A model generated the notes under the pieces. It did no database searches. It saw nothing but the letters and a program-made list of their open reading frames with translations, and had not been told where the DNA came from. From Corallococcus sp. EGB (lineage in GTDB: Bacteria; Myxococcota; Myxococcia; Myxococcales; Myxococcaceae): DNA of 64,000 nucleotides. The position numbers and the translations under genes are program-made. Below are positions 1-64,000 of this stretch, piece after piece; position 1 is the stretch's first letter; each line of letters opens with the position of its first letter. The DNA lies in assembly GCF_019968905.1 (NCBI RefSeq), contig NZ_CP079946.1:2852001-2916000 (forward strand), in the 5' to 3' direction.

Positions 1-187
1 CGCGGCGCGCGTTGGCGGCGGAGCGTTCGAGGGACTCCTGCGCGGAGGCGGTGGCGGCCGTCATGCGCGCGTCGAGCTCGCGTGACAGCGTGTCGCGCAG
101 GCGCGTCACCGTCAGGGGGACGACGATGGCCAGCGGCACCAGCGCGAGCAGGGCGAAGGCGAGCGCGAGCCGGGTCCTCAGGCGCAT
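1..187 (-). CDS. Sensor histidine kinase, N-terminal fragment (runs off window)
   Basis: Only the first 62 codons are in the window. The protein starts MRLRTRLALAFALLALVPLA, a positively charged start followed by one hydrophobic membrane segment (about residues 6-27), then a helical periplasmic stretch rich in Ala, Arg and Ser. This architecture is typical of HAMP-type sensor kinases, and no catalytic part is visible, so the kinase call is inference. The ATG at 187 lies 56 bases downstream of the stop of the solute-binding protein gene on the same strand, suggesting co-transcription. A chemoreceptor or another HAMP protein is possible. Confidence 0.55.
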   Translation of the reverse strand, partial: MRLRTRLALAFALLALVPLAIVVPLTVTRLRDTLSRELDARMTAATASAQESLERSAANARR

Positions 188-242
188 GCGGGCCGGTCCT
201 TCCTGGGGGCTCGCGGGGCGCCGGGCTTCGGCGTGGCGGGGC

Positions 243-1622
243 TCATGGCCGGCCCCCACCACCGGAGGCTTCGACGGGAGCCAGCCACGCTCCTTCGAGC
301 ACCGGCAGGCCCTGGGCATCCAGCGCCAGGCCCGTCACCTCCGGCGCCGCGCGCACGGCGAGCCCTTGCGCGTACAGCGGGATGAGGGGCACGGACGGGG
401 CGAGCGCCAGGGCCCGGTCGCGGCTTCTCGCATCCCGGGCCGTGGCGTCCGTCAGGGCTCCGATGGGCGGCAGCTCCACGCCGAGCAGGTCCCGGCGTCC
501 GCCTGCCTCCAGCACCACCGCCAGCGCGGGGCCGGGGATGGGCGGCAGCAGGTACGCGCTGAGCATCAGCTCGAAGTCGCCCCTGGCCTGACGGCTTCGC
601 AGCGAGGCGCGCGACTGGGGCTCCAGCGCGACGGTGTAGCCCTGGTCGTGCAGCTTCACCTGGATGCGCTCGGCCACGGCGCGTTGATCCGCCAGCGCGG
701 CGTCGTAGACGAGCGTCACCTTGCGGCTCGCGCCCGCTGGAGGAGCGCTGGGGCGGGGCCTGGACACCTGCGGCATCAGCGCGGGCGGCAGCAGGTTCGC
801 CATGGGCACCGCCGGCCCCTTCACGAACAGCCGCGTGAGGTCCTCGCGGTCGATGGCGCTCTCCACCGCCTGGCGGAAGTCCGCGGGCACCTTGCGTGGC
901 GAGAACGCCAGATAGGTCGCGTACAGCGCTGCGCCCGTGGCGGTGTCGGTGTCGGACGGCATGCCCAGCTCCACCTGCACCTGCCGCGCGGACCACAGCC
1001 GCGCGAGGCCCCGCTCATCCGTGGCGGTGAGCGCCAGCCGGTCCAGGTACGGACGGCCTTCGGGCCAGGTGGCTTGCGCTTCCAGCACACCCCGGCCCGC
1101 GGCGCTGAACGGGCCCGACGCGGGCGACGGCGGCGTCGCGAGGGCCGGGTGGCACAGCGAGCGCTCCAGGTCGGGCCATGGGAAGGCCAGCGCCAGGTCC
1201 AGCGTGGCGCCCGTGGACGTCACCTGACGGCCCTCGCCGCGCAGCGGATACAAGAGCGCCCGGTACGGCGACGGCGCCTCCGTGGACGACAGCCGCGTCC
1301 ACGTGCGTGCCAGGGCGGTCGCGCTGGCCGCGGAGGGCATCGTGACGCGCAGGGCTTGCGGCACGGGGCGCGACAGGTCGCGCGCCTGTGTCGGGTGCAC
1401 CGGCCCGCTGGCATCCACGCGGCACACAGGACGGGTCAGCAGGCCCAGCAGCGCGGCCTCCATGGGCGTGTCCGCGAGCGCGGGCTCTCCGATTTCAGGC
1501 GGCCCCGAGTGCGCGACCCGCAGCTCGCCACCGTAGCGCGGACGGCTGGCCGCCAGCGCCGGCGCGGAGGACAGCAGAACGAGGCCCATCAGGGAGGAGC
1601 GGATCATCACGGAGTCCCGCAT
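243..1622 (-). CDS. Family 5 extracellular solute-binding protein (ABC peptide/oligopeptide type)
   Basis: 459 residues. The ATG at 1622 gives a clear signal peptide (hydrophobic core SSLMGLVLLSSAPALA) followed by SRPRYGGELRV, the usual first strand of family 5 (DppA/OppA-like) binding proteins. A second ATG at 1607 would also keep the signal peptide. The family binds peptides or other ligands in the periplasm and passes them to an ABC permease. No permease or ATPase gene is adjacent, and the neighbour downstream is a membrane sensor, so a sensory binding role is possible. It is somewhat shorter than typical family members (about 500-550). The open frame continues upstream to 1940, but that part overlaps the next gene and lacks the signal peptide, so it is not used. 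Confidence 0.75.
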   Translation of the reverse strand: MRDSVMIRSSLMGLVLLSSAPALAASRPRYGGELRVAHSGPPEIGEPALADTPMEAALLGLLTRPVCRVDASGPVHPTQARDLSRPVPQALRVTMPSAASATALARTWTRLSSTEAPSPYRALLYPLRGEGRQVTSTGATLDLALAFPWPDLERSLCHPALATPPSPASGPFSAAGRGVLEAQATWPEGRPYLDRLALTATDERGLARLWSARQVQVELGMPSDTDTATGAALYATYLAFSPRKVPADFRQAVESAIDREDLTRLFVKGPAVPMANLLPPALMPQVSRPRPSAPPAGASRKVTLVYDAALADQRAVAERIQVKLHDQGYTVALEPQSRASLRSRQARGDFELMLSAYLLPPIPGPALAVVLEAGGRRDLLGVELPPIGALTDATARDARSRDRALALAPSVPLIPLYAQGLAVRAAPEVTGLALDAQGLPVLEGAWLAPVEASGGGGRP

Positions 1623-1795
1623 GACGTCGGTGGAACGGCCTGCCCGCGCCGGCGGGCCGGGGAGCCGCGTGGCGCGTGTCGCCAGGGACTCGCGACGTCC
1701 GCCAGGAGTGAGCCCGGGGTTGCCCGTGCCGCGGCGCCACGAACGCGTCGAGAGGTCCTCGGAGCGCACGGCCTCGTGTTTCTCGGGTGCCTTCC

Positions 1796-3148
1796 TCACG
1801 GTGCACCCTGGCGCAGGAGGAACAGCTCGCTCGAGCCGTCCGGCTTCCACGAGCCCACGATGACCTCGCGGCGCTTGTCGCCATCCAGGTCCGCCGTCAC
1901 CACGTACAGCGCCCGCCCCGGAGGGAGGGCTCCCTGCCACAGGGGCTCGTGCGCCATCGGCGCGTCCGTCGTCAACGACAGCACCCGCAGCGCGTCCGGA
2001 GACGGCTGGAGCTGAGGCGACGTGGTGAGCAGCTCCGGCACACCGTCCCCGTCCAGGTCTCCCAGCGCGCTGCCAGCCCCCAGGCCGGACAGCTTCACGG
2101 GCGCGGACGCCGGACGCGCGTAGAGCGACGCCGTGCCGTCCGCGTGAACGAACAACATGCGCGGCGTCGCGAAGCTCGCCGTGCCGAACGGCGCGGGCAC
2201 CGTGAGGCTCCGCCCGTCCGCCAGCCGCACCTCGGGCGCGAACACCGTCTGGCCCGGCACGAACGCCCCGCGCTCCGCGGTCCCCAGCGGCGCGGCGTCC
2301 AGCGTCCCCGACGGGCGCAGCGTCCCCTTCGCCTTGTCCAGCACCAGCACCTCACCCCGCGCGTACCGCGTGCTCCAGGCCGCCAGCCTCGGGGGCCCCG
2401 TCAGCACCGCCAGCGCTCCGAAGGCTTCACGCGTCGTCGCCGCGGCCGCCGTGCCCTCCAGCTCCTTCCGCGCGAGCACGCGCCCGTCCGCGCTGAACAC
2501 CACCACCTCGTGCTCGGTGAGCGCGGCCACTTCATCGCGGCCGTCGCCGTCCAGGTCGCCCGCCGCCAGCGCGCCCAGCGGCGTCTCCAGCTTCGCGAAC
2601 ACCGCGCCCAGCAGTCGCACCGGCCGCCGCTGCTGCGGTCCGGGGCCTTGCGCTCCCGGCGACGGCGCCCCCACCGCGGCGAGCGCCAGCGCCGTGGCAT
2701 CCGCCTCCACGCCCTCGGCCACGGCGGCGGCGGGCTTCGGAGGACGCGTGGGCGTGCGGCCGGACCAGAAGTTCACCCAGGTGCCCAGCACGTCGCCCCG
2801 TGCCGTCAGCTCGCCGCCCTCCACGTCCAGCGTGAGCCGCGCCAGCGTGCGCGCTCCCTGTTCGCGGGCGGCGGATTCGGCGCGCTCGGGGGGGACGTCC
2901 AGCACCACCGGCCCCAGGTTCATCGCCGAAAGCCGGGCGGCCAGCAGCGTCCCGAACGCCCGGCGCAGCTCCGGAGAACTTCCGGACAGGCAGAGGGCCA
3001 CGGGCGCTTCGGCGGGCGCGCCGCGAATGGCGTCCGCCACGGCCAGGGCCAGGCGGGCGGACGCGAGGGGCGCGCCTTCGTCCGACTCCGCGAAGGCGGG
3101 CAGGGCGACGACGAGCGCGAGGAACAGCGGCAGGAGCGAGCGACTCAC
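1796..3148 (-). CDS. Secreted FG-GAP/VCBS repeat protein
   Basis: 450 residues from a GTG at 3148 whose second and third bases belong to the TGA of the upstream PBP1A gene (GTGA overlap), so translation is probably coupled. The N-terminus SRSLLPLFLALVVALPAFA is a signal peptide. The C-terminal two thirds carries FG-GAP-type calcium-binding loops: AAGDLDGDGRDEVAAL, LGDLDGDGVPELL and VTADLDGDKRREVIVGS. Such repeats fold as a beta-propeller blade series in surface or periplasmic proteins. The N-terminal 140 residues have no recognisable catalytic motif. Its fixed position after PBP1A hints at a cell-envelope role. Confidence 0.75.
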   Translation of the reverse strand: MSRSLLPLFLALVVALPAFAESDEGAPLASARLALAVADAIRGAPAEAPVALCLSGSSPELRRAFGTLLAARLSAMNLGPVVLDVPPERAESAAREQGARTLARLTLDVEGGELTARGDVLGTWVNFWSGRTPTRPPKPAAAVAEGVEADATALALAAVGAPSPGAQGPGPQQRRPVRLLGAVFAKLETPLGALAAGDLDGDGRDEVAALTEHEVVVFSADGRVLARKELEGTAAAATTREAFGALAVLTGPPRLAAWSTRYARGEVLVLDKAKGTLRPSGTLDAAPLGTAERGAFVPGQTVFAPEVRLADGRSLTVPAPFGTASFATPRMLFVHADGTASLYARPASAPVKLSGLGAGSALGDLDGDGVPELLTTSPQLQPSPDALRVLSLTTDAPMAHEPLWQGALPPGRALYVVTADLDGDKRREVIVGSWKPDGSSELFLLRQGAP

Positions 3149-5775
3149 AGCCCCCTTTTGCCACCTTCCTCCAGGAAGTAGTTGTCCGGCGTCACCTGTC
3201 CGGGCGGTGGGGCCTCGGCGGTGGGCTGGGTGCCCTCCAGGTAGGGCTCCATCCGGCCCGGAACCGCGTTGCCCGCGAGCAGCCCCGTGGCAGGGTCGAT
3301 GCGCACCTGGGTGACCCCCGGGGGCACCTCGAAGTCGCGCGCGGGCAGGCCCTCTTCGGCCACGCGCATGAAGTTGAGCCAGATGGGCAGCGCGGCCCGG
3401 CCGCCCGTCTCGCTGCTGCCCAGGGGCGTGTTGTCGTCGAAGCCCACCCACGCGCTGGCCACCCAGTCCATCGTGTAGCCGTTGAACCACGTGTCCTTGG
3501 ACTCGTTGGTGGTGCCCGTCTTGCCCGCGGCCGGACGGTTCAGCTCCCGCACCGCGCGCGCCGAGCCGTCCTCCACCACGCTGCGCATCAGCGACGTGGT
3601 GAGGTACGCCACCGCCGGAGGCAGCGTCTCCTCGAAGGCCGGCTGGTGCTCCTCCAGCACCGTGCCCTTCGCGTCGCGCACGCGCAGCAGCGTCAGCGGC
3701 TCCGCGTAGCGGCCGTTGGCCTGGAGCGTGGCGTACGCGTTCACGGCCTCCAGCATCGTCACCTCTCCGGTGCCCAGCGCGAGCGTGAGGTTCTCCGGCA
3801 TCTGGGAGCGGATGCCCGCGCGGCGCGCGAAGTCGATGGCGGTCGCGGGCGTGACGGCCTCGATGAGGCGCACGGACACGGTGTTCTTCGACTTGCTCAG
3901 CGCCGTGCGCAGCGTCATGGGGCCCTCGAAGCGCCCGTCGAAGTTCTTGGGCCGCCACGTCTTGCCCGTGTACGGGTCGCGGATGGACTCCGGCGCGTCG
4001 TTCACGGTGGAGAGCGGGGTGAAGCGCCCGCTCGCGAGCGCCGCGCCGTAGATGAAGGGCTTGAAGGACGACCCCGGCTGCCGCTTCGCCTGCGTGGCGC
4101 GGTTGAACGACGAGCGCTCCGCGTCATAGCCGCCCACCATGGCCACCACGTTGCGGTTGGCCGGGTTGATGACCACGAGCCCGCCCTGCACCAGGGGCAC
4201 CTGATCCAACGTGGCCTCCACGAAGGCCGGGGCCGGGGGCGCCTTGAGCACGCGCACGAACACCAGCTCCCCGGGCGTGAACACGTCCGTGATGTCCTTG
4301 GGGGCCTTCTTGCCCTTCTGCCGCGCCCAGGTGACGGAGTCGAAGGACACCTCCGCGGTGCGGCCCACCAGGTCCACGCGCGCCACGTTGCGCTTGGGGT
4401 CCACCTCCAGGACGTAGCCGGTGAGGCGCAGCCCCTCCTCCATCGGCTTGAGGATGACCTGGCCCACGCGCTCGCGCTCCGGCGACCGGGCCTCTTCCTC
4501 CTCCGCGTCCGTGTCCGCGGCCAGGGCGGCGGGGCGAGCCTCCTCGGCGCCTTCGGCTTCCGGCGCGGTGGGGGGCCTGGCCGGCGCCGCGGCGACGGGC
4601 TGCGCGAGCGGCGCCAGGTCCGCGACATGACCCTGGTCCTTCTGCCGGCGGCCGGCCTCGTCGATGCGCTGGACGATGAGCTCGCGGTAGCGCTTCCACT
4701 GGGCCTCGTCCAGCTTGCCAAGCGCGCCCCGGTAGCCCTGGCGGCGGTCCAGCGCCTCCAGGCCGTCGCGCACGGCCTGCTCGGCGGCGGCCTGGAGCTT
4801 GGGCACGAGCGCGATGTCCACGCGCAGGCCGCCCTCCATCACCATCTTCTCGCCGTAGCGCTCAATCAGCGTGCGGCGGATCTCCTCCGCGTAGTACGCG
4901 CCCGTGCTCACCACCTTGCGCGGCGCGAGCACGATGGGCCTCTCCTTCTCCGCGTCCACCACCGCGCGGGGCACGAAGCCCTGGCCGGCCATCTGCTCCA
5001 GCACGTAGCGCTGGCGCGCCTTGGCGCGGGTGATGTTCGTCACCGGGTTGATGCGGTGGGGTTGCTGCACGGTGCCCGCGAGCACGGCGGCCTCGCCCAC
5101 GGACAGGTCCTTCGCGTGCTTGCCGAAGTAGAAGAGCGCGGCCTCCTCCAGGCCGTAGCGGCGCTGCCCGAAGTACACGCCGTTGATGTAGAGGCTGAGG
5201 ATCTGATCCTTGGTGAGCGCCTGCTCCAGGCGCGGGGTGAGGATCCACTCGCGGATCTTGCGGGTGAGGCTGCGCTCCGGCGTGAGCAGCATGTTCTTCA
5301 CCACCTGCTGCGTGAGCGTGGACGCGCCGGACTTGCGGCTGCCGGGGATGAGGTTCTTCACGCCCGCGCGCAGGATGCCGAAGGGGTCCAGGCCCTCGTG
5401 CTTGTAGAAGTCCGCGTCCTCCGCGGCGAGGAAGGCGTTGCGCACGTGCGGCGGCAGGTCCTCGATGCGGATGAGCGTGCGGCGCTCCAGCGCGTACTCC
5501 GCGCAGATGGAGCCGTCCGCGCACGTCACCTTCGTCACCTGCGGCGGCTGGTAGTGGCGCAGCGACTCCACGGAGGGCAGGTCGCGGCTGAAGTAGACGT
5601 ACGCGCCCACGCACACGCCAATGACGAGCACCAGCCCCACCACGCCCAGCACCAGGAGCCGCTTCGTCCAACGCCACACCGCGGCGCCGAAGCCGCCCTT
5701 CTGGGGCGGAGGGGCTCCGGTCGGGGCCGGGGGGAGGGGCTCGGAGGGAGGAGGCATCGGTCGGGCCGGAGTCAT
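3145..5775 (-). CDS. mrcA: Penicillin-binding protein 1A, bifunctional transglycosylase/transpeptidase
   Basis: 876 residues, the usual size for class A PBPs. It polymerises lipid II glycan strands and cross-links them at the periplasmic face. Visible in order: cytoplasmic proline-rich tail (1-35), one membrane helix (about 39-62), GT51 transglycosylase with catalytic EDADFY at 119-124 and the STLTQQ motif, an inserted acidic/proline-rich stretch (about residues 380-445), then the transpeptidase with SSFK (Ser569), SKN (629-631) and KTG (752-754). All catalytic motifs are intact. The ATG at 5775 is used; the ATG at 5757 is an alternative. It leads a cluster with the FG-GAP protein by a 4-base overlap. 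Confidence 0.95.
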   Translation of the reverse strand: MTPARPMPPPSEPLPPAPTGAPPPQKGGFGAAVWRWTKRLLVLGVVGLVLVIGVCVGAYVYFSRDLPSVESLRHYQPPQVTKVTCADGSICAEYALERRTLIRIEDLPPHVRNAFLAAEDADFYKHEGLDPFGILRAGVKNLIPGSRKSGASTLTQQVVKNMLLTPERSLTRKIREWILTPRLEQALTKDQILSLYINGVYFGQRRYGLEEAALFYFGKHAKDLSVGEAAVLAGTVQQPHRINPVTNITRAKARQRYVLEQMAGQGFVPRAVVDAEKERPIVLAPRKVVSTGAYYAEEIRRTLIERYGEKMVMEGGLRVDIALVPKLQAAAEQAVRDGLEALDRRQGYRGALGKLDEAQWKRYRELIVQRIDEAGRRQKDQGHVADLAPLAQPVAAAPARPPTAPEAEGAEEARPAALAADTDAEEEEARSPERERVGQVILKPMEEGLRLTGYVLEVDPKRNVARVDLVGRTAEVSFDSVTWARQKGKKAPKDITDVFTPGELVFVRVLKAPPAPAFVEATLDQVPLVQGGLVVINPANRNVVAMVGGYDAERSSFNRATQAKRQPGSSFKPFIYGAALASGRFTPLSTVNDAPESIRDPYTGKTWRPKNFDGRFEGPMTLRTALSKSKNTVSVRLIEAVTPATAIDFARRAGIRSQMPENLTLALGTGEVTMLEAVNAYATLQANGRYAEPLTLLRVRDAKGTVLEEHQPAFEETLPPAVAYLTTSLMRSVVEDGSARAVRELNRPAAGKTGTTNESKDTWFNGYTMDWVASAWVGFDDNTPLGSSETGGRAALPIWLNFMRVAEEGLPARDFEVPPGVTQVRIDPATGLLAGNAVPGRMEPYLEGTQPTAEAPPPGQVTPDNYFLEEGGKRGL

Positions 5776-5811
5776 GACGCTCGTGAAGGCGGGGTGAAGG
5801 ACTGGAGGTTA

Positions 5812-5858
5812 GACCGGGGGACGGGCCGGGTGAACCGCCCGGACTGTTCCCCCCGGTC
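5812..5858 (-). terminator. Nested hairpin between TPR gene and PBP1A gene
   Basis: An outer stem (GACCGGGGG at 5812 with CCCCCCGGTC ending at 5858, one-base bulge) encloses an inner stem (CCGGG 5826-5830 with CCCGG 5838-5842). It lies downstream of the leftward TPR gene and upstream of the PBP1A start. No clear U tract follows, so it may attenuate rather than fully terminate. Confidence 0.4.
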
Positions 5859-5884
5859 CGAGGGGTGTTTCCTGGCCGCCTGCC

Positions 5885-6946
5885 CTACGGCGTGACGGGC
5901 GGGAGCTGCTCCGGCTCGACCGGGGCGGCGGGGTCGGCCCGGGCGACGCGGCCCACCCGCTCCGCGTTGACGCGGGCCTGCACGTAGCGGGGCGACAGCC
6001 GGGTGGCGGCGGCGTAGGCGGCGCGGGCCTCCTCCAGCCGGCCCAGGCGCTCGCAGGCGACGCCCAGGTTGTTCTGCACGTAGGCCACGTGCGGCAGGAG
6101 GGCGGCGGCCTGGGTGAGGACCTCCACGGCGCGCGCGTTGTCGTTGGCGCGCAGGTAGGCGAAGCCCAGGTTGTTGAGCGCGTGACCGTGTTCGGGGGCC
6201 AGGTGCACGGCCTGCTGGAAGCGCAGGATGGCGGACGTCAGCTCGTTGGCGCCCAGGTGCGCGCGGCCGAGCACCTGGTACACCTCCGCCTCCTCCGGGT
6301 CGCGCAGGAGCGCCTCCTCGCCCACACGGACGGCATCCGCGAAGCGGCCCTCCGACACCAGGAGCCGGGCCTGCTGCACCAGCGCCCCCGCCTCATGCGG
6401 CTCTGCCTGCCCCAGCCGGGCGTACGCGTCGATGGCGAGCTTCGTGTCACCCGCCAGCCGAGCCGTGCGAGCGAGCTGCGCCAGGGCATCCGTGTCGCCC
6501 GGGTCGTCGTGAAGCGCGCGGCGCAGCTCCGTCATGGCACCGGAGAGGTCCCCCAGGTCGCGCAGCCCCTGGGCGCGGGCCACGTGGTCCACCCGGCGGG
6601 CGTGCGTGTGCGGCAGCGCCAGCGGGTCGGCGGGGGCCGGAGTGCCCGCGGCGGGCTCCAGCGGGGCGGTCTCGTCCATGAGGCGCGGGGCGGTCATCGT
6701 CTCGTGGCCCGCGACCTCCAGCGGCAGGGTGGGCGCGGCGGCGACAGGGGCGGACCGGGCGGCGCGGGCCTCCACGGCGTGGACGAACCAGGGCCTGAGC
6801 AGGCGGGGCAGGGGGACGTCCTCCCACGCGGCGAGCCCCAGGGCGGCGAGCGCGGCGGGGATGAGGGCCTTGCGAAGCGCGGGCGGCACGGTGAAGCGCC
6901 GGAAGGAGGCGGGGCGACGGGACCGGGTGCGCGTCTTCGGGTTCAT
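5885..6946 (-). CDS. Tetratricopeptide repeat protein with N-terminal membrane segment
   Basis: 353 residues. The ATG at 6946 is preceded by a GAGGGGAGT-type ribosome site. A basic N-terminus (KTRTRSRRPASFRR) precedes a hydrophobic stretch (about residues 27-45) that could anchor the protein, then an Ala/Pro linker, then at least five TPR units (LGRAHLGANELTSAILRFQQ and ALNNLGFAYLRANDNARAVE are clear examples) up to residue ~335. TPR domains form protein-binding superhelices; the partner is not indicated by the sequence. Upstream open frame to 7933 is antisense to exonuclease III and was discarded. Confidence 0.8.
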   Translation of the reverse strand: MNPKTRTRSRRPASFRRFTVPPALRKALIPAALAALGLAAWEDVPLPRLLRPWFVHAVEARAARSAPVAAAPTLPLEVAGHETMTAPRLMDETAPLEPAAGTPAPADPLALPHTHARRVDHVARAQGLRDLGDLSGAMTELRRALHDDPGDTDALAQLARTARLAGDTKLAIDAYARLGQAEPHEAGALVQQARLLVSEGRFADAVRVGEEALLRDPEEAEVYQVLGRAHLGANELTSAILRFQQAVHLAPEHGHALNNLGFAYLRANDNARAVEVLTQAAALLPHVAYVQNNLGVACERLGRLEEARAAYAAATRLSPRYVQARVNAERVGRVARADPAAPVEPEQLPPVTP

Positions 6947-7150
6947 GGCACTCCCCTCGGGGCTGCTCAGGACAGCGGCGGGAGCCGGAAGCGGCGTCCC
7001 GGGGCCGGTAGTGGCGGCCCGAGACCTCCTATTGCGACCGGTGTGCCAACGCCCTCTCCCTGGCGAGGACGGCGGGTGTGTCCCTGGGGCCGCAGGCGCG
7101 AGGGGAAAAGCGTGGCAGGGGCGCGGGCCGCGTGCGACGGTCCGTGCTGC

Positions 7151-7921
7151 ATGCGAATCGCGACCTGGAACGTGAACTCGGTGAGGGCCCGGCAGCAGCG
7201 GTTGATCAACTGGCTGAAGGGCAACCAGCCAGACGTGCTGTGCCTGCAGGAGCTCAAGTGCACCGACGCGGACTTCCCCTTCGACGCGGTGAATGAGGCG
7301 GGCTACTTCGCCGCGGTGCACGGGCAGAAGACGTACAACGGCGTGGCCATCCTGGCGAAGACGGAGCCCACGGACGTGGTGCGCGGCCTGTCGGACGGGG
7401 TGGATGACACGCACGCGCGCTTCATCTCCGCGACGGTGAATGGCATCCGCGTGGTGAGCGCGTACGCGCCCAACGGGCAGCAGGTGGACTCGCCCGCGTA
7501 TGTCTACAAGCTGGAGTGGTACCGGCGGCTGCGCAACTACCTGGACACGCGCCACAAGCCGGACGACCTGCTGGTGATGGGCGGGGACTGGAACATCGCG
7601 CCGGAGCCCATCGACGTGTACGACGTGGCGCAGTGGGAGGGGCAGACGCTCTTCACGTTGCGCGAGCGGGACGCGCTCCAGCAGGTGTGCGCGTTCGGGC
7701 TGACGGATGCGTTCCGCAAGCTGTACCCGGACGTGCAGAAGTTCTCCTGGTGGGACTACCGGATGCTGATGTTCCCCAAGAACAAGGGCGTGCGCATCGA
7801 CCACCTGTTCCTCACGGCGCCGCTGGTGGAGCGGCTGACGGCGTGTGACGTGGACCGCGAGGAGCGCAAGGGACAGCAGCCGTCGGACCACGCACCCGTG
7901 TGGCTGGAGTTGAAGGACTGA
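7151..7921 (+). CDS. xthA: Exodeoxyribonuclease III (AP endonuclease)
   Basis: 256 residues, normal for the ExoIII/APE family. It cleaves DNA at abasic sites and degrades 3' ends in base excision repair. Motifs in order: MRIATWNVNSVRAR at the start, LCLQELKC (metal-binding Glu), YAPNGQQ, GGDWNIAPEPIDVYD (catalytic Asp/Asn), RIDHLFLT and SDHAPVW (catalytic Asp-His). All are intact. It diverges from the TPR gene; the 204-base spacer 6947-7150 must hold both promoters, but no clear -35/-10 pair is recognisable. Confidence 0.95.
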   Translation: MRIATWNVNSVRARQQRLINWLKGNQPDVLCLQELKCTDADFPFDAVNEAGYFAAVHGQKTYNGVAILAKTEPTDVVRGLSDGVDDTHARFISATVNGIRVVSAYAPNGQQVDSPAYVYKLEWYRRLRNYLDTRHKPDDLLVMGGDWNIAPEPIDVYDVAQWEGQTLFTLRERDALQQVCAFGLTDAFRKLYPDVQKFSWWDYRMLMFPKNKGVRIDHLFLTAPLVERLTACDVDREERKGQQPSDHAPVWLELKD

Positions 7922-7936
7922 GTAGAGTCGCAAGGC

Positions 7937-8352
7937 ATGTCCGTCCTCCGACTCGAAGGCACGACGTGCGACCAGCCGTTCGCGCCGGGCCAGGTGTGGA
8001 ACCTGTGCACGGCGTGTCAGGCGCCGTTGTTCCCTTGGGGGAGGGCTTCACGCCGCTGTTGCCCACGCCCCGGCTGGGGGCACGGCTGGGGTTGAGGCAC
8101 GTCCTGGTGAAGGACGAGAGCGGCGACCCGACCGGCTCCTTCAAGGCGCGGGGCCTGTCCGCCGCGGTGTCCATGGCGAAGGTGTTGGGCGCGAAGGCGG
8201 TGTGTCTGCCATCCGCGGGCAGCGCGCTGGCGGCGTACGCGGCGTGGGGCGGACTGGAGGCGCACGTCTTCGTGCCGAAGGACATCGCGTCGCTGTTCCT
8301 GATGGAGACGCGGGCCTACGGCGCGCGCGTGGAGACGGTGGAGGGGCTCATC
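7937..8352 (+). pseudogene. thrC: Threonine synthase remnant, 5' part with internal deletions
   Basis: The ATG at 7937 opens a threonine-synthase N-terminus with a Cys pair (WNLCTAC). About 30 codons on, near 8028, the frame jumps to one encoding VVPLGEGFTPLLPTPRLG, then HVLVKDESGDPTGSFKARG, which contains the PLP-binding lysine, so roughly 40 residues between the two are missing. The usual SAGNAGGALAAYA segment reads SAGSALAAYA, a short in-frame loss. Homology stops after VETVEGLI at about 8351, where sequence antisense to a GH31 gene begins. The C-terminal catalytic half is gone, so it cannot be a working enzyme. Threonine synthase makes threonine from O-phosphohomoserine; a functional copy must exist elsewhere if the strain is prototrophic. 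Confidence 0.85.
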
Positions 8353-8940
8353 CGAGCGCCACGACTCGTCCAGGAAGAACCCCCACGCCACGCCGTCGCG
8401 CAGGCCCACGAAGAACGGAATGGACTGGTAGAGCGGATCCGTGTCCGGGTGGTGCGGCACCACGTCCGTGTTCCAGAACGTGAAGTGCATGCCCCGCTTG
8501 TCCAGCGGCCCCACCTTCTCGCCGAACCCCAGGTAGCGCTCGCCCTCGGGCGCCCGCAGCGTCAGCCGCGCGCGGTGCCGGAACATCGGATACGCGGCCT
8601 GCGTCCCTCCGGACACGTCCACGCAGCGCGCCAGCTCCCGGCCCTGCGAGTCCCGGAAGCGCCACGTCCCCGACTCCGCGTCCACCTCCAGGGACACGCC
8701 CTCCGCCGTCACCCGCACGTGGTCGCCGTCGCGCTCCACCGTCAGCGCGTGGCTCCCCTCGGCGATGACGGACCCGGACTGTTTGGCGGGCAGCTCGGGG
8801 TGGAGGAAGCCGACCTCCGAGGACACCGGCGCGTGCCGCAGCCGCAGCACTCCGGGCAGCGGACACGACACCTCCAGGACGGCGTGGCGGCCGGACAGAC
8901 GCAGCCGGGCGGGTTCGACGTGGGCGTCAGCGACGTGCAT
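8352..8940 (-). pseudogene. GH31 alpha-glucosidase-type glycosidase, N-terminal remnant
   Basis: From the ATG at 8940 the minus strand encodes about 196 residues matching the N-terminal beta-sandwich of glycoside hydrolase family 31: LRHAPVSSEVGFLHPELPAK, YLGFGEKVGPLDKRG, FTFWNTDVVPHHPDTDPLYQ and FFVGLRDGVAWGFFLDESW. Family identity ends at about 8352, exactly where the threonine synthase remnant ends on the other strand. The (beta/alpha)8 catalytic barrel is absent, so the remnant is inactive. The frame continues to 8017, but that part is antisense to the thrC remnant and is not GH31-like. Confidence 0.85.
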
Positions 8941-9014
8941 TCCTCGCAATCTAGGGAGCGCGCGCGGCCCGCACCCGCCTTTCCTTCGGGGCCCGTGCGA
9001 TGCTGTCCACTGTC

Positions 9015-9200
9015 ATGCCACCTCCACCGGATCCGCTGCCGTTCCCGGACAGCCTCTGCCACCGCTGCGCCGCTCCGCCCCGCTACGTCCAGACGCGGAC
9101 GTCCACCTTCATCATGTGTCCGCTCCTGCCCCAGAAGTACGCGCCCCAGCCCGTGCGCGCGTGCTCCCTCTTCCGGCCCCGCGAGCCCGACCCGGCATAG
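9015..9200 (+). CDS. Small cysteine-containing hypothetical protein
   Basis: 61 residues from the ATG at 9015 (an ATG at 9000 is also in frame). It contains CHRC, then FIMCPLL and a final ACSLF: four Cys that could bind a metal as a small zinc ribbon. The run TRTSTFIMCPLLPQKY looks conserved rather than random. No function is recognised. It diverges from the GH31 remnant. Confidence 0.5.
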   Translation: MPPPPDPLPFPDSLCHRCAAPPRYVQTRTSTFIMCPLLPQKYAPQPVRACSLFRPREPDPA

Positions 9201-9292
9201 CCTCCACCCACTCCAAGGGTGGGCAGGCAGCGGGGCGCGAAAGCCATTCCCCTCCGGCCATCCGTACCTTTGTCACCAGCAAAGGAGCCTGG

Positions 9293-9814
9293 ATGGCCAC
9301 CCGACGGAAGACCCACACCGCCCCCCGGCGCAAGCACGCCTCCGCCGCGCCCTCGAAGCGAGCCGCGGGCAGGAGCCACGCCTCGGCCAGCGGCGGCCGG
9401 TATACGAACCCCGCCCTGCGCGAGCACCTGAAGAAGCGCATCCTGAAGAGCGACAAGGGCGGCCGCGCGGGGCAGTGGAGCGCGCGCAAGGCCCAGCTCC
9501 TCGCCAAGGAGTACGAGAAGGCCGGCGGCGGCTACCAGGGCGCTCGCGGCAGTGCGCAGCGCCACCTGACCTCCTGGACGCAGGAGGAGTGGGGCACCCA
9601 GGACGGCGGCACCCGCGCCCGGCATGGAAAGACGACCGCGCGCTATCTTCCAAAGGAGGCCTGGGCCCACCTGAGCCCCGGCCAGAAGAAGGCCACGGAG
9701 CGGCGCAAGCGCGAGGGCTCACGGGCTGGCCGCCAGTTCGTCGCCAACACGCCCGCCGCACGCCGGGCGAGGAGGCAGGCCACGAAGCGCCCGTCCGCGT
9801 CATCCCGCTCCTGA
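9293..9814 (+). CDS. DUF5872-type basic protein
   Basis: 173 residues, strongly basic, with an AAAGGAG ribosome site 8 bases before the ATG. The core reads GGRYTNPALREHLKKRIL, then DKGGRAGQWSARKAQLLAKE and GGGYQG, the signature of DUF5872 proteins, which occur as short stand-alone proteins or attached to other modules. Both tails are Lys/Arg/Ala-rich and probably disordered, which suggests nucleic-acid binding. No enzyme motif is seen. Function is unknown. Confidence 0.7.
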   Translation: MATRRKTHTAPRRKHASAAPSKRAAGRSHASASGGRYTNPALREHLKKRILKSDKGGRAGQWSARKAQLLAKEYEKAGGGYQGARGSAQRHLTSWTQEEWGTQDGGTRARHGKTTARYLPKEAWAHLSPGQKKATERRKREGSRAGRQFVANTPAARRARRQATKRPSASSRS

Positions 9815-9909
9815 GCGCTCCCGTAAGGACGGCCCGCGCTCGTGGCATAGAGTGCGGACCTCCTCGAGGGCGGCAGGCGCACGCACCCCGGGAGACGCGA
9901 GAGGACGTC

Positions 9910-11550
9910 ATGGACTGCGACTGGCTCATCATCGGCTCGGGGTTTGGCGGCAGCGTCAGCGCGTTGCGGCTCGTCGAGAAGGGCTATCGCGTGGTGATGG
10001 TGGAGAAGGGCCGGCGCCTGCGGGGACAGGACTTCCCCAAGTCCAACTGGAACCTGAAGCGCTGGCTGTGGATGCCGCAACTCGGGTGGCGCGGCCTCTT
10101 CAAGATGACCTTCTTCCGTCACGTCACCGTGCTGTCCGGCGTCGGCGTGGGCGGCGGCTCGCTCGTCTACGCCAACACGCTGCCCATCCCGAAGGACGAC
10201 TTCTTCGACGCTGCCTCCTGGGGCCACCTGGCGCCGTGGAAGCGGGAGCTCGCGCCGCACTACGCCACCGCGCGCCGCATGCTGGGCGCCACCGTCAACC
10301 CGCTCAACACGTACCCCGACCAGGTGCTCAAGGACGTGGGACAGGACCTGGGGCGCCCCGACTTCCAGTCCACCACCGTGGCCATCTACTTCGGTGAGCC
10401 CGGCGTCACCGTGAAGGACCCCTACTTCAACGGCGAGGGCCCGGACCGCACCGGCTGCAACGCGTGCGGCGGCTGCATGCTGGGCTGCCGCAACAACGCC
10501 AAGAACACGCTCGACAAGAACTACCTCTACTTCGCGGAGAAGCGCGGCCTCACGCTCCACGCGGACACGGAGGTGACGTGGGTGCGTCCGCTGCCGGAGG
10601 GCGGCTATGAGGTGACGGCCCGGGAGGGCACCGGCTTCTTCAAGAAGACGCGCCGCTTCACCGCGAAGCACGTCATCTTCGCGGGCGGCGTCCTGGGCAC
10701 CCTGGACCTCCTGCTCAAGCTCAAGGACGCCCGGGACGGCCTGCCGAACCTCTCCGAGCGCGTGGGCGATGGCGTGCGCACCAACTCCGAGGCGCTCATC
10801 GGCATCATCAGTGGCGGGAAGCACAAGGACCGCGACCTGTCCCGGGGCATCGCCATCGGGTCCATCCTCCACACCGACGAGCACTCGCACCTGGAGCCCG
10901 TGCGCTACCCCGCGGGCTCCGGCTTCTTCCGCCTGCTCATGGCGCCCCACGTCCCCGGCGCCACCGCATGGTCGCGCATGGCCCGGCTGGTGGGGCTGCT
11001 CGCGCGCCGCCCCTTGCGCTTCCTCCAGGCCTGGTTCGTCCCGGACTTCGCGCGCCGCACGATGATCCTCCTGTACATGCGCACCATGGAGGGCCACCTG
11101 CGCATGCGCCGGGCCCGCGCGCTCACCACCGGCTTCCGCACGGGCCTCACCACCGGCCTGCAGGCGGGCCCCGCGCCCACCGCGAACATGCCGGAGTCCT
11201 TCGACCTGGCGAAGCGCGTGTCCGACAAGCTGGATGGCTACCCCATGACCATGGTCAGCGAGACGCTCATGGGCATCCCCACCACCGCGCACATCCTGGG
11301 CGGTGCGTGCATGGGGGATTCGCCCGAGACAGGCGCCATCGACGCGAGACACCGCCTGTATGGCTATGAAGGGTTGTATGTGGTGGATGGCTCAGCCATC
11401 TCCGCCAACCCGGGCGTCAATCCCTCACTCACCATCGCCGCGCTCGCCGAGCGCGCCATGACCTTCATCCCCGCCGCCCGTGAGCAGCCCCGCGGCGACA
11501 CCGACGCCACGCTCGAGCCCTCCTCGCGCGCCCACGCCGCGGTCTCCTGA
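9910..11550 (+). CDS. GMC-family FAD oxidoreductase (cholesterol-oxidase-like)
   Basis: 546 residues. The N-terminus has the FAD-binding WLIIGSGFGGSVSALRL motif (GxGxxG) and VMVEKGRR. SGVGVGGGSLVYAN is the second GMC signature. A Cys cluster CNACGGCMLGCRNNAKN follows (about residues 183-199), typical of cholesterol oxidase and glucose-methanol-choline relatives in proteobacteria that pass electrons to other acceptors. The C-terminal NPGVNPSLTIAALAERA contains the flavin-contacting loop. It oxidises an alcohol or sterol; the substrate cannot be deduced. No signal peptide is visible, so it is cytoplasmic. A weak GAGAGGACGTC region precedes the ATG. Confidence 0.85.
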   Translation: MDCDWLIIGSGFGGSVSALRLVEKGYRVVMVEKGRRLRGQDFPKSNWNLKRWLWMPQLGWRGLFKMTFFRHVTVLSGVGVGGGSLVYANTLPIPKDDFFDAASWGHLAPWKRELAPHYATARRMLGATVNPLNTYPDQVLKDVGQDLGRPDFQSTTVAIYFGEPGVTVKDPYFNGEGPDRTGCNACGGCMLGCRNNAKNTLDKNYLYFAEKRGLTLHADTEVTWVRPLPEGGYEVTAREGTGFFKKTRRFTAKHVIFAGGVLGTLDLLLKLKDARDGLPNLSERVGDGVRTNSEALIGIISGGKHKDRDLSRGIAIGSILHTDEHSHLEPVRYPAGSGFFRLLMAPHVPGATAWSRMARLVGLLARRPLRFLQAWFVPDFARRTMILLYMRTMEGHLRMRRARALTTGFRTGLTTGLQAGPAPTANMPESFDLAKRVSDKLDGYPMTMVSETLMGIPTTAHILGGACMGDSPETGAIDARHRLYGYEGLYVVDGSAISANPGVNPSLTIAALAERAMTFIPAAREQPRGDTDATLEPSSRAHAAVS

Positions 11551-11892
11551 GACACAAAAGCCCGCGCACGAAGGCATGTGCGCGCATGCCCCCTGTCCCC
11601 CCTTGAGACCCGTGGGCGGGGCCCTTTGGCCAGACGTCATCGCGAGCCTTGTACTCCGGTCTCGGAGACGGAGGCTTCGGTGGACGCGGGGATGGCCCGC
11701 TTGTCATTGTTGCCTGCGAATGCACGGGAGGCCGCTCCCTGGGGATGTCAGACATTGTCGGGACGCGAACCGGCAGTGTTCAAGCCCGGCCACTCAGGTG
11801 CCCTCAGGCAGCATGGTCGGATTCAGGCTGTTTCATGTATTCACAATTTTGCAGTTTGGTCGCTTCCGCCGTCATCCTGGCCGGGTGAAGAG
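11551..11892. other. Intergenic region with terminator-like hairpins
   Basis: 342 bases without a convincing gene. At 11564-11590 two mutually exclusive hairpins overlap: GCGCAC (11564-11569) with GTGCGC (11578-11583), and GGCATG (11573-11578) with CATGCC (11585-11590). They follow the oxidoreductase stop and may terminate it. An AT-richer stretch at about 11828-11858 (containing GTATTCACAATTTTG) precedes the sensor kinase and is the best promoter candidate. Confidence 0.4.
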
Positions 11893-13347
11893 ATGGCTTC
11901 GTCCATGTCAGCCTTTTCCAGTCATGCTCCGGTGTATGTCTCGCCTGGCCTGGAAGGGCGGGCGGAGGCGCTGCTGGCATTGCAGCTGCGCGAATCGCGC
12001 AAGCGGGTGGATGGCTTGTTCACCTGGCTGGTGCTGGGGCAGTGGGCGGCCGCGGTGCTGGTGGCGGTGTTCGTGTCTCCCCATGAGTGGGAGGGCAGGG
12101 TGCTGGCGCTGCACCTGCACGTGCGGACGGCGGTGCTGCTGGGCGCGGCGCTGAGCGTCTTCCCGGTGATGCTCACGCGGCTGCACCCGGGGGCGGCGGT
12201 GACGCGGCACGTGGTGGCGGTGAGCCAGATGCTCTGGTCCGCGCTGCTCATCCACCTGACGGGCGGCCGCATCGAGACGCACTTCCACATCTTCGGCTCG
12301 CTGGCGGTGCTGTCGTTCTACCGGGATCCGAAGGTGCTGCTCACCGCCAGCCTGACCCTGGGGGTGGACCACTGCATGCGGGGCGCGCTGTGGCCGGAGT
12401 CCGTCTACGGGCAGCCGCACCCGGAATGGTGGCGCTTGCTGGAGCACGCCTTCTGGGTGGCCGCCATCGACCTGGTGCTCGTCGTCGCCTGTCGGGACGC
12501 ACTGCGCGACCTGGGGGAGCGGGCCGGGCACCAGGCCCTGGCGGAGGCCGCCATCGAAGCGGAGCTGGCGCTGCGCGCGGGACAGCTGGATGCCGCCGTG
12601 CGGGAGGTGCACGCCGTGCGTGACCAGGCGGAGCGGATGGAGCGGCTCGCGTCGCTGGGGCAGCTCACCGCCAGCGTCAGCCACGAGCTGCGCAACCCCC
12701 TGGCGGCCGCGCGCACCGCGCACGCGTTCGTCCTGCGCCGGCTGCGCAAGGCGGGCTCGCTGCCCTCCGACCCACGCATCCCGCGCTTCCTGGACATCAT
12801 CGACCGGGAGCTGCAGGCGTGCTCGGTCATCATCTCCGACCTGCTGGACTACGCGAAGGGGCGGCCTCCGCGCCGCACGCCCTGTCCGCTGCGGCCGCTG
12901 GTGGAGGAGGCCATCAGCGTGGTGCCTCGCCGGGACGGCGTGCGCGTGGACAACCTGGTCGCGGACGGGCTGCCGGTGCCGCACCTGGACCGTGAACAGT
13001 TCCGCCAGGTGCTCGTCAACCTCATCCAGAACGCGGTGGAGGCCATTCCGGCGGAGCGTTCCGGGACCGTCCGCGTGCACGCCGACGCGCGGGGCGACGG
13101 CGCCTGGAGCCTGCGCGTGACGGACGATGGGCCGGGCATCCCCGCGCCGCTCCTGGAGCGCATCTTCGAGCCCATGTTCACCACCAAGGTGCGCGGCACC
13201 GGGCTGGGGCTCGCCATCGTGAAGCGCCTGGTGCAGGGCCATGGGGCGCGCATCCAGGCGGAGAGCGATTTGGGTCACGGCTCGCGCTTCACGGTCGTCT
13301 TTCCTGACGGGAGCGCCCCGGTGACATGCGCCGCGGTGCCTTCCTGA
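11893..13347 (+). CDS. Membrane-bound sensor histidine kinase
   Basis: 484 residues. The N-terminal half has about six hydrophobic helices (residues ~35-205) with the motif GGRIETHFHIFGSLAVLSFY, which recurs in a subgroup of proteobacterial kinases with a multi-helix sensor. A short coiled coil leads into HisKA with the phosphorylated His264 in ASVSHELRNPL, then HATPase with the N box NLIQNAVEAI, G1 DDGPGIP and G2 TGLGLAIVKRL. The output partner is not encoded next door. The ATG at 11893 follows GTGAAGAG; ATG 11905 is an alternative. The signal sensed is unknown. Confidence 0.9.
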   Translation: MASSMSAFSSHAPVYVSPGLEGRAEALLALQLRESRKRVDGLFTWLVLGQWAAAVLVAVFVSPHEWEGRVLALHLHVRTAVLLGAALSVFPVMLTRLHPGAAVTRHVVAVSQMLWSALLIHLTGGRIETHFHIFGSLAVLSFYRDPKVLLTASLTLGVDHCMRGALWPESVYGQPHPEWWRLLEHAFWVAAIDLVLVVACRDALRDLGERAGHQALAEAAIEAELALRAGQLDAAVREVHAVRDQAERMERLASLGQLTASVSHELRNPLAAARTAHAFVLRRLRKAGSLPSDPRIPRFLDIIDRELQACSVIISDLLDYAKGRPPRRTPCPLRPLVEEAISVVPRRDGVRVDNLVADGLPVPHLDREQFRQVLVNLIQNAVEAIPAERSGTVRVHADARGDGAWSLRVTDDGPGIPAPLLERIFEPMFTTKVRGTGLGLAIVKRLVQGHGARIQAESDLGHGSRFTVVFPDGSAPVTCAAVPS

Positions 13348-13413
13348 GGCGGACTTCGGCAGGTTGGCGACACACGTGTGGGGCGTGGGCCCACGTGAAA
13401 AACGGAGGCAGGC

Positions 13414-14085
13414 ATGCAGGAACAGGCGAAGCCGTACCCGGAGGCGGGCGCGGTGGAGGCGGACTGGGCGGTGCGTCGGATGGCGGCGACGGATCTGGAC
13501 ACCGCCCGGGGCATGTTCTTCCTGGGGGTGCTGGAGACGGTGCGCGTCGGCGCGGGCGAGGAGGCGGTGGCCGCGTGCCGGGCCGCCACCGAGGATCGCC
13601 GCTACGTGGGCTTCTTCAACTACCCGGTGGCCAGCTTCCTCAAGCTGGCGCAGGTGGCGACGCGGATGCTGGCCCCCCGCTGGGGCGGGGGCGACGAAGC
13701 GCTGCGCCAGATGGGGATGCAGGCCACGCGCAGCTTCCTGGAGTCCGCGGTGGGGCGCACCTTCCTGCTCCTGTCCGCGGGGGACCCACGCAAGCTGGTG
13801 TCGAACCTGCCCTCCGGCTACCAGATGGCGGTGAGCTACGGGGAGCGCACCGTCGACTGGAAGGGAGAGGGGGAAGCGCTGTTCGTCATGAGGCGCGACT
13901 TCATGCCGCCGGCGTATCACGAGGGGGTGCTGCGCGAGGTGCTCACCATGGTGGGGACACGCAACCCGCAGGTCCAGGGACGCAAGCTGGGCCTGCTGGA
14001 CACCGAGTACCACATCACCTGGGAGGTGCCCGTCGTGCTGCCCACGGAAACACCCAAGGAGGCCCGCTGGCGGGTGTTCCAGTAG
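13414..14085 (+). CDS. DUF2378 / TIGR02265 family protein
   Basis: 223 residues. The segments ARGMFFLGVLETV, YPVASFLKLAQVA, FLESAVGRTFLLLSAGDP and the C-terminal LGLLDTEYHITWEV match the TIGR02265 paralogous family, which is expanded in Myxococcus and relatives. Function is unknown. It follows the sensor kinase by 66 bases on the same strand, behind a GGAGGC ribosome site, so co-transcription is plausible. It is the best single marker of myxobacterial origin in the chromosomal part. Confidence 0.85.
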   Translation: MQEQAKPYPEAGAVEADWAVRRMAATDLDTARGMFFLGVLETVRVGAGEEAVAACRAATEDRRYVGFFNYPVASFLKLAQVATRMLAPRWGGGDEALRQMGMQATRSFLESAVGRTFLLLSAGDPRKLVSNLPSGYQMAVSYGERTVDWKGEGEALFVMRRDFMPPAYHEGVLREVLTMVGTRNPQVQGRKLGLLDTEYHITWEVPVVLPTETPKEARWRVFQ

Positions 14086-14224
14086 GGCGCGCGGGGGACC
14101 GGGAGTTGGGGCCCGGTCCCCCGTGGCATGCGCTTCAGTCCCGGAGGGCGTGGGAACTTGCGCGCGCGGTGTGGGGGCGCACGATGGTGGGGCTCTCCAC
14201 CGCACCGGGAGGAGTTTCTTGCGC

Positions 14225-15679
14225 GTGAGCCGCGATGACAGTCAGGAACGCACGGAGCGCTGGCGCAGGCTCCTGTCGGACACCCGCGTCGGGTCGGGGC
14301 CGCGCTCCGCGCAGGCGGACGCGTCCGGGGCGGAGGCCGCGCACCGGCAGCTCGACGAGCGCAACGACTACTCACGCGACTACGACCGCATCGTCTTCTC
14401 CAGCGAGTTCCGCTGCCTGCATGACAAGACGCAGGTCTTCCCGCTGTCGACGAGCGACTACACGCGCACGCGCCTCACGCACAGCATCGAGGCGTCCTGC
14501 GTGGGCCGCTCGCTGGGCCATCAGGCCGGGCTGGGATTGAAGGCGCAGGGCGTGGAGCTGGACCCGTCGCACCTGGGCACCATCGTGGCGGCGGCGTGCC
14601 TGGCGCACGACATCGGCAACCCGCCGTTCGGCCACTCGGGCGAGGCGGCCATCCAGCACTGGGTGGGCCAGCGGCTCTCCCCGCCGGGAGCGGGGAGCAA
14701 GAGCCCGTTCACGACGGAGTCCGAGTGGCGCGACCTGCGCGACTTCGAGGGCAACGCGCAGGGCTTCCGCATCCTCAACCGGCTCCAGTCGCGCGAGCGC
14801 CGGGGCGGGCTGCGCTACACGGCCGCGACGCTGGGGGCCATGAGCAAGTACCCGCGCCCGTCGGTGCTGCCCGGCTCGCGGCCGAAGGCGAAGGGCGTCG
14901 TGTCGGAGAAGAAGTTCGGCTACTTCCAGGACGACGTGGACCTGGCGCTGGAGGCCTGGCGCGCCACGGGCCTGCGCGAGCGCGAGCCCGGCGTGTTCAG
15001 CCGCCACCCGCTGGCCTTCCTCGTCGAGGCCGCGGACGACATCTGCTACGCGGTCATCGACCTGGAGGACTCCGCGAAGCTGGGGCTCGTGCCCATGGAG
15101 CGCGCGTGCCAGCTGTTGGAGTCCGTCCTTCCGGAGCCGGTGGTCCGCAAGCCGCCCCGGCACCTGGAGACGCGCATGGCCCAGGCGCGGGCGAGGGCCA
15201 TTGGCAAGCTCATCCCCAGGTGCGTGGAGGCCTTCGTGGCGCACGCGCACGACCTGGAGGCGGGCCGCGTGGAGAAGCCGCTCACGGAGCTCCAGCCGGA
15301 CGTGCGCGCGCAGCTGGAGGAGATCACCGACTTCACCCGCGAGCACGGCTACTGGAGCGAGCGCGTGCTCCAGATTGAGAGCGCGGGCTTCAAGACGCTG
15401 GGCGGCCTGCTGGACATGTTCGCCCTGTCCGTGGTGGCGGAGTCTCCCAACGCGGAGGAGCGGAAGCTGCGGCAGCTTTTGCCGCTGGAGTGCTTCCAAC
15501 GCCCGGAGTTCGCGGCGGCGGACGAAGAAGCGCCGCGCCCGCCCCGGCGCGACGAGGTCATCCAGCGGCTCACGCCGTACCAGCGGCTGTTGTGCGTGAC
15601 GGACTACATCACCGGCCTGTCGGACAGCCGCGCGGTGGAGCTGTACCAGCGGCTGTCCGGCATCCAGCTGCCCACGTAG
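14225..15679 (+). CDS. dgt: Deoxyguanosinetriphosphate triphosphohydrolase (HD-domain dNTPase)
   Basis: 484 residues. It hydrolyses dGTP (and in many homologues other dNTPs) to the nucleoside and tripolyphosphate. The HD signature is complete: LTHSIEASCVGRSLG, then CLAHDIGNPPFGHSGE (His-Asp pair) and the later FLVEAADDICYAVIDLED supplying the last metal ligand. The GTG at 14225 is chosen because GGAGGAG ends 10 bases before it; a TTG at 14219 is too close to that site. The frame upstream of the GTG is not conserved-looking. Confidence 0.9.
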   Translation: MSRDDSQERTERWRRLLSDTRVGSGPRSAQADASGAEAAHRQLDERNDYSRDYDRIVFSSEFRCLHDKTQVFPLSTSDYTRTRLTHSIEASCVGRSLGHQAGLGLKAQGVELDPSHLGTIVAAACLAHDIGNPPFGHSGEAAIQHWVGQRLSPPGAGSKSPFTTESEWRDLRDFEGNAQGFRILNRLQSRERRGGLRYTAATLGAMSKYPRPSVLPGSRPKAKGVVSEKKFGYFQDDVDLALEAWRATGLREREPGVFSRHPLAFLVEAADDICYAVIDLEDSAKLGLVPMERACQLLESVLPEPVVRKPPRHLETRMAQARARAIGKLIPRCVEAFVAHAHDLEAGRVEKPLTELQPDVRAQLEEITDFTREHGYWSERVLQIESAGFKTLGGLLDMFALSVVAESPNAEERKLRQLLPLECFQRPEFAAADEEAPRPPRRDEVIQRLTPYQRLLCVTDYITGLSDSRAVELYQRLSGIQLPT

Positions 15680-15759
15680 TCCGCGCCCGCGTCCGCTCCC
15701 CCACCGGCCGGGCGCCCGGAACGTGCGGTCCCGGCCGCCGGGCGCTACGCTCGTGGCCC

Positions 15760-16434
15760 ATGTGTGGCCGAGTCACCGTCCGGACCTCTCCCGCGCAGCT
15801 CGTCGCCGAGCTGGAGCTCGCGGGCGCGCGCGCGACGCTGGAGCGCGAGCGTTTCAACCTCTGTCCCACGCAGCTCCTGCCCGTGGTGCCCAACGACGGC
15901 GCGCGGCTCCTGGACGTGTTCCGCTGGGGGCTCATCCCGTCATGGGCGAAGGACGCGTCCATCGGCAACAAGATGATCAACGCGCGCGCGGAGACGGTGG
16001 CGGAGAAGCCCAGCTTCCGTGCGGCGCTGAAGCGCAGGCGGTGCCTGGTGGTGGTGGATGGCTGGTATGAGTGGAAGCAGTCCACGAAGCCCAAGACGCC
16101 GTACTTCTTCCACCACCGCGAGGGAAGGCCGCTGGCGCTGGCGGGCCTGTGGGAGGAGTGGACGGCGCCAGACACCGGCGAGGTGCTGCGCACCTGCACC
16201 ATCATCACCACGGGCCCCAACGCGCTGATGGCGCCCATCCACGACCGGATGCCCGTCATCCTGTCCCCGGAAGGCCAGTCCGTGTGGCTGCGCCCGGAGC
16301 CCCAGGAGGCGTCCGTCCTGCTGCCGCTGCTCGTCCCCGCGGCGGAAGCACCGCTGGACGTCTACGAAGTGGCGCGCGGGGTGAACTCGCCCGCCAACGA
16401 CGGGCCCGAGTGCGTGGCCCGCATCGCGGCCTGA
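15760..16434 (+). CDS. yedK: SOS response-associated peptidase family protein (HMCES/YedK)
   Basis: 224 residues. SRAP proteins cross-link covalently to abasic sites in single-stranded DNA through Cys2 and so shield them from breakage. The conserved residues are present: MCGR with Cys2, INARAET with Asn74, DGWYEWK with Glu104 and APIHDRMPVI with His161. The start is fixed because Cys2 must be exposed by removal of Met1. It converges with the response regulator gene with only 12 bases between the stops, leaving no room for separate terminators. Confidence 0.92.
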   Translation: MCGRVTVRTSPAQLVAELELAGARATLERERFNLCPTQLLPVVPNDGARLLDVFRWGLIPSWAKDASIGNKMINARAETVAEKPSFRAALKRRRCLVVVDGWYEWKQSTKPKTPYFFHHREGRPLALAGLWEEWTAPDTGEVLRTCTIITTGPNALMAPIHDRMPVILSPEGQSVWLRPEPQEASVLLPLLVPAAEAPLDVYEVARGVNSPANDGPECVARIAA

Positions 16435-16446
16435 CTCGAGGGACTC

Positions 16447-16839
16447 TCAGCCCGCCGCGGAGTCCTCCTCTTCCGGCGGCGGGCAGTAGGGCGCGACCGC
16501 CTCCTTCAAGAGCTCCATGTGCAGGGGCTTGTGCAGGGTTCCCACGACGCCGGCCATCCGCTCCGTCGGGAAGCTGGCGGTGAGCACGAAGACGGGCAAC
16601 CCGCACAGTGTCGCGTCGTCGTGCATCCGCCGCAGGAAGCCGTAGCCATCCATCACCGGCATCATCAAATCCAGCAGCACGATGCAGGGCTTGCGGCACG
16701 AGGCCAGGGCTATCAACCCCTCCTCACCGTTGGTCGCCGTCAGCACGGAGTAGCCTTCGAGCTCCAGGTACCGGGCCATCACTTCCAGCTCCGGCTCGTC
16801 ATCGATGATGAGAATCAGCGGCGGGGTCGCGTCGGGCAC
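16447..16839 (-). CDS. Single-domain response regulator
   Basis: 130 residues consisting of one receiver domain and nothing else. LILIIDDEPELE supplies the acidic pocket, Asp57 in VLLDLMMPVMDG is the phosphate acceptor, and Lys104 in TLHKP completes the active site. It has no DNA-binding or enzymatic output, so it acts by phosphotransfer or protein contact, perhaps with the hybrid kinase at 17423. The short acidic tail PPPEEEDSAAG is not part of the domain. Confidence 0.9.
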   Translation of the reverse strand: MPDATPPLILIIDDEPELEVMARYLELEGYSVLTATNGEEGLIALASCRKPCIVLLDLMMPVMDGYGFLRRMHDDATLCGLPVFVLTASFPTERMAGVVGTLHKPLHMELLKEAVAPYCPPPEEEDSAAG

Positions 16840-17422
16840 GGCTCTCTCTTCCGTGGGGTCAACGGAAAGCTAGGACGCCCGAGCGGCGCACTGCCCAGGG
16901 CCCGCTGTTGATTCCGGGCCGGCGGTCCCTGCCATGGCCAGGAGGGGAGGGGCCCGCCCGGCCGCCCGCCCGGAAACAGTGGCGCGGCGGCTCCAGACAG
17001 TTCCTGGGCCGTCCCGGAAAAGGCCCTAGGATTCGCGGCCATGACGTCCTCCGACAGGGCCGTGCCGGTCCGGCGCCGGCGCATCGCCGTGGCCTCCGTC
17101 ACGGGGCTCGCCGTGCCCTGCATCTGGCATGTCCCGATGGGCCTCCTCCGTGGCATGGATCCCTTCCACCCCCGGAACCTGGCTTCGCTCACGCATCGCC
17201 CGGGGCATCCTCGCCAGCACCCTGGGCGCGCTCCCTCCGCTGTATGAAAACAAACCGAAACAGCCCGCCCCCGTCCGTGGCCAGGCAGGCATTCCAACCC
17301 CCTGAATCGCCGTCCCGGGAGCACCGGAAAAGGCCTTGCGCCCGCCCACCTCCACGGTTTTCCGTGGATGACATGGAACTGGCGCCTCGACTGACCTACA
17401 GTTCTTGAACGGAGGGGGACGT
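16840..17422. other. Intergenic region, no convincing gene
   Basis: 583 bases between the divergent response regulator and hybrid kinase. The only open frames are short with unusual composition. The notable element is a perfect inverted repeat at 17351-17368. The region probably holds the two divergent promoters. Confidence 0.5.
17351..17368. repeat. Perfect inverted repeat upstream of hybrid kinase
   Basis: TCCACGGTTTTCCGTGGA: two 7-base arms around a TTTT spacer, 54 bases before the kinase start. It could be an operator or an mRNA hairpin. Confidence 0.45.
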
Positions 17423-20152
17423 TTGCCCGAACTGCCACCCAGCGCGTATCCGGCCTTGTTCGAGCACACGCGAGACGGCGTGCTCGTCCTGGACCCGACC
17501 CTGCGGGTCGTGGCCGTGAACCGCGCCGCGGAGGCGCTGCTGGGGCCGCGCGACCTGATGGTGGGACAGCCCGTGGACCGCGTGCTGCCGGGCTGGACAT
17601 CCCCCCAGGTCTCCTCGCCGGGGGACACCTCCCCGGAGACGGAGGTCCCGCAGGGGCCGGTGCGCACGGTGCGGGTGCAGGCGGTGCCGCAGGACGGCGG
17701 CTGGCTGCTGCTCTTGAGGGGCGTGGACGCGGCCCAGGCGGCCGAGTCCATCCTCCGGCAGCAGAAGGAGTTCTTCGAGGCGGTGGTGCGCCACAGCCCG
17801 GTGGCCATCGTCACCATCAGCCGCAACTTCGAGGTGCTCAGCTGGAACCCCGCCGCGGAGCGGCTCTTCGGCTACACGCCGCAGGAGGCGCTGGGGCGCA
17901 ACATCCTCAAGCTCGTGGCCAACGCGGACACCATCCGTCCGGAGGCCGAGGAGACGTCGCGCGAGGTGCTGCGCAAGGACCGCGTGCACGTGGTGACGAA
18001 GCGCGTGCGCAAGGACGGCACGGTGGTGGACGTGGAGCTGCGCGCGCTGCCGGTGACGGTGGCCGGGCAGTCCATGGGCTTCATCGCCATCTACCACGAC
18101 GTCACCGACCTCCAGCGGGCGCGCCAGGCCGCCGAGGACGCCAACCAGGCCAAGAGCCTGTTCCTGGCCACCATGAGCCACGAAATCCGCACGCCGATGA
18201 ACGCCATCATCGGCATGGCGGGGCTGCTCATGGACACGGCGCTCACGCCCGAGCAGCGCGACTTCGCGTCCACCATCCGCCAGAGCGGGGACGCGCTGTT
18301 GGGGCTGCTCAACGACATGCTGGACTTCTCCAAGATCGAAGCCGGCCGGGTCGAACTGGAGCAGCAGCCCTTCAACCTGCGCCAGTGCGTGGAGTCCGTG
18401 CTGGACCTGCTCGCCATGCGCGCGAGCGAGAAGTCCCTGGACCTGGGCTACCACGTCACGGACGAGACGCCCGTCAGCGTGGTGGGCGACGGCGCGCGCC
18501 TGAGGCAGGTGCTGCTCAACCTGGTGGGCAACGCGGTGAAGTTCACCGAGCGCGGCGGGGTGTCAATCTCCGTGGACACGCCGCGCCAGCCGCTCGCGCC
18601 GGGCGGCCTCTTCGAACTGCACTTCGCGGTGCAGGACACCGGCCTGGGCATCACCGAGTCCGCGCGCGCCGGCCTCTTCCAGCCCTTCAACCAGCTGGAT
18701 GAATCCGTGTCGCGCCGCTACGGCGGCACGGGGCTGGGCCTGGCCATCAGCAAGCGGCTGGTGGAGGCCATGGGCGGGCGCCTCTGGATGGAGAGCGAAG
18801 GCGTCCCGGGCAGGGGCGCCACGTTCCACTTCACCTTCCAGGCGCGCGAGGCCCCGCGCAGCGCGGAGGTCCTGCGTCCGGACGCGCTGAAGCTGCACGG
18901 CCGGCGCGTGCTGGTGGTGGACGACAACGCCATCAACCGCAAGCTGCTGGGCCGCCAGCTGGCCGCGTGGGGCATGGCCCTCGTGGAGGTGGGCTCCGGC
19001 CAGGAGGCGCTGTCCAGGCTGGAGTCCGGGGCGCGCTTCGACCTGGCCATCCTGGACCACCGCATGCCGCTGATGGACGGCCCCACGCTGGCGGCGCACA
19101 TCCGCCAGCAGCGCGACGCGCGCGAGCTGCCGCTGCTGCTGCTCACGTCCTACGACCAGCGCGACGCGCAGCCTCCGGGCCTCTTCACGGCGGTGCTGCC
19201 CCGGCCGGTGAAGGCGTCGCAGCTGCACGACGCGCTGATGACGTGCCTGGCCCAGGACCTCATCTCCGCCCGGCCCCTGCCTGTCGCGCCCGCGCCCGCC
19301 ACGCGCGAGCGCTCCGTGTTCAACTCGCGCCCCGGCGAACAGATGCCGCTGCGCATCCTGCTGGTGGAGGACAACCCCACCAACCAGAAGCTGGCGCTGC
19401 TGGTGCTGGAGCGGCTGGGCTACCCGTCGGACACGGCGAACAACGGCCGCGAGGGGTTGGACCTCCTCGGGCGCAACCGCTACGACGTCGTGCTCATGGA
19501 CGTCCAGATGCCGGAGCTGGACGGCCTGGAGACGACGCGCCAGCTGCGCAAGGACATCCCCGTCGGCGAGCAGCCCTGGGTCATCGCCATGACGGCCAAC
19601 GCCATGACGGCGGACCGGCGCGAGTGCCTGGAAGCGGGCATGGACGACTTCCTCAGCAAGCCCATCCGCGTGGAGGAGCTGATCGCCGCGCTGCGCCGCG
19701 CCTGGGAGCGCCTGCCGCGCGAGCCCGGGGCCGCCCCCATCGCCCGCGCCCCGGAGGCGCCCCGCATGGGCGCCCCGCGCATCCGCGGGCTGGAGGCGGG
19801 CGCGCTGGAGCGGCTGTGGCAGTCCCTGGACGGCCAGGTGGAGCGCATGCTCCCGGAACTGGTGGACACCGCGCTGGAGAGCATGCCCCGGCTGATGGAC
19901 GACGCGCGGGGCGCGCTCGCGCGCGGCGAGCTGGAGAACCTGGCGCGGGCCGCGCACACGCTCAAGTCCAACGCGGCCTACTTCGGGGCGGCCATGCTGG
20001 AGTCGCTGTGCTGGGACATCGAGCAGCGCGCGGACGCCCGCGTGCTGGAGGGGCTGGAGGGGCTCATCGCCCACTGCCAGGAGGCGCTGGACGAGAGCCG
20101 CCGGCTCCTCGAGCAGCTCAAGGGCACCGTGGTCTCCCGGGCCGCGGGCTGA
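17423..20152 (+). CDS. Hybrid sensor kinase: PAS-PAS-HisKA-HATPase-REC-REC-Hpt
   Basis: 909 residues, no membrane helix, so a cytoplasmic sensor. Order: PAS 1 (about 8-60), PAS 2 (about 115-235), HisKA with His253 in ATMSHEIRTPMNAIIGM, HATPase ending near TGLGLAISKRL, degenerate-looking REC 1 (Asp545 in AILDHRMP), REC 2 (Asp693 in VLMDVQMPELDG) and an Hpt domain with His845 in AAHTLKSNAAYFGA. This is a complete internal phosphorelay of the ArcB/BarA type. Start: the TTG at 17423, because GGAGGGG ends 5 bases before it; a TTG at 17405 lacks such a site. It converges with the Hsp70-like gene, 7 bases apart. Confidence 0.93.
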   Translation: MPELPPSAYPALFEHTRDGVLVLDPTLRVVAVNRAAEALLGPRDLMVGQPVDRVLPGWTSPQVSSPGDTSPETEVPQGPVRTVRVQAVPQDGGWLLLLRGVDAAQAAESILRQQKEFFEAVVRHSPVAIVTISRNFEVLSWNPAAERLFGYTPQEALGRNILKLVANADTIRPEAEETSREVLRKDRVHVVTKRVRKDGTVVDVELRALPVTVAGQSMGFIAIYHDVTDLQRARQAAEDANQAKSLFLATMSHEIRTPMNAIIGMAGLLMDTALTPEQRDFASTIRQSGDALLGLLNDMLDFSKIEAGRVELEQQPFNLRQCVESVLDLLAMRASEKSLDLGYHVTDETPVSVVGDGARLRQVLLNLVGNAVKFTERGGVSISVDTPRQPLAPGGLFELHFAVQDTGLGITESARAGLFQPFNQLDESVSRRYGGTGLGLAISKRLVEAMGGRLWMESEGVPGRGATFHFTFQAREAPRSAEVLRPDALKLHGRRVLVVDDNAINRKLLGRQLAAWGMALVEVGSGQEALSRLESGARFDLAILDHRMPLMDGPTLAAHIRQQRDARELPLLLLTSYDQRDAQPPGLFTAVLPRPVKASQLHDALMTCLAQDLISARPLPVAPAPATRERSVFNSRPGEQMPLRILLVEDNPTNQKLALLVLERLGYPSDTANNGREGLDLLGRNRYDVVLMDVQMPELDGLETTRQLRKDIPVGEQPWVIAMTANAMTADRRECLEAGMDDFLSKPIRVEELIAALRRAWERLPREPGAAPIARAPEAPRMGAPRIRGLEAGALERLWQSLDGQVERMLPELVDTALESMPRLMDDARGALARGELENLARAAHTLKSNAAYFGAAMLESLCWDIEQRADARVLEGLEGLIAHCQEALDESRRLLEQLKGTVVSRAAG

Positions 20153-20159
20153 CGCTCCT

Positions 20160-21677
20160 TCAGGCCCGCTGGGGCGCGCCCGGGTCGGTGATGGTGAGCG
20201 GCTGACGCTGCCCGTCCTTCGCGACGAGGCTCGCGGTGAGGGCGAAGTCCGGCCCCATGCGCAGCTCCAGCGTGGTGGGGCCCGGGTGGGCCATGCGCCA
20301 GTCGGGCTCGATGCGCACGGTGCCCAGGAGCTCGCGCTCCACGGTGGTGCGGTCCAAGGCCTCGAAGAGCGCCACCGGCACGGGGCCCGGCCAGGGCGGC
20401 AGGTCCAGGTCCACGCTGCGCGTGCCGGGCACGGGCGTGTTGGCGGGGAGCACCTCGTGCTGGCCGCCGCCGGGCACCATGGCGCCAATGGGCATGGGCA
20501 CCACGTCCGACAGGCCGCTGATGCCGCGCGCCAGGTTGCGCCCGAGGATGGCCGCGCCCACGGCCACGCCCAGCTCCGGGTGCACTTCCTTGTCCGATGA
20601 CAGCTTCTTGAAGTGGGCCAGGCGCTTGCGGATGGCGGGCATGCGCGTCTGGCCGCCCACCAGCACCAGCTCGTCGATGGCGTCCGGCTTCAGGCCGGCC
20701 TTCTCCAGCACGTCGTCGCACGCGGCGGCGGTGCGCTCGATGAGCTGGAACACCATGGCCTCCATCCGCTCGCGGGTGAGCGTGACGTTGAAGTCCACGA
20801 AGGCGCCGTCCTTCTGGGTGATGCAGGGGATGCGGATGGGGACGGAGGGCGCGCTGGAGAGCGCCATCTTCGCGGACTCGGCGGCGAACACCAGGCGCTG
20901 CATGACGACCTTGTTGTCGCGCAGGTCGATGCCCTGGTCCTTGCGGAAGTCATCCACCAGCGCCTCCACGATGGCCTCGTCGAAGTTGGCGCCGCCCAGG
21001 AACGCGTCGCCGCCGGTGGCCAGCACCTTCACCACGCGGTTCTGCACCGACATGAGGGTGACGTCGAAGGTGCCGCCGCCCAGGTCGAACACCATCACCG
21101 TCTGCTCGGGGTTGCGCAGGTTGGCGTAGTAGAGCGCAGCGGCGGTGGGCTCGTTGACGATGGCGCGCACACGCAGGCCCGCCTTCTCCGCGGCCCGGCG
21201 GATGGCCTCGCGCTGGCGGATGGTGGCGTGCGCGGGCACGGTGAGCACGCACTCCTCGAACTTCGCCCCAGCCGCGTGCGTGGCCAGCGTGTTGAGGTGC
21301 TTGAGGATGAAGTGCGCCACGTCGATGAGCGGCGTCACCTTCCCGTACACCTCCACGGCGGTGTAGCCGTCCGGGCCCTCCACCAGCTCGAAGGCGAAGC
21401 GGCCGCGGTGGCGGGCCACGTACTCGGACTGGAAGCGGCGGCCCAGGAAGCGCTTGGCGCCGAAGACGGTGTGGCGCGGGTCGTCGATGATCTGCCGGCG
21501 CGCCGCCGGGCCGACGATGGCCTTGTCGCCCGCGTGGAACCACGCGATGGACGGCAGGGTGAGGCTCTTCTCCGCGATGGGCACCACGCGAAGCTTGTTC
21601 GCCCGGTCGAAGAAGGCCGCCGCGGTGTTGGTGGTCCCGAAGTCAATGCCGAGGATGGGGGCGGCGCTCGTGCTCAT
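20160..21677 (-). CDS. Hsp70/DnaK-family ATPase lacking the C-terminal lid
   Basis: 505 residues, compared with about 640 for DnaK. The actin-like ATPase is complete: ILGIDFGTTNTAAAF (phosphate 1), VMVFDLGGGTFDVTL (phosphate 2) and LVLVGGQTRMPAIR (adenosine). A shortened beta-sandwich follows and the helical lid is missing, as in HscC-like or specialised Hsp70 proteins. No DnaJ or GrpE is adjacent. Likely a dedicated chaperone or regulatory ATPase; the client is unknown. The ATG at 21677 is preferred over 21689 because the latter has no spacing to a ribosome site. Confidence 0.85.
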   Translation of the reverse strand: MSTSAAPILGIDFGTTNTAAAFFDRANKLRVVPIAEKSLTLPSIAWFHAGDKAIVGPAARRQIIDDPRHTVFGAKRFLGRRFQSEYVARHRGRFAFELVEGPDGYTAVEVYGKVTPLIDVAHFILKHLNTLATHAAGAKFEECVLTVPAHATIRQREAIRRAAEKAGLRVRAIVNEPTAAALYYANLRNPEQTVMVFDLGGGTFDVTLMSVQNRVVKVLATGGDAFLGGANFDEAIVEALVDDFRKDQGIDLRDNKVVMQRLVFAAESAKMALSSAPSVPIRIPCITQKDGAFVDFNVTLTRERMEAMVFQLIERTAAACDDVLEKAGLKPDAIDELVLVGGQTRMPAIRKRLAHFKKLSSDKEVHPELGVAVGAAILGRNLARGISGLSDVVPMPIGAMVPGGGQHEVLPANTPVPGTRSVDLDLPPWPGPVPVALFEALDRTTVERELLGTVRIEPDWRMAHPGPTTLELRMGPDFALTASLVAKDGQRQPLTITDPGAPQRA

Positions 21678-21801
21678 GAAGGCCCCCATCCTCGCACGTC
21701 CCGCCGCGCCGGGGCACCCGGCACGGCGGTGGAGATGTGCTCAAGGGAGCACCTCCGCGGTGCCATTCGCCTGTGCGCGGAGGTCGGTTGAACCCACGGT
21801 G

Positions 21802-22185
21802 TCAGGTCCCGGGCGGCGTGTTGTAGCCGGCGTCGCCGAAGGGCTTCAGGCGCTCCAGCCACATCTCCTCCAGCACCTTCAGCTCCTCCGCGGGCGGAGG
21901 GCCGCCGGGCTCCTCGCGGGGCTTGAGCTTGTCGAGCACCTCGAAGGAGAAGGCCGCCTCGCCGTAGCGCTCCCAGTCCGCCTGCAAGGCGGGGATGCGG
22001 TGCATGCGCTGGGCGAACTCGAACCGGATGCGGTTGAACATCGCGGTCAGGTTGAGCGCGTGGCCCACGAACAGCTTGCCGTTGGCGTGGCAGCGGATGG
22101 CGTAGATGCCCATGGGCACCTCCGCTTCCTTGTACGCGCGCTTGCGCTCCGCGCGGGCCGCGCGCGAGTCGTCACCCGATGTCAT
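21802..22185 (-). CDS. GIY-YIG nuclease family protein
   Basis: 127 residues. PMGIYAIRCHANGKLFVGHA carries the GIY motif and a YIG-equivalent (LFVG). A conserved-looking RIRFEF supplies the arginine, and WERYGEAAFSFEVLD follows. A subfamily of short proteins with this pattern occurs singly in bacterial chromosomes; catalytic ability is uncertain. The ATG at 22185 overlaps the 3' end of the gene above by 14 bases, so they form one leftward operon. Confidence 0.75.
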   Translation of the reverse strand: MTSGDDSRAARAERKRAYKEAEVPMGIYAIRCHANGKLFVGHALNLTAMFNRIRFEFAQRMHRIPALQADWERYGEAAFSFEVLDKLKPREEPGGPPPAEELKVLEEMWLERLKPFGDAGYNTPPGT

Positions 22186-22744
22186 GGCGGCCTCCGTAGC
22201 CCAGCGCGATGAGCTGCTTCTCCAGCCGCTCCTTCGCGGCGGCGTCGCGGGGGCGCACCCAGTCGCGGCCCATCCGTTCCCAGTCCGGATCCGTCGCATC
22301 AATGCCCAGCGCCTGGAGGAAGTCGGCCTCGCAGACGAAGCACTGCGTGCGGAAGGGGAAGAGGAAGCCGCCCTGCGACTCCAATGAGCGGGCGGCTGCT
22401 TCGTAGGTGGAGAACCACCGGTTGAGGAACACGCTGTGGACCTTCTGGAAGAAGGCGCGCGTGTCCAACTGCCCCACGTGGGCCTCCAGGGCCTGCTTCA
22501 GGTCCGTCCAGGTGGCGTGGCCCGCTTCCCGCGCGACCACGGCGAGGCCGTGCTTGCGCTGGATGCCGTCCCTTCGCGCGAGCACCTCCCCCAGGGGCAG
22601 GGCCGCGAAGAAGGGCAGGGCGCGCATCCGCTCCGCGGCGCGCGTGGCGCGGGCGGTGTCGGGCGAGTCCAGGTCCTTGAGCAGCAGGGACGCGCGGACC
22701 TTGTATTCATGAAGCGTGACGGGGAGGGGGCTGCCGGTTCCCAT
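22172..22744 (-). CDS. Hypothetical protein with a RKHGLAVVAREAG-type helical motif
   Basis: 190 residues from the ATG at 22744, first gene of a two-gene operon with the GIY-YIG protein. The segment KHGLAVVAREAGHATWTDLK resembles a short helical motif found in the N-terminal part of several uncharacterised families with the pattern HALAxxAxxxGFxSWxxLK. The C-terminal part contains one CFVCEAD motif. No enzyme residues are recognised. Neither function nor partner is known. Confidence 0.65.
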   Translation of the reverse strand: MGTGSPLPVTLHEYKVRASLLLKDLDSPDTARATRAAERMRALPFFAALPLGEVLARRDGIQRKHGLAVVAREAGHATWTDLKQALEAHVGQLDTRAFFQKVHSVFLNRWFSTYEAAARSLESQGGFLFPFRTQCFVCEADFLQALGIDATDPDWERMGRDWVRPRDAAAKERLEKQLIALGYGGRHDIG

Positions 22745-22975
22745 GACGAATCCTCCGGTGCAGGCCCTCACCCGTTGGGGGACCGTGGAAGGACTTCATC
22801 GGGAGTCTGGCGACAGCGGGTGAGGCGAGGGTGACGTCGTCTTTCCGGGTGGCGGGCGCCCCTCGGCACCCGTGGACGCGAATAGACCAGACCGCTCGCG
22901 CGGCCGTCAACGCGGCTGAAGGCATGCAACCAGGAGAGCGCCCTGCGGCGGTGTGCCCGGGTATGCTCCGGCCTG

Positions 22976-24313
22976 ATGCCCGAACGCGTACGAACAGCTC
23001 CCTCCGCGAATGACCTTGCCGCAGCCGAACTGGATGCCGAGCGCATCCTGGAGGGCGGTGCGGAGATCATCTCCGGGGCGCAGCGCCCGTACGCGGAGCT
23101 GGAGGCCGTGCTGTCGGCCCGGGGCTGGAAGCGCCGGTTGCTGGCGCAGTTGGATCGGGTGTCCGCGCTCGTGGCTGGGGCTCCGGTGGTGCGTGAAGCG
23201 CTGGCGCGGGTGCGCCGCCGCGCCGAGGTGGAGGCGTGGTCCGAGGACATGCCCGTCCTGCGGCAGGCCCGCACGCTCTCCTCGCAGATCGAGCGCATCA
23301 CCCGGCTCGCGCGGCAACGGCTGGACACGTTGACGGTCGCGCCTCCGGACGTGTCCTTCGATGAGGCGCTGAGGCGGTTGGTGGTATTGCTGGGCCAGCC
23401 TGTCAGCAAGGCGCTGAAGGAGGGCGAGGTGGTGGTCTTCGAGCCCGAGCACACCCGTGAGCGCGCGGTGCAGCCAGGCCCGGGCGTGGCCGGTATGAAC
23501 GTGCCCTCCCGCTATCTGCTGATCGTGCCGTTGGGGATCCTGCTCTGCGTCCTCCTCATGGTCTCACGTGTTCCCGAGGTGCAGACCCTGGGAGGGGTAT
23601 TCCTGGGGCTCTTCATTGGAGGGCTCCTGCTGTGGCCCCTGCTGCGCTCCGGCCGGCTGCGGATCACCAGCGAGCGGCTGCTCTGGACGCCCCTGGTGGG
23701 CGAGGCACAGGCCGTGCGTCTGGACTCGATCGCGGCCAACGGCGTCCGTTTGGACCGGGACCAGTTCGACCTGGTGGTGACGGGGGACCGCCGGCTGCGC
23801 GCCCGCAGCGTCCAGGATGCCCTGGGCTTGATGGTCATGCTGGAGCTGCACCGGCAGCCACCCCTGCTCGGCGCTGCTTCGCGGACCGGCGTACAGCTGG
23901 AGGACGTTGCCCTCCTCCCGGCGAAGGTGGGGGATGTCGACGGGACCTGCGTCCTGCGTCCCCGGACGCTGGCGTTCATCCCCGACGGGAGCGGCCCGCA
24001 GGTGCTCCAGGCCATCACCGGCAAGCCCACGTCACTGAGGGGGTTCGAGCCGGACCGGCTGTTGGAGACGCTGCGCTGGCTGCCCGCGGAGGAGTTCGAC
24101 GCCTGTATCTCGCGCGTGGCGAAAGCCACGGGAGGGCTGACCTGGGCCGCGGGGGATGCGCACTTCGTCCCCGGCCTGCCGCTCTGGGTGGCGATCCGGA
24201 TCAAGCGCGGGGAGCAGGTGATGCTCGCCCGGGCGGAGTGGCGCTATCGGGACGCCGCCGAGCGGCTCCTCCAAGGCTGGACGCGGCGCCCCGCGCCTCC
24301 GCCTCAAGAGTGA
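22976..24313 (+). CDS. Uncharacterised membrane protein with two TM helices
   Basis: 445 residues. The first 170 are helical, hydrophilic and Arg-rich; TM helices lie at about 181-197 and 204-223. Residues 225-300 (RSGRLRITSERLLWTPLVGE onward) resemble a bacterial PH-like fold, and a soluble C-terminal domain follows. No catalytic motif is seen. It is the last intact chromosomal gene before the prophage junction, ending 7 bases from the remnant of the Fis-type regulator gene, which is convergent to it. Confidence 0.6.
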   Translation: MPERVRTAPSANDLAAAELDAERILEGGAEIISGAQRPYAELEAVLSARGWKRRLLAQLDRVSALVAGAPVVREALARVRRRAEVEAWSEDMPVLRQARTLSSQIERITRLARQRLDTLTVAPPDVSFDEALRRLVVLLGQPVSKALKEGEVVVFEPEHTRERAVQPGPGVAGMNVPSRYLLIVPLGILLCVLLMVSRVPEVQTLGGVFLGLFIGGLLLWPLLRSGRLRITSERLLWTPLVGEAQAVRLDSIAANGVRLDRDQFDLVVTGDRRLRARSVQDALGLMVMLELHRQPPLLGAASRTGVQLEDVALLPAKVGDVDGTCVLRPRTLAFIPDGSGPQVLQAITGKPTSLRGFEPDRLLETLRWLPAEEFDACISRVAKATGGLTWAAGDAHFVPGLPLWVAIRIKRGEQVMLARAEWRYRDAAERLLQGWTRRPAPPPQE

Positions 24314-24320
24314 CGCGTGC

Positions 24321-24374
24321 CTATGTCTCGGACTGTCCGCGGCGCAGGCCCAGGGCCTTCATTTTTTTATAGAA
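24321..24374 (-). pseudogene. 3' end of a Fis-type (sigma-54 activator) regulator gene, likely attL
   Basis: The minus strand encodes FYKKMKALGLRRGQSET then a stop. FYKKMKALGL is the recognition helix and tail of the Fis-type HTH that ends NtrC-family activators (usual form: NTLYRKMKALGL). Upstream in this frame there are only four more codons before a stop, so the rest of the gene is absent here. The simplest explanation is integration of the prophage in the 3' end of this gene, with the main part of the gene lying at the right end of the prophage outside the window. Confidence 0.65.
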
Positions 24375-24722
24375 AGCCGGGTCCCATCACGCTGTTGAAC
24401 CGTGTTGATTCCTCTGTGATTGCGAGGACTTCGCGCGACGGCGGTGTTGATGCTGTTGGTCCTTCGCACCCGCTCGTGATGGCAAGTGAGCACGCGGCAG
24501 ACACACGGACTCGTGTCGCCGCGTTCCGCGCTGGTGTTCCGGCTGCGCCGGGATGCCGTGCCTGCACTGCATCTCAGGCATGTCTTGAGCACGCGCTTGA
24601 GGCTGCGGTGACGCTCCTCACCCAGGTCGCCGGCTCGTAGCGCACCGCGCCCGGCCGACCAGCGGGCTTTTTCCCTCACTTCGAAGTCAACGCGCCTTCC
24701 GCGCGAACAGGAGACGTGTGTC
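24375..24722. other. Prophage left-end leader with short direct repeats
   Basis: 348 bases with no convincing gene. It is less GC-rich than its surroundings at the left side and holds TGTTGA at 24393, 24403 and 24445 plus TGTTGG at 24454. Such repeats next to an attachment core could be integrase arm sites or operators. The promoter of the early operon is expected here; the first gene has an AGGAG site at about 24709. Confidence 0.4.
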
Positions 24723-24971
24723 ATGACGTCCAACCGCAAAGCGGCGAGTCACGAACAGCCCCGCATCCCCGACGAATTCACGCTGAGCTTCAAGCGCGCC
24801 CCTGGTGGCGGCTGGGTCGTCTCTGGAGCCTCCACGGGGAAGGGGCACTACGCCTACGAGGCCTTCTGCGACGCCTTCTGCCGCATGGCGAAGCCCGTCT
24901 CGGCTGCGAGCCTCCCGTCCACGAAGACGGACGCCAAGGCCCGGCGCGACAAGAAGGGCGGTGGCCGATGA
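24723..24971 (+). CDS. Small hypothetical phage protein
   Basis: 82 residues, basic at the C-terminus (TDAKARRDKKGGGR). The middle reads FTLSFKRAPGGGWVVSGAS and HYAYEAFCDAFCRMA, a compact alpha/beta-looking segment. No family is recognised. It is the first gene of the early operon, with an AGGAG ribosome site, and its stop overlaps the phosphatase start (ATGA). Confidence 0.6.
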   Translation: MTSNRKAASHEQPRIPDEFTLSFKRAPGGGWVVSGASTGKGHYAYEAFCDAFCRMAKPVSAASLPSTKTDAKARRDKKGGGR

Positions 24972-25681
24972 GCCGCACCTACGACGTGGGCTCGAGCTCC
25001 GAGCAGGGGCGCCGGGACTACCAGCAGGACGCCGTGGCCCACACCCAGGGCCCGGCCGGGCTCGTCGCCGCCGTGGCGGACGGTTTGGGTAGCTACGAGG
25101 GTAGCGACAAGGCGGCCCAGGCCGCAGTCCGGACGGTGCTGGGGCACGCGTACCTGGAGCAGGTGGCGGTTGTCGGTGGCTCGCTCAAGCGCGGCCTGGA
25201 GTCCGCCGTCGCACAGGCCCACCGTGACGTTCGCCATGAGCAGCGCGCCAGTGGGCACTCAGGGCTCACCACGCTGGCCCTGCTGGTGTTGGCGGGCGGG
25301 CGCGCTGCAGTGGCGCACGTGGGCGACAGCCGCGTCTACCGGCTGCGCGCGGAGAAGCTCGAGCAACTCACCGAGGACCACCGCGACAGCCGGCATGTTC
25401 TGACGCGGTGCCTCGGCAGCTTCCGCGGCGTCGACTACACGCCGGACGTGCTGGAGACGGACGTGCGGCCCGGGGACGTGTGGCTGCTGTCCACGGACGG
25501 CGTGCACGAGATGCTGACGCCGGAGCAGCTCGCTGCCGTGCTGACGGATGGCGCCGACGCCCAGGTGGCCGCCCGGGCGCTGGTGGAGTCCGCGCTCGCC
25601 GCCGGCAGCCGCGATAACTGCACCGCCCTGGTGGTGCGGGTGCCCGGGGAAGCCCCGGAGACGAAGCGAGGTGCCGCGTGA
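24968..25681 (+). CDS. PP2C-family serine/threonine protein phosphatase
   Basis: 237 residues, a minimal PP2C domain. It removes phosphate from Ser/Thr using two metal ions. Motifs in order: RRDYQQDAV (Asp21), VAAVADGLGSYEG (Asp38-Gly39), GLTTLALLVL, VAHVGDSRVYRL, LLSTDGVHEM and SRDNCTALVV. All metal-binding positions are present, so the enzyme is probably active. Phage-borne PP2C enzymes are uncommon; myxobacteria are rich in Ser/Thr kinases, which are plausible targets (inference). It overlaps both neighbours by 4 bases. Confidence 0.9.
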   Translation: MSRTYDVGSSSEQGRRDYQQDAVAHTQGPAGLVAAVADGLGSYEGSDKAAQAAVRTVLGHAYLEQVAVVGGSLKRGLESAVAQAHRDVRHEQRASGHSGLTTLALLVLAGGRAAVAHVGDSRVYRLRAEKLEQLTEDHRDSRHVLTRCLGSFRGVDYTPDVLETDVRPGDVWLLSTDGVHEMLTPEQLAAVLTDGADAQVAARALVESALAAGSRDNCTALVVRVPGEAPETKRGAA

Positions 25682-25920
25682 GCGCGCCTCGTACTCACTC
25701 CGCCGCCGTCATCCGGGTGGCCCTGCGCAGTGGCACAGGGCATCGCGTCTCCATCAGCGACACCACCGGCGTCGTCGTCAGCGTCTGGGACGCGGACGCG
25801 CGGAAGGCCTGGGTGAAGGCCGACGACTTGGAGCGGGTGCGCCGCGAGCGCGAGCGGGAGGCTGCCACCCTGACTTCCAACTCGTGCGCCACCGCCGTCA
25901 CCCGGAGGCCCACGCGATGA
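25678..25920 (+). CDS. Small hypothetical phage protein
   Basis: 80 residues from a GTG overlapping the phosphatase stop (GTGA). The centre RVSISDTTGVVVSVWDADARKAWVKADDLERV looks like a small beta-rich fold followed by a helix, in pieces such as GVVVSVWDADA. No known family or active site is seen. Tight overlap with both neighbours supports it being real. Confidence 0.55.
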   Translation: MSAPRTHSAAVIRVALRSGTGHRVSISDTTGVVVSVWDADARKAWVKADDLERVRREREREAATLTSNSCATAVTRRPTR

Positions 25921-26222
25921 GCTGCCGTCCCCACCCCGAGAATGGTCCCTCCGGGGGCGCCCCCACGCAGCGCCAGCAGGAGGTGCTCGCGTACGTTCAC
26001 GCCTACAAGGAGGCCCACGAGCGCGCGCCCACGGCGCGTGAGCTGTGCGAGCGCTTCGGCTGGACCTCTACCAACGCCGCGCACGACTACTTCGGCCGCC
26101 TGGAGCAGCTCCGGCTCCTGACGCGCGAGGCGAAGGTGGCGCGCTCGCTGCGACTCACCCCGTCCGGCAAGGCCGTGGCCCAGGCGTACCTCTCCGCCCA
26201 TCCGGAGGTGCTCCATGGGTAG
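25917..26222 (+). CDS. LexA-type winged-helix DNA-binding protein without peptidase domain
   Basis: 101 residues. TQRQQEVLAYVHAYKEAHER, then APTARELCERFGW and FGRLEQLRLLTREAK, is the LexA N-terminal winged helix: the spacing from RQxEVL to PTxREL and the final LExxxLL match LexA. The Ser/Lys autocleavage domain is absent, so it cannot be inactivated by RecA-stimulated self-cleavage. It may act as a phage regulator or as a competitor at LexA boxes. Overlaps its neighbours by 4 and 8 bases. Confidence 0.75.
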   Translation: MSCRPHPENGPSGGAPTQRQQEVLAYVHAYKEAHERAPTARELCERFGWTSTNAAHDYFGRLEQLRLLTREAKVARSLRLTPSGKAVAQAYLSAHPEVLHG

Positions 26223-26571
26223 CCCGCTGCCCACGCCCGAGGAGCGCCGCGAGCAGGTGCGCGAGTTGATGCGCACGTGCCCGGAGCGCGAGTCCGGCCT
26301 GCTGCGCCTGCGGCTGTACCGCGAGACGCCCCCGTCCCCGGAGGACGCGGGGTACGGCGGACTCAAGGCCCGGTGCGCGGTGTGCTGGGCGCTGCGCCCG
26401 CGCCACCTGCAGCTCGGCGAGGTGAAGGAGCGCCCGGTGGCCACCTGCCGGCATCCTGCCTGCGAGCGGCTGTGGCGGACGGCGAAGAAGCGGGAGCGGC
26501 CATTCCATGCGCGCGCGAAGGCCGCGCTGCTGGCCTCGTTCGCAGGGGGGCCCGAGGTGCGCCATGCGTGA
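26215..26571 (+). CDS. Hypothetical protein with a putative zinc-binding Cys/His cluster
   Basis: 118 residues. Residues about 52-86 carry CAVC, then CRHPACERLW, a CxxC...CxHxxxC arrangement that could hold a zinc ion. Both ends are charged and helical. The family is not recognised. Overlap of 8 bases on each side indicates translational coupling in the early operon. Confidence 0.6.
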   Translation: MGSPLPTPEERREQVRELMRTCPERESGLLRLRLYRETPPSPEDAGYGGLKARCAVCWALRPRHLQLGEVKERPVATCRHPACERLWRTAKKRERPFHARAKAALLASFAGGPEVRHA

Positions 26572-26755
26572 CCTGCTCACCGCGGCCGGCATCCTCGCCG
26601 CCCTCGCCGTGCTTCGGGGCGTCACCGCACTCCTCGACATGGTGGACCGCGACGCGGCGCCCACCACGCCCACACCCACCACCGGCCGGCCCGTGCTGCG
26701 TGTGCTGCCGGGCGGCCTTTCCACGCAGCGCGAGGAGGCGAAGCACCATGGCTGA
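26564..26755 (+). CDS. Small single-TM phage protein
   Basis: 63 residues from the ATG at 26564. An N-terminal hydrophobic helix (LLTAAGILAALAVLRGVTALL) precedes a Thr/Pro-rich tail and a basic end. Likely an inner-membrane peptide; no family is recognised. Overlaps both neighbours by 8 bases. Confidence 0.55.
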   Translation: MRDLLTAAGILAALAVLRGVTALLDMVDRDAAPTTPTPTTGRPVLRVLPGGLSTQREEAKHHG

Positions 26756-27842
26756 GACGGCCATCGAGTGGACGGACGTCGTCTGGAACCCGACGCGCGG
26801 CTGCTCCCGCGTCTCCCCGGGCTGCGGTGGGGGAACTCCCGGTGCGCGCAAGGGCGGCTGCTACGCGGAGCGCATGGCCATCCGGCTGTCCGGGCCGGGG
26901 CAGGCCTACGAGGGGCTCGTGAAGAGCACCCCGGCGGGCCCGCGCTGGACGGGCAAGGTGGTGCTCGACGCGGAGAAACTGCTCGAGCCGCTCCGCTGGC
27001 GAAAGCCCCGGCGCATCTTCGTCAACAGCATGAGCGACCTCTTCCACGAGTCGCTCCAGGCGAAGGACATCGCGAAGGTGTTCGCGGTGATGGCGCTCGC
27101 GCGGCGGCACACCTTCCAGGTGCTGACGAAGCGCGCGGACGTCATGGCGCGCGCCGTGGGCAGCGAGGACTTCAAGGGCCAGGTGCTGTCCATCGCTTCC
27201 ATGGAGGCGACGCGGCGCGGGCTCAAGCTGGATCCGGACGAGTTGCGCTGGCCGCTGCCCAACGTGTGGCTGGGCGTGTCGGTGGAGGATCAGCAGCGCG
27301 CGGACGAGCGCATTCCGGAGCTGCTGCGCACGCCCGCGGCGGTGCGGTGGCTGTCCTGCGAGCCGCTGCTCGGGCTGGTGGACCTGTCGCGATTCATGCA
27401 GTGGCGAATGCAGACCGGCGGCTGGAACGGGCCGGTCCATCACCACGTGCTGCCGGCAGTCGGTGGAACCCGGGGCCTGGACTGGGTCGTCGTTGGCGGT
27501 GAGTCCGGCCCGGGCGCGCGACCCATGCATCCCGTCTGGGCGCGACGCCTGCGCGACCAGTGCGTGAGCGCGGGCGTGTGCTTCTTCTTCAAGCAGTGGG
27601 GCGCGTGGAAACCCTGCTGCGCGATGACGGAGCAGGAGACGGACGCGCTCTACGAACCTGTGCCCGAGGGCATGCCGGACGACAGCACGCGCCGCTGCCT
27701 CGTGCCGGAGGTGACCTTTCCCACGGAGCCACTGCCCGTAGGCGGTGAGGTCCACACGCTCTTCGAACTCGGGAAGACGGCCGCTGGCCGCGTCCTCGAC
27801 GGCCGGACTTGGGACGAGATGCCGGAGGTGGTCCGTGGTTGA
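26748..27842 (+). CDS. DUF5131 (phage Gp37/Gp68) family protein
   Basis: 364 residues. The signature IEWTDVVWNPTRGCSRVSPGC, GCYAERMA, RRIFVNSMSDLFHE, FQVLTKRADVM, PNVWLGVSVEDQ, RWLSCEPLLG and DWVVVGGESGPGARPM is diagnostic of the family. The three N-terminal Cys (GCSRVSPGC...GCY) recall a radical-SAM iron-sulfur site, and the fold is thought to be TIM-barrel-like, but the reaction is unknown. These proteins are common in phages next to DUF1643 and ASCH-like genes, as here. Confidence 0.88.
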   Translation: MAETAIEWTDVVWNPTRGCSRVSPGCGGGTPGARKGGCYAERMAIRLSGPGQAYEGLVKSTPAGPRWTGKVVLDAEKLLEPLRWRKPRRIFVNSMSDLFHESLQAKDIAKVFAVMALARRHTFQVLTKRADVMARAVGSEDFKGQVLSIASMEATRRGLKLDPDELRWPLPNVWLGVSVEDQQRADERIPELLRTPAAVRWLSCEPLLGLVDLSRFMQWRMQTGGWNGPVHHHVLPAVGGTRGLDWVVVGGESGPGARPMHPVWARRLRDQCVSAGVCFFFKQWGAWKPCCAMTEQETDALYEPVPEGMPDDSTRRCLVPEVTFPTEPLPVGGEVHTLFELGKTAAGRVLDGRTWDEMPEVVRG

Positions 27843-28503
27843 GCGGCCCATCCTCTACAGCCAGCCGATGGTCCGGGCACGGCTCGCTGACCGGAAGACG
27901 GTCACGCGGCGGCTGGTGAAGTCTCTCGGTCCGGACACCGTCTACGGACGTAAGCCCGACTGGGTCGGTGTCCCTGAGTCGGCGCGTCGTCGCGGTGGGT
28001 GGCTGCTCCCCGACATCGGCCCGCAGTTTGTCTGTCCCTTCGGCCAGCCCGGGGACCGGCTCTGGGTGCGGGAGACGTGGGCGCTGGAGGACCTGGAGGG
28101 CGACGGCCAGCGCGTTGTGTGGATGGCCGACCGTGCCGCCGCGTGGCGCACGAACCTCGCCGAGCGCTTCTACTTGGCGTCGGACTACGAGCCGCGGCGC
28201 TGGACGCCCTCCATCCACATGCCGCGCTGGGCGAGCCGGTTGACGGACGAGGTGGTGTCCGTGCGTGTCGAGCGCCTACACGACATCACCGAGGCGGACG
28301 CGCGGGCGGAGGGGATGCAGCGCTACCACGGCCCGTTGAGGTGGGGGCGGTGGCTGGACGTCCTCACCGGGGAGCCCATCCACAACAGCGCGCGGGACGC
28401 CTTCGCCACCTACTTCGTGACGCTGCCCGGCGGGACGGATGCGTGGGAGTGCAACGACTGGGTGTGGCGCGTGGAGACGCGGCGGGTGGAGGGCGCGCGA
28501 TGA
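27835..28503 (+). CDS. Phage ASCH-fold-like protein (ERPILYS type)
   Basis: 222 residues from a GTG at 27835 overlapping the gene before by 8 bases. Hallmarks: RPILYSQPMVRARLADRKTV, CPFGQPGDRLWVRETW, PSIHMPRWASRLT and VERLHDITEADARAEG, a pattern widespread in prophages of many hosts. The core resembles the ASCH/PUA-like RNA-binding fold, but no biochemical role is established. It sits between DUF5131 and DUF1643 genes. Confidence 0.75.
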   Translation: MVERPILYSQPMVRARLADRKTVTRRLVKSLGPDTVYGRKPDWVGVPESARRRGGWLLPDIGPQFVCPFGQPGDRLWVRETWALEDLEGDGQRVVWMADRAAAWRTNLAERFYLASDYEPRRWTPSIHMPRWASRLTDEVVSVRVERLHDITEADARAEGMQRYHGPLRWGRWLDVLTGEPIHNSARDAFATYFVTLPGGTDAWECNDWVWRVETRRVEGAR

Positions 28504-29006
28504 CGCCCCGCTACCTGGATGCCGGCGCTGAGCTGAGCGAGTGCGGCCTGTACCGGTACCGCCTCTGGCGCCGCTGGTCCGCGCAGGAGGGCGCGCCGCG
28601 CGTCCTCTTAGTGATGCTGAACCCCTCCGTCGCCGATGGGCAGCAGGACGATCCGACGCTGCGCCGCTGCGTGGCCTTCGCGCAGTCGTGGGGCTACGGC
28701 GCGCTCACGCTTTGCAACCTCTTCGCCCTGCGGGCCACCGACCCGGCGGACCTGATGCCGGCGAAGGACGCGGTGGGCCCGCTCAACGATGCGGCCCTCG
28801 AAGCCGCTGCGCGTGATGCCACCCTCGTCGTCGGGGCGTGGGGCGCCCACCGCATGGTGCCCCAGCGTGCGCCCGCGGTGCTGGCGCTGCTGCTCCGGTA
28901 CCACTCGGTGCACGCGCTCGCGCTCACAGGCGCTGGCGAGCCGCGGCATCCGCTGTACCTGGCCGGCCACCTGCGGCCGCAGATCTACCGGGAGGCGCTG
29001 TCGTGA
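28500..29006 (+). CDS. DUF1643 family protein
   Basis: 168 residues. RYRLWRRWS, LLVMLNPSVADGQQDDPTLRR, LCNLFALRATDP and VVGAWGAH are the DUF1643 signature. Members are frequent in phages and plasmids; function is unknown, although the fold may bind nucleotides. Start ATG overlaps the preceding stop by 4 bases. Confidence 0.85.
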   Translation: MTPRYLDAGAELSECGLYRYRLWRRWSAQEGAPRVLLVMLNPSVADGQQDDPTLRRCVAFAQSWGYGALTLCNLFALRATDPADLMPAKDAVGPLNDAALEAAARDATLVVGAWGAHRMVPQRAPAVLALLLRYHSVHALALTGAGEPRHPLYLAGHLRPQIYREALS

Positions 29007-29150
29007 GCCCCACGCGTATTGTCGTCCTGACCGGCACCTGCGCTGGTTACGTCCTCGCCCACGCGGAACCGCGCTTGGGCAGCCTCCTCCTTGGTGTCGT
29101 CTCCCTCTCTGCGGCGCTTGTCGCGGCTGCTTCCTGGGCGCTACCGCTAC
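29003..29150 (+). pseudogene. Small membrane protein gene, 3' end displaced by an inverted insert
   Basis: A GTG at 29003 (GTGA overlap with DUF1643) opens two hydrophobic stretches: IVVLTGTCAGYVLA and GSLLLGVVSLSAALVAAASW. After about codon 49 the frame continues only as the antisense of the restriction-type gene on the other strand, all the way to 30529, with no membrane-protein character. The original 3' end seems to have been lost when the cargo gene was inserted. The boundary near 29150 is approximate. Confidence 0.5.
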
Positions 29151-30418
29151 TCGACGAGCGTGCCGACCATCTCCAGCGCGAGCGGACCCGCGGGCTCGAA
29201 GCTGGTGCCGTCGTACGTGAGAACGGCCACGCCTTGTGCGCGAAGGAAGCGTTCTCGCGCATCGGACACTGGCGCATTCATGACGAGGCAAAGGAGGTCA
29301 TCAGGTTTGCCGCGGAAGTGGCGGTACTCCAGCAGCTGCGAGAGCGCGGCGCGCGTCAGGTCAACCTCGCTTCCCTGACCCAGCGTCTTCACCTCGAAGA
29401 TGACACGCCTACCATCGCCAGGGCGCCTTCCCCAAAGGTCCACCGACTTGGGTATCTCCCTGACGTCTCGCCAGCCTCTGGAGAGGAGAGCGCGGTTGAG
29501 CGCGGCAACAAGGTCGAAGTGGCCTTGCACGGCCTTCTCCTGCAGCGCGAGCGTTTCCTCGGGCGACCGCCGTTCGCCACCCAGGACGGGTGCCGCTGGG
29601 AGCCGCGTCTCATCGAAGGGGCGCTCCATGAGCGTCGGTGCCATACGCGCCCGCCGACTGGCAGCAGTTGGTGCCGCGGTGGTGGCGCCGACGCCGGCGC
29701 GCTCGCTAAAGGTCAGCCGAAAGCGGATGATGCGGCGCTGGGTTCCGTTGCTGTCTGTGCCGGTCGACCACCAGTGCTGCGTGCTGCGCGCGATGCCCAG
29801 GAAGCGCAGGAGACGCGTGGCGGCACCTTCAAACACGAAGTTCGTATAGCGGTTGGTGGCGAGCAGCTTGTTCTGCCCATCCATGCGCTGGTCGCCCGTC
29901 TTCCCTCGGCCCGTGTAGATGAGCTCGTTGCCCTCCCGGTAGTCCTCATAGTCGAAGGACTTCGCCCCTCCGATGTGGGTGATGAGCAGCAGCGCCTGCA
30001 TCTCGGGGCGCGAGGCCATGCCGCCGACGGAGCTGAAGTAGTTCGGCTCGCAGGCGAAGAGCTTCCCGAGCTCGTCCCAGGAATAGATGCGACCTGGCTC
30101 CAAGCTTGGCAGGGGACGCTTCGCGGGAGCGCTGGCGTCCTTCAGCGACACGACGTTGAAAGCGAGCGAGCGAAGCTTGGCGCGGACCGTGGCGTCGCCG
30201 CCGCTGAAGGCGGTGTTTGCCAGCGGCTTTCCGTGTTGGAAACCATAGGCCGCACCGACGATGGCCTTGGAATCGAAGAGCTCTCCCTCAAACGAGAGGA
30301 AGTAGCTCCGGGCTTCTCCGTATCCGTACTTCTGGAGGAAGGCTTCTCGGCCGATCTCCCGAAACTCGGCGATGGCTGCCAGGACTGCGTCCCGCGATGT
30401 GAGGTCTTGAAGGGCCAC
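29147..30418 (-). CDS. Predicted modification-dependent restriction endonuclease (ScoMcrA-like N domain + SRA-like + PD-(D/E)XK)
   Basis: 423 residues. N-terminal about 85 residues (AVLAAIAEFREIGREAFL, YGYGEARSYFL, FDSKAIVGAAYGFQHG) match the head domain of ScoMcrA-type type IV restriction enzymes. The middle (GRIYSWDELGKLF, then YREGNELIYTGRGKTGDQ, QNKLLATNRY, ATRLLRFLG) matches the SRA-like module of HNH enzymes that recognise modified DNA. Instead of an HNH motif the C-terminus has VDLWGRRPGDGRRVIFEVKT, a PD-(D/E)XK centre (D...ExK). The GTG at 30418 is chosen by homology to the family N-terminus; GTG 30448 adds ten residues without a ribosome site. It lies opposite to the operon and is probably defence cargo. 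Confidence 0.72.
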   Translation of the reverse strand: MALQDLTSRDAVLAAIAEFREIGREAFLQKYGYGEARSYFLSFEGELFDSKAIVGAAYGFQHGKPLANTAFSGGDATVRAKLRSLAFNVVSLKDASAPAKRPLPSLEPGRIYSWDELGKLFACEPNYFSSVGGMASRPEMQALLLITHIGGAKSFDYEDYREGNELIYTGRGKTGDQRMDGQNKLLATNRYTNFVFEGAATRLLRFLGIARSTQHWWSTGTDSNGTQRRIIRFRLTFSERAGVGATTAAPTAASRRARMAPTLMERPFDETRLPAAPVLGGERRSPEETLALQEKAVQGHFDLVAALNRALLSRGWRDVREIPKSVDLWGRRPGDGRRVIFEVKTLGQGSEVDLTRAALSQLLEYRHFRGKPDDLLCLVMNAPVSDARERFLRAQGVAVLTYDGTSFEPAGPLALEMVGTLVE

Positions 30419-30525
30419 CCGGAGACCGTACTCCAGCCCTACCCACACGGACGTGCTGTCGACCTCAATCCGAGCCTCGCGTCGGTATGGGTCGCAGGCA
30501 CCCCCGGCGCAGGTCGAGGTGCAGC

Positions 30526-30909
30526 ATGAGCACGCCCACGCCCGCCATGACGGCGCTGGAGCAGGTTCGCGCCCTTGTCACCCGCCACCGCTTCCGCTGC
30601 GCCGGGGAGGCCCTCCTGCAGGAGGCGCTCGCCCAGGTGCTGACGGAGGCGGGCATTGCCTTCCAGCGTGAAGTGCGGCTGGGGGAGGCGGGCCGCATCG
30701 ACTTCCTGCTGACGGAGGCCCACGTCGGCCTCGAAGTGAAGGTGGACGGGGGCCTGTCCGAGGTCACCCGCCAGCTTCTGCGCTACGCGGAGCGGGAGGA
30801 CGTTCACGCCCTCCTGCTCGTCACCACCCGCAGTCGCCACGACAGCTTGCCGGCCCTCATGCAGGGCAAGCCCGTGCGCGTCGCCGTGTTGAAGGGAGGC
30901 CTGCTGTGA
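30526..30909 (+). CDS. PD-(D/E)XK nuclease-like phage protein
   Basis: 127 residues. EALLQEALAQVLTEAGIAFQ, GRIDFLLTEAHVGLEVKVDG and VTRQLLRYAE show the nuclease-fold order helix, ID, ExK, helix (Asp in RIDFL, Glu-Val-Lys in LEVKVD). The fold is also used by VRR-Nuc and restriction-like enzymes. GTG overlap (GTGA) with the helicase gene suggests the two act together in replication or recombination. ATG 30526 is the best start, and the region 30419-30525 between it and the inverted gene is the divergent promoter space. Confidence 0.7.
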   Translation: MSTPTPAMTALEQVRALVTRHRFRCAGEALLQEALAQVLTEAGIAFQREVRLGEAGRIDFLLTEAHVGLEVKVDGGLSEVTRQLLRYAEREDVHALLLVTTRSRHDSLPALMQGKPVRVAVLKGGLL

Positions 30910-32630
30910 AGACGTTCGGGACGGTGCGCCTGGAGGCGCGGAAGCTGGGCAGCCGCGGCGGTGCGCGGCCTGCGTGGGTGGTGCAGGCGGAGCCCCATGT
31001 GGCGCTGCGCCTGAAGCGCGTCTTCGACCGCATCAACAAGGGGGACGTCGGAGAAGTCCTCCTGGCGGCCACTGCGGAGACGGCGCGCGAGCTGGAGTGG
31101 TTCCTCGAGCGCTACCCCATGGAGGTGGTGGGGAAGGAGGCGAAGGACTTCCTCCGGCACGGCGCGCGCGAGCACGCACGGCGCGAGGCGCAGGTGGCGG
31201 AGCTGCTGGCGGCCGAGTACCAGGCGCCCGACTTCGCGATGAATGTCCCGCCCCGGGAGTACCAGCGGAAGGCAGCGGACATGTGGCTGCGACTGCAGCG
31301 GCTGTTGCTCGCGGACGACGTCGGCCTGGGGAAGACGGCCTCCGCGCTGACGGGCTTCACGGACGCGCGCACGCTGCCGGCCGTGGTGGTGACGCTGACG
31401 CACCTGCCCCGGCAGTGGCAGCGCGAGCTGGCGCGCTTCCTGCCGCGCCTGCGCGTGCACGTGGCGAAGCGCGCGACGCCGGAGGACGTCACCCGGGGGC
31501 GCGGCGGGAGGAAGCTGCCGTGGCCGGACGTCCTCGTCCTCAACTACCATAAGCTGTCCGGCTGGGCGGACACGCTGGCCAACGCGGGCGTGCGCTCCAT
31601 CGTCTTCGACGAGTGCCAGGAGCTGCGGCGCGGGCCGGAGTCGGACAAGTACCGGGCCGCCCACTACCTGGCGGAGCGCACGCCCTTCGTCATCGGCCTG
31701 TCCGCCACCCCCATCTACAACTACGGCGGGGAGATGTTTCACGTCCTCGACGCCATCAAGCCCGGCGTCCTGGGCACGCGTGAGGAGTTCAGCCGGGAGT
31801 GGTGCACCGGCGTGGACGACAAGCTCAACTTCAAGGACCCGCGCGCCTTCGGCACGTACCTGCGCGACGCGGGACTCATGCTGCGCCGCACACGGCAGGA
31901 CGTCGGGCGGGAGCTGCCGTCCCTCGCGCGCGACGTGCATACCGTCGAGTCGGACACGCGGGTGCTCGACGAGGTGCAGGACAAGGCCGCGGAGCTTGCC
32001 CGCATCATCCTCGCCCAGGGTGGGGTGAAGCCGGAGGAGCGACTCCACGCGTCCGGGGAGCTGTCCTGGCGGCTACGGCAGGCCACCGGCATCGCGAAGG
32101 CGCCCTTCGTCGCGGAGTTCGTCCGCATGCTGGTGGAGAACGGCGAGCGCGTGCTGCTCTACGGCTGGCACCACGAGGTGTACAGCATCTGGCGGGAGCG
32201 GCTCGCGGAGTACTCCCCGGCCATCTTCACCGGCCAGGAGAGCCCCGCGCAGAAGGAGGAGCAGGCGAAGCGCTTCAAGGACGGGCAGACGCCCATCCTC
32301 ATCATGTCGCTGCGCGCGGGCGCGGGACTCGACGGCCTCCAGCACTGCTGCCGCACGGTGGTGTTCGGCGAACTGGACTGGAGCCCCGGCGTGCACGAGC
32401 AGGCGTGCGGCCGCGTCCACCGCGACGGCCAGACGGACCCCGTCATGGCCTACTTCCTGGTGTCCGACTCCGGCTCGGACCCGGTGGTGGCGGACGTCCT
32501 CGGCATCAAGCGCAACCAGATGGAGGGCATTCGCGATCCGCAGGCCAGCCTCATGGAGCGGCTGGAGACGGACGAGGGCCGCGTCCGGAAGCTGGCCGAG
32601 GCCTTCCTGAAGAACCGGAGGGCGGCATGA
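30906..32630 (+). CDS. SNF2-type DNA helicase/translocase
   Basis: 574 residues from a GTG. N-terminal 110 residues are specific; then REYQRKAADMWL (Q-like motif), Walker A DDVGLGKTASAL (GKT at 142-144), VFDECQEL (motif II, DECQ), GLSATPIYN (motif III), and in the second lobe LLYGWHHEV, MSLRAGAGLDGLQ (V) and QACGRVHRDGQTDPV (VI). All helicase motifs are present. Superfamily 2 SNF2 proteins in phages work in replication, recombination or in remodelling of DNA-bound proteins. Coupled by 4-base overlaps to the nuclease and the PAPS reductase-like genes. Confidence 0.92.
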   Translation: MKTFGTVRLEARKLGSRGGARPAWVVQAEPHVALRLKRVFDRINKGDVGEVLLAATAETARELEWFLERYPMEVVGKEAKDFLRHGAREHARREAQVAELLAAEYQAPDFAMNVPPREYQRKAADMWLRLQRLLLADDVGLGKTASALTGFTDARTLPAVVVTLTHLPRQWQRELARFLPRLRVHVAKRATPEDVTRGRGGRKLPWPDVLVLNYHKLSGWADTLANAGVRSIVFDECQELRRGPESDKYRAAHYLAERTPFVIGLSATPIYNYGGEMFHVLDAIKPGVLGTREEFSREWCTGVDDKLNFKDPRAFGTYLRDAGLMLRRTRQDVGRELPSLARDVHTVESDTRVLDEVQDKAAELARIILAQGGVKPEERLHASGELSWRLRQATGIAKAPFVAEFVRMLVENGERVLLYGWHHEVYSIWRERLAEYSPAIFTGQESPAQKEEQAKRFKDGQTPILIMSLRAGAGLDGLQHCCRTVVFGELDWSPGVHEQACGRVHRDGQTDPVMAYFLVSDSGSDPVVADVLGIKRNQMEGIRDPQASLMERLETDEGRVRKLAEAFLKNRRAA

Positions 32631-33472
32631 CGTCCGCGAGTCCCTTTCGCATCGAAGGCCCTGCCGTCATCAGCTTCAGCGGTGGGCGGACGAGCGCGTA
32701 CATGCTCCGGCGGATCCTCGACGAGGGGCTCCAGCCGGATGTGCACGTCCTCTTCGCCAACACGGGGAAGGAGCGGCCGGAGACCCTGGATTTCGTCCAC
32801 GAGTGCCAGACGCGCTGGGGTGTACCAGTGCGCTGGCTGGAGCGGCACCATGGACAGGGCGACGTGCCGTCGTTCACCGAGGTGACGTACGCCACGGCCT
32901 CGCGTCAGGGTGAGCCCTTCGCTGCACTTCTCCGGGAACGGGGCTTCCCTCCGAACCCCATCATGCGGTTCTGCACCACAGAGCTGAAGGTGCGGGTGAT
33001 GAAGACGTTCATGCTGGCCCAGGGCTACGAGCACTGGACCAACGTGGTGGGCCTCCGTGCGGACGAGCCCGGGCGCGTCGCGAACGGTCGCGCGACGGAG
33101 GGGAAGGAGCGCTGGGACCTCGCCTATCCGCTTTTCGATGCCGGCATCCGCAAGGACGACGTCATCCTTTGGTGGAAGAAGCAGCCCCACGATCTCCAGC
33201 TCCGGTCCTGGGAGGGCAACTGCGACCTGTGCTTCCTCAAGGGGCAGTCTAAGCGGCTCCGCATCATGGAGGACCGCCCCGACCTTGCGGAGTGGTGGAT
33301 TGCCCGAGAGCGGGACCTGGGCGCCAGCTTCCGTGTGGACACGCCTACCTATGCAGCGTTGCTGCACCAAGCCCAATACCAGGGACGCTTCTTCAGTAAC
33401 GACCTCTTCAACGAGCAGCTCCCTGACGACCCCACGGACCTCGGCGACTGCGTGTGCCTGGAGGCGGCATGA
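32627..33472 (+). CDS. Phosphoadenosine phosphosulfate reductase-like protein (PP-loop ATPase family)
   Basis: 281 residues. AVISFSGGRTSAYML is a PP-loop (SGGxTS), followed by VLFANTGKERPETLDFV and the Cys motifs MRFCTTELKVR and GNCDLCFLKG (two Cys in CDLC). This pattern is common in phage PAPS-reductase-like proteins and in the DndC/IscS-linked DNA sulfur enzymes. It probably adenylates or thiolates a substrate; real sulfate assimilation in a phage is unlikely. No dndB, dndD or dndE homologue is visible nearby, so DNA phosphorothioation cannot be claimed. Confidence 0.85.
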   Translation: MTSASPFRIEGPAVISFSGGRTSAYMLRRILDEGLQPDVHVLFANTGKERPETLDFVHECQTRWGVPVRWLERHHGQGDVPSFTEVTYATASRQGEPFAALLRERGFPPNPIMRFCTTELKVRVMKTFMLAQGYEHWTNVVGLRADEPGRVANGRATEGKERWDLAYPLFDAGIRKDDVILWWKKQPHDLQLRSWEGNCDLCFLKGQSKRLRIMEDRPDLAEWWIARERDLGASFRVDTPTYAALLHQAQYQGRFFSNDLFNEQLPDDPTDLGDCVCLEAA

Positions 33473-34128
33473 GCCGCTGCGACGCCACCATGCGCGTCCC
33501 CATCTTCGGGGTCACCGCGCCGCAGCCGTGGGCGTGGAGCATTCAGGTCCGCAACGCGCCGGTGCTCAACGTGCACCGGACGCCGCCAGCGGACGTGCTG
33601 GGCGCCTACGTCGCGGTGTGCGCGGCGGAGTACGTGCCGGGGCTCAAGGGCTGGATGGCCTCCGACCCGGGACCCGGTGTCAGCGCACCGCCGACGAATG
33701 AGCTGCCCACCTGCGCGATGGTGGCGGTGGGCCGCATCTCGGCGGTGTCGCTCTACCCGGACGCCGACCGGCAGTCGCGCTGGTACGTGGGGCCTGCCGG
33801 GCTGTGGCTGGAGGACGTGGTGGCACTGCCGAATCCGGTGGCCTGCGACCCCGGCCCCGCGGACGTGCTGTGGGAGGTGCCCGCGCAGGTGCTCGCCCGC
33901 GTGCGCCTCGCCTTCGGCGTCGTCGTCCATGCGGACACGGCGCGCTGGGCCGCCTACGAGGACCTTGCCGCGCGCTCCGGAGGCCGTGAGCCCGCCAGCC
34001 TCCGCGACCGTGTCCTCCGGAAGTGTGCCTGCCGGAGGGCGATGACGAAGTGCCCGACGTGCCGGGCCTGGCGCTGCACAGCGCCTGGCTGCCCGCCGCA
34101 CACCTGCGCCACGGGGGTATCGCCTTGA
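33469..34128 (+). CDS. ASCH-like protein with C-terminal Cys-rich tail
   Basis: 219 residues. IFGVTAPQPWAWSIQVRN resembles the opening of ASCH domains (ALTLHQPWAWAI). The core beta-sheet region runs to about residue 155, and the tail CACRRAMTKCPTCRAWRC followed by CPPHTC has at least seven Cys, fitting one or two zinc ribbons. It may bind RNA or modified nucleotides (inference from fold). ATG overlaps the upstream stop. Confidence 0.6.
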   Translation: MSRCDATMRVPIFGVTAPQPWAWSIQVRNAPVLNVHRTPPADVLGAYVAVCAAEYVPGLKGWMASDPGPGVSAPPTNELPTCAMVAVGRISAVSLYPDADRQSRWYVGPAGLWLEDVVALPNPVACDPGPADVLWEVPAQVLARVRLAFGVVVHADTARWAAYEDLAARSGGREPASLRDRVLRKCACRRAMTKCPTCRAWRCTAPGCPPHTCATGVSP

Positions 34129-34370
34129 GCCGCTGCCGCCTCCCCGCCGTGCGCTGCGAGCACTGCGGCGCCACCCGCCTGGGCGACGCCATCACCGACG
34201 ACGGCAGGCCGTCGCCTCACGCGCCGCGCGTGGCCTCGGAGGCCGTGCGCGCTTCCCACCCGGGCCCCTGGCCCACCTGCCGGCACGGCATCGCGGCGCT
34301 GGCCGACTGCATGGACCGGCCTGTCCCTCCCGCCTGCTGCCCTCCGCTCACCCTGGACACGACACCATGA
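34125..34370 (+). CDS. Small Cys-rich phage protein
   Basis: 81 residues from a TTG that overlaps the upstream stop (TTGA). It has CEHCGATRLGDAI, then CRHGIAALADCMD and ACCPP; the first pair is a zinc-knuckle shape. The start codon is uncertain, but the stop overlaps the next start (ATGA), keeping the operon pattern. Confidence 0.45.
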   Translation: MSRCRLPAVRCEHCGATRLGDAITDDGRPSPHAPRVASEAVRASHPGPWPTCRHGIAALADCMDRPVPPACCPPLTLDTTP

Positions 34371-35680
34371 GCATCTGCCCCACGCCTCCCGCTCGCCCGC
34401 GTCGTCGGCCCGTCCCGCCGCCGCCCCCGGAAATCGCCGAGGGCGAGCCGGTGCCCCCGGGCATGGTGCGCCTGCTGTCCGGCCAGCTCGTCAGCGAAGA
34501 GGAGGCGGACCAGTTGATTCCCGGCGAGCTGCCGCCCGAGGCGCGTTGGCCGGAGGAGGCCGCGACCGCCCAGGAAGCGCCCGAGGCGCCCACCTACCGC
34601 CGCGAGCCCGCGGGCGCGTGCTGCGCACACACTTTCGATCCGGAGGCGCTGCACGACGAGCTGGACGCCCTGCGCGCCCAGGTGGCGCAGCTGCGCGAGG
34701 ACCTGGCACGCAGCGAGGGCCGCGCCGAAGGGCTCGCGCGCGCCATCGCGTTGCTGGCCCCGTCCCTCGCTGTCCCCGCGCCCGTCCCCAGCGTGTCCCG
34801 TCCCGCTATCCCCATGGTTGTCCCCCCTGTCCCCGGGGACAGGGGGGACATGTCCCCGGGGACAACAGGGGACATGAAGGGGGGTAGGGGGGAAACAGCA
34901 GCAACAGCGTCGAAAGACGAAAAGCGGAGAGAGTACGAGAGGTTGAAGAAGCAGAAGCAGAGAGAGAAGAAGCGAGCTGCTGCTGAAAGCGCGCGCGACG
35001 TGTCCCCTGTCCCCTGTCCCCTTGTCCCCGGGGACATGTCCCCTGTCCCCCTGTCCCGAGCCGGAGGGGACACGTCCCCGGCAGCCCCTGTCCCGGTGGC
35101 CCCCGTCGTCCGCAAGGCACCGCCGAAGTGGATGGAGGACGACGCGCCGAGCCCGGACAAGGTGTTCTTCGCGTGGACTCAGGAGGAGCGCTGCCGGCGC
35201 TTCAGCCGCGCCATCCCCGAAGCGCCCCCGCCGGGCTGGGCCACGTGGTACGCGGACGCGCTGGCTGCCGTCGGAGGCGACGAGGGGCGCCTGCGCTCGG
35301 CCTGGCTCGCGTGGCTGGAGGACACCTGGGGGCAGTCTCGCCAGCCGGTGTGCGCCGCCCGGGCCTTCATCGGCGCCGAGGTGTGGCGCCGGCACGTCCC
35401 GGGGCAGGGCGGGGCCGAGGCGGGCGGCGCGCAGCTGTCCCCGGCGGAGGCCCGTCGCCGCGCGCAGCTGAGCGTCGGCCGCGGAGAGGAGCCGAGTGCC
35501 CCCTGTGCCACCGGGTGCGGGATGGCGTCCTCCCTGGTGGTGTGGGGGCACCCGCTGTGCCGGGCCTGCGCGGCGCGGCTGGAGGCGGACGTGCCGCGTC
35601 TCACGACGGACAGCGTCTCGGGCTGGGTAGCGTCCCGGGCGCGTGGAGCAATCCCTGCCGCCCTGGAGGCGAGTCCATGA
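34367..35680 (+). CDS. Possible phage replication initiator with embedded iterons
   Basis: 437 residues in three parts. The N-terminus (1-145) is Pro-rich then coiled coil (LHDELDALRAQVAQLREDLA). The middle (146-245) is low complexity, repeating units such as VPGDRGDMSPG encoded by TGTCCCC iterons, with a Lys/Arg/Glu-rich linker (REYERLKKQKQREKKRAAAE). The C-terminus (250-437) is globular with WTQEERCRRFSRAIPEAP, GWATWYADALAAVGG and a CATGCG...CRACA Cys set. The layout (DNA-binding part, linker carrying origin repeats, partner-binding end) recalls lambda O, but no direct O or DnaA/DnaC homology is seen. Replication role is inference from the iterons and operon position. Confidence 0.5.
   Translation: MSICPTPPARPRRRPVPPPPPEIAEGEPVPPGMVRLLSGQLVSEEEADQLIPGELPPEARWPEEAATAQEAPEAPTYRREPAGACCAHTFDPEALHDELDALRAQVAQLREDLARSEGRAEGLARAIALLAPSLAVPAPVPSVSRPAIPMVVPPVPGDRGDMSPGTTGDMKGGRGETAATASKDEKRREYERLKKQKQREKKRAAAESARDVSPVPCPLVPGDMSPVPLSRAGGDTSPAAPVPVAPVVRKAPPKWMEDDAPSPDKVFFAWTQEERCRRFSRAIPEAPPPGWATWYADALAAVGGDEGRLRSAWLAWLEDTWGQSRQPVCAARAFIGAEVWRRHVPGQGGAEAGGAQLSPAEARRRAQLSVGRGEEPSAPCATGCGMASSLVVWGHPLCRACAARLEADVPRLTTDSVSGWVASRARGAIPAALEASP
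34771..35072. repeat. TGTCCCC iteron array, candidate phage replication origin
   Basis: Sixteen exact copies of TGTCCCC or its complement in 302 bases, in two clusters (34771-34874 and 35001-35072) flanking a purine-rich, relatively A-rich stretch (about 34890-34985). The 14-mer TGTCCCCGGGGACA occurs three times (34828, 34851, 35023). Positions 34819-34850 form a perfect 32-base palindrome. Three copies at 35001-35021 are head to tail without spacing. Iterons beside an easily melted segment within an initiator gene are the hallmark of lambdoid origins; the array could instead be an operator or centromere-like site. Confidence 0.6.
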
Positions 35681-36156
35681 GCTGCCCGTCTCTCTTCACC
35701 CCGCCGGATCTCCTCGCCGCGCACGCCTCGTGGGGCGCCAACTGCGGCCCGGGCGCGCTCGCGGCGGTGCTTGGCGTTCCCGTCATGGGGCTGCGGACGT
35801 ACTTCCCGAAACCGTGGACGACGCCCACGGTGATGCAGGCTGCGCTGACGGCGCATTCACGGCGCTTCCAGGTGCACCAGGGTTTCCCGACGGGCGACCT
35901 GCTGGGCCTGGCGTTCGTCCAGTTCCGCGGCACCTGGGACACCGCGCCGGAGCGCGCCCAGTACCGCCACACGCACTGGGTGGGCCAGAATCGCGCGGGC
36001 GCGTGCCTTCACGTCTACGACGTCAACGCCGGGGACGCAGGCGGTTGGCTGTCGTCCGACGCGTGGAAAGCGCTGGTGCTCGCGCCGCTCATGGCTCGCA
36101 AGCAGGGCGCGTCGGGGCTGTGGCGTATTCGAGTCACCCTGGAGGTGATGCGGTGA
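35677..36156 (+). CDS. Papain-fold-like (C39-type) phage protein
   Basis: 159 residues. ANCGPGALAAVLG places a Cys in a helix start as in papain-like and C39 peptidases; HTHWVGQ offers the catalytic His and VYDVNAG the Asp/Asn. Spacing is compatible with a complete triad. Proteins of this type are found in phages next to SLOG-like genes; substrate unknown. Coupled by 4-base overlaps. Confidence 0.6.
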   Translation: MSCPSLFTPPDLLAAHASWGANCGPGALAAVLGVPVMGLRTYFPKPWTTPTVMQAALTAHSRRFQVHQGFPTGDLLGLAFVQFRGTWDTAPERAQYRHTHWVGQNRAGACLHVYDVNAGDAGGWLSSDAWKALVLAPLMARKQGASGLWRIRVTLEVMR

Positions 36157-36617
36157 TTCTCCTGGCATGCGGAAGCAGTGGGCTGACACTGAACCACTTG
36201 CCTGCGCTGCGCGCGCACATGCGGCGCTTCGCCGCGCACCCCGGGACGCGGCTCATCCACGGTGCCGGGGACGCGCGGAAGACGGACGAGCCCGAGGCCT
36301 TCGGCGCGGATCGGCTATGGGAGGTGGCCGCCTGCCTGGAGTGGCCCTGGTTCCGAGTGGAGGACGTGGAGCGCTTCCCCGCGGACTGGAAGCGGGACGG
36401 CAGCCGCGCGGGCCCGCAGCGCAACGAGGTGATGCGGGACGCCCTGCGCGCACTCTCGGCCCAGGGCCAGCGCGTGGGCTGGGTCGCCGCGCACACGGAC
36501 CCGGGGCTGGGGCGCGGGACGAAGCACATGGTGAGCCTGTGCCGCGCCGAGGGGTGGCCAGGGCGGGCGCTCATCCTGGACAAGGCCGGGCACCTCATCC
36601 GCGAGGTGACGTCGTGA
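36153..36617 (+). CDS. SLOG-domain protein (DUF2493-like)
   Basis: 154 residues from a GTG. LIHGAGDARKTDE, then GPQRNEVMRDALRAL and AAHTDPGLGRGTKHMV match the Rossmann-like SLOG/DUF2493 fold that binds nucleotides or nucleotide-derived signals. In phages the role is unknown; other SLOG proteins act in DprA-type DNA binding or in defence signalling. Overlaps both neighbours by 4 bases. Confidence 0.75.
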   Translation: MILLACGSSGLTLNHLPALRAHMRRFAAHPGTRLIHGAGDARKTDEPEAFGADRLWEVAACLEWPWFRVEDVERFPADWKRDGSRAGPQRNEVMRDALRALSAQGQRVGWVAAHTDPGLGRGTKHMVSLCRAEGWPGRALILDKAGHLIREVTS

Positions 36618-36829
36618 CGTCCTGCCGGAAGCACCCCGACCTGGACAAGGCGCTGGCCCACGAGAGGGCGCGGGTAGAGGAGCTCTCCGAGCGCGTCCGC
36701 CGCCTCGCTGAGGCTCTGGACAGGTACGGCGCCCACCAGCGCGGGTGCCGCCTGCCGCGCACCCACGGGCGGCTCGCCTGTACCTGCGGCCTGCACGAGC
36801 GGATTCGCGAGGGAGGTGTGCGCCCATGA
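36614..36829 (+). CDS. Small coiled-coil phage protein
   Basis: 71 residues from a GTG. LAHERARVEELSERVRRLAE is a short coiled coil; two C-terminal Cys pairs (GCRLPRTHG, ACTCGLH) may bind zinc. No family is recognised. Supported by 4-base overlaps on both sides. Confidence 0.5.
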   Translation: MTSCRKHPDLDKALAHERARVEELSERVRRLAEALDRYGAHQRGCRLPRTHGRLACTCGLHERIREGGVRP

Positions 36830-37356
36830 GTTGCATCAAGTTCGAGGTGCCGGTGGAGACGGTCAACACATCCAACCGGCGCGAGCACCACATGCAGCGC
36901 CACAAGCGCGCGAAGGGGCAGCGCGACGCCACTCACCTGCTGTGGCCGGGCTGGAGCGGCCCCGCGCTCCTGGTGGTGCGCCTGACGCGCGTGTCCCCGA
37001 GGACGCTCGACAGTGGGGACAACCTCCCCATCGCGATGAAGAGCATCCGCGACGAAGTGGCGCGGCAGCTGCGCCTGGACGACGCCTCCCCTCTGGTGCG
37101 CTGGGTGTACGCCCAGGCCCTGGGGGCACCGTCCGTCCTGGTGGAGCTCTCCTGGGGAGATGATCCACTCGCTGCGGCAGTCCGCGCCCAGGACGCGCTG
37201 GCCCTGCCTCCGCCTCCGGTGCCGCCTGCGGCTGCCGTTCCCCGCGCGCCCAGGGAGCGGAAGCCCAACGCCGCGAAGAAGGCCCCGTCCCGTCCGCTGC
37301 GCGGGCTCGCGGCCCTCGCCACGTCGGCCAGCTACCCGGGAGGGAAGAAGCCATGA
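36826..37356 (+). CDS. rusA: RusA-like Holliday junction resolvase
   Basis: 176 residues; RusA itself is about 120, and the excess is a Pro/Ala/Lys-rich tail. NTSNRREHHMQRHKRAKGQR, then RLTRVSPRTLDSGDNLPIAM, KSIRDEVARQL and RLDDASPLVRWVYAQ give the RusA order, including the Asp residues (LDSGDN and LDD) that bind metal. It resolves recombination intermediates before packaging. Position at the end of the replication operon fits. Confidence 0.75.
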   Translation: MSCIKFEVPVETVNTSNRREHHMQRHKRAKGQRDATHLLWPGWSGPALLVVRLTRVSPRTLDSGDNLPIAMKSIRDEVARQLRLDDASPLVRWVYAQALGAPSVLVELSWGDDPLAAAVRAQDALALPPPPVPPAAAVPRAPRERKPNAAKKAPSRPLRGLAALATSASYPGGKKP

Positions 37357-37550
37357 CGTGCCGCCGTGGGGACCTGCGCGAGGAGGTGGGTCGCATCCGC
37401 GCCGCCCTCGCCGCCGGGTACAGCGTGGCGCACCTGGCCCGGCTCTACGGGTGCCGCAAGAGTTCCATCGAACTCATCCGCGACGGGCACGTCTACAAGG
37501 ACTTGCCGATGCTGGAGCCGCGGCAGGGTGCGAAGACGGAGGGCGGGTAG
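37353..37550 (+). CDS. Small helix-turn-helix protein
   Basis: 65 residues. IRAALAAGYSVAHLARLYGCRKSSIELI in pieces (GYSVAHLARLYG, then RKSSIELIRDG) is a resolvase- or transposase-type HTH. Probably a phage regulator. Overlaps the RusA stop by 4 bases. Confidence 0.6.
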   Translation: MTCRRGDLREEVGRIRAALAAGYSVAHLARLYGCRKSSIELIRDGHVYKDLPMLEPRQGAKTEGG

Positions 37551-37552
37551 CC

Positions 37553-37813
37553 ATGGCCTGCCGCGAGCCGGAGCAGCTCCTGCTGCCGCTGGAGGCGCCC
37601 GCGCCCCGAAAGCGCAGGAAGGCGGAAGACGGCGTGCCCCTGCGCGGGCGCGGGTGCGAGGACGCTCGGGAGGCTCGGCGTCTGGCTGCACTCGCCCGCG
37701 CATTGCTACGCCGCGGCGCCACCGTGGACGCCGTACATGCGGAGACCGGCGTTCGTCGCAACACGCTCCATATGATGCGCAGTCGCCTCCGCCGGGTGCG
37801 GGAGGATCAATAG
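37553..37813 (+). CDS. Small basic HTH protein
   Basis: 86 residues. A C-terminal HTH (RRGATVDAVHAETGVRRNTL, then HMMRSRLRRV) is preceded by a basic linker. It ends the rightward early operon; its 3' end overlaps by 7 bases the inverted ParB-like gene. Confidence 0.55.
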   Translation: MACREPEQLLLPLEAPAPRKRRKAEDGVPLRGRGCEDAREARRLAALARALLRRGATVDAVHAETGVRRNTLHMMRSRLRRVREDQ

Positions 37814-38229
37814 CCAGTGTTTTCAGCGTCCGCACGAAGTCGATGCAATGCCTCTGGCGAAACGATGGCATCAATCACCGCCAGCTTGGCGAAGTGCGCG
37901 CCGAGCAGGCGGTGATTTCCGTCGCTGACAATCCACCCCAGCGAGGGCCAGTATGTGACATCAATCGGTTCGACAGGCGTGCCAGCCTTGTACTGGTTGC
38001 AGAAGTATTTCACGCGCGCGAGATGGTAGCTCTTGGGGCGTAGGGGGTTGTGCACTTTCCCGCCGTCATCGGCAGGGACGGATGCCTCCGGACCATTCCC
38101 CGCGATGTATGCGGAGAATTCGTCCTCGGAAATCAACTCGCCAAGATTGGCCGCTTGGAGTTGCAGTGCTCTTAGCGAGTTCCGGTAGAGGTCCGAAACC
38201 CTGAAACGCTCAATAGAATTTTCGCCCAT
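37807..38229 (-). CDS. ParB-like domain protein (cargo)
   Basis: 140 residues on the minus strand. PIDVTYWPSLGWIVSDGNHR followed by LLGAHFAKLAVIDAIV is the ParB/sulfiredoxin-like fold with the DGNHR box; no HTH or dimer domain is present, so it is not a complete partition protein. Codons are visibly less GC-rich than in the flanking genes (AAT, TAT, AAA, TTT occur), suggesting recent transfer. The N-terminal 60 residues are helical. Function unknown; single ParB-fold proteins occur in some defence and regulatory pairs. Confidence 0.65.
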   Translation of the reverse strand: MGENSIERFRVSDLYRNSLRALQLQAANLGELISEDEFSAYIAGNGPEASVPADDGGKVHNPLRPKSYHLARVKYFCNQYKAGTPVEPIDVTYWPSLGWIVSDGNHRLLGAHFAKLAVIDAIVSPEALHRLRADAENTGY

Positions 38230-38339
38230 TGGGGAAACGTAGCATGGTGAGACGGCTGTCCAAGAGATTGGCCAGCCGGTGGCCGATGAACGCACTGGCT
38301 TGTGGGCCCTTCGCGCTACCCATAGCGCAGGAGGGCTTG

Positions 38340-38516
38340 ATGAAGCCGTGGGTGAAGACGTTGGCCATGGAGGCCGCTCGGGGCGTCCTGGCGGCGCTTG
38401 GCAGTGCGGCAGGGCATGCCCTTGCCTCGTGGGTATCAGAACGTTCCGCGCCGCCGGAGCCATCCCCGAAGGCGCGGCGCGTGCCTCGTCGGGCGAAGCG
38501 GCGGAAGGGCTCGTGA
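38340..38516 (+). CDS. Small membrane-associated phage protein
   Basis: 58 residues from the ATG at 38340 (an in-frame ATG at 38244 and a further upstream start would lengthen it). KTLAMEAARGVLAALGSAAG is a weakly hydrophobic helix; the tail PKARRVPRRAKRRKGS is very basic. First gene of a rightward group after the inverted ParB-like gene. Confidence 0.45.
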   Translation: MKPWVKTLAMEAARGVLAALGSAAGHALASWVSERSAPPEPSPKARRVPRRAKRRKGS

Positions 38517-38728
38517 TGCTGCCCGCACCGTTGCTAAGCGGCGTGGCTTGGCTGGTTGTCGCGGCGGGCGTCTGCATGACGGTCGCACTGTGCATGGCCA
38601 TCGCCTCGCTGGCCATCGAGTGGAGCCTCAAGCGTCTCGGGCTGTGGAGGGACATGGTGTCGGCCCTCTTCGACCTCTGGGAGAGGCGCCGCCGCGAAGC
38701 GCGCAACCCGAAGGCAGGCGCGCCATGA
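38516..38728 (+). CDS. Small single-TM phage protein
   Basis: 70 residues. LLSGVAWLVVAAGVCMTVAL onward is one long membrane helix (about residues 6-34) followed by a charged cytoplasmic tail (WERRRREARNPKAG). GTG 38513 is an alternative start overlapping the previous stop. It could be a holin-like or superinfection protein, but nothing decides this. Confidence 0.55.
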   Translation: MLPAPLLSGVAWLVVAAGVCMTVALCMAIASLAIEWSLKRLGLWRDMVSALFDLWERRRREARNPKAGAP

Positions 38729-38943
38729 GCGAGCGCCGTTTCCCCTTCCTCGTGACTCAGAAGGACCTCGACAATCGGGGGCCCAGGACCATCCCGTGGA
38801 GCCTGGCCGAGCGAGCCTACGCCGAGTACTCCCGGCGCTTCGGCACCAGCCAGTCGTTGGATGTGCTCGCGTCGCGTGGTGGGTTCAGCATCTACGAGAT
38901 GGACCTATTCGTGCCCGGCTGGCGGAGGGAGTTGGGGCTGTGA
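38725..38943 (+). CDS. Small hypothetical phage protein
   Basis: 72 residues; ATG overlaps the previous stop by 4 bases. IPWSLAERAYAEYSRRFG, then LDVLASRGGFS and MDLFVPGWR; this pattern of a single small alpha-helical domain recurs in phage middle regions, but no function is known to me. Confidence 0.6.
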   Translation: MSERRFPFLVTQKDLDNRGPRTIPWSLAERAYAEYSRRFGTSQSLDVLASRGGFSIYEMDLFVPGWRRELGL

Positions 38944-38994
38944 GGTCCTGCTCCTGCTCTCCGCGCCGCCGAGCATGTCCACCTGCTGTGCCCG

Positions 38995-39165
38995 GTGCCA
39001 GAGTGTCCGTCCGGCGTGGATCTGCCGCGCGGTTACCGCCAGGGTGAGGACGGCAGTCGCTGGGCCTGCGTCTTCGTCCCTGGGCACTGGTGGGCCTGGG
39101 TGCCGTGGGAGTCCGTCCGTGCCGGAGGTTCAGGGGGACGGGGTGCATGCGAAAGGATTTACTGA
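38995..39165 (+). CDS. Putative small protein (GTG start)
   Basis: About 56 residues if it starts at GTG 38995; the frame is open from 38944. PECPSGVDLPRGYRQGEDG, then WACVFVPGHWWAWVPWESV looks structured (Cys, Trp, conserved Gly) rather than a shadow frame. The start is unresolved: the open frame upstream of the GTG continues the sense EHVHLLC but has no standard start codon. Overlaps the end of the inverted gene by 7 bases. Confidence 0.4.
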   Translation: MPECPSGVDLPRGYRQGEDGSRWACVFVPGHWWAWVPWESVRAGGSGGRGACERIY

Positions 39166-39299
39166 CCGACTGCTGACCTGGGGACCACCGTGATCAGCAC
39201 ATAGCAATGAGGGCACGAAATCATGGCCAGATTCGGACCCGTATAAGAGATCGAGAGGCTGTGGATTTCGCGGGCGCACTTCGGGCACTTAGGCGTCAT
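39159..39299 (-). CDS. Tiny zinc-ribbon protein
   Basis: 46 residues. TPKCPKCAREIHSLSIS followed by MISCPHCYVLITVVP holds two CxxC pairs, a complete zinc ribbon. AGGAAC precedes the ATG by 6 bases. It is divergent from the gene at 39420, and its codons are less GC-rich than the neighbours, so it is probably a cargo gene. Confidence 0.6.
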   Translation of the reverse strand: MTPKCPKCAREIHSLSISYTGPNLAMISCPHCYVLITVVPRSAVGQ

Positions 39300-39419
39300 T
39301 GTTGTTCCTGACAGTTGTTGTCCCCAGAGGGATAGAGGGGCCGAGTCATAGCAAAAGCCGCCAGCCGGAGAAGGCGATGCTTCTGTGCGTTGGGTACGAG
39401 CTTGGCACGGTGAGAGGGC

Positions 39420-39689
39420 ATGGCCTGCTGCCGTAAACCACCGATGCCAGAGGATGCGGAGTCGGATCCGCGGGAACTCGGTCCGGGCCGGACAGAGGAA
39501 CTGCCGCCCGCGCAGATCCGGCGCCGGCAGCGGGCCCAGGCACTGGATCTCCTCAGCGAGGGGGGGCACCACAGCGCCGTCCTGGAGCGCTTCCCCAGGC
39601 TCACCTACGCAGGACTGAAAAAGCTTGCTGCCTGCGCCGGAGTGAAGCTGCCGCGCGGGCGGTGGCTAGCGAACGGCCCTCCGGGATAG
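39420..39689 (+). CDS. Small basic hypothetical protein
   Basis: 89 residues; GAGAGG lies 4 bases before the ATG. The C-terminal half (RRQRAQALDLLSEGGHHSAV, then FPRLTYAGLKKLA) looks like a small helical DNA-binding unit. No family is recognised. The 120-base spacer to the divergent zinc-ribbon gene must contain a pair of promoters. Confidence 0.5.
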   Translation: MACCRKPPMPEDAESDPRELGPGRTEELPPAQIRRRQRAQALDLLSEGGHHSAVLERFPRLTYAGLKKLAACAGVKLPRGRWLANGPPG

Positions 39690-39787
39690 AGCGGGGCTCC
39701 GGGTGGCACGGACGCCAGTTTCGACAGTGAACCACCCAGGGTGATAGACGCTCTGGGGAGAATGTCCATGGGAGCGGAGATCCCGGA

Positions 39788-40168
39788 ATGAACAGACGCC
39801 GCAGCGGGGAAGGTGGGGCTGGGTCGGGATCGGAACTCTCCGAGGATCAGCTCAAGGCTGAGCTGCTGGCCCGCCTTGGACAGCTGTCGTACCTCGAGCT
39901 CCTCACTCTGACCCTGGACATGGCGCTGGGCTCCCGTGCCACCGTTGGGGCGCGAGGCTCCCGCCCTCGCAGTGTCATGCAGAGGGTACGCCCCGCCGTA
40001 GGCGAGGTGGTTGACTGGACCAAGGTCAAGGCGACGTGCCCCAGGTGCGGCAAGACTGGCCGGGTGCAGCCTGACTTCGGCACGGCTCGGCGCCGCAACG
40101 GCACCGTGCGCCCCCAGTCCCATTGTCGCGCCTGCCGTAAGCAGGGCACCCCTACGCCCAAGCCGTAG
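39788..40168 (+). CDS. Hypothetical protein with C-terminal zinc ribbon
   Basis: 126 residues. ELSEDQLKAELLARLGQLSY starts a helical region; the C-terminus has CPRCGKTGRVQPDFG and HCRACRKQG, two Cys pairs about 24 residues apart that fit a zinc ribbon. Probably nucleic-acid binding. The gaps on either side (39690-39787 and 40169-40353) show no convincing gene. Confidence 0.55.
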   Translation: MNRRRSGEGGAGSGSELSEDQLKAELLARLGQLSYLELLTLTLDMALGSRATVGARGSRPRSVMQRVRPAVGEVVDWTKVKATCPRCGKTGRVQPDFGTARRRNGTVRPQSHCRACRKQGTPTPKP

Positions 40169-40353
40169 GAGGGCATTGGACGCCCGCCGCAAGACGTGTC
40201 GCAAGGGGCCGGATTGCGCCTGTTAGAACGAGAAGCGGGCCGGCCGCGCCAACGGCCGGGCCCGCGAGTTCCAGGAGCGCCAGGGAAAGCACCGCTGGGG
40301 ACACTACCCATACCCGCCGCCGGGGACATTTCGCGCGGCCAGGGGAGGACTCC

Positions 40354-40701
40354 ATGCCGTGCCTGACGAAGGAGCAGCGCGAGGTGAAGCGGACGCGCGC
40401 CCTCGCCATCCGAGAGAAGAATCCCAACTTGTTGGCGCCCAAGGTGCCGGTCTGGTGCCCGTCGCCGTCAACCAGGAGGCCCGCGCCGCCGCCACCGCGT
40501 GGCACGTGGAGGGGGGGCACCGTCTTCCTGCCGCTTCACGCCCCCTGGCGAGACAGGTACATCGCCGCCCACGCCTCCGCCCCGAAGGGCGAGGGCATGG
40601 ACGCGGTGGACCAGCAGTTGCAAATCCTCCTGCGTTGGCAGTCCGGCACCTCCGAAGCCCTCTACAGTTACTCGCTCGCGAGTCTCGTGGGGCTGGGGTG
40701 A
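40354..40701 (+). CDS. Small hypothetical phage protein
   Basis: 115 residues with GGAGGA 7 bases before the ATG. Basic N-terminus (KEQREVKRTRALAIREKNP), Pro-rich middle, and a C-terminal helix (MDAVDQQLQILLRWQSG). No motif identifies a function. It converges on an inverted cargo gene 2 bases away. Confidence 0.5.
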   Translation: MPCLTKEQREVKRTRALAIREKNPNLLAPKVPVWCPSPSTRRPAPPPPRGTWRGGTVFLPLHAPWRDRYIAAHASAPKGEGMDAVDQQLQILLRWQSGTSEALYSYSLASLVGLG

Positions 40702-40703
40702 CG

Positions 40704-41222
40704 TCAGGGACCGCCAGAACCAGGCGGAGGCGGGGCGCGGCCGGTGACTTTCGAGCCTGCCCACCCCATGGATCCTGCGACGAAGAGCCCGAGAGTAAGG
40801 GCCGATTGCTGATCGATGACCTTCTGCTGAATGGCGAAGACTCCACCAGCGATGAGGAACACCAGAGCAATGGTCCAGGTGAGCATCAGCCGCCCAACCA
40901 TCTTGTCGCGGGTGGCATAGAACTCCCAGGAGCGTCTCTGGTTGTCGAGTGCTCGCTCGTGGGCGTTCTTTTCCTGGAGCGTGTTGAGGTCCGGCTGCGC
41001 CGCCATGAACTTTGCCCTTGCCTCAATCGCTGTCGTCGCGAGCGGCATGACTGCCTGGGCTACCGTGGTGATGAGGTGGATCACGTCAGCCATGCTGACG
41101 TCGTTGTTGGCGGCCTTTGCCTCCGATTGCTTCTGCTCGTGGGCGGCTGGTGTCAGCGAAGGCGTGGCTGTTGAAGTGAGGGCCGTGCCTTCAGTTCCCG
41201 GTTGAGGGTTTGTTGCGTCCAT
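40704..41222 (-). CDS. Two-TM membrane protein (cargo)
   Basis: 172 residues. An N-terminal Thr/Ala/Glu-rich soluble part (1-105) includes a helical NTLQEKNAHERALDN segment; two membrane helices follow (VGRLMLTWTIALVFLIAGGV and LTLGLFVAGSMGWAG region). The C-terminal tail is Pro-rich. Codon use is less GC-biased than in adjacent genes. Orientation against the phage operon suggests cargo; small two-TM proteins of this form are common among phage-exclusion and effector proteins, but no homology supports a specific role. Confidence 0.6.
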   Translation of the reverse strand: MDATNPQPGTEGTALTSTATPSLTPAAHEQKQSEAKAANNDVSMADVIHLITTVAQAVMPLATTAIEARAKFMAAQPDLNTLQEKNAHERALDNQRRSWEFYATRDKMVGRLMLTWTIALVFLIAGGVFAIQQKVIDQQSALTLGLFVAGSMGWAGSKVTGRAPPPPGSGGP

Positions 41223-41324
41223 GGTCTTTCGCAGTGGCTTGCAAGAAATTGCGTAGCCGTGGCGTACCATTGCCCCTCCGGGATGCAGGTGACAAGACGG
41301 GAGGAGCGTCGCTAGCCGCGAGGC

Positions 41325-41602
41325 ATGGGTAAGCCTCGCCCCTCCAGCGCCCCATTCTCCAGCCGCGCCGCCGTCGCCCGGGCGGACGCCACGCAGAACC
41401 TGGCCACTGGACTGGGCGTCGCCGGGCACGACTCGCGCACGGCCGTGGTGCCGGTGGTGCAGCGCCGGGCGCCGACGTACTGGGAGGCTATGTGGCGCGC
41501 GGACGTGTACTCCGCCCGCATCATCGAGAAGCCCGCAGAGGCGATGACGATGAGGCGCGGGGACGTGCGCCTGGGGAGGACAAGGCCCCGGAGGGGGCGT
41601 GA
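41325..41602 (+). pseudogene. Broken portal protein fragment (DUF1073-like)
   Basis: The first 80 residues match the start of DUF1073 (Mu gp29-like) portal proteins: ARADATQNLATGLGVAGHD, then PTYWEAMWRADVYSARIIEK and PAEAMTMRRGDVRL. In the G run at about 41573 the frame shifts: one missing base would restore LGEDKAPEGA up to a stop at 41600-41602. Everything after the first tenth of a portal is missing; an inverted membrane-protein gene follows. The working portal of this prophage (47249) belongs to another family, so this is a scar of recombination or of cargo insertion. Confidence 0.6.
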
Positions 41603-41614
41603 TGTCGGTACTTG

Positions 41615-42235
41615 TTACAGTGGAAGGTGTCGGGCGATCGGCATGAGTTGAGCCTGTAGCCGTCGCTCGATGCTCTCGAGGTTGCTGGTGAGCTCCATGT
41701 CGTGGAAGGCGAGGCTCGTGCCAGGTTCCCACGTCGCAGAAGCTTGGATCGTATGACTGCTGCGGCGCTTGAGGCTGCGGAGATATCGAGAGTACCGACT
41801 GTGAAAGTCGGCATTGACGTCCCACAGGTCTCCAAGTGCCTCTACCACGCCAACCGGAAGGTGAATGACTGCGAGTGGCCAGGCCTTCACCAATTCGTTC
41901 ATTGCCGTGCGAAGGTTCTCCATAGGCTCGCGCGTCGCGCTGAGGAAGTCCTCGGCTGCGTCGCGGTTGCTGGGCTCAAGGGGATCAGACTCCCCCGGGC
42001 CGTCGCCCATTGTGAAGGGGTGACGTACGGCCTCGATTCCTCGGACAACGTGGAAAGCAGCGACCCAGACTTGCTGTGCGATGTCCGCTCGCTTCTCCTC
42101 GCGCTTCGTTTCCCGGAATCCCCGGATGGTATTTGGGATGGTGCTTGAGGCCGCCCACGCCGCGAGCGCGACTGCTGCCAGTCCCCCAATACCCCCGAGA
42201 ATGTTCCCGAGTGCTGCTAATTCGTTCCAGCCCAT
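41615..42235 (-). CDS. Membrane-anchored hypothetical protein (cargo)
   Basis: 206 residues. One N-terminal membrane helix (LGNILGGIGGLAAVALAAWA) is followed by a long helical soluble domain facing the cytoplasm (EEKRADIAQQVWVAAFHVVR, ending RRLQAQLMPIARHL). Less GC-rich codon use than neighbours and opposite orientation mark it as acquired. The architecture of one TM and a helical body recurs in abortive-infection and exclusion proteins, but the family is not recognised. Confidence 0.6.
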   Translation of the reverse strand: MGWNELAALGNILGGIGGLAAVALAAWAASSTIPNTIRGFRETKREEKRADIAQQVWVAAFHVVRGIEAVRHPFTMGDGPGESDPLEPSNRDAAEDFLSATREPMENLRTAMNELVKAWPLAVIHLPVGVVEALGDLWDVNADFHSRYSRYLRSLKRRSSHTIQASATWEPGTSLAFHDMELTSNLESIERRLQAQLMPIARHLPL

Positions 42236-42385
42236 TTCGACTCCTTGTCGGAGTCGTCTTAGGCGTGGAGCGTGGGGAGTGAAAGGGGACCAGTCGCGTC
42301 CACGCCCTCCTGCGGCGCTCGCTCACGCCCGGACGTGGCGCATCTCGTGCGCGCCGCCCGGGCGTGAGGCACAGTAGGAGCGTCC

Positions 42386-42763
42386 ATGGCCTCCTGCCGC
42401 TCTCCAGACCAGTGCTCCGAAGGCGACTGCACCCGGCCCCGGGCGCCGCGGCACCGGCGCTGCTACGGGCACCTCATGCGGCAGCGGCGCGGGCAGTCCA
42501 TGTCGGAGCCGCTGCGCGAGCCCTACGCCACGCCCTGGGAGCGGCTGACGGCCGCGGCGCTGGCCTACGCGGAGGCGGACGACGGGGACGAGGAGGACTT
42601 CTCCCGCGCCCAGGACCGGCTCCGGAAGGCGGCCCAGGCCTACGCACAGAAGGAGCCGCCACCGGCAGCCCAGGTAGAGGCGGCCCCCCGCGCACCGCGG
42701 AAGAGGACGGAGCCAGAGGGCCAGCTCGCGCTCTGGGGCGACGACGCGGACAGCCAGGGCTGA
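42386..42763 (+). CDS. Small phage protein with Cys-rich N-terminus
   Basis: 125 residues. CRSPDQCSEGDCTRPRAPRH, then RCYGHLMRQRRG is a Cys/His pattern like the zinc finger seen in phage proteins located before terminase (CxxxxCxxxxCxxxxxxxxxxCxxH). The middle is acidic and helical, the tail Pro-rich. Probably DNA-binding. Confidence 0.6.
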   Translation: MASCRSPDQCSEGDCTRPRAPRHRRCYGHLMRQRRGQSMSEPLREPYATPWERLTAAALAYAEADDGDEEDFSRAQDRLRKAAQAYAQKEPPPAAQVEAAPRAPRKRTEPEGQLALWGDDADSQG

Positions 42764-42768
42764 GGTCG

Positions 42769-42987
42769 TCAGCCGCGTTCGCTGGCCCCCTTGGGACGCG
42801 GGCCGCCGTAGTCGCAGTCGGGGCACCTCCAGTCCTTACGACCTGGGTTGGGCATTGCGCGGGTGTGCTTGCAGGACTCGAGACGCTCGATGCGTTGGCG
42901 TAGCTCCTCCAGGCCTGCGCACCAGTGGCGCGCAGAGGGGCGGTTGTGGGTGCGGCAGGCGGGGCAGTAGCGCGGATAGTCGGACAC
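42769..42987 (-). CDS. Small zinc-ribbon protein
   Basis: 72 residues from a GTG at 42987 preceded by GGAG. YCPACRTHNRPSARHWC, a short coiled coil (LEELRQRIERLESC), then RCPDCDYGGPRPKG: two CxxC pairs. It lies between the phage genes in the opposite direction. HTH or transcription-factor-like role is possible, not shown. Confidence 0.55.
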   Translation of the reverse strand: MSDYPRYCPACRTHNRPSARHWCAGLEELRQRIERLESCKHTRAMPNPGRKDWRCPDCDYGGPRPKGASERG

Positions 42988-43097
42988 GGCTTCTCCAGGG
43001 GATGGTCCGGCGGGAAAGTCGCCGGTGCCCACGAAGAAGGGGCGGCGTCCCGCGCCCGCGCCGGACGTTGTCCACGCGACACCGGAGACTCGGCGGC

Positions 43098-43667
43098 GTG
43101 GGAAGCACGCCCCCTCGCAAGCCCAGCACGCGCCGCAGCCGGAAGGCCCCGGCGGATGAGTCGCGCGCGCAGGCGCTGACGGCGAAGCAGGAGCGCTTCG
43201 TCCAGGAGTACCTCCTCGACCTCAACGCCACCCGGGCCGCTCGGGCCGCCGGCTACTCGGAGCGCACCGCCGAGTCGCAGGGCAGCCGGATGTTGAGGAA
43301 TGTCAAGGTGTTGGAAGCCGTGGCCGCGGCCCAGAAGGCTCGTGCTGATCGCGTCGAGGTGAAGGCGGACGACGTCCTGCGCGAGCTGCTCCTCATCGCC
43401 CGGACGGACATCGGCGACGCCTTCAGCGAGACGGGCGCCCTGCTGCCGCTGAAGGAGATGCCGGCCCACCTGCGTCGGGCCATCTCCTCCATCGAGGTGG
43501 AGCAGCTCACCGTGGACGGCGAGGCCATCGGCACCGTGGCCAAGGTGAAGCTCTGGGACAAGCCGAAGTCGCTGGAACTGCTGGGCAAGCACCTGCGCCT
43601 CTTCGTCGACAAGGTGGAGACCACCGTCCAGTTCAGCCACGAGGACGCGCTGGGGGAGCTGGAATGA
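43098..43667 (+). CDS. terS: Terminase small subunit
   Basis: 189 residues from a GTG with GGAG 10 bases upstream. LTAKQERFVQEYLLDLNATR, AARAAGYSERTAESQGSRML and LRELLLIARTDIGDAF match Terminase_2 small subunits: a DNA-binding HTH followed by an oligomerisation region. It recognises the packaging site and delivers DNA to the large subunit, whose ATG overlaps its stop by 4 bases. Confidence 0.92.
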   Translation: MGSTPPRKPSTRRSRKAPADESRAQALTAKQERFVQEYLLDLNATRAARAAGYSERTAESQGSRMLRNVKVLEAVAAAQKARADRVEVKADDVLRELLLIARTDIGDAFSETGALLPLKEMPAHLRRAISSIEVEQLTVDGEAIGTVAKVKLWDKPKSLELLGKHLRLFVDKVETTVQFSHEDALGELE

Positions 43668-45223
43668 GCGCCCGTGCCCGCCGCCACGCGGCCGAGCCGT
43701 CCCACCAGGGCGCGGCCCCGGCGCCCCTCTCCGCCCGAGAGAAGGCCATTCGCCAGCGGCTGAAGGACGACTTCCCGCACTACGCCTCGCGGTGCTTGCG
43801 CATCCGCCCGAAGGAGGTGACGGGCGGCGAGCTGCCGTCGCTGAAGCTGAACCGCGCGCAGCTGTACATCCACGAGCGTCTGGAGGCGCAGCTGAAGCGC
43901 CGGGGCTACGTGCGCGCCATCGTCCTGAAGGGGCGGCAGCAGGGGTGCAGTACGTACGTGGAGGCCCGCTTCTACTGGAAGGTGAGCCACCTGAAGGGCG
44001 TGCGCGCCTACATCCTCACGCACGAGGACGCGGCGACGGTGAATCTCTTCGACATGGCGAAGCGGTACCACGACCACGTTCCGACCCTGGTGAAGCCCTC
44101 GACGAGCGCCTCCAACGCGAAGGAGCTCCTCTTCGACAAGCTGTCCTCCGGCTACAAGGTGGGCACCGCGGGCGCGAAGGGGACGGGCCGCTCCTCCACC
44201 ATCCAGTACTTCCACGGCAGCGAGGTGGCCTTCTGGCCGAACGCCGCAACGCATATGCGCGGCGTCATGGAGGGCGTGCCGACGGCGCCAGGCACCGAAG
44301 TCATCCTGGAAAGCACCAGCGACGGGCCCCAGGGCCTCTTCCACCACCTGTGCATGGCAGCGCAGAAGGGGGAGAACGACTTCGAGCTCATCTTCGTGCC
44401 GTGGTTCTGGCAGGAGGAGTACCGGCGCGAGGTGCCGCCGGGCTTCGAGCGCACCAGCGAAGAGGAGCGGTATGCCGCCCTCTGCCGCGAGGCGCACGGC
44501 TTCGAGCTGGACGACGCGCAGCTCGCCTGGCGCCGGGCGAAGATTTCCGTCTACGAGAAGGGCATCCACGACTTCCGCCGCGAGTACCCGGCGACGGTGG
44601 AGGAGGCCTTCAAGGCCGCTGCGCTGGGCGCGCTGTGGACTCAGGAGACGCTGGAGCGCGCCCATGTCCCGGAGAAGCCGAAGGACGCCGAGGGCAACCC
44701 GCTGCCCATGGTGCGCGTGGTGGTGGCGGTCGACCCTGCCGGCGGCGACGGACCCGCCAACGACGAGGTGGGCATCGTCTGCGCGGGCAAGGCCAGCAAC
44801 GGCCACGCCTACGTCTGGCTGGACGCCAGCGGGAAGTACTCCGCCGAGGCCTGGGCGGCGAAGGCGTTGGCCGTCTACGAGAAGGAGAGCGCGGACGCCA
44901 TCGTCGGCGAGAAGAACTTCGGCGGCGACATGGTGGAGACGAACCTCCGCGCGAAGGCCCGCGAGACGAAGAAGCACGTCGCCGTGAAGGTGGTGACGGC
45001 CTCGCGCGGCAAGGCGAAGCGCGCGGAGCCGGTGGCGGCCCTCTATGAGCGCGGGATGGTGCACCACGTGGGGCGCCTCGCTGCCTTGGAGGACGAGCAG
45101 ATGACGTGGGTGCCCGGGGAGTCGAAGTGGAGCCCCAACCGCATGGACGCGGCGGTGTGGGCCCTCACGGAGCTGATGCTCGGCGAGGGCACGGCCACTT
45201 TCCAGGTGAGGAGCTACCGGTGA
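43664..45223 (+). CDS. terL: Terminase large subunit
   Basis: 519 residues. The packaging ATPase and nuclease: Walker A at 90-97 (GRQQGCST, an adenine-type variant), GTEVILESTSDG carrying the Walker B acidic residue, then RNase H-like nuclease residues in VVVAVDPAGGDG, IVGEKNFGGDM and SPNRMDAAVWAL. All catalytic parts are intact. Its stop overlaps the next ATG (ATGA type). Confidence 0.95.
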   Translation: MSARARRHAAEPSHQGAAPAPLSAREKAIRQRLKDDFPHYASRCLRIRPKEVTGGELPSLKLNRAQLYIHERLEAQLKRRGYVRAIVLKGRQQGCSTYVEARFYWKVSHLKGVRAYILTHEDAATVNLFDMAKRYHDHVPTLVKPSTSASNAKELLFDKLSSGYKVGTAGAKGTGRSSTIQYFHGSEVAFWPNAATHMRGVMEGVPTAPGTEVILESTSDGPQGLFHHLCMAAQKGENDFELIFVPWFWQEEYRREVPPGFERTSEEERYAALCREAHGFELDDAQLAWRRAKISVYEKGIHDFRREYPATVEEAFKAAALGALWTQETLERAHVPEKPKDAEGNPLPMVRVVVAVDPAGGDGPANDEVGIVCAGKASNGHAYVWLDASGKYSAEAWAAKALAVYEKESADAIVGEKNFGGDMVETNLRAKARETKKHVAVKVVTASRGKAKRAEPVAALYERGMVHHVGRLAALEDEQMTWVPGESKWSPNRMDAAVWALTELMLGEGTATFQVRSYR

Positions 45224-46788
45224 TGGCCTGCCGCCCGCCCGCTGAAGAACCCGTTGAATGCCGCGCTGGTGCGCGGATGGAGCCGCACGTGACTACGAAA
45301 TGTGCAGAGTACGTCTCGGCCCCGGCGCAGTCGGGGCACGACGCGCTGGTGGAGAGCGTCGTGCGGGCTGTGGACGCCGCACTGACGGGGCACCCCGCGG
45401 GGACGCGCCACCAGGCGCTGGGCGTCATCCGCCGATTCTGCTCGACCGCCACGGAACCGTTGTGGCCGGACGCCATTCAGGCCCGCAAGAGCGAGGAGCG
45501 GGTCCAGAGCATCAAGGATGCGCTAGCCGAGGGCTTTGCCCAGCAGAAGAAGGGCCCGCCCGTCTCGAGCGCGGAGGAACGCCGAGTGCACGCGGCCGTT
45601 GCCGCCCGCTTCGAGGCCATTCTCTTTCCGGGGAGGAGCCCCTGGCACTCAACGCCGGATGGCCTCATTGGCGAGGTGGCGACACGCGTGGCCGATGCCA
45701 GGAAGCTGAGGGCCGAAGTCGGCGCCCTGGCCCAGCAGCTGACGGACATCCTCTACCCCGGATCATCCAAGCCGGACCTGAGTCTCCAGGAGTTGATGGC
45801 CGAGGTGGCGCGCCTTCGCGAGAACGCAGGACGCTACGTGTTGAGCGAGGACCGTGATGCTGTTGAGCAGCAGGTCCGCGACAGCACTCGTGCCGAAGTC
45901 GCTGGACACCTGTCGTCTGTCCTCTACCCGGGAGATGCCGCCAACCCTGGCGCGGAGCGGGAGACCCGGCCCCTGGCGCTGGAGGCGGTGCTGGCCGAGG
46001 TGGAGCGCCGGCTGCGCAACTCCCCGGGCAGCACCGCCGACGAGTGGGAGGCCGCGTACCGCTACCTGGGCGAGATGGGCGTGCCCTCGACGGATGCCAA
46101 CGGCGCGGACGTGCCGCTCGTCGAGCGCGTGCGGCAGTTGCTTGCGCGTGAGCGCGACGCAGCGCTGGAGGAGGCGGCGCTTGCGGCGCTGTGCGGAATC
46201 CACGGCACCACAGACCCGGAGCGCCACAAGGCCGCACGAGACATCCGCGCCCTGAAGTCACAGTCGGCACTGGAGGGCGCGGCCGTGAAGAGCGTCCACC
46301 AGCGCCTCCGCTCCGTGTCCGAGCAGGGCGTGCCCTCCCGGACCAGCGACGACACGGCCGACGTGCCGCTCGTGGAGCGCATCCGGCAGCTCCTGGTGCG
46401 CGAGCGTGACGCCGTGCTGGAGGAAGTGGCGGTGGAGACTGAGCAGCACGCAGCCACCCAGGATTGGTGTTCGAAGACGACGGGCTTCGAGGAGAACCGC
46501 GCGAAGTACACGGCCCGGGGCGAGGCCCTCAAGGACTGGGCCCGGGATGTCCGGGCGATGAAGTCGAAGCCCGCGTCCGAGACGCCCACCGAGCCCATCC
46601 ACAACTTCGGGTGGGCGTTGGCGCAGATGCGCGCGGGGAAGAAGGTGCGGAAGCCGTCCATGATTCTCCCGCGCTTCATCTACCTCGACACCAGCGACGG
46701 GGAGCAGATCCTCATGGCGGGTGGTGCCACTCTTGGCATGGTGACTCAGGACTACCTCCTCGCCACCGACTGGGAGGTGGTCGAGTGA
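45223..46788 (+). CDS. Large helical phage protein with C-terminal Tad2-like (DUF2829) domain
   Basis: 521 residues. Residues 1-450 are helical and repetitive; two copies of a unit (GVPSTDANGADVPLVERVRQ with LLARERDAALEE, and GVPSRTSDDTADVPLVERIR with LLVRERDAVLEE) show an internal duplication. Residues 460-521 (HNFGWALAQMRAGKKVRKPS, then PRFIYLDTS, ILMAGGATL and DYLLATDWEVVE) match DUF2829, the family of the anti-Thoeris protein Tad2, which traps cyclic ADP-ribose-type signals. The usual small-protein form is about 65-90 residues; here it is a C-terminal module. Binding residues cannot be verified from sequence alone. Position between terminase and JAMM genes is unusual for an anti-defence gene. 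Confidence 0.65.
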   Translation: MACRPPAEEPVECRAGARMEPHVTTKCAEYVSAPAQSGHDALVESVVRAVDAALTGHPAGTRHQALGVIRRFCSTATEPLWPDAIQARKSEERVQSIKDALAEGFAQQKKGPPVSSAEERRVHAAVAARFEAILFPGRSPWHSTPDGLIGEVATRVADARKLRAEVGALAQQLTDILYPGSSKPDLSLQELMAEVARLRENAGRYVLSEDRDAVEQQVRDSTRAEVAGHLSSVLYPGDAANPGAERETRPLALEAVLAEVERRLRNSPGSTADEWEAAYRYLGEMGVPSTDANGADVPLVERVRQLLARERDAALEEAALAALCGIHGTTDPERHKAARDIRALKSQSALEGAAVKSVHQRLRSVSEQGVPSRTSDDTADVPLVERIRQLLVRERDAVLEEVAVETEQHAATQDWCSKTTGFEENRAKYTARGEALKDWARDVRAMKSKPASETPTEPIHNFGWALAQMRAGKKVRKPSMILPRFIYLDTSDGEQILMAGGATLGMVTQDYLLATDWEVVE

Positions 46789-47252
46789 GCACGGCGTACG
46801 TCTCCGACGGCTACCGCGTGCGCCTGGCGCCCGGCGTCCTGGCCAAGGCCCTGCGCCTGGCGCGGGTGCGCGCCCCGCTGGAGACAGGCGGCCTGCTACT
46901 GGGCGCCGTAGTGGACGGCGAAGCCTGCGTGCTCGCCGTCACCGGACCCGGGCGGAAGGCCGTGCGCAACCGCTTCGGCTTCGAGGCGGACCGGGGCCGG
47001 GACAATCGCCTCCTGGCCCGGGTGCGTCCGCGCCTGCACTGGATCGGCGACTGGCACACCCATCCTGGAGGGAGTCCGATTCTCTCCGGCACGGACGAGG
47101 AGGCCGCGCGGTCCGCGCTGAGCGACAAGCGCGGCTGGGTGTTGGAGATGGTGGTGGCCGGCAATCCCAGCATGCGTGAGCGCCTGCAGGTAGGGCTCTT
47201 CACCGCAGTGCGCGGCGAGGCGGCCATCCGCCGCATGGAGCCCGCCGAATGA
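46785..47252 (+). CDS. JAMM/MPN metalloprotease
   Basis: 155 residues, GTG start overlapping the preceding stop. The full JAMM zinc site is present: Glu33 in LETGGLLLG, His91 and His93 in DWHTHPGG, Ser101 and Asp104 in ILSGTD. The family cleaves isopeptide or peptide bonds next to small folded modifiers such as ubiquitin-like proteins; in phages JAB domains also occur in tail assembly proteins (lambda K). Location between terminase and portal is not the tail position, so another role, such as capsid processing or counter-defence, is open. Confidence 0.85.
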   Translation: MSTAYVSDGYRVRLAPGVLAKALRLARVRAPLETGGLLLGAVVDGEACVLAVTGPGRKAVRNRFGFEADRGRDNRLLARVRPRLHWIGDWHTHPGGSPILSGTDEEAARSALSDKRGWVLEMVVAGNPSMRERLQVGLFTAVRGEAAIRRMEPAE

Positions 47253-48715
47253 GCGCCGCCGACGTCAGCACCCCCAGCAGTGCCTACCGGGCCATGCAGC
47301 CCGCGTGGGCACTCGTCCTGGCCCTCCTGGGCGGCACCAGCACCATGCGCGCCGCCGGGCGCACGTACCTGCCGCAGTACCACGCGGAGGAGGACGCGGC
47401 GTACAAGGAGCGCCTCCAGCGCGCCGTCCTCCTCAACGTCTTCGGCAAGACGGTGCGCAACCTGGCCGCGAAGCCCTTCTCGAAGCCCGTGCGCCTGGGC
47501 GAGGCCGCCCCGGAGCCGCTGCGCGTCCTGGTGGATGACGTGGACAGGCAGGGGAGCGACATCACCGCCTGGGCCCGCGGCGTCTTCCGGGACGGCCTCG
47601 GCAAGGGACTCGCCCACATCCTCGTGGACTTCCCGGCGGTGGACCCGGAGACGGTGAAGACGCTGGAAGACGAGCAGCGCGCCGGCCTCCGCCCGTACTT
47701 CGTCCACGTCTCCGCCGAGTCCCTCATCGCCGCATACGCCGAGACGGTGAATGGGGTGGAGGTACTCACCCACGTGCGCATCCGCGAGAGTGAGACGCGC
47801 CGGGACGGCTTCGAAGAGGTGCAGGTGGAGCGGGTGCGCGTCCTCGAGCGCGACAACTGGGCCATCTACGAGCGCAGTGGCACCAGCGAGTGGGAGGTGG
47901 CGGCAAGCGGCCCCAACACGCTGGGCTTCGTGCCCCTCGTTACTTGGTACGCCGGGGAGCGCACCGCGCTGTGTGCCGCGAAGCCGCCTCTCATGGACCT
48001 GGCGGACAAGAACGTGGAGCACTGGCAGTCCGCGAGCGATCAGCGGAACGTCCTCACCGTGGCGCGCTTCCCCATGCTGGCGGCCTCGGGGCTGGAGCCG
48101 GACGGGGGCGGGGAGGGCGGCAAGGGCGCGGGGAAGGTGCCAGTGGGGCCGCATGCGCTCCTCACCACCAGCAGCCCGCAGGGGAAGTTCTATTACGTGG
48201 AGCACACCGGCGCGGCCATCGCTGCCGGGCGGCAGGACCTGGAGGACTTGAAGGACGAGATGGCCATGTTGGGCGTGGAGCTCCTCGTCCGGAAGTCGGG
48301 CTCCACCACGGCCACTGAGAAGTCCATCAACACCGCCCAGGCCCACTCCGAGCTGCAGGCCATGGCGGAGTCCTTCGGGGACGCGCTGGAGTTGGCCTTC
48401 TACTTCGCGGCCCGGTGGTTGGCCTTGGAGGTGGACGACGCGAGCCTGAAGGTGGAGGTGAACACCGACTTCGGTATCTCCGAGGGTGACGCCCAGGGAC
48501 TGGACGTCCTCTTCAAGGCGCGCGCTGCCCGGGAGATTTCCCGCGAGGCCTTCCTGTCGGAGCTGAAGCGCCGCGGTGTCCTCATGGCCGACTTCAACGT
48601 GGAGACGGACGGGGAGCGCCTGGCGAGCGAGGGCCCCGCGCTTAGCAGCCTCCGCACGGCGCCGGCGGCCGGTGCCCAGGCGCCGCCGGGGCAGGGCGCC
48701 GGAGGTGAGCGGTGA
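47249..48715 (+). CDS. Portal protein (DUF4055 family)
   Basis: 488 residues. It forms the dodecameric DNA channel at one capsid vertex. VFGKTVRNLAAKPFSKPVRL, ARGVFRDGLGKGLAHILVDF and NVEHWQSASDQRNVLTVARFP match DUF4055 portals; the C-terminal helix region ends Ala/Pro/Gly-rich. Position after terminase and before the head morphogenesis gene is canonical. ATG overlaps upstream stop by 4 bases. Confidence 0.85.
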   Translation: MSAADVSTPSSAYRAMQPAWALVLALLGGTSTMRAAGRTYLPQYHAEEDAAYKERLQRAVLLNVFGKTVRNLAAKPFSKPVRLGEAAPEPLRVLVDDVDRQGSDITAWARGVFRDGLGKGLAHILVDFPAVDPETVKTLEDEQRAGLRPYFVHVSAESLIAAYAETVNGVEVLTHVRIRESETRRDGFEEVQVERVRVLERDNWAIYERSGTSEWEVAASGPNTLGFVPLVTWYAGERTALCAAKPPLMDLADKNVEHWQSASDQRNVLTVARFPMLAASGLEPDGGGEGGKGAGKVPVGPHALLTTSSPQGKFYYVEHTGAAIAAGRQDLEDLKDEMAMLGVELLVRKSGSTTATEKSINTAQAHSELQAMAESFGDALELAFYFAARWLALEVDDASLKVEVNTDFGISEGDAQGLDVLFKARAAREISREAFLSELKRRGVLMADFNVETDGERLASEGPALSSLRTAPAAGAQAPPGQGAGGER

Positions 48716-49911
48716 GCACCGCCGACCCCACCGCCAACGAGGAGCTGCTGGAGCGCTCCGTCGCGCATGCCGTCCAGTTGGAGCGCTACAAGGCGGGCGT
48801 CGCCCGGCGCGTGGTCGCCCTCCTCAACGACACGGAGGAGCGCCTCACGGAGCAGCTCGCCGCGCGCCTCCAGGCCATCGAGGACGCGGGCGGGTACGAC
48901 GCCGGACACGAGACGACGGAGCGCATTGCGGCGCTGCTGTCCGAGGTGCGCATCCTCCGGGCCGGGGCCTACGCCGCCATCGCCAGCACGCTGACGGAGG
49001 AGTCCGCCTCCTTCGCGGCGTACGAGGCGCGGTGGCAGGTAGCCCTGCTGGAGGAGACGCTCATCGTGGACGTCTCCATCGCCGCGCCCACGGCGGAGGT
49101 GCTGGAGGCGGCCGTCTTCTCGCGCCCGTTCAACGGCGCGCTCTTCGAGACGTGGGTGGCCGGCATGGAGCCGGCGGACCTGGCGCGCATTGAGCGCACC
49201 ATCCAGGCAGGTGTGGTGGAGGGGCGGACGACGCAGCAAATCGTCCGGGACCTCGTCAGCGGGGACGGGGCACTGGAGGACAGCCGCCGCGGCGCGGAGG
49301 CCGTGGCGCGCACTGCCCTCAACCACGTGGCCACCCAGGCCCGCGAGGAGGTGTACCGGGCCAACGAGGACCTGGTGCGCGAGGTGCGCTGGGTGTCCAC
49401 GCTGGACGGGCGCACCACGCTGCTGTGCGCCTCCCGTGACGGCCACACCTTCCCGGTGCGCGGAGGCCCGCGCCCGCCTGCCCACTGGCGCTGCCGCAGC
49501 ACCACCATCCCCGTCATCGACGGCGTGCGCCTCGTGGGCGACAGGCCCACCGTCCGGGACACCCGCGACAGGCGCAGCCGGGAAATCGACTTCCGAGCCG
49601 AGGCGAAGGCGAAGGCTGGCGAGGCCTGGAACGACATGACGGAGAAGGAGCGCGGCGCGTCCGTGCGGCGGATCCGCGAGCGCTGGGCCCGGGAGAACAT
49701 CGGCTCCGCGCCCAAGTCCCTGTCCTACGAGGACTGGCTGCGCCGTCAGTCCAGCAACTTCCAGGACGAGGTGCTGGGCCCCGCGCGCGGCCGCCTCTTC
49801 CGCGATGGGGGGCTCAGCCTCGGCAGTTTCACGGACGCCAGCGGCAAGACGCTCACCCTGGATGAGCTGCGCACCGCCGAGGCCGCCGCTTTCAAGAAGG
49901 CACAGCTGTAG
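48712..49911 (+). CDS. Phage head morphogenesis protein (Mu F / SPP1 gp7-like)
   Basis: 399 residues from a GTG. The central VARTALNHVATQAREEVYRA, then VRWVSTLDGRTTLLCASRDG and PPAHWRCRSTTIPV is the Mu-F-like signature with a DxRTxxxC...HxxCRC metal-binding shape. The N-terminal 180 residues are helical. Such minor head proteins bind the portal and enter the head with it. C-terminal part is charged and variable. Confidence 0.88.
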   Translation: MSTADPTANEELLERSVAHAVQLERYKAGVARRVVALLNDTEERLTEQLAARLQAIEDAGGYDAGHETTERIAALLSEVRILRAGAYAAIASTLTEESASFAAYEARWQVALLEETLIVDVSIAAPTAEVLEAAVFSRPFNGALFETWVAGMEPADLARIERTIQAGVVEGRTTQQIVRDLVSGDGALEDSRRGAEAVARTALNHVATQAREEVYRANEDLVREVRWVSTLDGRTTLLCASRDGHTFPVRGGPRPPAHWRCRSTTIPVIDGVRLVGDRPTVRDTRDRRSREIDFRAEAKAKAGEAWNDMTEKERGASVRRIRERWARENIGSAPKSLSYEDWLRRQSSNFQDEVLGPARGRLFRDGGLSLGSFTDASGKTLTLDELRTAEAAAFKKAQL

Positions 49912-49941
49912 TCGGCCCGGTGGGCCGAGAAAGGCAGACAC

Positions 49942-50694
49942 GTGGATTTCGAGTGGCAGCACGAGTTGGAGACGCTGGACATCGTACCGGAGAAGTTCCG
50001 CGGGCTGTACGCGAAGGGGGAGGGGGAGGGCGCGAAGTACACCCTCGACGCGGACCTGGTGAAGCGCACGGACACCACCAGCCTCAGCACCGCGCTGAAG
50101 AAGGAGCGCGACGCGGTGAAGGAACTGCGGGCCCAGGTGGCTGGCTACCAGAAGCTGGGGAAGACGCCGGACGAGGTGGAGAAGCAGATGGGCGAGCTGC
50201 GCGCGCAGCTCGCCGAGGCGCAGAAGGGGAAGGAGGGCGCGGCCGCGTGGGAGAAGCAGCGTGCGGAGCTGGAGTCCGGGCACGCGAAGTTGCTCACCGA
50301 GAAGGACTCCACCATCGAGCGCATGCGCACCACGTACCACCAGCGCGTCGCGCGCGCGGAGTCGCTCGCCGCCATCGCCGACGCGAAGGGAAGCACGGCG
50401 TTGCTGTTGCCTTACGTCGAGCGTTATGTGAAAGTGATTGAGGAAGACGGCGATTTTCTGCCTGTCATCGTGGACGCGAAGGGTGAGCCTCGCGAGCACA
50501 AGACGGGTGGCTACGTGACGCCGAAGGACTTCGTCGCGGAGCTCAAGAAGAATGCCGACTTCGCCCGGGCCTTCGACGGTTCGGGCTCCTCCGGCAGCGG
50601 GACGCCGCCGGGGGGCAAAACGGGCGGGATGCCCGGCGGTGAGAAGCTCACCTCGACGCAGCGGATCGCGAAGGGGTTGGCGGAGTTGAAGTAA
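49942..50694 (+). CDS. Capsid scaffolding protein
   Basis: 250 residues, GTG start. A long coiled coil (LKKERDAVKELRAQVAGYQK to about residue 140), then a loop and a Gly/Ser/Thr-rich end with a basic final helix (STQRIAKGLAELK). This composition and position just before the capsid gene are those of siphovirus scaffolding (GP20-like) proteins, which template the procapsid and leave. No protease domain is seen. Confidence 0.75.
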   Translation: MDFEWQHELETLDIVPEKFRGLYAKGEGEGAKYTLDADLVKRTDTTSLSTALKKERDAVKELRAQVAGYQKLGKTPDEVEKQMGELRAQLAEAQKGKEGAAAWEKQRAELESGHAKLLTEKDSTIERMRTTYHQRVARAESLAAIADAKGSTALLLPYVERYVKVIEEDGDFLPVIVDAKGEPREHKTGGYVTPKDFVAELKKNADFARAFDGSGSSGSGTPPGGKTGGMPGGEKLTSTQRIAKGLAELK

Positions 50695-50746
50695 CCGTTT
50701 CAGGTGTGCGGGATGCGGCCTGAAGCAAACCGGGCGGGATGCCCGG
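50621..50746. repeat. Duplicated 16-base hairpin around the scaffold gene end
   Basis: CGGGCGGGATGCCCGG occurs at 50621-50636 (inside the scaffold gene) and at 50731-50746 (in the gap before the capsid gene), each forming a CGGGC/GCCCG hairpin with loop GGGAT. The second copy could be a transcription or processing signal controlling the capsid gene; the gap 50695-50862 has no gene. Confidence 0.4.
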
Positions 50747-50862
50747 ACGCAGCCACTCTCTTTCCAAACCAGACGCGTCCACAGGGCTTTCCCCAGCCCT
50801 CGCCGTAGCGCGTCCGCCCACCCGTCTTCTTTTCCCTCTCACACGAGGAAGAAAGCCTTTCC

Positions 50863-51780
50863 ATGCCTTCCGTCATCCTTTCCGAGGCGGCCAAGCTGTC
50901 GAACAACGACCTGGTCTCCGGCATCATCGAGAACATCGTCACGGTGGACCGCTTCTTCGAAGTCCTCCCCTTCGAGCCCGTCGAGGGCCCCGCAGCCGTC
51001 TACAACCGGGAGAACGTCCTGGGCGACGTGCAGATGCTCGGCGTCGGCGGCACCATCTCCGCGAAGGCGGCCACCACCTTCACCCAGGTGACGAGCCCCC
51101 TGAAGCGCATCGTCGGCGACGCCGAGGTGGACAACTTCATCGAGGCCACGCACTCGGACACGACGGACCAGCTCGCCGTGCAGGTGGCCGGCAAGGCGAA
51201 GGCGGTGGGCCGGAAGTACTCCAGCCTCCTCATCAACGGGACGGGGGCCAACGACGAGTTCGTGGGCCTGCTCGGCCTCGTCAGCGCCGGCCAGACGCTG
51301 ACGGCGGGCGCCAACGGCGCGCCGGTCTCCTTCGATTTGCTGGACGAACTGCTGGACGCGGTGAAGGCGAAGGACGGGAAGGTGGACTTCCTGATGATGC
51401 ACGCGCGCACCATCCGCTCGTTGAAGGCGCTGCTGCGCGGCCAGGGTGGCGCCGGTATCGTCGAGACGCTGAAGCTGCCGAGCGGCGAGGAGGTGCTGGA
51501 GTACGAGAACGTCCCCATCTTCCGCAACGACTGGATGCCCATCAATCAGACGCAGGGCAGCAGCACGACGTCCACCAGCATCATCGCGGGCTGCCTGGAT
51601 GACGGCACCCGGCGCGTGGGCATCTCCGGCCTGCACGCCAAGAAGGCCATGGGCATCCAGGTGAAGAGCATCGGCGAGTCCGAGACGAAGGACGAGTCCA
51701 TCACCCGCGTGAAGTTCTACTGCGGGCTGGCCTGCTACAGCGACCTCGCGCTCGCTGTAGCGAAGGGCATCACCAACTAG
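50863..51780 (+). CDS. Major capsid protein (HK97 fold)
   Basis: 305 residues, with GAGGAAG just before the ATG. TVDRFFEVLPFEPVEG, FTQVTSPLKRIVGDAEVDNF, YSSLLINGTGANDEFVGLLG, VDFLMMHARTIRSLKALLRG and a late GISGLHAKKAMGIQVKSIG match HK97-fold capsid proteins of siphoviruses. No N-terminal delta domain is fused, consistent with a separate scaffold gene upstream. It is translated from the strongest ribosome site in the late region. Confidence 0.9.
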   Translation: MPSVILSEAAKLSNNDLVSGIIENIVTVDRFFEVLPFEPVEGPAAVYNRENVLGDVQMLGVGGTISAKAATTFTQVTSPLKRIVGDAEVDNFIEATHSDTTDQLAVQVAGKAKAVGRKYSSLLINGTGANDEFVGLLGLVSAGQTLTAGANGAPVSFDLLDELLDAVKAKDGKVDFLMMHARTIRSLKALLRGQGGAGIVETLKLPSGEEVLEYENVPIFRNDWMPINQTQGSSTTSTSIIAGCLDDGTRRVGISGLHAKKAMGIQVKSIGESETKDESITRVKFYCGLACYSDLALAVAKGITN

Positions 51781-51902
51781 CAGTGGCGGGCACAGGGCTG
51801 GGAGGGGACGCCGCGCGCGTCCTCCCGGGCCAGTGTGCCCCCGCGCTGCACCTCTCAACCTCTCGGCCGGCGCTCGCTGGCCGCCTTCCCTAGGAGTACT
51901 TC

Positions 51903-52346
51903 GTGGCTGCGAATCGTTTCGTGGAAGTGGAACTGGTGGGCCCGCGGGCGGGGACGTCGTGCGTCCTCGCGGGCTTCGAATTCGTGGGCGGCGTGGCGCG
52001 GGTGCCGGCGGAAGCGCAGTCCGCGCTGGACATCCTGGCGACGTACCACTCGGCGTACCCGCGCGACTCGCGGGACTTCGAGGCTGCCCAGGCGAAGTGG
52101 GAGGAGCACCAGCGCAAGGGCGGCTCCGCGGGCGAGACGTCCAGCGCGAAGGAGGTGGCGCGCGCCCGCGAGGCGATGGAGGACCTCCAGGCCGAACTGG
52201 AGGCTTCGCGTCGTGAGCGCGAGGAGCTGGCGGCCCGGCTGGCGCGGGCGGAGGCGCTGAAGGCCACCGGCACCGCGGCGGCCCCCGAGGCGCCCGCCAC
52301 CGACGCACAGGAGAAGGCGCCTAAGGCCGGCAAGGCGGCGAAGTAG
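51903..52346 (+). CDS. Hypothetical head protein
   Basis: 147 residues, GTG start with TAGGAG 8 bases upstream. RFVEVELVGPRAGTSCVLAG and LDILATYHSAYPRDSRDF open a small beta/alpha fold; the rest is coiled coil (EDLQAELEASRREREELAAR) and an Ala-rich tail. Located between capsid and connectors, so likely a head decoration or assembly protein. Family not recognised. Confidence 0.6.
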   Translation: MAANRFVEVELVGPRAGTSCVLAGFEFVGGVARVPAEAQSALDILATYHSAYPRDSRDFEAAQAKWEEHQRKGGSAGETSSAKEVARAREAMEDLQAELEASRREREELAARLARAEALKATGTAAAPEAPATDAQEKAPKAGKAAK

Positions 52347-52367
52347 CCCGCGCGCGAGGACCTGCCC

Positions 52368-52859
52368 ATGGCGCTCGACACCACCCCTGGCGGCCCGCTC
52401 GCCGACTCCTACTGCGACGTCGCGGAGGCGGACGCCTACCACGCGGCGCGCGGCCACAACGACGCCTGGGGCGCCGCTGACGTGGCGGCGAAGGAGCGGC
52501 ACCTGAAGTGGGCCACGTCCGTCCTGGACTCCCGCTGCGAGTGGGTGGGCGCGCGCGCCGGCGCGGAGCAGTCCCTGGCCTGGCCGCGCCGGGGCGTGGT
52601 GCTGGACGGGTGCCCGCTGGCGGCCGACACCGTCCCCCGGCGGGTGAAGTCCGCAGTGGCGGAGTTCGCCTTCCGGCTGCTGGGCGAGGACTGGACAGCC
52701 GGCCTCGGGCCCGTGGTGGACGAGGGCGTGACGGTGGGCCCGCTGAAGACGTCGAAGGAGACGCACCGGCCCATCCCCTCCCAGGTGCTGGCGCTGTTGG
52801 CGCCCCTCGTCCAGGGAAGCGCCAGCGGCATCCGCGTCCACACCACGGTGCGCGGATGA
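52368..52859 (+). CDS. Head-tail connector protein (DnaT-like fold)
   Basis: 163 residues. SYCDVAEADAYHAARGHNDA, then ERHLKWATSVLDSRCEWVG and LAWPRRGVVLDG match the phage DnaT_2-like connectors that follow the capsid gene in many siphoviruses. It is the adaptor between portal and stopper. Stop overlaps the next ATG. Confidence 0.75.
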   Translation: MALDTTPGGPLADSYCDVAEADAYHAARGHNDAWGAADVAAKERHLKWATSVLDSRCEWVGARAGAEQSLAWPRRGVVLDGCPLAADTVPRRVKSAVAEFAFRLLGEDWTAGLGPVVDEGVTVGPLKTSKETHRPIPSQVLALLAPLVQGSASGIRVHTTVRG

Positions 52860-53242
52860 GCGCCCAGGCCGACAGGCTCGCCGCGAAGGCGCTGGCGCTG
52901 GTGAAGCGCTTCGGCCAGCAGGCCACCCTCACGCGGGCTGGGCCAGGCGCCTACGACGTGGCCACGGCGAAGGTGGTGGCGTCCACCGCGACGTACCCCG
53001 TCCAGGTGCTGGTGCAGGCGGACAGCAGCCAGGACAGGGAAGGGGACAGTTTCGCCGACGGCGGCACCGCCCGCGCGGACCGGCGGAAACTCCTCGTCGC
53101 GGCCGGCGGCCTACCGGTGGTGCCGGCGCCGGGCGACACCGTGGGTCCGCTGGAGGGCCGCACCTGGCGCGTGCTGCGGGCGGACCCTCCGACGCAACTG
53201 GGCGGTACCCCCATCCTCTTCACTCTCCGGGTGTCCGCATGA
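52856..53242 (+). CDS. Head-tail stopper/joining protein
   Basis: 128 residues. VKRFGQQATLTRAGPGAYD, RRKLLVAAGGLPVVPAPGDT and TWRVLRADPP give the beta-barrel pattern of small head-tail joining proteins (lambda FII / SPP1 gp16 position). ATG overlaps the connector stop by 4 bases. Confidence 0.7.
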   Translation: MSAQADRLAAKALALVKRFGQQATLTRAGPGAYDVATAKVVASTATYPVQVLVQADSSQDREGDSFADGGTARADRRKLLVAAGGLPVVPAPGDTVGPLEGRTWRVLRADPPTQLGGTPILFTLRVSA

Positions 53243-53658
53243 CGAAGGTGGACAGGCGCATCCGCAAGGGTGCCCGCTTCTCGAAACAGGTGCAGGCCTT
53301 CGCAAAGGCCACCGAGGCGAAAGCCAACGAGGTGGTGCGCAAGACGGCGCTGGGCATTCTGGCCAACGTCGTCACCGCCTCCCCGGTGGACACCGGGCGC
53401 TTCCGCGGCAACTGGCAGCTGGGCATCGCTGAGCGACCCTCCGGCACCGTGGAGGCGGAGGACAAGGACGGCAGCGGCACCGTCTCACGCGAGGGGCCGA
53501 AGCTGGAGAGGGTGAAGCTGGGCGACACCCTCTATGTCACCAACAACCTGCCCTACGGCCGCCGGCTGGAGTTCGGCTGGAGCGACCAGGCCCCAAAGGG
53601 CATGGTGCGCGTCACCCTCGCCAACGTGAATGAAATCCTCGAGGAGGCGGCGAAGTGA
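53239..53658 (+). CDS. HK97 gp10-like tail completion protein
   Basis: 139 residues. KTALGILANVVTASPVDTGR, FRGNWQLGI and NNLPYGRRLEFGWSDQAPKG, then MVRVTLANVNEILEEA, are diagnostic of HK97 gp10-like proteins that complete the tail-side interface. Coupled to neighbours by 4-base overlaps. Confidence 0.88.
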   Translation: MTKVDRRIRKGARFSKQVQAFAKATEAKANEVVRKTALGILANVVTASPVDTGRFRGNWQLGIAERPSGTVEAEDKDGSGTVSREGPKLERVKLGDTLYVTNNLPYGRRLEFGWSDQAPKGMVRVTLANVNEILEEAAK

Positions 53659-54074
53659 GCACCGTCCTCCTGGACATCCCCCGGGCGCTGGAGGCGCGAG
53701 CCGCGGAGGTGCTGGAGCCCGTGGTGGGGGCGGACAACATCGCCTTCCCCAACGTCCTCTTCGCGCCGAAGGAGGGCACGCCCTGGGCGCGGGTGGACCA
53801 CCTGCCCGCGCGCACGGCTGCCGCCGGGCTGGGCCAGGACGCCCAGACGCGCCACCCGGGCGTCTTCCAGGTGTCCCTCTTCTTCCTGCTGGGCGCGGGC
53901 GCCGGGGCCGCCAATGCCGCCGCCCAGGCCGTGTGCGACGGCTTCGCGCGCGGCACCTCGCTGCAGGCGGGCGCCACCGTTGTCCGCATTCAGTCCGCCT
54001 CCGCCGGGCCGGGCCTCCGCGAGGAGCCCTGGTGGATGCGTCCCGTTTCCGTCTTCTGGCTCGTCCACGCATAG
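53655..54074 (+). CDS. Tail terminator protein
   Basis: 139 residues. GADNIAFPNVLFAPKEGTPW, ARVDHLPART, GVFQVSLFFLLGAGAG and a final WWMRPVSVFWLVHA match tail terminators of the DUF4128/lambda U type, which cap the growing tail and join it to the head. Overlaps the completion protein gene by 4 bases. Confidence 0.78.
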   Translation: MSTVLLDIPRALEARAAEVLEPVVGADNIAFPNVLFAPKEGTPWARVDHLPARTAAAGLGQDAQTRHPGVFQVSLFFLLGAGAGAANAAAQAVCDGFARGTSLQAGATVVRIQSASAGPGLREEPWWMRPVSVFWLVHA

Positions 54075-54104
54075 CACCGTCGCCTAGCGCGACAGGAGAA
54101 ACCC

Positions 54105-55253
54105 ATGCCTTCCGCTTCCGGCCAGCGCACCGCGCTGCGCTTCACCCCCGAGGCCAGCTTCGGCGTCGCGGCCAGCACCACCTACAAGGCGCTGCGCTTC
54201 ACCAACACGGGCCTCAACCTCTCGAAGGCCAACTACCAGTCCAACGAGATTCGGGCCGACAGGCACCTCTCCGACTTGCGCCACGGCATGGTGAGTGTCG
54301 GCGGGGACATCGGCTTCGAGCTCTCCCTCGCCACCTTCGACGACCTCTTGGAGGCCGCCCTCAGCGGTACCTGGGCCACGGTCACCACCGGCAGCGTCTC
54401 CCTCGCCGCGGACGCGGCCACGGGCACCTTCGTGCGCACCGCCGGCAGCTTCCTCGCGGACGGCTTCCTGCCCGGGGACCAGGTGCTGGTGTCCGGCTTC
54501 GCGGAGGCCGGCAACAACGGCCGCGCGCGCGTCGAGGCCGTCACCGCCCTGGCCCTCACCGTGGACCTGGAGCTGGAGGACGACGTGGCCGCCGCCGGTC
54601 GCTCCGTGGAACTGGTGGGCCGCCGGCTGAAGTCCGGCACCGTCCTGAAGACGTTCTCCTTCGAGCGCGCCTTCACCGACATCAACCAGTACGCCCTCTA
54701 CCGCGGCTGCGCGGTGGACAGCCTGAAGCTCTCCATCAAGCCGGAGGAGATCATCACCGGCACCTTCACGCTGTTGGGCAAGGACATGCAGATGGCCACG
54801 GCGTCCCACGCGGCCACCGTCACGCCCCCGGGCACCAACAGCCCCTTCGACGCCTTCACCGGCAGCCTGCGCGAGGGCGGCCAGCTGGTGGCCAACGTTA
54901 CCTCCCTGGACCTGGACATCACCAACGGGCGCTCCACCAAGGGCGTCATCGGCCAGCGCTCCGCCACGGAGATTCACGAGGGGGGCTTTGGCGTGTCCGG
55001 CACCCTCTCGGCGTACTTCATGGGGCAGGAGCTGCTCGCGAAGTTCCTCGACGAGGCCGAGTCCTCCCTGGAGGTGGTGCTGCTGGACGTGAACGGGACG
55101 GACTTCCACACCCTCCGGATTCCCCGCCTCAAGTACACGGGCGGCGAGCTCGACAACCCGAAGGAAGGGCCCGTCCAGGTGTCCATGCCCTTCACGGCGC
55201 TGCTGGACCCGGTGTCCGGCGCCTCCATCCTCTACCAGCGCAGCAACGCGTAG
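54105..55253 (+). CDS. Major tail tube protein
   Basis: 382 residues with AGGAGA 8 bases before the ATG. It begins ALRFTPEASFGVAASTTYKA and includes RADRHLSDLRHGMVSVGGDI and FDDLLEAALSGTW, the tube-protein pattern. It is longer than lambda V (246) because of an inserted beta domain near residues 95-170 (GSFLADGFLPGDQVLVSGF). Hundreds of copies form the hollow tail. Confidence 0.85.
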   Translation: MPSASGQRTALRFTPEASFGVAASTTYKALRFTNTGLNLSKANYQSNEIRADRHLSDLRHGMVSVGGDIGFELSLATFDDLLEAALSGTWATVTTGSVSLAADAATGTFVRTAGSFLADGFLPGDQVLVSGFAEAGNNGRARVEAVTALALTVDLELEDDVAAAGRSVELVGRRLKSGTVLKTFSFERAFTDINQYALYRGCAVDSLKLSIKPEEIITGTFTLLGKDMQMATASHAATVTPPGTNSPFDAFTGSLREGGQLVANVTSLDLDITNGRSTKGVIGQRSATEIHEGGFGVSGTLSAYFMGQELLAKFLDEAESSLEVVLLDVNGTDFHTLRIPRLKYTGGELDNPKEGPVQVSMPFTALLDPVSGASILYQRSNA

Positions 55254-55296
55254 CCCGCGGCCTGCGCAGCCCTTTCCCCCTCACCAGGAGCACCTC

Positions 55297-55749
55297 ATGA
55301 GCACCGCCCCCGCCTCCGGCTTCGACCTCTCCAGCCTCATCCGCCACGACACCCTCACCGTGGACATCCTCCACCCCATCACCGGCCTACCCACGGGCAT
55401 GCGTGTGGAGGTGGCCAGCGCGGACTCGCCGCGCTACCGCGACGCCACGCGCGCCATCATCGAGAAGGCCACCGCCAGTGCGCCGCGCGCCGGCCGACGC
55501 GCCCGGCAGGAGTCGCCGCGGGACATGGAGGCCGACGCGCTGGAATTGCTGGTGGCCTGCACCGTCTCCTGGACGGGCGTCCTGGAGGGCGCGAAGGAAG
55601 TGCCCCTCACCCCGGACAACGCCCGGCGCCTCTTCACCGCCCACCCGTGGCTGCGTCGCCAGGTGGACGAGGCCATCTCGGACCGCGCGAGTTTTTTCGA
55701 GGAGAGGGCGAGCGCCTCCTCGACTTCGCCCGCCACGAATTTCGCCTGA
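55297..55749 (+). CDS. Tail assembly chaperone, short form (G-like)
   Basis: 150 residues. TLTVDILHPITGLPTGMRVE, ATRAIIEKA and ALELLVACTVSWTGVLEGAK match tail assembly chaperones that sit between tube and tape measure genes. The last 16 codons after the slippery site (SFFEERASASSTSPATNFA) are the unshifted end. The longer form is produced by a -1 shift at 55692-55698. It binds the tape measure protein during tail assembly. Confidence 0.8.
   Translation: MSTAPASGFDLSSLIRHDTLTVDILHPITGLPTGMRVEVASADSPRYRDATRAIIEKATASAPRAGRRARQESPRDMEADALELLVACTVSWTGVLEGAKEVPLTPDNARRLFTAHPWLRRQVDEAISDRASFFEERASASSTSPATNFA
55692..55698 (+). promoter_or_regulatory. TTTTTTC slippery heptamer for -1 ribosomal frameshift
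   Basis: In the zero frame the bases read T TTT TTC, the ideal X XXY YYZ form; after a -1 slip both tRNAs re-pair (TTT and TTT). The shifted frame then stays open to 56051. It is the only T run of six in the surrounding GC-rich genes. Confidence 0.75.
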
Positions 55750-56051
55750 GTCGCACCGACGCCGAGGGTGTCTCCGTGCGTGCCCACCTGGAGCAGGTGG
55801 AGCGCGCCACCGGGAAGCCTCCGCCGGAGTTGCTCGACGCGCCTCCGCTGCCCGACGCCCTTGCCCACGTGTGGGGGTGGTTCGCGGAGATGTCCAACGC
55901 CCGAGGCGCCGGCGCCTTCACTCTCAACCCCATTTCATTCCCGGACATCGAGGCCTGGGTGCGCCTCTCCGGCTACCGGCCCACGCCCTTCGAGGTGCAG
56001 ATGCTCCGCCGGCTGGATGAAGCGTTCCTAGTCGAAGTCTCGAAGAAGTAG
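55698..56051 (+). CDS. Tail assembly chaperone, frameshift extension (GT-like)
   Basis: 117 residues added after the -1 shift, giving a fusion of about 251 residues. The extension RGEGERLLDFARHEFRLSRT, then HVWGWFAEMSNARG and RPTPFEVQMLRRLDEAFL matches the T-type domain of lambda-like GT chaperones. No ATG in a good ribosome context precedes it, so it depends on the frameshift. The two products together recruit tube subunits to the tape measure. Confidence 0.75.
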   Translation, partial: RGEGERLLDFARHEFRLSRTDAEGVSVRAHLEQVERATGKPPPELLDAPPLPDALAHVWGWFAEMSNARGAGAFTLNPISFPDIEAWVRLSGYRPTPFEVQMLRRLDEAFLVEVSKK

Positions 56052-56080
56052 CGACGCTGGACGGGAGGGCGAAGGTGCAA

Positions 56081-56659
56081 TCAATTGCAGCGGTCACCCT
56101 CTTCCTTCCATTGCCTGAAGTCGTCGCTACGACACAGGACGAACACACATTCTTTGCTGACGTAAGAGCAGCAGGCGTGCGTTCCCTTCTCTGCACATCG
56201 CATCTGCTTCGCGTCCTTGTGCATGTCAGGAGCCTTTGCTGCCCACGAGGGCAGCTCGTGCGCAGGCGCGTCCTGTTCGGGTCCAGCCTGCAAATCGACG
56301 ATTGCGGCAGCCATGCCTCGAAGCTCGGAGACAGGCCTGGTCATCACGATGCCAGTGTCCCGGTCTCGAAGGCCTATGTGGGTGAACCCGTCTCGCTCCA
56401 TCTCCTCCTTGCCCGCATCAAGGCCCGGGAGCCCCTTCAGCATCGCCTCGCGGAGCTGAGCTGGGTCCTTTGTGCCGTAGTTCCGCACCAGAAGAAACGT
56501 AGTGTGCCGTTCTCCTGTCGCTTCCCAGTTCAGGTCGTCGCCTCCGTGCTTCTCATTCTCGCGTTGGACGCTGGCGATCCGTGCCTGCTCCATCTCCTTC
56601 TCCCGCCGGTTGCATGCGGAGAGGGACAGCAGGCCCATGAGGACGAGATGTGCGCGCAT
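56081..56659 (-). CDS. Predicted lipoprotein (cargo, possible superinfection exclusion)
   Basis: 192 residues. HLVLMGLLSLSACN is a type II signal peptide with lipobox LSAC. The mature part is hydrophilic, about 175 residues, with a beta-rich start (THIGLRDRDTGIVMTRPVSE) and Cys-rich end (CAEKGTHACCSYVSKECVFV). Codon use is less GC-rich than the late operon and orientation is opposite. It lies directly before the tape measure gene, where lipoprotein exclusion genes of lambda-like phages can sit (the Ltp lipoprotein of phage TP-J34 blocks DNA injection by binding a tape measure). Homology to Ltp is not visible, so this is context only. Confidence 0.65.
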   Translation of the reverse strand: MRAHLVLMGLLSLSACNRREKEMEQARIASVQRENEKHGGDDLNWEATGERHTTFLLVRNYGTKDPAQLREAMLKGLPGLDAGKEEMERDGFTHIGLRDRDTGIVMTRPVSELRGMAAAIVDLQAGPEQDAPAHELPSWAAKAPDMHKDAKQMRCAEKGTHACCSYVSKECVFVLCRSDDFRQWKEEGDRCN

Positions 56660-56766
56660 GGCCTGAAGCCGACCACAAGCTGCTGCTCGTCGCCACTGGG
56701 CATGTCCGCCAGGGTGCCGGTTGACCCTGTCATTCCCAACTTCACCTGCAGCAATCAAGGATCATC

Positions 56767-59700
56767 ATGTCCGGCGGCTTCGACCTGGCTGAGCTGAGCA
56801 TCCGCATCGACACGTCCGACGCGAAGGAGGCCGTCACGACGCTGGGCGGCGTGGAAGCGGCTGCCGAGAAGACGGAGCGGAAGACAACGGGCTTGGAGTC
56901 GGCGACCGAGGCCCTCAGCAAGGCATTCGCCCAGGCGACGCGGAGCCTGGGCAGCACGACGAAGGCGCTGGCCGACATTCGGGCCGCCACCTCGCACCTC
57001 TCCGTGCTGGAGCAGTCCGCCGCGAAGATTCAAGCGGCCTTTACAGCGACGGCGACGGCGACGGGGGCCCTAGAGGCCCAGTTTATGTCCCTCGGAGGCG
57101 CAGCTGGGAAGCTTCAGGCGGCGCTGGCGGACACGTCCGCGCTGTCGCGCTTCCTCGGGCACGTGGAATCCCTCAACAAGCGCTTCGACGAGATGGGGAA
57201 GCAGAAGGAGGGGGCGGCGGACGCGCTCCGCAAGGTGAAGGAGGAGGCCGCGAAGGCCGAGCCCCCGGTGAGCAAGTTCGCGGACGGGATGAAGAGCCTG
57301 GTGGGCCAGTTTCTCGGCGTCGCGGCGGCCGGAGCGGCCATCAAGAGCGCCACGGAAGAGGCGCTTCGCTTCTCGACGGCCATGGCCCAGGTGTCCACAG
57401 TGCTCGAGCAGGATCAACTCGGGATGATGGACTCCCTCACCGCGAAGGTGAAGGAGCTTGGCAACCAGTTCGGTCGTACACCTACGGACCAGGCCGGGGC
57501 CCTCTACGAAATCCTCAGCGCGGGTGCGAGCGACGCAGCGAAGGCTACGGAGCTGCTCACCGTGTCCAACAAGCTGGCCATCGGCGGCGTGACGGACGTG
57601 AGGACGGCAGCGGACGGCCTGACGGGCGTCATGGCCAGCTACGGGAGCCAGCTGCGCAACGTCACCCAGGCTGCGGACATGATGTTCGTCTCTGCGGCGG
57701 ACGGGAAGACGAGCATTGAGGAGTTGGCGCGATTCATCGGCCGAGTGGCCCCCATTGCCTCCCAGACGGGCGTCAGCCTCGCGGAGTTGCTCGCGGCCAC
57801 GGGCGCTCTCACGAAGAACAACATCCAGACGTCTACATCCATGGAGGGCCTGCGGGCCATCATCGCCGCTGTCGCGAAGCCGTCCCACGACGCGGCGAAG
57901 CTCGCGGATGCGCTCGGCCTGGAGTTCTCAATCACCGCACTGAAGGCCAAAGGACTCGCCGGTTTCCTCCAGGACGTGAATGAGAAGACGGAAGGCAGCA
58001 CCGAGGAGATGGCCATGCTCTTCGGTGGCGTGGAGGCTCTGCTGCCCGCGATGACGCTCACCGGCACCGCGTCCGCTGACTTCGCGGCGTCGCTGAAGCA
58101 CATGGAAGATTCCGCCGGGCGTACCGAGGCGGCTTTTCAGAAGATGGCCTCGACACCGCAGTTTGCCCTGGATCAGCTCCGGGCCCGCTTCGCGGAGCTC
58201 CAGGGCGAGGTAGGTGGCGACATCCTCTCAGCGGCAGAGCCGGCCATCCGGGGACTGACCGAGAACTTCGACACAGCAACCACTGCGGTGAAGTTCTTCG
58301 GGGAAGCGCTCGTTGTAGTGGCCGCCATGCGTGGTGCGGCGTGGGCGCAGGAGTGGGTGAAGGGCCTGATGTCGAAGGTCACGGCGCTCAACCAGGCGCG
58401 TGAATCCGCGACGAACGCTGCGCTTGCCGAAGCGAAGTACACACGCTCCGCCGACGAGAGCCGTATCGCCGCCCTGCGCTCGGCGCAAGCCATGCTGGAG
58501 AAGAAGTACGCGGCCCTGCAGGCCTCCGCGGCGGTTGAGGGCGGCCTGATGTCCGCGACGAAGAAGGCAACCCTGGCTTCCACCGAACTGGCCCTCGCGA
58601 AGGTGAAGGAGGCTGCGGCCATTGAGGGTGCTTCCGTGGCAGCGCGCGCCGGGAAGGCGGCGCTGGATTTCATGGGGGGGCCGATTGGCATCGTCACGGG
58701 CGCGCTCACGCTCGCCGTCGCGGCCTTCCATGAACTCGGTCGCGCCGCTGACGAGGCTCGTGAGAAGACGCGCCAATTCGCACAGGAATCAGGCTCGAAC
58801 GCGAGCCGAGGAAGTCAAATCGTCATTGAGTTGCTGAAGGAAACCCGGGCTCTCCAGGACCAGACCCGGGCAGCAACCGCGCTCAACATCGCGAAGGCGG
58901 AAATGGCCACGCTCGGTGGGAGGTATCAAGACCTGCTCACCGACGAGGTGGACAGCGTCGCGAAGCTGTCGGCCGTCTACGAGAAGCTGACGCGTGAGGA
59001 CCTCGCCAATGCCAGGGCCGAAGTGGCGCGTCTGGCTGAGGAGGTGAAGAAGAAGCAGAACCTGATCATGACGGTGAACTACCGATGGGGGCTCGCCGAC
59101 ATCAAAGACTTCACCCGTGCTCGTAAGGACCCCAGGTTCGCACCGCAGATTGAGGAGAAGCTCGTCCCGCTTGAGAAGGACCTTGCCGCGCAACAGCAGC
59201 GCGTCGCGGACATTGAGAAGGGACTCCAGCGGCTGAAAGAGGCTCGATTGGAAGAGGCGAAGGCGAACGCTGCCGGCGCCGACGCGAGAGCCGCGAACAC
59301 GAAGGAGTCCCTCAAAGAGGCCGCGCAGGAGGAGAAGGCGCGCGAGAAGCTGCTCAAGCGCCAAGAGCAGTGGCTCATGAACCTGGAGGAGGAAGCACGT
59401 ACCCTCGGCAAGACGAAGGACGAGGCAAAGGAGCTCTCCGACGAGTACCGCTCGCTGAAGGACCCGAAGATGATCGCGCGGGCGGACGCGGCCATCGCCC
59501 AGTTGGAGGCTATTCGGAAGCAGAAGGAGGAGACGGAGAAGCTGAAGAAGGCGGAGGAGGAGCGGAAGCGGGTGCTGCAGGAGCTCGGCCGGGAGTTGGG
59601 CAACCAGGATGCGACGAAGTACGCCCAGGCCCAGAAGCTTCTTCGGGAGGAATTGGATGCGGGGCGGTTGACGCTGAAGGACTACAACACGCAGCTCACG

Positions 59701-60489
59701 AAGGCGCGCGAGTTGTGGACGCCGGATGGGAAGGCCGAGGCGGCGCTGAAGAAGGAGATGGACCAACTCCAGGCGCAGCTCGACCCGATGGATGCGCTCC
59801 GGAAGCGCATGGAGATGGTGCAGCGCCTCTTCGATGACCAGCGCATCACCGTGGAGCAGTACCGCAAGGAGATGGAGCGCCTTCAGGACCAAATCAACGG
59901 CGGCTTCAGCTACACGAAGGAAATCGTCGGCACGGCCACGCAGCACATGTCGGACGCCTTCGCGAACTTCGTCACCACGGGCCGGCTGGAGTTCTCCTCC
60001 CTGGTGGACGGCATCCTGAAGGACCTGGCGCGGCTGGCGGCGCAGAAGGCCTTCATGGCCCTCGTCAACCTGGGCATGGACGCCCTCAGTGGGAGCGTTT
60101 CGTCCGGCAGCCGTGGAGGGATGCCCACGATGGTCGGCGGCGCCGACATGAGCGGCACCTACGACTTCATGCTGGGCGGTGCGCACGCAGCCGGAGGCCC
60201 CGTCCGTGCGCAGCAGGCGCACCTGGTGGGCGAACTCGGGCCGGAGCTCTTCATCCCCTCCAGTTCCGGCCGCATCGTCCCCAACGAGGCGCTGGGGGGA
60301 GGGGACGTGCAGATTCCCATTGCCGTCACCGTCTACGCGGACGGCTCCTCCCAGGTGAGCGCGTCAGGGGAGGGAGGACGCGCGGAGGCGGAGCGCCTCG
60401 GACGCAGGCTCGCTGACGCCGTCCGGAAGGTGATGCGCGAGGAGATGGCCCCTGGCGGCATGACGTACACCTTCGTCCGGGGAAGGTAG
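56767..60489 (+). CDS. Tape measure protein
   Basis: 1240 residues, the largest phage gene. FDLAELSIRIDTSDAKEAVT opens the protein; QFGRTPTDQAGALYEILSAG and AADMMFVSAADGKTSIEELA belong to the TP901-type tape measure core (about residues 205-400); membrane-like helices at about 615-650; then long coiled coils and a C-terminal Gly-rich segment ending with the basic EEMAPGGMTYTFVRGR. It sets tail length and leads DNA into the cell. Estimated from size, the tail is about 180 nm (1.5 angstroms per residue, a rule from other phages). Confidence 0.93.
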   Translation: MSGGFDLAELSIRIDTSDAKEAVTTLGGVEAAAEKTERKTTGLESATEALSKAFAQATRSLGSTTKALADIRAATSHLSVLEQSAAKIQAAFTATATATGALEAQFMSLGGAAGKLQAALADTSALSRFLGHVESLNKRFDEMGKQKEGAADALRKVKEEAAKAEPPVSKFADGMKSLVGQFLGVAAAGAAIKSATEEALRFSTAMAQVSTVLEQDQLGMMDSLTAKVKELGNQFGRTPTDQAGALYEILSAGASDAAKATELLTVSNKLAIGGVTDVRTAADGLTGVMASYGSQLRNVTQAADMMFVSAADGKTSIEELARFIGRVAPIASQTGVSLAELLAATGALTKNNIQTSTSMEGLRAIIAAVAKPSHDAAKLADALGLEFSITALKAKGLAGFLQDVNEKTEGSTEEMAMLFGGVEALLPAMTLTGTASADFAASLKHMEDSAGRTEAAFQKMASTPQFALDQLRARFAELQGEVGGDILSAAEPAIRGLTENFDTATTAVKFFGEALVVVAAMRGAAWAQEWVKGLMSKVTALNQARESATNAALAEAKYTRSADESRIAALRSAQAMLEKKYAALQASAAVEGGLMSATKKATLASTELALAKVKEAAAIEGASVAARAGKAALDFMGGPIGIVTGALTLAVAAFHELGRAADEAREKTRQFAQESGSNASRGSQIVIELLKETRALQDQTRAATALNIAKAEMATLGGRYQDLLTDEVDSVAKLSAVYEKLTREDLANARAEVARLAEEVKKKQNLIMTVNYRWGLADIKDFTRARKDPRFAPQIEEKLVPLEKDLAAQQQRVADIEKGLQRLKEARLEEAKANAAGADARAANTKESLKEAAQEEKAREKLLKRQEQWLMNLEEEARTLGKTKDEAKELSDEYRSLKDPKMIARADAAIAQLEAIRKQKEETEKLKKAEEERKRVLQELGRELGNQDATKYAQAQKLLREELDAGRLTLKDYNTQLTKARELWTPDGKAEAALKKEMDQLQAQLDPMDALRKRMEMVQRLFDDQRITVEQYRKEMERLQDQINGGFSYTKEIVGTATQHMSDAFANFVTTGRLEFSSLVDGILKDLARLAAQKAFMALVNLGMDALSGSVSSGSRGGMPTMVGGADMSGTYDFMLGGAHAAGGPVRAQQAHLVGELGPELFIPSSSGRIVPNEALGGGDVQIPIAVTVYADGSSQVSASGEGGRAEAERLGRRLADAVRKVMREEMAPGGMTYTFVRGR

Positions 60490-60571
60490 GGGAGGTGCAC
60501 CTCGGGATGTGGCGCCCGGAGTAGGTTTCACCCGAGCAGGTGGTGCGCGGTGGAGGCGGCAGCCCTACCCG

Positions 60572-61084
60572 TCAAAATGGGTGAGCAGCCCACCCGCTCA
60601 GGTCGTCCCGGTTGCCGAGCTCCAGGAGGGCGTCACGCGGGTAGTCCTCCAGGTTCTCCCCCAGCCATCGTTCGCCAGGCCGGGAGAGGTGGAAGCGCAG
60701 CGTGCAGGCATTGCTGCACCCGAGGATGGTGGTGAAACGCTCCTCCGCTGGCAGCACGCGCTGCAGCTCCAGCGCGAGCCGGAGTCCGTAGCCGACCTGC
60801 TCCTTGAGCGGCAGCCGGCGCTCCCAGGGCTCCTCATCGAAGGCGCCCACGAAGTCGGAGACGTGCACCTTGTTCGTGAAGCACTCGTAGCCGGTGGCGT
60901 CCGGGAAGTGGGGCTGGATGGCCGGGGCGACCTCCAGCGCCTGCCGCCGCCACACCCAGAGGCCATGCCTGCCCACGACACCCTCATCAAGCAGCGTCTG
61001 CATCCTCGGGGTGAGCGGGCGCGCCTGCACCGCCTGGACCTGGGCGTTCCGCAGGTACGCCTGCATCAGTAGGTTCAACCTCAC
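60572..61084 (-). CDS. Putative immunity protein (SitI-like position)
   Basis: 170 residues, cytoplasmic, no signal. Its ATG overlaps the stop of the lipoprotein toxin candidate (ATGA). The only visible structure is a compact alpha/beta domain (GLWVWRRQALEVAPAIQPHF, FVGAFDEEPWERRLPLKEQ and LGCSNACTLRFHLSRPGERW). No catalytic residues or known family are seen. Two-gene orders with a lipoprotein toxin first and a small cytoplasmic protein second are typical of SitA/SitI pairs in myxobacteria, which are often carried on prophage-like elements. The call rests on position and overlap. Confidence 0.5.
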   Translation of the reverse strand: MRLNLLMQAYLRNAQVQAVQARPLTPRMQTLLDEGVVGRHGLWVWRRQALEVAPAIQPHFPDATGYECFTNKVHVSDFVGAFDEEPWERRLPLKEQVGYGLRLALELQRVLPAEERFTTILGCSNACTLRFHLSRPGERWLGENLEDYPRDALLELGNRDDLSGWAAHPF

Positions 61085-61524
61085 GGAGCCACCTCACCCA
61101 GGTAGTACAGCCCCTTCTGGACGGACGAGGCAAACTTGGCGTCCGTCGTCAGCAGCTCGTTCACCCAGCGGGGCGCGTTGGTGAAGCTGCGCGTCGCGGG
61201 GTTGTACAGGTACTTCGCCCCTGTCTGCGCATCCTGGAAGTGGAGCTGCCCGGGGCGCACGCCGGGCGCTGGGTTCTCCACATCGAGGCGGACCCTTCCC
61301 TTCTGCCACAGCGTCTTGCTGTCGATGCGCGTCCCGCGCGCGCCGAGCATCCGCTCCGCAGGCGCGTCGGCACCACAGGCCTCGTGAGCGCCCGGGTGTC
61401 GCTTGAGGCAACAGGAGACCGTGCTATCCGACTGATTGCACTCGGTGGCCGGGATGACGGCCGCTCCACACCCGCCCCAGAGACTGGCCAGCAGGCACAC
61501 CAGCAACGCGCGCAGGTTCGACAT
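61081..61524 (-). CDS. Lipoprotein with C-terminal toxin-like domain (SitA-like candidate)
   Basis: 147 residues. ALLVCLLASLWGGCG is a type II signal peptide with a somewhat unusual lipobox (WGGC). Four further Cys follow near the mature N-terminus (TECNQSDSTVSCCLKRHPG). The C-terminal part (VENPAPGVRPGQLHFQDAQT, GAKYLYNPATRSFTNAP, LYYLGEV) resembles the small C-terminal toxin modules of polymorphic toxins with the PGxRPGQxHxQD pattern. SitA toxins are lipoproteins transferred between myxobacterial cells by TraAB outer-membrane exchange; cells with the matching SitI survive. A SitB-like gene is not visible upstream. Confidence 0.55.
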   Translation of the reverse strand: MSNLRALLVCLLASLWGGCGAAVIPATECNQSDSTVSCCLKRHPGAHEACGADAPAERMLGARGTRIDSKTLWQKGRVRLDVENPAPGVRPGQLHFQDAQTGAKYLYNPATRSFTNAPRWVNELLTTDAKFASSVQKGLYYLGEVAP

Positions 61525-61921
61525 GGGCTCCCCCTCATCTGCGGCGCCAACCGCAGGGCTGGTGGGAAGCGTGCGCGCTCGTCATCGCACCGCGGCAGGG
61601 GCTGCGCGGTGCGGTGTCTGTTCACAGACAAGCGATTCGCACAACGCCCAGTGGGGGACAGAGGAGCCGAACTTCCGGGCAAGAACTCCGCCCGTTCGAC
61701 TCGAATCATGGAGATGTAGCGGCCGCCCCTCCACTCTCCGGCCTGCTTCTGGCATGGAGCGCCTTCCTGCAGCCACAGGTAGCTGCCGCCGACCCAGACG
61801 GTGATGTCGACGTGCCTTGCCATGGCATTGATGGGCGGACGCCTCACCGGGGCCGTCGTCCACGCTCCCGCCGAAGATGGCCTGCATGAGCAGGCTGACA
61901 CTCGGCGGGAGGCGGTAGGGC
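61525..61921. other. Unassigned spacer upstream of the toxin pair
   Basis: 397 bases between the inverted pair and the rightward M-like gene. No frame on either strand convinces: the best minus-strand frame (from 61823, MARHVDITVWVGGSYLWLQE) has plausible composition for 45 codons but then runs in frame through the toxin gene. It should contain the toxin promoter and might hold a remnant of a third gene. Confidence 0.4.
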
Positions 61922-62509
61922 ATGCAGCGCTTCCCCTACACCCCGGACTACGGGGCCCAGGCAGACTCGGTGCCCCGGGTGCGCAAGGCGCAATTCGGCG
62001 AGGGCTACACGCAGCGATCCGGGGACGGGCTCAACCCCGTCCTGCGGCGGTGGGCCCTCCAATTCTCCAGCCTCTCGAAGGTGGACGCGGACGGCCTGGA
62101 GGCCTTCCTGCGTGCCCGTGCTGGTGTCGAGGCCTTCGAGTTCGTCACCCTGGACACGGCCTGGGCCGTCACCGCGCAGCCCTTCGGGGTGGGGGATGGG
62201 GGCCGGACGCAGTGGCTCCTCCAGCGTCCGCTCTCCGCGGATGTGCCGGAGCTGCTGGTGCCTGCCGGGGACTGGACGGCACCGCCCACCGTTTATGTCG
62301 CGGGCATCACCCAGGTGGAGGGGACGGACTACGAACTGTCCGGTTCGGGCCTCGTCACCTTTGCCGCAGCGCCGGCCGCCGGGGCCGCGCTCACGTTCGC
62401 CGGCGCGGGTGAACTGGTGGCGCATGTCGTGTGCGAGGAGTGGCACCGCACCGCGAAGGGCTTCAACGCCTACGACTTCACCGCGACGTTCCAGGAGGAG
62501 GCAGGGTGA
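61922..62509 (+). CDS. Minor tail protein M-like
   Basis: 195 residues. PRVRKAQFGEGYTQRSGDGL, then LEAFLRARAGVEAFEFVTLD matches lambda gpM-type minor tail proteins (PRVxxxQFGDGYxQR); the C-terminal half is an extra beta domain ending NAYDFTATFQEE, as in DUF2460-like relatives. Gene order after tape measure (H-M-L) is lambda-like. Stop overlaps the L-like GTG by 4 bases. Confidence 0.85.
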   Translation: MQRFPYTPDYGAQADSVPRVRKAQFGEGYTQRSGDGLNPVLRRWALQFSSLSKVDADGLEAFLRARAGVEAFEFVTLDTAWAVTAQPFGVGDGGRTQWLLQRPLSADVPELLVPAGDWTAPPTVYVAGITQVEGTDYELSGSGLVTFAAAPAAGAALTFAGAGELVAHVVCEEWHRTAKGFNAYDFTATFQEEAG

Positions 62510-63201
62510 GCATCGCCAGCGACATCCAGAGGCTAGACGCGGGGGCCCTTGTGGAGCTCTTCGTCCTGGACGCCACCAACCTGCCTGGCGGGGGCGTCAG
62601 CCATTTCCACGCGGGCACCAACGGGCTCCGCGGGCCCGTCGTCTGGCAGGGCATGGCCTATGAGCCCTGGGCCATCCAGGTCAAGGGATTCGACAAGTCC
62701 GGCATGGGGCGGCTGCCCCGGCCCACTCTGACGCTCGCCAATGTCGCCGGCACCATCGGCGCCATGGCGCGGGACCTGAACGATCTGCTGGGGGCGCGTG
62801 TCCTGCGGAAGCGCACCTTCGTCCGCTACCTGGACGCGGTGAACTTCCCCGGGGGCGTCAACCCCACCGCCTCGCCGCTGGACGCCTTCCCGGATGACGA
62901 GTTCGTGGTGGACCAGAAGACGGTGGAGAACAAACACGTCATCGAGTTCAGCCTGGCCGCGAAGTGTGACCTGGACGGTGTCCGCATCCCGCTGCGCATC
63001 ATCACGCAGATGTGCCCCTGGGAGTACCGCGGCGAGGGCTGCGGCTACGCCGGCCCTCCGGTGGCGAAGCGGAATGACACGCCCACGTTCAGCGCCACCG
63101 AGGATCGGTGCGGGAAGCGCCTGGCGAGCTGCAAGCTGCGCTTTGGGGAGAAGAACGTCCTTCCGTACGGCGGATTCCCTGCGGTCGGACTCATCCGCTA
63201 A
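62506..63201 (+). CDS. Minor tail protein L-like, iron-sulfur type
   Basis: 231 residues, same as lambda gpL (232). Four Cys at 170, 179, 202 and 209 (spacing 9, 23, 7) are exactly the spacing of the [4Fe-4S]-binding Cys of lambda gpL. Flanks read TQMCPWEYRGEGCGYAG and RCGKRLASCKLRF. The N-terminal half (ALVELFVLDATNL, PWAIQVKGFDKSGMG) is a beta-rich DUF1833-like region. It is part of the tail tip. The TAA stop at 63199-63201 is followed within 2 bases by the IS630 end. Confidence 0.9.
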   Translation: MSIASDIQRLDAGALVELFVLDATNLPGGGVSHFHAGTNGLRGPVVWQGMAYEPWAIQVKGFDKSGMGRLPRPTLTLANVAGTIGAMARDLNDLLGARVLRKRTFVRYLDAVNFPGGVNPTASPLDAFPDDEFVVDQKTVENKHVIEFSLAAKCDLDGVRIPLRIITQMCPWEYRGEGCGYAGPPVAKRNDTPTFSATEDRCGKRLASCKLRFGEKNVLPYGGFPAVGLIR

Positions 63202-63203
63202 TC

Positions 63204-64000
63204 CTATGACCGGGTGAAGTCAGTGTGGTGGTAATGGAATTTCGCTCGGGCCTTCGGCACAGTGAATCGCCAGCGAATCCGGAGCTGGTGGCGGTTGGCC
63301 CACTTCTGCCATGCCTGCGTTTCGCAGCGAAGCTTGTCGAGCGTGGGGATACGCCGCCTTCCCAAACACTGACGGGAGAGCACGGAAATCTCCACCTCCG
63401 CCTGATTGAGCCGACTGCCGTGGACGGGCGTGTAGTATGGAGTGAATCGACGCCAGAGCCGACGCCCTGCACATACCCCGTACCGCACCTCCAACGCATG
63501 GCGGCTGTGGGTACTGAGGTTGTCCAGAACCAGGTGGATGGTGTTCGCCTCCGGTACTGCTTGGCGATGTCCTGGAGGGCTTCGGCAAACGCCGGACTCT
63601 TTCTGTTGGGTGTGGCCTTCACGAAATGCCACCCTGCCTTGGGCTCCACCACGCAGAAGAGATTCGCCGTGCCACAGCGGAAGTAGGCGTAGTCCCGACA
63701 TGCCTCACGCCCAGGGCAGGCGGGCGATGCTGGGCGTACCCACTCCAGCAACTGCACGGGTCGCTCATCGAAGCAACTGACGGGTTCAGTGGGGCACACG
63801 GGCCGCTGGTACAGTTCCAGCACGTCTTCCATTTGCTGGGCGTATTGGGCGTCCAGCTTTGGCACTCACCACACTTTTTCCCGCCACGGCTTCAAGTCAT
63901 GACGCAGGAGGAGTTCGCGCACGGTTTCCCGCCTAACCTCCGGAACCAGGCCCCGGCGTATTGCTTCCCGCGTAATGAGGCGGACCGTCCAGCGGGCGCG
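63204..64000 (-). pseudogene. IS630-family transposase, decayed (5' end beyond window)
   Basis: Minus-strand sequence encodes an IS630 transposase in pieces. The upstream part (RHDLKPWREKVW) is followed in frame by TGA at about 63866-63868 where the family has Cys (WCVPKLD), a nonsense change. SCFDERPVQLLEW gives the first Asp. Near 63552 one G is missing: the frame changes after DIAKQYR and continues as ANTIHLVLDNLSTH (second Asp) and TPVHGSRLNQAEVEISVL (catalytic Glu). With one nonsense codon and one frameshift the enzyme is inactive. IS630 elements insert at TA; the TA of the L gene stop codon may be the target copy. Confidence 0.8.

Follow-up and report, generated by a model that had tools for sequence, protein, structure and literature searches.

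A divergent Tad2-like domain at the end of an accessory gene in the late operon of a Corallococcus prophage

A typical anti-Thoeris sponge of the Tad2 kind is a stand-alone protein of about 90 amino acids that, as a homotetramer, sequesters gcADPR or His-ADPR. The Tad2-like family (PF11195, formerly DUF2829) includes several proteins described as sponges for immune signals (review PMC12043709). In a prophage of Corallococcus sp. EGB, a domain of this family forms the C-terminal end of an open reading frame (ORF) of 521 amino acids, which raises the question of how such a gene came to lie among the packaging and head genes and what its product might do there. A preliminary description had proposed a structural protein of the late region with an anti-Thoeris tail and had called the pairing with a protease gene unusual. 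We followed up this proposal in the window, i.e., the complete stretch of 64,000 nucleotides that was analyzed and to which all coordinates refer.

Insertion of an accessory gene into the 5' end of the JAMM gene

The ORF (45223-46788, plus strand) is tightly packed between its neighbours on the same strand, overlapping the gene of the terminase large subunit (terL, 43664-45223, matches to PF17289 and to PHROG terminase families) by one base and the gene of a JAMM/Prok-JAB protein (46785-47252, PF14464, E 4.2e-11) by four bases. The JAMM gene is followed by a portal gene of the DUF4055 type (47249-48715, plus strand, PHROG 145 with E 4.5e-133 and PF13264 with E 1.7e-40) and a head-morphogenesis gene, and since genes for scaffold, major head protein, head-tail adaptor and tape measure are found further downstream, the gene content identifies the region as the late operon of a tailed prophage. 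The overlapping coordinates thereby bear out the position between terminase and JAMM gene in the late operon that had been described before. The nearest named relatives of the terminase are found in Corallococcus carmarthensis (94% identity) and Corallococcus sp. AS-1-6 (92%).

A comparison with related prophages revealed how the ORF is placed. We collected 17 loci with a terminase of 73-94% identity and matching neighbours and merged copies with at least 99.5% identity over 1500 bases, which left 12 distinct loci. The ORF is absent from all 12, and among all loci compared it is matched only by those of its own genome. In 11 of the 12 (L008-L012, L014-L016, L090, L092, L093) the JAMM gene directly follows terL, and in the remaining one (L013, L186; Pyxidicoccus) the portal gene does so, with neither a JAMM gene nor any accessory gene in between. 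In half of the distinct loci (L008-L012 and L090) the JAMM gene opens at ATGGCCTGCC, the A of which is the last base of the terL stop codon, and reads MACPLP...(A/D)LYVSDGYRV in frame. The window contains ATGGCCTGCC at the same position, but here it opens the accessory ORF; TACGTCTCCGACGGCTACCGC, which encodes YVSDGYR, appears only after the stop codon of this ORF, and the JAMM gene now opens at an overlapping GTG. The ORF thus lies inside the first approximately 13 codons of the former JAMM gene. This location marks it, on comparative sequence grounds, as an accessory (moron-type) insertion and not as a conserved structural gene. The opposite scenario, in which an ancestral ORF was lost in all 12 relatives and the start of the JAMM gene was exactly repaired, is less simple than insertion. 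As the JAMM gene stands without the ORF in 11 of the 12 loci, the proposed pairing with a protease gene is not upheld, and the association looks incidental.

Some further observations concern the neighbourhood of the ORF. The JAMM protein retains the full HTH-x7-S-x2-D motif and shows a weak match to CBASS Cap3 (30.5 bits compared to a cut-off of 200); matches to other JAB models are also weak. Nine of the 12 distinct loci (L009:8048-8584, L015:8057-8593 and seven more; not L010, L011 or L013, nor the window) encode, after the JAMM gene and ahead of the portal gene, a protein of about 178 residues that begins with VTCIAGVV...GGDSAG. This start resembles that of Ntn-hydrolase (proteasome-like) proteins; for the two members that were scanned no Pfam match was found. 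A possible proteasome-like protein would thereby stand beside the JAMM protein. On the early side of the prophage we observed genes for a DUF1643 protein (28500-29006) and an SNF2-type helicase (30906-32630), and a PAPS-reductase-like moron gene (32627-33472).

The reading frame itself is supported by codon usage. With a checked codon reference the frame of the accessory ORF scores +82, compared to -101 to -516 in the remaining five, and the G+C content at third codon positions is 85.8%. Codon usage is coding-like in both parts of the gene (72.5 for the N-terminal part and 22.3 for the Tad2-like end). The first 18 codons score -10.2, which is unlike coding sequence, and therefore the ATG at 45277 (503 amino acids) seems to be the likelier start. 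The Tad2-like end (46597-46788) has a G+C content of 63.0% in comparison to 70.4% in the remainder of the ORF, with a third-position value of still 89%; this lower G+C content could point to different origins of the Tad2-like end and the remainder.

A repetitive N-terminal part and no accepted relative of the fusion

The long region in front of the Tad2-like domain is composed to a large extent of two types of repeats. The A-type repeat (...ILYPG...LMAEVA...) occurs at residues 115-158, 163-205 and 210-270 (45565-46032, plus strand). A comparison of the second and third copy yielded a score of 53 and of the first and second a score of 39, neither of which was reached in 1000 shuffles, and the score of 35 between the first and third copy was reached in nine of 1000. 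The B-type repeat (VPLVER-RQLL-RERDA-LEE...ARD-RA-KS) is present in two copies at residues 268-352 and 353-455 (46024-46587, plus strand) with a score of 142, compared to 49 for the best of 1000 shuffles. An AlphaFold model of the full ORF, calculated without an alignment, consists mostly of helices, with a low confidence (pLDDT 45.6). The N-terminal part is thus repetitive and probably helical, and the earlier statement that the Tad2-fold domain ends a long helical protein holds, with the helical character as a probable one.

Searches with this part gave no indication of a phage structural family. It has no PHROG or Pfam match below E 0.25, and nothing better than E 0.049 was obtained from Pfam, PHROGs, NCBIfam and PADLOC together; weak rows that we did not use were Pfam DUF5398 (E 0.27) and three NCBIfam models (E 0.05-0.19). 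The repeat piece had no match in the phage collection up to E 10, and tblastn of the ORF against the remainder of the window returned nothing below E 1.0. A repeat profile searched in 96 genomes of the family matched the ORF itself twice and 19 places outside it (E 0.002-0.09), which were presumed to be chance matches.

The whole ORF likewise had no relatives in IMG/VR and was not matched by the phage collection at E values up to 1, and in 59 genomes rows were obtained only in its own genome and in two others (E 5e-4 and 9e-4). Two candidate relatives were rejected: L003 contains an internal stop, has plausible genes on the opposite strand and was not reproduced by tblastn, and L004 is another frame of a larger gene that, named by eye, looks like a housekeeping gene. 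The domain alone retrieved nothing from IMG/VR and three rows from the phage collection at E 7-9; L123 and L124 are family-like by motif, and a row in phage Hali was discarded as it lies on the strand opposite to the annotated genes. When PDB sequences were searched for the domain, designed armadillo repeats appeared in eight rows (E 1e-4 to 0.08), each put together from numerous tiny matches none of which passed on its own, and a terminator protein in another (E 1.2); all were judged as chance. There is accordingly no accepted relative of the fusion, and therefore no conservation backs a function. Titles and abstract openings of the open-licence papers that were listed in our searches do not describe such a fusion either.

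Fusions of the Tad2-like domain to other modules were found elsewhere. Family members were present at 39 IMG/VR loci (14 and 25, including several duplicates), of which at least seven carry the domain fused to something else: read by eye, it lies behind a Y(I/V)GTK...SWSP module in L147, L148, L153, L154 and L157, before a similar stretch in L150 and behind about 60 residues in L138. Pfam confirmed the domain in all five of these that were scanned (L147, L148, L150, L157 and L138, 48-91 bits). These proteins resemble the accessory ORF in that the domain is fused and, except in L150, C-terminal, but they comprise 130-180 amino acids without a long repeat region, so that the ORF described here is far longer than the other fused forms met.

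A short Tad2-like domain with changed residues

The assignment of the C-terminal end to DUF2829, proposed before for residues 460-521 (46600-46788, plus strand), was confirmed by profile search. PF11195 matches residues 461-520 of the whole protein with 20.3 bits (E 8.2e-4) and residues 455-521 alone with 26.4 bits (E 1e-5) at a gathering cut-off of 25 bits; membership therefore has to be regarded as marginal, because the whole protein stays under the cut-off that the isolated domain passes. A profile of 30 other family members, built without the window sequence, yielded 34.6 bits with the domain and 27.2 with the complete ORF, while the best of 500 shuffled domain copies reached 12.0 bits; this result is supporting and not fully independent, since the members were gathered partly with the window sequence in the query. 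In a six-frame search of the host genome (a single contig of 9.43 Mb, E up to 1) the accessory ORF is the only PF11195 match, and among 195 Myxococcota genomes (E up to 0.01) the family was detected only in the window's own. Other family rows for the domain were weak (PHROG 1048, unknown function, E 0.0021; PHROG 872, E 0.083; two PADLOC rows, E 0.013 and 0.038).

The predicted structure points in the same direction. An AlphaFold model of the domain, built with a 31-row alignment that contained PF11195 members, has a pLDDT of 77.6 and a pTM of 0.56. The first seven Foldseek rows are all Tad2 chains (probability 0.95-1.00, E 0.03-0.26, TM-score by query length 0.53-0.55), in agreement with the Tad2 fold claimed earlier; no row had an E value below 0.001, and among the best 50 of 142 rows those after the seventh have a probability of at most 0.12. 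The ten matches given by VIA-align belong without exception to Tad2 or AcrIIA7, with Z 3.1-5.0, which is middling by the tool's own note; the best five superimpose with an rmsd of 2.7-3.5 over 48-53 residues, and two lower rows fit loosely (rmsd 5.7 and 7.8).

In comparison to the characterized Tad2 proteins (SPO1 gp34.65, ModTad2, HgmTad2 and SptTad2, all PF11195) the domain shares the fold, the F-x2-AL-x5-GKKV-like start, the LLA-DWE end (LLATDWE in the window) and the origin from a phage or prophage. It differs in length, as it has 62 residues and is thus at least 26 residues shorter than the solved chains (88-104 residues), in its position behind about 455 residues, and in the absence of both GWNG and the longer middle region. 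A rhizobiophage Tad2-like protein is reported with 97 amino acids (PMC13299392).

The core fold and the end of the domain are therefore preserved, but three positions of the 67-residue stretch that are almost invariant in the 31-row alignment are replaced. At position 23 the window has Lys where 30 of 31 members have Arg (R23K), and at position 26, the Trp of the GWNG motif of SPO1 Tad2 and ModTad2, it has Met instead of the Trp of 29 members or the Phe of one (W26M). Position 57 in front of LLA-DW is Tyr in the window and Asp in 29 of 31 members, with Glu in one (D57Y), a conservation that is partly built in, because the scan pattern demanded Asp or Tyr there. The Trp at position 26 is not universal in the family, since the gut-phage member L123, which lies outside the alignment, has Cys. 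We take the residues of the GWNG loop and the Asp before LLA-DW to line the ligand pocket, partly on the basis of the loops described in the literature. The gcADPR pockets are described as being formed by the loop β1-β2, the loop β3-β4, strand β4, the loop β4-α3 and helix α3 of different protomers, and cyclic dinucleotides as being bound via an insertion between β2 and β5 (PMC12043709). Structures with ligands are available for SPO1 Tad2 (8smf, and 8smg with gcADPR), ModTad2 (9eib, with hisADPR) and HgmTad2 (8kbj, with cADPR). In the alignment the middle region is missing from the window domain, and with it the long insertion between strands 2 and 5 that is linked to cyclic-dinucleotide binding. 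A loss of pocket residues, which the preliminary description itself had held to speak against its proposal if complete, is thus, as far as sequence can show, found in part: the residues at positions 23, 26 and 57 are replaced, and the pocket may have been lost.

Possible roles of the accessory gene

We propose that the late operon of a tailed prophage acquired a moron-type gene within the beginning of its JAMM gene and that this new gene would probably be read together with the packaging and head genes. The product would be modular, with repeats and probably helices in its N-terminal part and a short, divergent Tad2-fold domain at its C-terminus; the domain would bind an immune signal of the host or a different ligand, be it a small molecule or a protein, and the repeats would multimerise or place it. 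Counter-defence is the role that we tentatively favour for such a late-placed accessory gene. Sponge activity of the divergent domain is possible and an anti-defence action plausible rather than proven, because residues typical of the Tad2 family are changed. Of the anti-Thoeris function that had been claimed, the Tad2 fold and the PF11195 match stand, while the three replacements and the shortened domain speak against it. Close behind ranks the serious possibility that the Tad2 fold has been reused for binding or oligomerisation and does not act as a sponge, the accessory gene having another role. This would be in line with the replaced near-invariant residues, the short domain, a host without ThsB_TIR or TIR_2 and the Tad2-like domains that adjoin unrelated modules in other phages, but the core fold and the LLATDWE end have been kept, and those members met that have a described function are anti-defence proteins. 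The distribution of Thoeris neither supports nor excludes a counter-defence role: ThsB_TIR (PF08937, E up to 1e-5) was found in 13 of 96 Myxococcaceae genomes, including three of 16 of the same genus, to which the host itself was counted, and the lack of a match to ThsB_TIR (PF08937) or TIR_2 in the host's own genome is indecisive, because the prophage may meet Thoeris in other hosts.

Other explanations appear much less probable. A decaying or non-functional cargo, i.e., an acquired frame without a present role, would explain a singleton without detected relatives and with changed conserved residues, but the coding-like codon usage of both parts and the clean start and stop overlaps make it unlikely. 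The structural protein originally envisaged, delivered with the particle and carrying an anti-Thoeris tail, would fit a gene between terminase and portal that overlaps its neighbours; we consider it very unlikely, as the ORF is missing from all 12 loci in which terL, the portal and in 11 cases the JAMM gene are kept, and as the N-terminal part lacks the phage and family matches mentioned above. Least probable of all seems a protein-targeting inhibitor akin to what the label AcrIIA7 implies. PDB entries of the same fold and family carry this anti-CRISPR name as well as Tad2 (8kbi, 8kbk and 9kzr, the latter with a chain of 158 residues), but no specific similarity to AcrIIA7 was seen. A more far-reaching form of sponge can be imagined, in which a late-expressed, re-shaped Tad2 domain with a new pocket, tied to the repeat scaffold, would either capture some immune signal that is not gcADPR or act at assembling heads when Thoeris-like systems begin sensing late phage proteins; this seems rather improbable to us.

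For this group of phages the results indicate that the interval between terL and the portal gene is a site where accessory genes come and go. For the family, a domain with such changed loops is informative in either case. Should it be unable to bind an immune signal, a PF11195 match alone would be insufficient to name an anti-Thoeris function; should it still bind one, the ligand range of the Tad2-like family would widen.
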